Shown here: positions 1 through 7,625 of the stretch, in pieces
Position numbering within the stretch: the stretch's first letter is position 1
Layout: every line of letters begins with the position of its first letter
NCBI GenBank assembly: GCA_946887155.1
Contig: CAMPKM010000123.1
Location: 1 to 7,625 of the forward strand
From: an uncultured Gemmatimonadota bacterium
Lineage (GTDB): Bacteria > Gemmatimonadota > Gemmatimonadetes > Gemmatimonadales > Gemmatimonadaceae
DNA: 7,625 bases
Direction of reading: 5' to 3'
The notes under the pieces: generated by a model
The model's database searches: none
The model's input: only the letters and a program-made list of their open reading frames with translations
What the model was told of the DNA's origin: nothing
Translations under genes and position numbers: made by a program

Positions 1-155
1 TCATGGAGAAGGACATTCGCACCAACATGGTGCTGACCGGGGTGCAGAAGGTCGAACACGCCGTTGGTGAACACCACGCGTCCGGACCGGCGACGCCAGT
101 CCGCCGCCTCGTCGGGGCGCATCACTTTCCGGCCCGGGTCGAGTGCTGAACTCAA
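1..155 (-). CDS. rfaE2: RfaE2/HldE-type heptose-1-phosphate adenylyltransferase, N-terminal part only (cut by window edge)
   Basis: The visible 51 residues carry the start of a cytidylyltransferase-fold domain: GRVVFTNGVFDLLHPG matches the first beta strand and the start of the HxGH nucleotide-binding motif of RfaE2/HldE C-terminal domains, which adenylate D-glycero-beta-D-manno-heptose 1-phosphate for LPS core synthesis. I chose the TTG at 155-153 because the preceding RKVMRPDEAADWR stretch resembles the usual N-terminal helix of the family. That TTG overlaps the upstream stop as TTGA, which suggests translational coupling. GTG at 125 or ATG at 122 are alternatives. Oddity: after HPG the sequence reads QHHVGANV rather than HV plus a leucine-rich helix, so the second motif histidine is displaced. 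The rest lies beyond base 1. Glycerol-3-phosphate cytidylyltransferase-like relatives cannot be excluded from so short a piece. Confidence 0.7.
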   Translation of the reverse strand, partial: MSSALDPGRKVMRPDEAADWRRRSGRVVFTNGVFDLLHPGQHHVGANVLLH

Positions 156-502
156 AAGTTGCGCACCGCCTGCGGCGCAAACCTGAAGTCGCGCACGAAG
201 AGGGGGAGTTCCACGCGTTCCGTATAATCACTCGAGATCAGGATCCGGTTGGCGTTCCGGATGATCGTCAGGCGCCCGGCCTCGTCAGGCATGCCGATCG
301 AGTCCACCAGGGCAGCGATTCGCACGCGGATCTCGTCATCGGTCCGATTGTGCGCAAACCTCGCCTCCTGCTCGATCGCGTCGCGGAGGCGAAAGTATCG
401 CAGGTAGACCTCACCGATGTTGAACCCGAAGTACGCGATCGTGACGACGAGCAGCACACTCACCAGGCAGCCGAGGCGGCTCGTTCCACGACGACCTACC
501 AC
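152..502 (-). CDS. small single-pass membrane protein, DUF4845-like
   Basis: This is a 116-residue protein of unknown function. Residues about 9-30 (LGCLVSVLLVVTIAYFGFNI) form one hydrophobic segment, preceded by a basic N-terminus (GRRGTSR), so the C-terminal 85 residues should face the periplasm. The soluble part, with DAIEQEARF, DDEIRVRIAALVDSIG and an alternating hydrophobic stretch ending in ELPLFVRDFRF, has the layout of DUF4845 / pilin-like small proteins. That assignment is by eye. Start is GTG at 502, overlapping the lptE stop by 7 bases, with a GAGGGAG purine run about 10 bases upstream inside lptE. Its stop TGA overlaps the next gene's TTG. The position between lptE and an LPS-sugar enzyme suggests an envelope role, which is inference only. 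Confidence 0.75.
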   Translation of the reverse strand: MVGRRGTSRLGCLVSVLLVVTIAYFGFNIGEVYLRYFRLRDAIEQEARFAHNRTDDEIRVRIAALVDSIGMPDEAGRLTIIRNANRILISSDYTERVELPLFVRDFRFAPQAVRNF

Positions 503-984
503 TGAGACTGCGCTCCCTCGATGATGTCGTTCACGATGCGCTCGAGCGCCTGCTTGCGGCCGGCCTGTTCGGCGCGCTCGGCGTACTCACCTTCCGCCTG
601 CATCCCGGCCCGCTCGAACAGTGTTTTGCCCGTTGTCTGGTCGACGATCTTGACGTCCACGACCATTTGAACGCGCCGTCGCGCGGTCGTGGCCCGCGCC
701 GGGTCGGCGCTGAAGCCCACGGGTACATCGGGCTCATACCGGCGAATCGTTCCCGTGACCAGCGCGTTCGCCCTTTCTTCCGTCGCCTCCCGAAGGCCGA
801 GCCGTTCGCCAAGGGACTTCCGGAGGGCCAGGTGCAGTTCACCCGACACTTCGGGATTGGCCGTCTCGTTTTCGAAAGGAATGACGGCAACGGTCTTGAT
901 GTGTCGCGGAAGTCCACCGCCTCCGGAGAGGCTGTACAGACATCCGCTCAGCACTATCAGGCTAAGGACGCCAAATCGATGCAT
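496..984 (-). CDS. lptE: LPS-assembly lipoprotein LptE
   Basis: A 162-residue lipoprotein. MHRFGVLSLIVLSGC is a short signal peptide ending in the lipobox LSGC, with Cys15 as the lipidated residue. Mature start CLYSLSGGGGLPRHIKTVAV followed by PFENETANPEVSGELHLALRKSL matches the LptE family (Y-x-L/F near the lipid anchor, then IKTVAVxxFENxT). LptE sits inside the LptD outer-membrane barrel as a plug and helps insert LPS into the outer leaflet. Central VTGTIRRYE and RRVQMVVDVKIVD strands and a charged C-terminal helix (EYAERAEQAGRKQALERIVNDIIEGA) are also typical. Start ATG 984-982 lies inside the 3' end of the upstream lipoprotein gene (23-base overlap), with a GCGGGG run just upstream. The family diverges in sequence, but the N-terminal pattern is clear. 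Confidence 0.85.
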   Translation of the reverse strand: MHRFGVLSLIVLSGCLYSLSGGGGLPRHIKTVAVIPFENETANPEVSGELHLALRKSLGERLGLREATEERANALVTGTIRRYEPDVPVGFSADPARATTARRRVQMVVDVKIVDQTTGKTLFERAGMQAEGEYAERAEQAGRKQALERIVNDIIEGAQSQW

Positions 985-1582
985 CGAACCCCGCTTCCCT
1001 GATGGACTGCCTGATCGTGAGCACCAGCGTTCGTCCTGCCGCCGGCTGCCTGTAAACTACGCGGGTCGAGTCCGTTCGCAGAACCGTCTGCTCCAATCGT
1101 CCCCCGGAAATGCGATCCATGCGACCGAGGGCGTCGCCATAGGCCATCCGCCAGGTGGGGTTCTGGCCAATCTCGACACGCAACGTATCGCCATCCTGCC
1201 TGACGACGGTGTCGGGCGCCGTGACGCGCACCACGCCGAGCGTCGCCCAGAGGAGCGGTTCCGGCGGGAGTGACCGGCGCGCATCGTCCTGCGCCACGGC
1301 CACGAGGGAGTCGCCGATGATGACCACGTATCCGCCGCTGCTGCCGTTCTCCAGGAAGAGATCGATGCGGAGGCTGTCGGGGGATGCAATCCGGGCCACG
1401 CCGTCGCCGCGCGCGGAAAACACGCGCTCCTTGTACTCCCAGCCGAAGATGATTCGAAAATGGCCCGGCGGCAGCCGCGTGTCCGGCACCGCCCGCGCCA
1501 CCGGCACGCCGGTGAGTGGACCGGCACGAGGGGCGGACGCACACCCCACGGCCAGCACGGCCAGCGCCAGGACCCTAACGAT
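962..1582 (-). CDS. outer-membrane lipoprotein, LolA/LolB-like fold suspected; start codon uncertain
   Basis: The frame encodes a hydrophobic segment VRVLALAVLAVGC ending in a lipobox (AVGC), then about 190 residues rich in beta strands: PPGHFRIIFGWEYKERVFSARGDGVARI, SPDSLRIDLFLE, GGYVVIIGDSLVAVA, RLEQTVLRTDSTRVVY. An early F-x-I...ARGDGVARI followed by PDSLRIDLFL resembles the strand order of LolA/LolB-type lipoprotein carriers and related DUF4292-like proteins. That is inference; no residue is diagnostic. The start is odd: no ATG, GTG or TTG precedes the hydrophobic stretch at a sensible distance. I placed it at ATC 1582-1580, overlapping the thioesterase stop (1575-1577); in-frame ATG at 1705 would add 41 residues overlapping the thioesterase gene by 131 bases; GTG at 1558 would leave only five residues before Cys. 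Its 3' end overlaps lptE. Confidence 0.65.
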   Translation of the reverse strand: MVRVLALAVLAVGCASAPRAGPLTGVPVARAVPDTRLPPGHFRIIFGWEYKERVFSARGDGVARIASPDSLRIDLFLENGSSGGYVVIIGDSLVAVAQDDARRSLPPEPLLWATLGVVRVTAPDTVVRQDGDTLRVEIGQNPTWRMAYGDALGRMDRISGGRLEQTVLRTDSTRVVYRQPAAGRTLVLTIRQSIREAGFDASIWRP

Positions 1583-1985
1583 TGCGGCCGAGGAGTTCGC
1601 GAATATCCGCTGGAATGATGGTGGCCCGTCCGTCAGGATCGAGTGCGACGAGGGTCGTGCTCGCCGTGGCGAGCCGCCGACCGGAATCCGCTTTCGTAAT
1701 GACATAGTCGAACGTAAGACCCCTCGACCCGAGGCGTGTAAGGACCGTGGAAACGCAAATCATGTCGTCGTACCTGGCCGGCGCATGGTACCGGACGGTC
1801 GCCTCGGCGACGGCCAGCAAAGTGCCTCGGCGTTCCATATCGGCGTACGACATGCCCAACGACCGGATGTACTCGGTGCGGCCCATTTCGCACCAGACAA
1901 GGTACTCGCCGTGGTACACAACGCCCATGCGGTCCGTTTCGCCGTAGCGAACCCTCAACTCGATGTCGAACGTGTGACCGGGCAT
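1575..1985 (-). CDS. ybgC: YbgC/4HBT-family acyl-CoA thioesterase
   Basis: A 136-residue hotdog-fold protein, normal length for YbgC. The signature RVRYGETDRMGVVYHGEYLV (residues 11-30) contains the catalytic Asp18 and the conserved His25, followed by E33 and the R-x-E-Y-I-R helix; strands VSTVLTRLGSRGLTFDYVI and ATASTTLVALD complete the fold. Members hydrolyse short- to medium-chain or hydroxybenzoyl-CoA thioesters in the cytoplasm. YbgC is often found next to Tol-Pal genes, none of which is visible here. Start ATG 1985-1983 has an AAGG run six bases upstream. Another ATG 29 bases further upstream is out of frame. It is the first gene of the leftward envelope run and is divergent from lpxH. 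Which thioester it uses cannot be told from sequence. Confidence 0.88.
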   Translation of the reverse strand: MPGHTFDIELRVRYGETDRMGVVYHGEYLVWCEMGRTEYIRSLGMSYADMERRGTLLAVAEATVRYHAPARYDDMICVSTVLTRLGSRGLTFDYVITKADSGRRLATASTTLVALDPDGRATIIPADIRELLGRNR

Positions 1986-2085
1986 GGGGCCTTGGGCCTG
2001 GGGCCCGGGTGCATGGAGTGACGTGACCGCGACGCATGATTGTGTAGCCCGCTGGTGTTGTAAAGGCGCGCGGGCGTGATAGACT
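1986..2085. other. divergent intergenic region between ybgC and lpxH
   Basis: A 100-base gap that must carry outward promoters for both transcription units. TTGTAA at 2058-2063 reads TTACAA on the other strand, so the two -35 regions could overlap. Apart from the rightward promoter candidate I see no operator-like repeat or RNA gene here. Confidence 0.5.
2058..2085 (+). promoter_or_regulatory. candidate lpxH promoter (possible leaderless start)
   Basis: TTGTAA (2058-2063), a 16-base spacer and TAGACT (2080-2085, fits TAnnnT) form a sigma-70-like promoter. With the -10 ending at 2085, transcription would begin near 2092, exactly where an in-frame GTG of lpxH lies. No Shine-Dalgarno sequence is visible close to either candidate GTG. 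It lies in the 100-base divergent region 1986-2085, which must also hold the leftward ybgC promoter; I see no convincing -10 on that strand. Pattern-based only. Confidence 0.35.
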
Positions 2086-2871
2086 GTGCGCGTGCTGCGG
2101 TCGCCATGCTTCGTCTTCTCGGACGTTCACCTCGGTGTCACGCCGCCCGGGGTCGAGCGCGCGTTGCTGGGTTTTCTCGACCATGTCCGCGACGCCGCCG
2201 GTTCGGTCATCATCAACGGCGACCTCTTCGACTTCTGGTTCGAATGGCGCACCGTCATTCCCCGGGCTGGTTTCCGCGTCCTGGCGTCGCTGGCCCGCCT
2301 CACGGAAGCGGGGATTCCCGTGCTGTGGATCGCCGGAAACCACGACTGCTGGGGAGGCGAGGTGCTCACCAGGGACGTCGGTGTCACCTACCACGTGGGC
2401 ACCTGGAGCGGTGACATCGCCGGCTGGCGGACACGCATTGACCATGGCGATGGGCTGCGGGACGTGGAGGACAAGCGGTACCGGAGGCTGCGCTCGGTGT
2501 TACGCCACCGGTGGTCGATCCGTGCCTTCCGCTGGATTCACCCGGACCTCGGCAGCCGGATCGCGTTAGGCTCGTCGCAGGCCAGCCGGACGTATCGCGC
2601 GCGCGATGGCGGCGAGGGGTTGCGAACCGTGGCACACCGCGAGCTGGCGGCGGCGCCCGGTGTCGAGCTGCTCATTTACGGACACTCGCACGTGCCGGTC
2701 CTCGAGCGTGGGACGCACGGCGTGTATGCCAACGCGGGCACGTGGATGGATGACACGACCTACCTGACGATTCGCGAGGACGCGGTCCGGCTGCACCGCT
2801 GGTCGGTGGACGATCCAGCACAGGAAGTATCGATCGTGCGACGGGAATCGACGGCTACCAGCGCACGCTGA
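2086..2871 (+). CDS. lpxH: UDP-2,3-diacylglucosamine diphosphatase (LpxH-type metallophosphoesterase)
   Basis: A 261-residue calcineurin-like phosphoesterase with all five metal-site motifs in order: FSDVHLG (Asp13, His15), GDLFDFW (Asp46), GNHD (Asn85, His86), HGD (His120, Asp122) and GHSHVPV (His199, His201). GDLFDFWFEW and the size match LpxH, the Mn-dependent enzyme that cleaves UDP-2,3-diacylglucosamine to lipid X and UMP at the cytoplasmic face of the inner membrane (lipid A pathway). E. coli LpxH has about 240 residues and GNRD where this has GNHD, so a related LpxH2-like or generic phosphoesterase remains possible. The start is GTG 2086 or, if the mRNA is leaderless, GTG 2092. The gene is alone on the plus strand, opposite to the lptE run, and its last 17 bases overlap the convergent neighbour. 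Confidence 0.82.
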   Translation: MRVLRSPCFVFSDVHLGVTPPGVERALLGFLDHVRDAAGSVIINGDLFDFWFEWRTVIPRAGFRVLASLARLTEAGIPVLWIAGNHDCWGGEVLTRDVGVTYHVGTWSGDIAGWRTRIDHGDGLRDVEDKRYRRLRSVLRHRWSIRAFRWIHPDLGSRIALGSSQASRTYRARDGGEGLRTVAHRELAAAPGVELLIYGHSHVPVLERGTHGVYANAGTWMDDTTYLTIREDAVRLHRWSVDDPAQEVSIVRRESTATSAR

Positions 2872-3478
2872 GGCCGAGCCCGATCCCGCGGCGGAGCTGT
2901 TGCGCGCCGACCCGTGCCGGAAGGTCCCACAGGAGCGCGGCGACGAATGCGTCAGCTCCCGCGAACAGGTGGTTGAACGCGAGCACGGCAATCCAGTCCT
3001 CCACCTGCGTTCGGCGCGCCTCCACGCGTTCCGCATCGAACCGGATCGGAAGCGTATCGAGGGGCGTGAATCGTCCGAGTTCGTCGAGGACAGGCGCCCC
3101 CGTGGACGGATCGATCCGGTACTGATTGATGATGGTCATGTTCGCGCTGCGTCGCGCGATCCGGAGATCGTTCTGCGCCTTCAGCAGCATAACGACAGAC
3201 ATGATCTCGACGCCGGCATAAATGGCGCCAGGGAGCTGGCGGCCCAGCCGCGACTGACCGAGCCCGGGAATGAACAGTGAGGTGAGGAAGGCCCGACCCG
3301 GTGAAAGGGGCGGCCGCAGCGAATCGGGCCCAACCTGGCCGGCCAGCGGGCGCACGATCCGTACGGAATCGGGCCGTCGCGACGAGGTATCGGGGGGAGT
3401 CACCTGCGCGCTGACTGGAAGAGCCAGGGACACGAGCAAGAGGGCACCTGTCGCCGTACTGAACCACAATTGCTTCAC
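2855..3478 (-). CDS. DUF5683-like membrane protein with signal peptide
   Basis: A 207-residue protein of unknown function. Residues 1-24 (ending LPVSA, then QVTPP) look like a cleavable signal peptide. A Pro/Ser/Arg-rich linker follows, then LSPGRAFLTSLFIPGLGQ (58-75), the hallmark start of DUF5683-type proteins (SPxxA...LPGxGQ), leading into PGAIYAGVEIMSVVMLL (84-99), a long polar helix (NDLRIARRSANM) and a last hydrophobic stretch WIAVLAFNHLFAGADAFVAALL. The C-terminus LRRGIGLGLSVRW ends in an aromatic residue like an outer-membrane strand. Start GTG 3478-3476 has a strong GGAGGG six bases upstream (3490-3485). An ATG-GCG-TGA triplet set lies between them but is too close to the ribosome site to compete well. 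It is 57 bases downstream of selC on the same strand. Confidence 0.78.
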   Translation of the reverse strand: MKQLWFSTATGALLLVSLALPVSAQVTPPDTSSRRPDSVRIVRPLAGQVGPDSLRPPLSPGRAFLTSLFIPGLGQSRLGRQLPGAIYAGVEIMSVVMLLKAQNDLRIARRSANMTIINQYRIDPSTGAPVLDELGRFTPLDTLPIRFDAERVEARRTQVEDWIAVLAFNHLFAGADAFVAALLWDLPARVGAQQLRRGIGLGLSVRW

Positions 3479-3499
3479 GCCATGCCCTCCGGAATCCGT

Positions 3500-3526
3500 C
3501 CTGATACGATGCTCCGACTCGTCAGG
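3500..3526 (-). repeat. inverted repeat between selC and the DUF5683-like gene
   Basis: Read on the minus strand, CCTGA-CGA, a 9-base loop, then TCG-TA-TCAGG form an eight-pair hairpin with a two-base TA bulge. It lies just after the tRNA 3' end and before the ribosome site of the next gene. There is no T-run after it, so it is at best a weak or factor-dependent terminator or processing site. Confidence 0.35.
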
Positions 3527-3535
3527 CGTGAAGGG

Positions 3536-3632
3536 TGGCGGGAGTGTATGGGAATCGAACCCACCCGACCCGACGATGTCAGGTCACGATCGTTTTGAAG
3601 ACGACGAGAGCCACCAGGCCCCAGACACCCCC
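3536..3632 (-). tRNA. selC: tRNA-Sec (selenocysteine), anticodon TCA
   Basis: A 97-base sequence folds as a bacterial 8/5 tRNA-Sec. Acceptor GGGGGTGT (3632-3625) pairs with ACACTCCC over 8 bp (one G-T), followed by G discriminator and encoded CCA (3538-3536). The D arm has a 6-bp stem GGGGCC/GGCTCT with a 4-base loop TGGT. Anticodon arm GTCGT-CTTCAAA-ACGAT puts anticodon TCA at 3598-3596. The long variable arm is a 9-bp stem TGACCTGAC/GTCGGGTCG closed by ATC. The T arm is GTGGG-TTCGATT-CCCAT. The extended acceptor, short D loop and long extra arm are diagnostic and distinguish it from tRNA-Ser or an opal suppressor. It is serylated by SerRS and converted to Sec-tRNA by SelA. The 5' end is only 9 bases after the selD stop, so the two are probably co-transcribed. 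Confidence 0.96.
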
Positions 3633-3641
3633 GTGTCCGGC

Positions 3642-4679
3642 TCACGCGAGGTCTATCGCAAAATCGCCTCGTGGCAGGACCTCACCGATCACTACCGCCC
3701 GCGGAACGCGCGAAAGATAGTCTTCAACCACCGGAGCGGGCAGCGAGACCAGCAGGCCTCCCGATGTCTGCGGGTCTATCGTCAGGGCGACGAGGAACGG
3801 TTCGGTGTTCCCCCATGATGTCTGCTCGCGCACATGGGTTTCATTGCGTTCCGCACCTCCAGGCGTCGCGCCCGCTTGCCAGGCTTCGCGCGCGCCGGGC
3901 AGCACAGGAAGCTGGCCGGTGACCAATCGCAGTGAGACGTTGCTTCCGCGGGCGATGTTCAGCGCGTGTCCGAGCAACCCGAAACCCGTGATGTCCGTGG
4001 CGCACTTTGCACCGACGGCGACCGCGGCGCGCGCCGCATCACGGTTGAGCGTGCGCATCGAATCAACGGTCGCGGTGGCAATCGCCGGGTCGATCACGCC
4101 TCGCTTGAGTGCGGTGGTCACGAAGCCGGTACCGAGCGCCTTGGTGAGCACGAGCACGTCGCCCGGTATCGCGCCATTGTTGGCAAGGATGCGATCGGGG
4201 TGAACGCTGCCCGTGACGGAGAGGCCGTACTTCAGTTCGTCGTCAATGATCGAATGGCCACCGATAATCGTGGCGCCGGCTTCGTGTACCTTGTCCTGGC
4301 CACCGCGAAGGATTTCGGTGAGCACGCTCAGCGGCAACTTGCCGCTCGGGAATCCGACGATGCTGAGCGCGGTGAGCGGCTCGCCACCCATGGCGTAGAC
4401 GTCGGAGAGCGCGTTGGCTGCCGCGACCTGGCCGAACTCGTACGGATCGTCGACGATGGGGGCGAAGAAGTCGACCGTCTGAACGAGCGCGAGATCAGCA
4501 GACAACCTGAATACTCCCGCGTCATCGAAGGTCTCACGACCGACGAGGATTCGGGAATCGGGTCTCGCGTCCAGCGGCGCGAGGGCGCGGGACAGGTCAC
4601 CCGGACCCAGCTTGGCGGCTCAACCCGCGCAGCGCGCGAACTGGGTCAACCGGAACGTGTTTTCCCGGAGGTCGGTCAT
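3642..4679 (-). CDS. selD: selenide, water dikinase SelD, a selenocysteine-containing form (internal TGA = Sec20)
   Basis: The full frame is 345 residues, close to the 347 of E. coli SelD, if the in-frame TGA at 4622-4620 is read as selenocysteine. The N-terminus runs FRLTQFARCAG-U-AAKLGPGDL: Sec20 takes the catalytic Cys/Sec place and Lys23 the essential Lys. Beyond it GRETFDDAGVF, VDFFAPIVDD (Asp70), ANALSDVYAMGG (Asp93), GGHSI, DITGFGLLGH, PGGAERN and DPQTSGGLL match SelD throughout. SelD makes selenophosphate from selenide and ATP for Sec-tRNA synthesis. Start ATG 4679-4677 has GAGG 8 bases upstream. The final stop (3644-3642) is also TGA. Ignoring Sec decoding would give a truncated protein starting at TTG 4505, losing the glycine-rich active-site loop. 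A 95-base gap with inverted repeats separates it from ridA; selC follows directly. Confidence 0.95.
4583..4608 (-). promoter_or_regulatory. bacterial SECIS hairpin in selD mRNA
   Basis: Eleven bases after the Sec TGA, GGGTCCGGG and CCCGCGCCC (minus strand) pair as a nine-position stem with one C-C mismatch and one G-T pair, closing the 8-base loop TGACCTGT. The apical loop starts 21 bases after TGA and has G as its second base. This agrees with the described bacterial SECIS model (loop roughly 16-37 bases from UGA, a G among the first two loop bases). It would be bound by SelB. A weaker alternative stem GGGT/ACCT uses overlapping bases. Confidence 0.75.
4620..4622 (-). other. recoded TGA codon = selenocysteine in selD
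   Basis: The TGA is followed by GCC GCC AAG, giving G-U-A-A-K, the known Sec/Cys-A-A-K active-site pattern of SelD. The frame stays open and homologous on both sides. A SECIS-like hairpin follows and selC is in the same cluster, so read-through as Sec rather than a pseudogene stop is strongly supported. Confidence 0.93.
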
Positions 4680-4701
4680 GGTGGCTGCCTCATTGAAAGA
4701 G

Positions 4702-4767
4702 GATGGCGGAGGGCGGATGGTTGACGCGGAGCTGCTGCTCCGACATCGGCCATCGACCTCCGCCATC
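4702..4767 (-). repeat. nested inverted repeats in the ridA-selD gap
   Basis: An exact 11-bp inverted repeat, GATGGCGGAGG (4702-4712) with CCTCCGCCATC (4757-4767), encloses a second perfect hairpin CGGAGC-TGCT-GCTCCG (4727-4742). In RNA this makes a long stem starting 7 bases after the ridA stop, with a hairpin in its loop, ending 22 bases before the selD ATG. There is no U-run, so it is not a standard intrinsic terminator. It could be an mRNA processing or stability element, or a regulatory leader for selD. I do not recognise a known riboswitch in it. Confidence 0.5.
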
Positions 4768-4774
4768 GGGAAAG

Positions 4775-5158
4775 TTATCCGAGATGCGCGACCAGCTCGA
4801 TCTCAACGCGCACGCCGCGAGGCAGGGCGGCGACTTGAACGGTCGACCGTGCCGGCCGTGCGTCACCCATGGCGGCGGCGTAGACCTCGTTCAGTCGCGG
4901 GAAATCGGCCATGTCCTGGAGAAACACCGTCGTCTTCACGACGTTTTTCCAGGAGGCGCCGGCGGCGGCGAGGACGGCCTCCAGGTTCTCGAGCACCCGC
5001 CTCGCCTGGGGCACGATGTCGCCTTCGACGACCTGACCCGTTGCCGGGTCGATCGGGATCTGGCCGGCGGTGTAGAGAAAGCCGCCGGCGATGATTGCCT
5101 GCGAATACGGGCCGATGGCTGCTGGGGCGGCCTCGCTGCTCACGATGCGCGTGCTCAC
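4775..5158 (-). CDS. ridA: RidA family enamine/imine deaminase
   Basis: A 127-residue YjgF/YER057c/UK114 protein of normal length. AAPAAIGPYSQAI (10-22), FLYTAGQIPIDPATG (27-41), QARRVLENLEAVLAAAG and the C-terminal ARSTVQVAALPRGVRVEIELVA (103-124) are the family signature. Arg104 is the substrate carboxylate-binding residue and Glu120 the conserved acid. RidA forms cytoplasmic trimers with active sites between subunits and hydrolyses reactive 2-aminoacrylate and related enamines released by PLP enzymes. Start GTG 5158-5156: the upstream fhs stop TAG is part of its ribosome site (TAGGAG, 5170-5165), six bases from the start, so translation should be coupled to fhs. Family members lacking the Arg do other things, but here it is present. 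Confidence 0.93.
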   Translation of the reverse strand: MSTRIVSSEAAPAAIGPYSQAIIAGGFLYTAGQIPIDPATGQVVEGDIVPQARRVLENLEAVLAAAGASWKNVVKTTVFLQDMADFPRLNEVYAAAMGDARPARSTVQVAALPRGVRVEIELVAHLG

Positions 5159-5164
5159 GTCTGG

Positions 5165-5169
5165 CTCCT
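5165..5169 (-). promoter_or_regulatory. ridA ribosome binding site overlapping the fhs stop
   Basis: AGGAG on the minus strand starts within the fhs TAG stop and lies six bases before the ridA GTG. It decides GTG 5158 as the start and implies that ribosomes ending fhs can reinitiate on ridA. Confidence 0.75.
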
Positions 5170-6841
5170 AGGAGAGTCCGATAATGCCGCCATCGGGCTT
5201 GATGGACATGCGTTCGGCGGCGGGCACCTTCGGCAACCCGGGCATGGTCATGATGTCGCCGCACTGTGCCACGACAAAGCCGGCGCCGGCCGCGGGGTAC
5301 ACTTCGTTTACCGTTATGCGGAATCCCGTGGGCCTTCCGAGGAGCGTTGGGTCGTCACTGAGCGAATATTGCGTCTTGGCCATGCAGATCGGGGTGTTCC
5401 CCAGGCCGATCGACTCCAGGTAGTCGATGTTGCGATCGGCTTTCGGCGCGTAGTCGACGCCGACTGCACCGTACACACGCGACGCGATCGTCGAGATCTT
5501 CTCGCGAATCGGAAGGTTGGTGTCGTACAACGGCGCAAACTGCGCGTTGCCCTGCTCCAGCATCGCCAGTACTTCGCGCGCGAGTTCCTCGCCGCCCTCG
5601 CCGCCACGGGCAAACACCTCGGTCATCGCCACACGGACACCGGCCCGCCTGGCGGCGTCCACGACCATCTTCAGCTCGGCGTCGGAGTCGGAACCGAAGC
5701 GGTTCACGGCTACCACGACCGGTAACCCGAACTGCTTCACGTTCATGATGTGATGTTCGAGGTTCGGCAGCCCGCGTTCGAGAGCGGCGAGATCTTCGGT
5801 GGCCAATTTCGTCTTGTGAGCGCCGCCGTTGAGCTTGAGTGCGCGGATGGTCGCCACGAGCACCGCTGCCTGTGGCTGCAAGCCGGCTGAACGGCACTTG
5901 ATGTCGAAGAACTTTTCCGCACCGAGATCGGAGCCGAAGCCGGCCTCGGTGACGACGATATCGGCCAGCGCGAGGGCGGATTTCGTTGCCATGACCGAAT
6001 TGCAGCCGTGGGCGATGTTGCCGAAGGGACCGGCGTGGACGAATGCGGGTCCCCCTTCGAGCGTCTGGACGAGGTTCGGCCGGATGGCATCCTTGAGCAG
6101 CATGCTCATGGCGCCGGCGGCCTTGAGTTCACCGGCGCGGACCGGCTTCCGCTCGGTGCCGTACGTCGAGCCGATGACGATGCGAGACAGCCGTTCCTCG
6201 AGATCCTTCACACTCGACGCGAGGGCCACGATCGCCATGATCTCGCTGGCCGGGATGATGACGAAGCGCTCCTCGCGGGGGACTCCTTCGGCTGGTCCAC
6301 CGAGCCCGATGATCACTTTGCGCAAGGCGCGGTCGTTCATGTCGATCGTGCGCGGCCACGTTATGCGGCGGGGATCGATGTTGAGTGCGTTGCCCTGCTG
6401 CAGGTGATTGTCGAGCAGCGCCGCCAAGAGTGCGTGGGTGGTCGAAATCGCGTGGAAGTCGCCAGTGAAGTGAAGGTTGATATCCTCCATTGGCAGGACC
6501 TGTGAGTAACCGCCACCGGCCGCACCGCCCTTCACGCCGAACACGGGCCCCAGCGACGGCTCGCGAATGCAGAGCGCCACGCGCTGGCCGATCCTGCGGA
6601 AGGCCTGCGCCAGGCCAACTGACATCGTGGTCTTTCCTTCTCCAGCCGCCGTCGGGTTGATGGCGGTCACGATCACGAGCTTGCCGCGCGGCGGCCGGCT
6701 TGCGATTTCGATCGGGATTTTTGCCTTGTACTTCCCGTACAGATCGAGGTCGTCCGGCGTGAGACCGAGTTCAGCAGCGACGTCGGCGATCGGGCGGAGT
6801 TTTGCTTTCTGGGCGATTTCGATGTCGGAAGGAACGGACAC
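5168..6841 (-). CDS. fhs: formate-tetrahydrofolate ligase (10-formyl-THF synthetase)
   Basis: A 557-residue complete monofunctional FTHFS, the usual bacterial length. The N-terminal DIEIAQKAKLRPIADVAAELG (6-26) is the family opening. A P-loop TAAGEGKTT lies at 64-72 (T-P-A-G-E-G-K-T-T in many homologues). The signature EPSLGPVFGVKGGAAGGG (94-111) runs on into YSQVLPMEDINLHFTGD. Later NGGAHKTKL, VVAVNRFGSDSDAE and the C-terminal MTMPGLPKVPAAE motif are all intact. It makes 10-formyl-THF from formate, ATP and THF in the cytoplasm, feeding purines, fMet or, in acetogens, the methyl branch. Start GTG 6841-6839 fits the homologous N-terminus, but no ribosome site is visible before it; a TATTTT element lies at 6877-6872 without a good -35. 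It heads the fhs-ridA-selD-selC run, 65 bases after tatD. Confidence 0.97.
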   Translation of the reverse strand: MSVPSDIEIAQKAKLRPIADVAAELGLTPDDLDLYGKYKAKIPIEIASRPPRGKLVIVTAINPTAAGEGKTTMSVGLAQAFRRIGQRVALCIREPSLGPVFGVKGGAAGGGYSQVLPMEDINLHFTGDFHAISTTHALLAALLDNHLQQGNALNIDPRRITWPRTIDMNDRALRKVIIGLGGPAEGVPREERFVIIPASEIMAIVALASSVKDLEERLSRIVIGSTYGTERKPVRAGELKAAGAMSMLLKDAIRPNLVQTLEGGPAFVHAGPFGNIAHGCNSVMATKSALALADIVVTEAGFGSDLGAEKFFDIKCRSAGLQPQAAVLVATIRALKLNGGAHKTKLATEDLAALERGLPNLEHHIMNVKQFGLPVVVAVNRFGSDSDAELKMVVDAARRAGVRVAMTEVFARGGEGGEELAREVLAMLEQGNAQFAPLYDTNLPIREKISTIASRVYGAVGVDYAPKADRNIDYLESIGLGNTPICMAKTQYSLSDDPTLLGRPTGFRITVNEVYPAAGAGFVVAQCGDIMTMPGLPKVPAAERMSIKPDGGIIGLS

Positions 6842-6906
6842 GATCAGATGGTTGGAGTGATGGCAGATGGCAAAATATGGAGATCGTCCTCGGCCGGACG
6901 GGCAAC

Positions 6907-7625
6907 CTATGGATGGTGATCGGGTGCTGCCAGATTGAACAGGCGGCGAGTGTTATCCACTACCTGCGCGCCCATCGTGTGTGGATCGATCTCGCGAGCC
7001 CTGGCGACGTGCCGGAGCGTCAGCGCAACATGAGCCGGTTCGTTCCGCTTCCCCCGAAGAGGGACCGGCGCGAGGTAGGGGGCATCCGATTCAACGAGGA
7101 TGCGATCGGCCGGAATCGACCGGATCAATCCGTCATCGGCCCACTTCTTGAACGTCACGACGCCGCTGAACGAGAGATACCAGCCGCTGGCGACGGCGAC
7201 ATCCAGGAGGGTGGCGGGTCCGGTAAAACAGTGCAGCACGCCGCGCACGCCCGCCTGCCCCGCTTCACGCACAAGCGCCATCGTGTCATCGACCGCCTCA
7301 CGAGTGTGCACCACGACCGGGCGACCCGTGTCGGCCGCGAGGTGCAGCTGCGACTCGAATACCTTTCGCTGTACGTCGCGCGGCGAATTGTCGTAGTGGT
7401 AGTCGAGACCACACTCGCCGATCGCCACCGCGCCATGCTGCAGGTGTTCCCGCACGCGCGGGAGATCCCGCGACAGGTCAAAGTGCGCGGCGTCGTGCGG
7501 ATGCATGCCCGCGGTATGCCAGATGAATCCCGGGTATCCCGCGGCGACGTCACGGGCCCTGTCCGCCGCGTCAGGCGACTCGCCGATGCAGATCAGCAAC
7601 GCGGCCCCCGCCTGGCGCGCCGACT
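6907..7625 (-). CDS. tatD: TatD family metal-dependent hydrolase/DNase (5' end outside window)
   Basis: The frame is open to the window edge, giving 238 residues before the TAG at 6909-6907. Only the extreme N-terminus, with the first HxH metal pair, is missing. Visible TatD motifs in order: GMHPHDA, GECGLDYHYD (metal-bridging Glu), VVHTREA (His), GVLHCFTG (His), ILVESDAPYLAP (Asp) and the terminal NTRRLFNL helix. Members are TIM-barrel Mg/Mn-dependent 3'-5' exonucleases or D-aminoacyl/DNA hydrolases, often paired with metG. RGKRNEPAHV is the usual loop. A TTG at 7599 is not the true start, because homologous sequence (ARQAGAALLICIGE) continues upstream of it. Confidence 0.93.
   Translation of the reverse strand, partial: SARQAGAALLICIGESPDAADRARDVAAGYPGFIWHTAGMHPHDAAHFDLSRDLPRVREHLQHGAVAIGECGLDYHYDNSPRDVQRKVFESQLHLAADTGRPVVVHTREAVDDTMALVREAGQAGVRGVLHCFTGPATLLDVAVASGWYLSFSGVVTFKKWADDGLIRSIPADRILVESDAPYLAPVPLRGKRNEPAHVALTLRHVARAREIDPHTMGAQVVDNTRRLFNLAAPDHHP

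Follow-up and report, generated by a model that had tools for sequence, protein, structure and literature searches.

In Eubacterium acidaminophilum, a selDABC cluster has reportedly been named, to judge by the title of a paper, and genes for selenocysteine (Sec) insertion are found together elsewhere as well. The genes selA, selB and selD are often close to the tRNA-Sec gene (selC) (PMC5330540), neighbouring selCD genes are described in Sinorhizobium meliloti, and selC overlaps selB in Alphaproteobacteria, Gammaproteobacteria and Nitrospirae (PMC8124441). The product of selD, selenophosphate synthetase, is in some organisms itself a selenoprotein: 38 Sec-containing SelD were counted in 2006 (PMC1794560), and in another study 19% of the reference SelD genes are of the Sec type (PMC4561486). 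The premise of an earlier note on the DNA described here, that some SelD proteins use Sec at the catalytic position, is thus borne out in the available portions of both papers, and the selD gene analysed below adds a member to this well-known family (PMC1794560, PMC4561486). Judged by title or abstract, the literature searches made for this analysis listed no report dedicated to SelD or the Sec trait of Gemmatimonadota.

The whole stretch of DNA that was analysed (the window) is 7,625 nt long and contains the following gene and codon:

3642..4679, minus strand: selD, selenophosphate synthetase, 345 aa with Sec at residue 20, ATG start, TGA stop
4620..4622, minus strand: in-frame UGA, predicted Sec codon, opposite a Cys in the SelD of E. 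coli and Aquifex

Translated with TGA as U, the gene reads MTDLRENTFRLTQFARCAGUAAKLGPGDL... for 345 residues up to the terminal TGA, and codon 20 (4620-4622) is its single internal TGA. The NCBIfam model TIGR00476 (SelD) matches residues 10-314 with 376.9 bits (cut-off 125), AIRS and AIRS_C domains are found, and the match runs straight through the TGA in a frame that is otherwise open, just as the earlier note had described the SelD homology as continuing through one TGA. Its placing of this TGA exactly at the catalytic Cys/Sec position (G-U-A-A-K) also holds: U20 is aligned with the Cys of GAGCGCK in E. coli SelD (3u0o) and of SSGCAAK in Aquifex SelD (2yye), and the Lys that follows is conserved (UAAK in the window, CGCK and CAAK in the two references). 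We take the aligned residues to be Cys17 of E. coli and Cys13 of Aquifex SelD, and the Cys at this site and the next Lys to be catalytic. By family match and by its Sec/Cys-Lys site the window protein is a SelD, with selenophosphate synthesis from selenide and ATP as its predicted activity. The motif GAGG, 8 nt upstream of the ATG, probably serves as its Shine-Dalgarno sequence. The closest relative, a Gemmatimonadaceae metagenome-assembled genome (MAG; locus L001, genome G001), has a SelD that is 78% identical and groups with that of the window on the tree (support 100/100), and the neighbouring genes match at 70-87% where found, so that the window looks to be part of a Gemmatimonadaceae genome. 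Between these two selD genes, raw counts of synonymous and non-synonymous differences are 5 and 2 for the 19 codons that precede the TGA, and 102 and 73 for the 325 that follow it.

The identity of the residue at this site was followed through relatives found by scanning genome contigs with peptides of the window SelD, of which the best 80 of 134 confirmed were kept. Alignment of the full translation, which had been proposed as a check, places U20 opposite TGA or a Cys codon in 80/80 of these best relatives: the codon is TGA in 66, TGC in 12 and TGT in 2, and nothing else was found. Among the 53 Gemmatimonadota the counts are 41 TGA, 10 TGC and 2 TGT, and among the 27 others 25 TGA and 2 Cys; these shares are no census, because the search peptides came from the window SelD and the best matches were kept. 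The surrounding motif A-G-[U/C]-A-[A/S]-K is present at 53/53 Gemmatimonadota loci. With Sec and Cys homologues aligned at the codon and coding sequence kept to either side of it, selD of the window has the marks of a bacterial selenoprotein gene. Sec and Cys changed places 6 times within Gemmatimonadota on the full tree (54 Gemmatimonadota rows) and 5 times on a tree of those rows alone, and the direction was likely from Sec to Cys because most rows have Sec. A Cys also stands three residues before the site, forming a C-x-x-U motif (CAGU; window 4620-4631) in 37/42 Sec genes (41 Gemmatimonadota relatives and the window) and occurring in 12/12 Cys genes; E. coli SelD has Gly where this motif has its first Cys.

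Directly after selD lies a second component of the Sec machinery:

3536..3632, minus strand: tRNA-Sec gene (selC), found by ARAGORN, with the Rfam match RF01852 at 3540-3632

The RF01852 match scores 70.4 bits (gathering threshold 47), and only 9 nt separate the selD stop from the tRNA-Sec gene. The same order is found at 49/53 Gemmatimonadota loci, and at the other four (L002, L021, L048 and L049) the contig ends in selD or less than 60 nt past it. Outside Gemmatimonadota a tRNA-Sec was found anywhere in the locus in 3/27 cases and just after selD in 0/27, two of these loci (L080 and L056) having only 11 and 133 nt, respectively, past selD. The two genes, selD and selC, are probably co-transcribed. 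In four relatives with a Cys-type SelD, which form one clade (support 100/99), the tRNA-Sec gene takes in the final 44 nt of selD:

L009, 11001-11044: overlap of selD and tRNA-Sec
L040, 4344-4387: overlap of selD and tRNA-Sec
L070, 11001-11044: overlap of selD and tRNA-Sec
L071, 10989-11032: overlap of selD and tRNA-Sec

The overlapping tRNA-Sec of this clade scores 77.4 bits in Rfam, and its anticodon arm (placed by eye) contains the selD stop UGA.

The wider neighbourhood is largely shared as well. Upstream of selD the window has two further genes:

4775..5158, minus strand: Rid-family gene, syntenic neighbour (TIGR00004)
5168..6841, minus strand: fhs, formate--tetrahydrofolate ligase (NF010030 / PF01268)

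A Rid gene lies less than 1.2 kb upstream of the site at 53/53 Gemmatimonadota loci, and among Gemmatimonadota loci with enough flank tatD is found upstream of selD in 39/39 and fhs beside selD in 17/43. Downstream, genes for an LpxH-like protein and YbgC are present at all but one (L016) of the 30 loci whose flank is long enough.

Absence of selA and selB from the genome had been named beforehand as refuting a Sec-containing SelD, and both were looked for in 50 relative genomes, corresponding to 50 of the 53 Gemmatimonadota loci (all except L031, L048 and L049). SelA exceeds its family cut-off in 44/50 of these genomes and in 1/14 control genomes (E. coli), and SelB in 43/50 and 2/14; SelB matches below the cut-off occur in 50/50 relatives and 14/14 controls, and therefore only the cut-off counts. 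Both proteins are over the cut-off in G001, the closest relative, and the window's own cell would be expected to have selA and selB. The genomes below the cut-off are six for selA and seven for selB, three of them (G006, G010 and G042) for both. In these three the missing genes are likely gaps in draft genomes, because each genome encodes a peroxiredoxin whose active-site codon is TGA, and we would read all other sub-cut-off cases among the 50 genomes in the same way. The genomes without a selA match include the draft G041 of Roseisolibacter sp. H3M3-2, presumably an isolate, whose selD (L042) has TGA. The selenouridine synthase mnmH/ybbB (TIGR03167) was found in 0/50 relative genomes at E <= 1e-15; among the controls the model is over its cut-off in 1/14, and E. 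coli and M. jannaschii give matches. The usual second use of selenophosphate therefore seems absent from these genomes.

The sequence after the UGA was compared among codon-aligned genes, namely the 42 Sec genes and the 12 Cys genes of Gemmatimonadota. Most Sec genes have in common, with few variations, the sequence GGGUCCGGGUGACCU, which can fold into a hairpin whose loop, usually CGGGU, starts 16 nt past the UGA. In the window this corresponds to:

4588..4613, minus strand: putative bacterial SECIS (bSECIS) region, stem nt 12-19 paired with 25-32 (U of UGA = 1), loop CGGGU

In the 42 Sec genes an average of 7.33 of the 8 pairs are formed, compared with 5.51 when synonymous codons are shuffled at each gene's own usage; for the 12 Cys genes the two averages are 5.25 and 5.08. 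Taken singly, 24/42 Sec genes reach p <= 0.05 in this synonymous test for pairs (18/42 miss it) and 20/42 for energy, compared with 0/12 Cys genes for either measure. Pairing cells amount to 90.4% in the 35 distinct Sec rows (29-50% when the partner is slid) and to 65.6% in the 12 Cys rows (33-48% when slid), the stem core lies within the local minimum-energy fold in 38/42 Sec genes versus 0/12 Cys genes, and the codon at +5 is GGT in 42/42 Sec genes, the window included, versus 2/12 Cys genes. Covariation in the stem is modest: of the eight pairs a single one varies at both of its positions, from A-U to C-G, in 6 cells, a count that 28 of 500 shuffles reach. In four genes, those of the window, L001, L046 and L047, another local fold is better than the conserved hairpin. 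In the window the conserved hairpin has -5.1 kcal/mol, compared with -8.4 for a shifted hairpin that uses the same bases and has a GUGA loop and an interrupted stem, and when the window sequence was folded by itself in four ways it was no more stable than its shuffles (z -0.27 to 0.82). The first candidate for the SECIS stem had been the window's minimum-energy fold; it was dropped, as it is not conserved, and the stem common to the relatives was taken instead. A published bSECIS model specifies a loop of 3-9 nt with G in its first two positions, a stem of 4-16 bp, a distance of 16-37 nt after the UGA and a minimum free energy of <= -7.5 kcal/mol (PMC13188914, as set out in the part of the paper available). 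Both window hairpins fit it in the size of the loop, the G and the spacing (16 nt for the conserved one), and only the shifted hairpin reaches its energy limit. SelB presumably binds one of these two hairpins, either the conserved or the shifted form.

Taken together, these observations make it close to certain, in our judgement, that the window gene encodes a SelD with selenocysteine as its catalytic residue, its UGA being read by means of SelB, a stem-loop and tRNA-Sec. The evidence consists of a TGA at the catalytic site, a codon that in relatives is either TGA or Cys, the adjacent tRNA-Sec gene, a hairpin that sets Sec genes apart from Cys genes among the relatives, and the presence of selA and selB in the closest relative's genome, and the same evidence upholds the central proposal of the earlier note that SelD is itself a selenoprotein. 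Mechanistically, the ribosome would read UGA codon 20 as Sec; this recoding would be served by SelB, by the stem-loop that closely follows the UGA in the mRNA, and by the tRNA-Sec whose gene comes directly after selD; and SelA would turn Ser-tRNA-Sec into Sec-tRNA-Sec with selenophosphate made by SelD. On the strength of the sequence comparisons, Sec is thus probably inserted at residue 20 in the window's cell. That SelD would then need its own product, which had been put forward as a feedback loop, is correct as a logical consequence of any Sec-containing SelD, and the idea is old: Guimaraes et al. are said, by the title of their 1996 paper, to have raised the self-dependence of SelD as a possible autoregulation. 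Such feedback is a necessary consequence of the Sec type, as distinct from a demonstrated control circuit.

Other accounts of the TGA fare much worse. If the TGA were a sequencing or assembly error for TGC or TGT, a single-base change would restore Cys, the residue found in 14 of the best 80 relatives; however, 66 of those 80 have TGA at the same codon, the selD frame is without another stop, an intact tRNA-Sec gene adjoins it, and the window shares GGT at +5 with all 42 Sec genes (itself among them) but with only 2/12 Cys genes, so that we give an error, or a selD pseudogene, very little credence. A general reassignment of UGA in the window's organism, for example to Trp or Gly, would account for a conserved gene with an in-frame UGA, but we consider its probability negligible. 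Against it, the frame at 152-502, the LpxH-like frame at 2086-2871 and selD all end in TGA, and relatives without TGA at the aligned codon have Cys there, never Trp or Gly. Moreover, fhs and Rid match their families near full length without TGA, although the lack of internal TGA in other window genes is no evidence by itself, table 11 having been used to call them.

A third account, on which translation begins at an internal start past the UGA and yields a shorter protein alone, such as the 287-residue frame, finds its support in the public protein sets. The best database match (P0002) covers 83% of the query at 99% identity, starts after the Sec site and has exactly the 287 residues that the earlier note had predicted for a truncated annotation. 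Among eight records examined, five are short forms of 280, 287, 290, 302 and 322 residues, all beginning past the site, and the three full-length ones (P0003, P0046 and P0054) have Cys there. Short records of this kind are, however, what a gene finder would be expected to yield on stopping at the TGA, and the shorter protein would be without the Sec/Cys and the following Lys in a motif kept at all 53 Gemmatimonadota loci. We give this account as little credence as a sequencing error. With the UGA read as Sec, the analysis corrects a gene that is truncated in databases.

The absence of mnmH from all 50 genomes, together with a Cys-type formate dehydrogenase (FdhA) in half of those read, had given rise to the idea that SelD might be the sole selenoprotein in a purely self-serving loop. 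FdhA is matched at E <= 1e-100 in 26/50 relative genomes, and its site (NRTUHAPS) was read in 22 of them (L087-L108; G019, G025, G040 and G043 left out), with TGA in 11 and Cys in 11. The FdhA TGA is followed by GUCGUC-GGUCU-GACGAC or close variants, which by eye form a SECIS-like hairpin. A scan for TGA-interrupted frames in the draft genome G008 (15 contigs, 2.33 Mb), which was incomplete in that its filters missed SelD, its only positive control, gave 22 candidates, one of which is a peroxiredoxin interrupted by TGA at the peroxidatic site:

L134, 16918-17514 (G008 C1:196918-197514): TGA peroxiredoxin

Such a TGA was then found at 47/50 peroxiredoxin loci read (L235-L284) and in 43/46 genomes read, in an uneven sample of 30 best matches and 20 loci picked from matches flagged with TGA. 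The TGA peroxiredoxins are widespread in Gemmatimonadota and some adjoin a Cys paralogue. G001 has two, which we take by motif to be one AhpC/TSA-like and one Bcp-like protein. The sole-selenoprotein idea is accordingly rejected: besides SelD, the relatives have further predicted selenoproteins, namely peroxiredoxins and some FdhA. Sec peroxiredoxins are a known family in the available part of PMC13188914. Raw counts that ignore kinship are suggestive of Cys-type SelD going with a predicted Sec-type FdhA, which is present in 6 of the 7 genomes with SelD-Cys (the other, G042, having FdhA-Cys) and in 5 of the 15 with SelD-Sec (FdhA-Cys in 10); the two TGA peroxiredoxin matches in G042 weaken the pattern. 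The presence of fhs beside selD also goes with the type of FdhA: among loci whose FdhA was read, those with fhs have Cys-FdhA in 11 cases and Sec-FdhA in 2, and those without it have Sec-FdhA in 8/8 (L036 not assignable), again in counts that ignore kinship.

A more speculative and, in our view, rather unlikely proposal is that the selD-selC unit of Gemmatimonadota might act as a valve for selenium status, in which Sec would tie the selenophosphate supply to SelD's own product and the adjoining or overlapping tRNA-Sec would tie its processing to SelD expression. If this were true, the Sec/Cys switches at one syntenic locus would provide natural relatives with and without the valve, in which the Sec machinery and other predicted selenoproteins are retained. 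Irrespective of the valve, the dense switching of SelD at one conserved locus makes Gemmatimonadota useful for testing what Sec in SelD does, and the analysis places a Sec trait in this phylum that comprises Sec-SelD, predicted Sec peroxiredoxins and, in part, predicted Sec formate dehydrogenases.

Compared with known systems, bacterial Sec-SelD and eukaryotic SPS2 (SEPHS2) belong to the same enzyme family and have Sec at the same position, and nothing essential is different in the window gene; what sets it apart is the lineage motif C-x-x-U (RCAGUAAK), present in 37 of the 42 Gemmatimonadota Sec genes. The Cys-type SelD of E. coli and Aquifex can be aligned over nearly the whole length and have Cys at the Sec site and no UGA, whereas within the Gemmatimonadota tree both types change places five or six times. 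The overlap of selC with selB (PMC8124441) likewise puts a tRNA-Sec in or across the 3' end of a gene for Sec machinery, but in Gemmatimonadota the partner is selD, with an overlap in four Cys-SelD relatives and a gap of 9 nt in the window; the available text of that paper reports no overlap of tRNA-Sec with selD. As the selCD genes of Sinorhizobium meliloti and the selDABC cluster of Eubacterium acidaminophilum indicate, a selC gene next to selD is not unheard of; less ordinary are the conserved selD-selC order, present at 49 of the 53 Gemmatimonadota loci, and the overlap of the two genes in one Cys-SelD clade.
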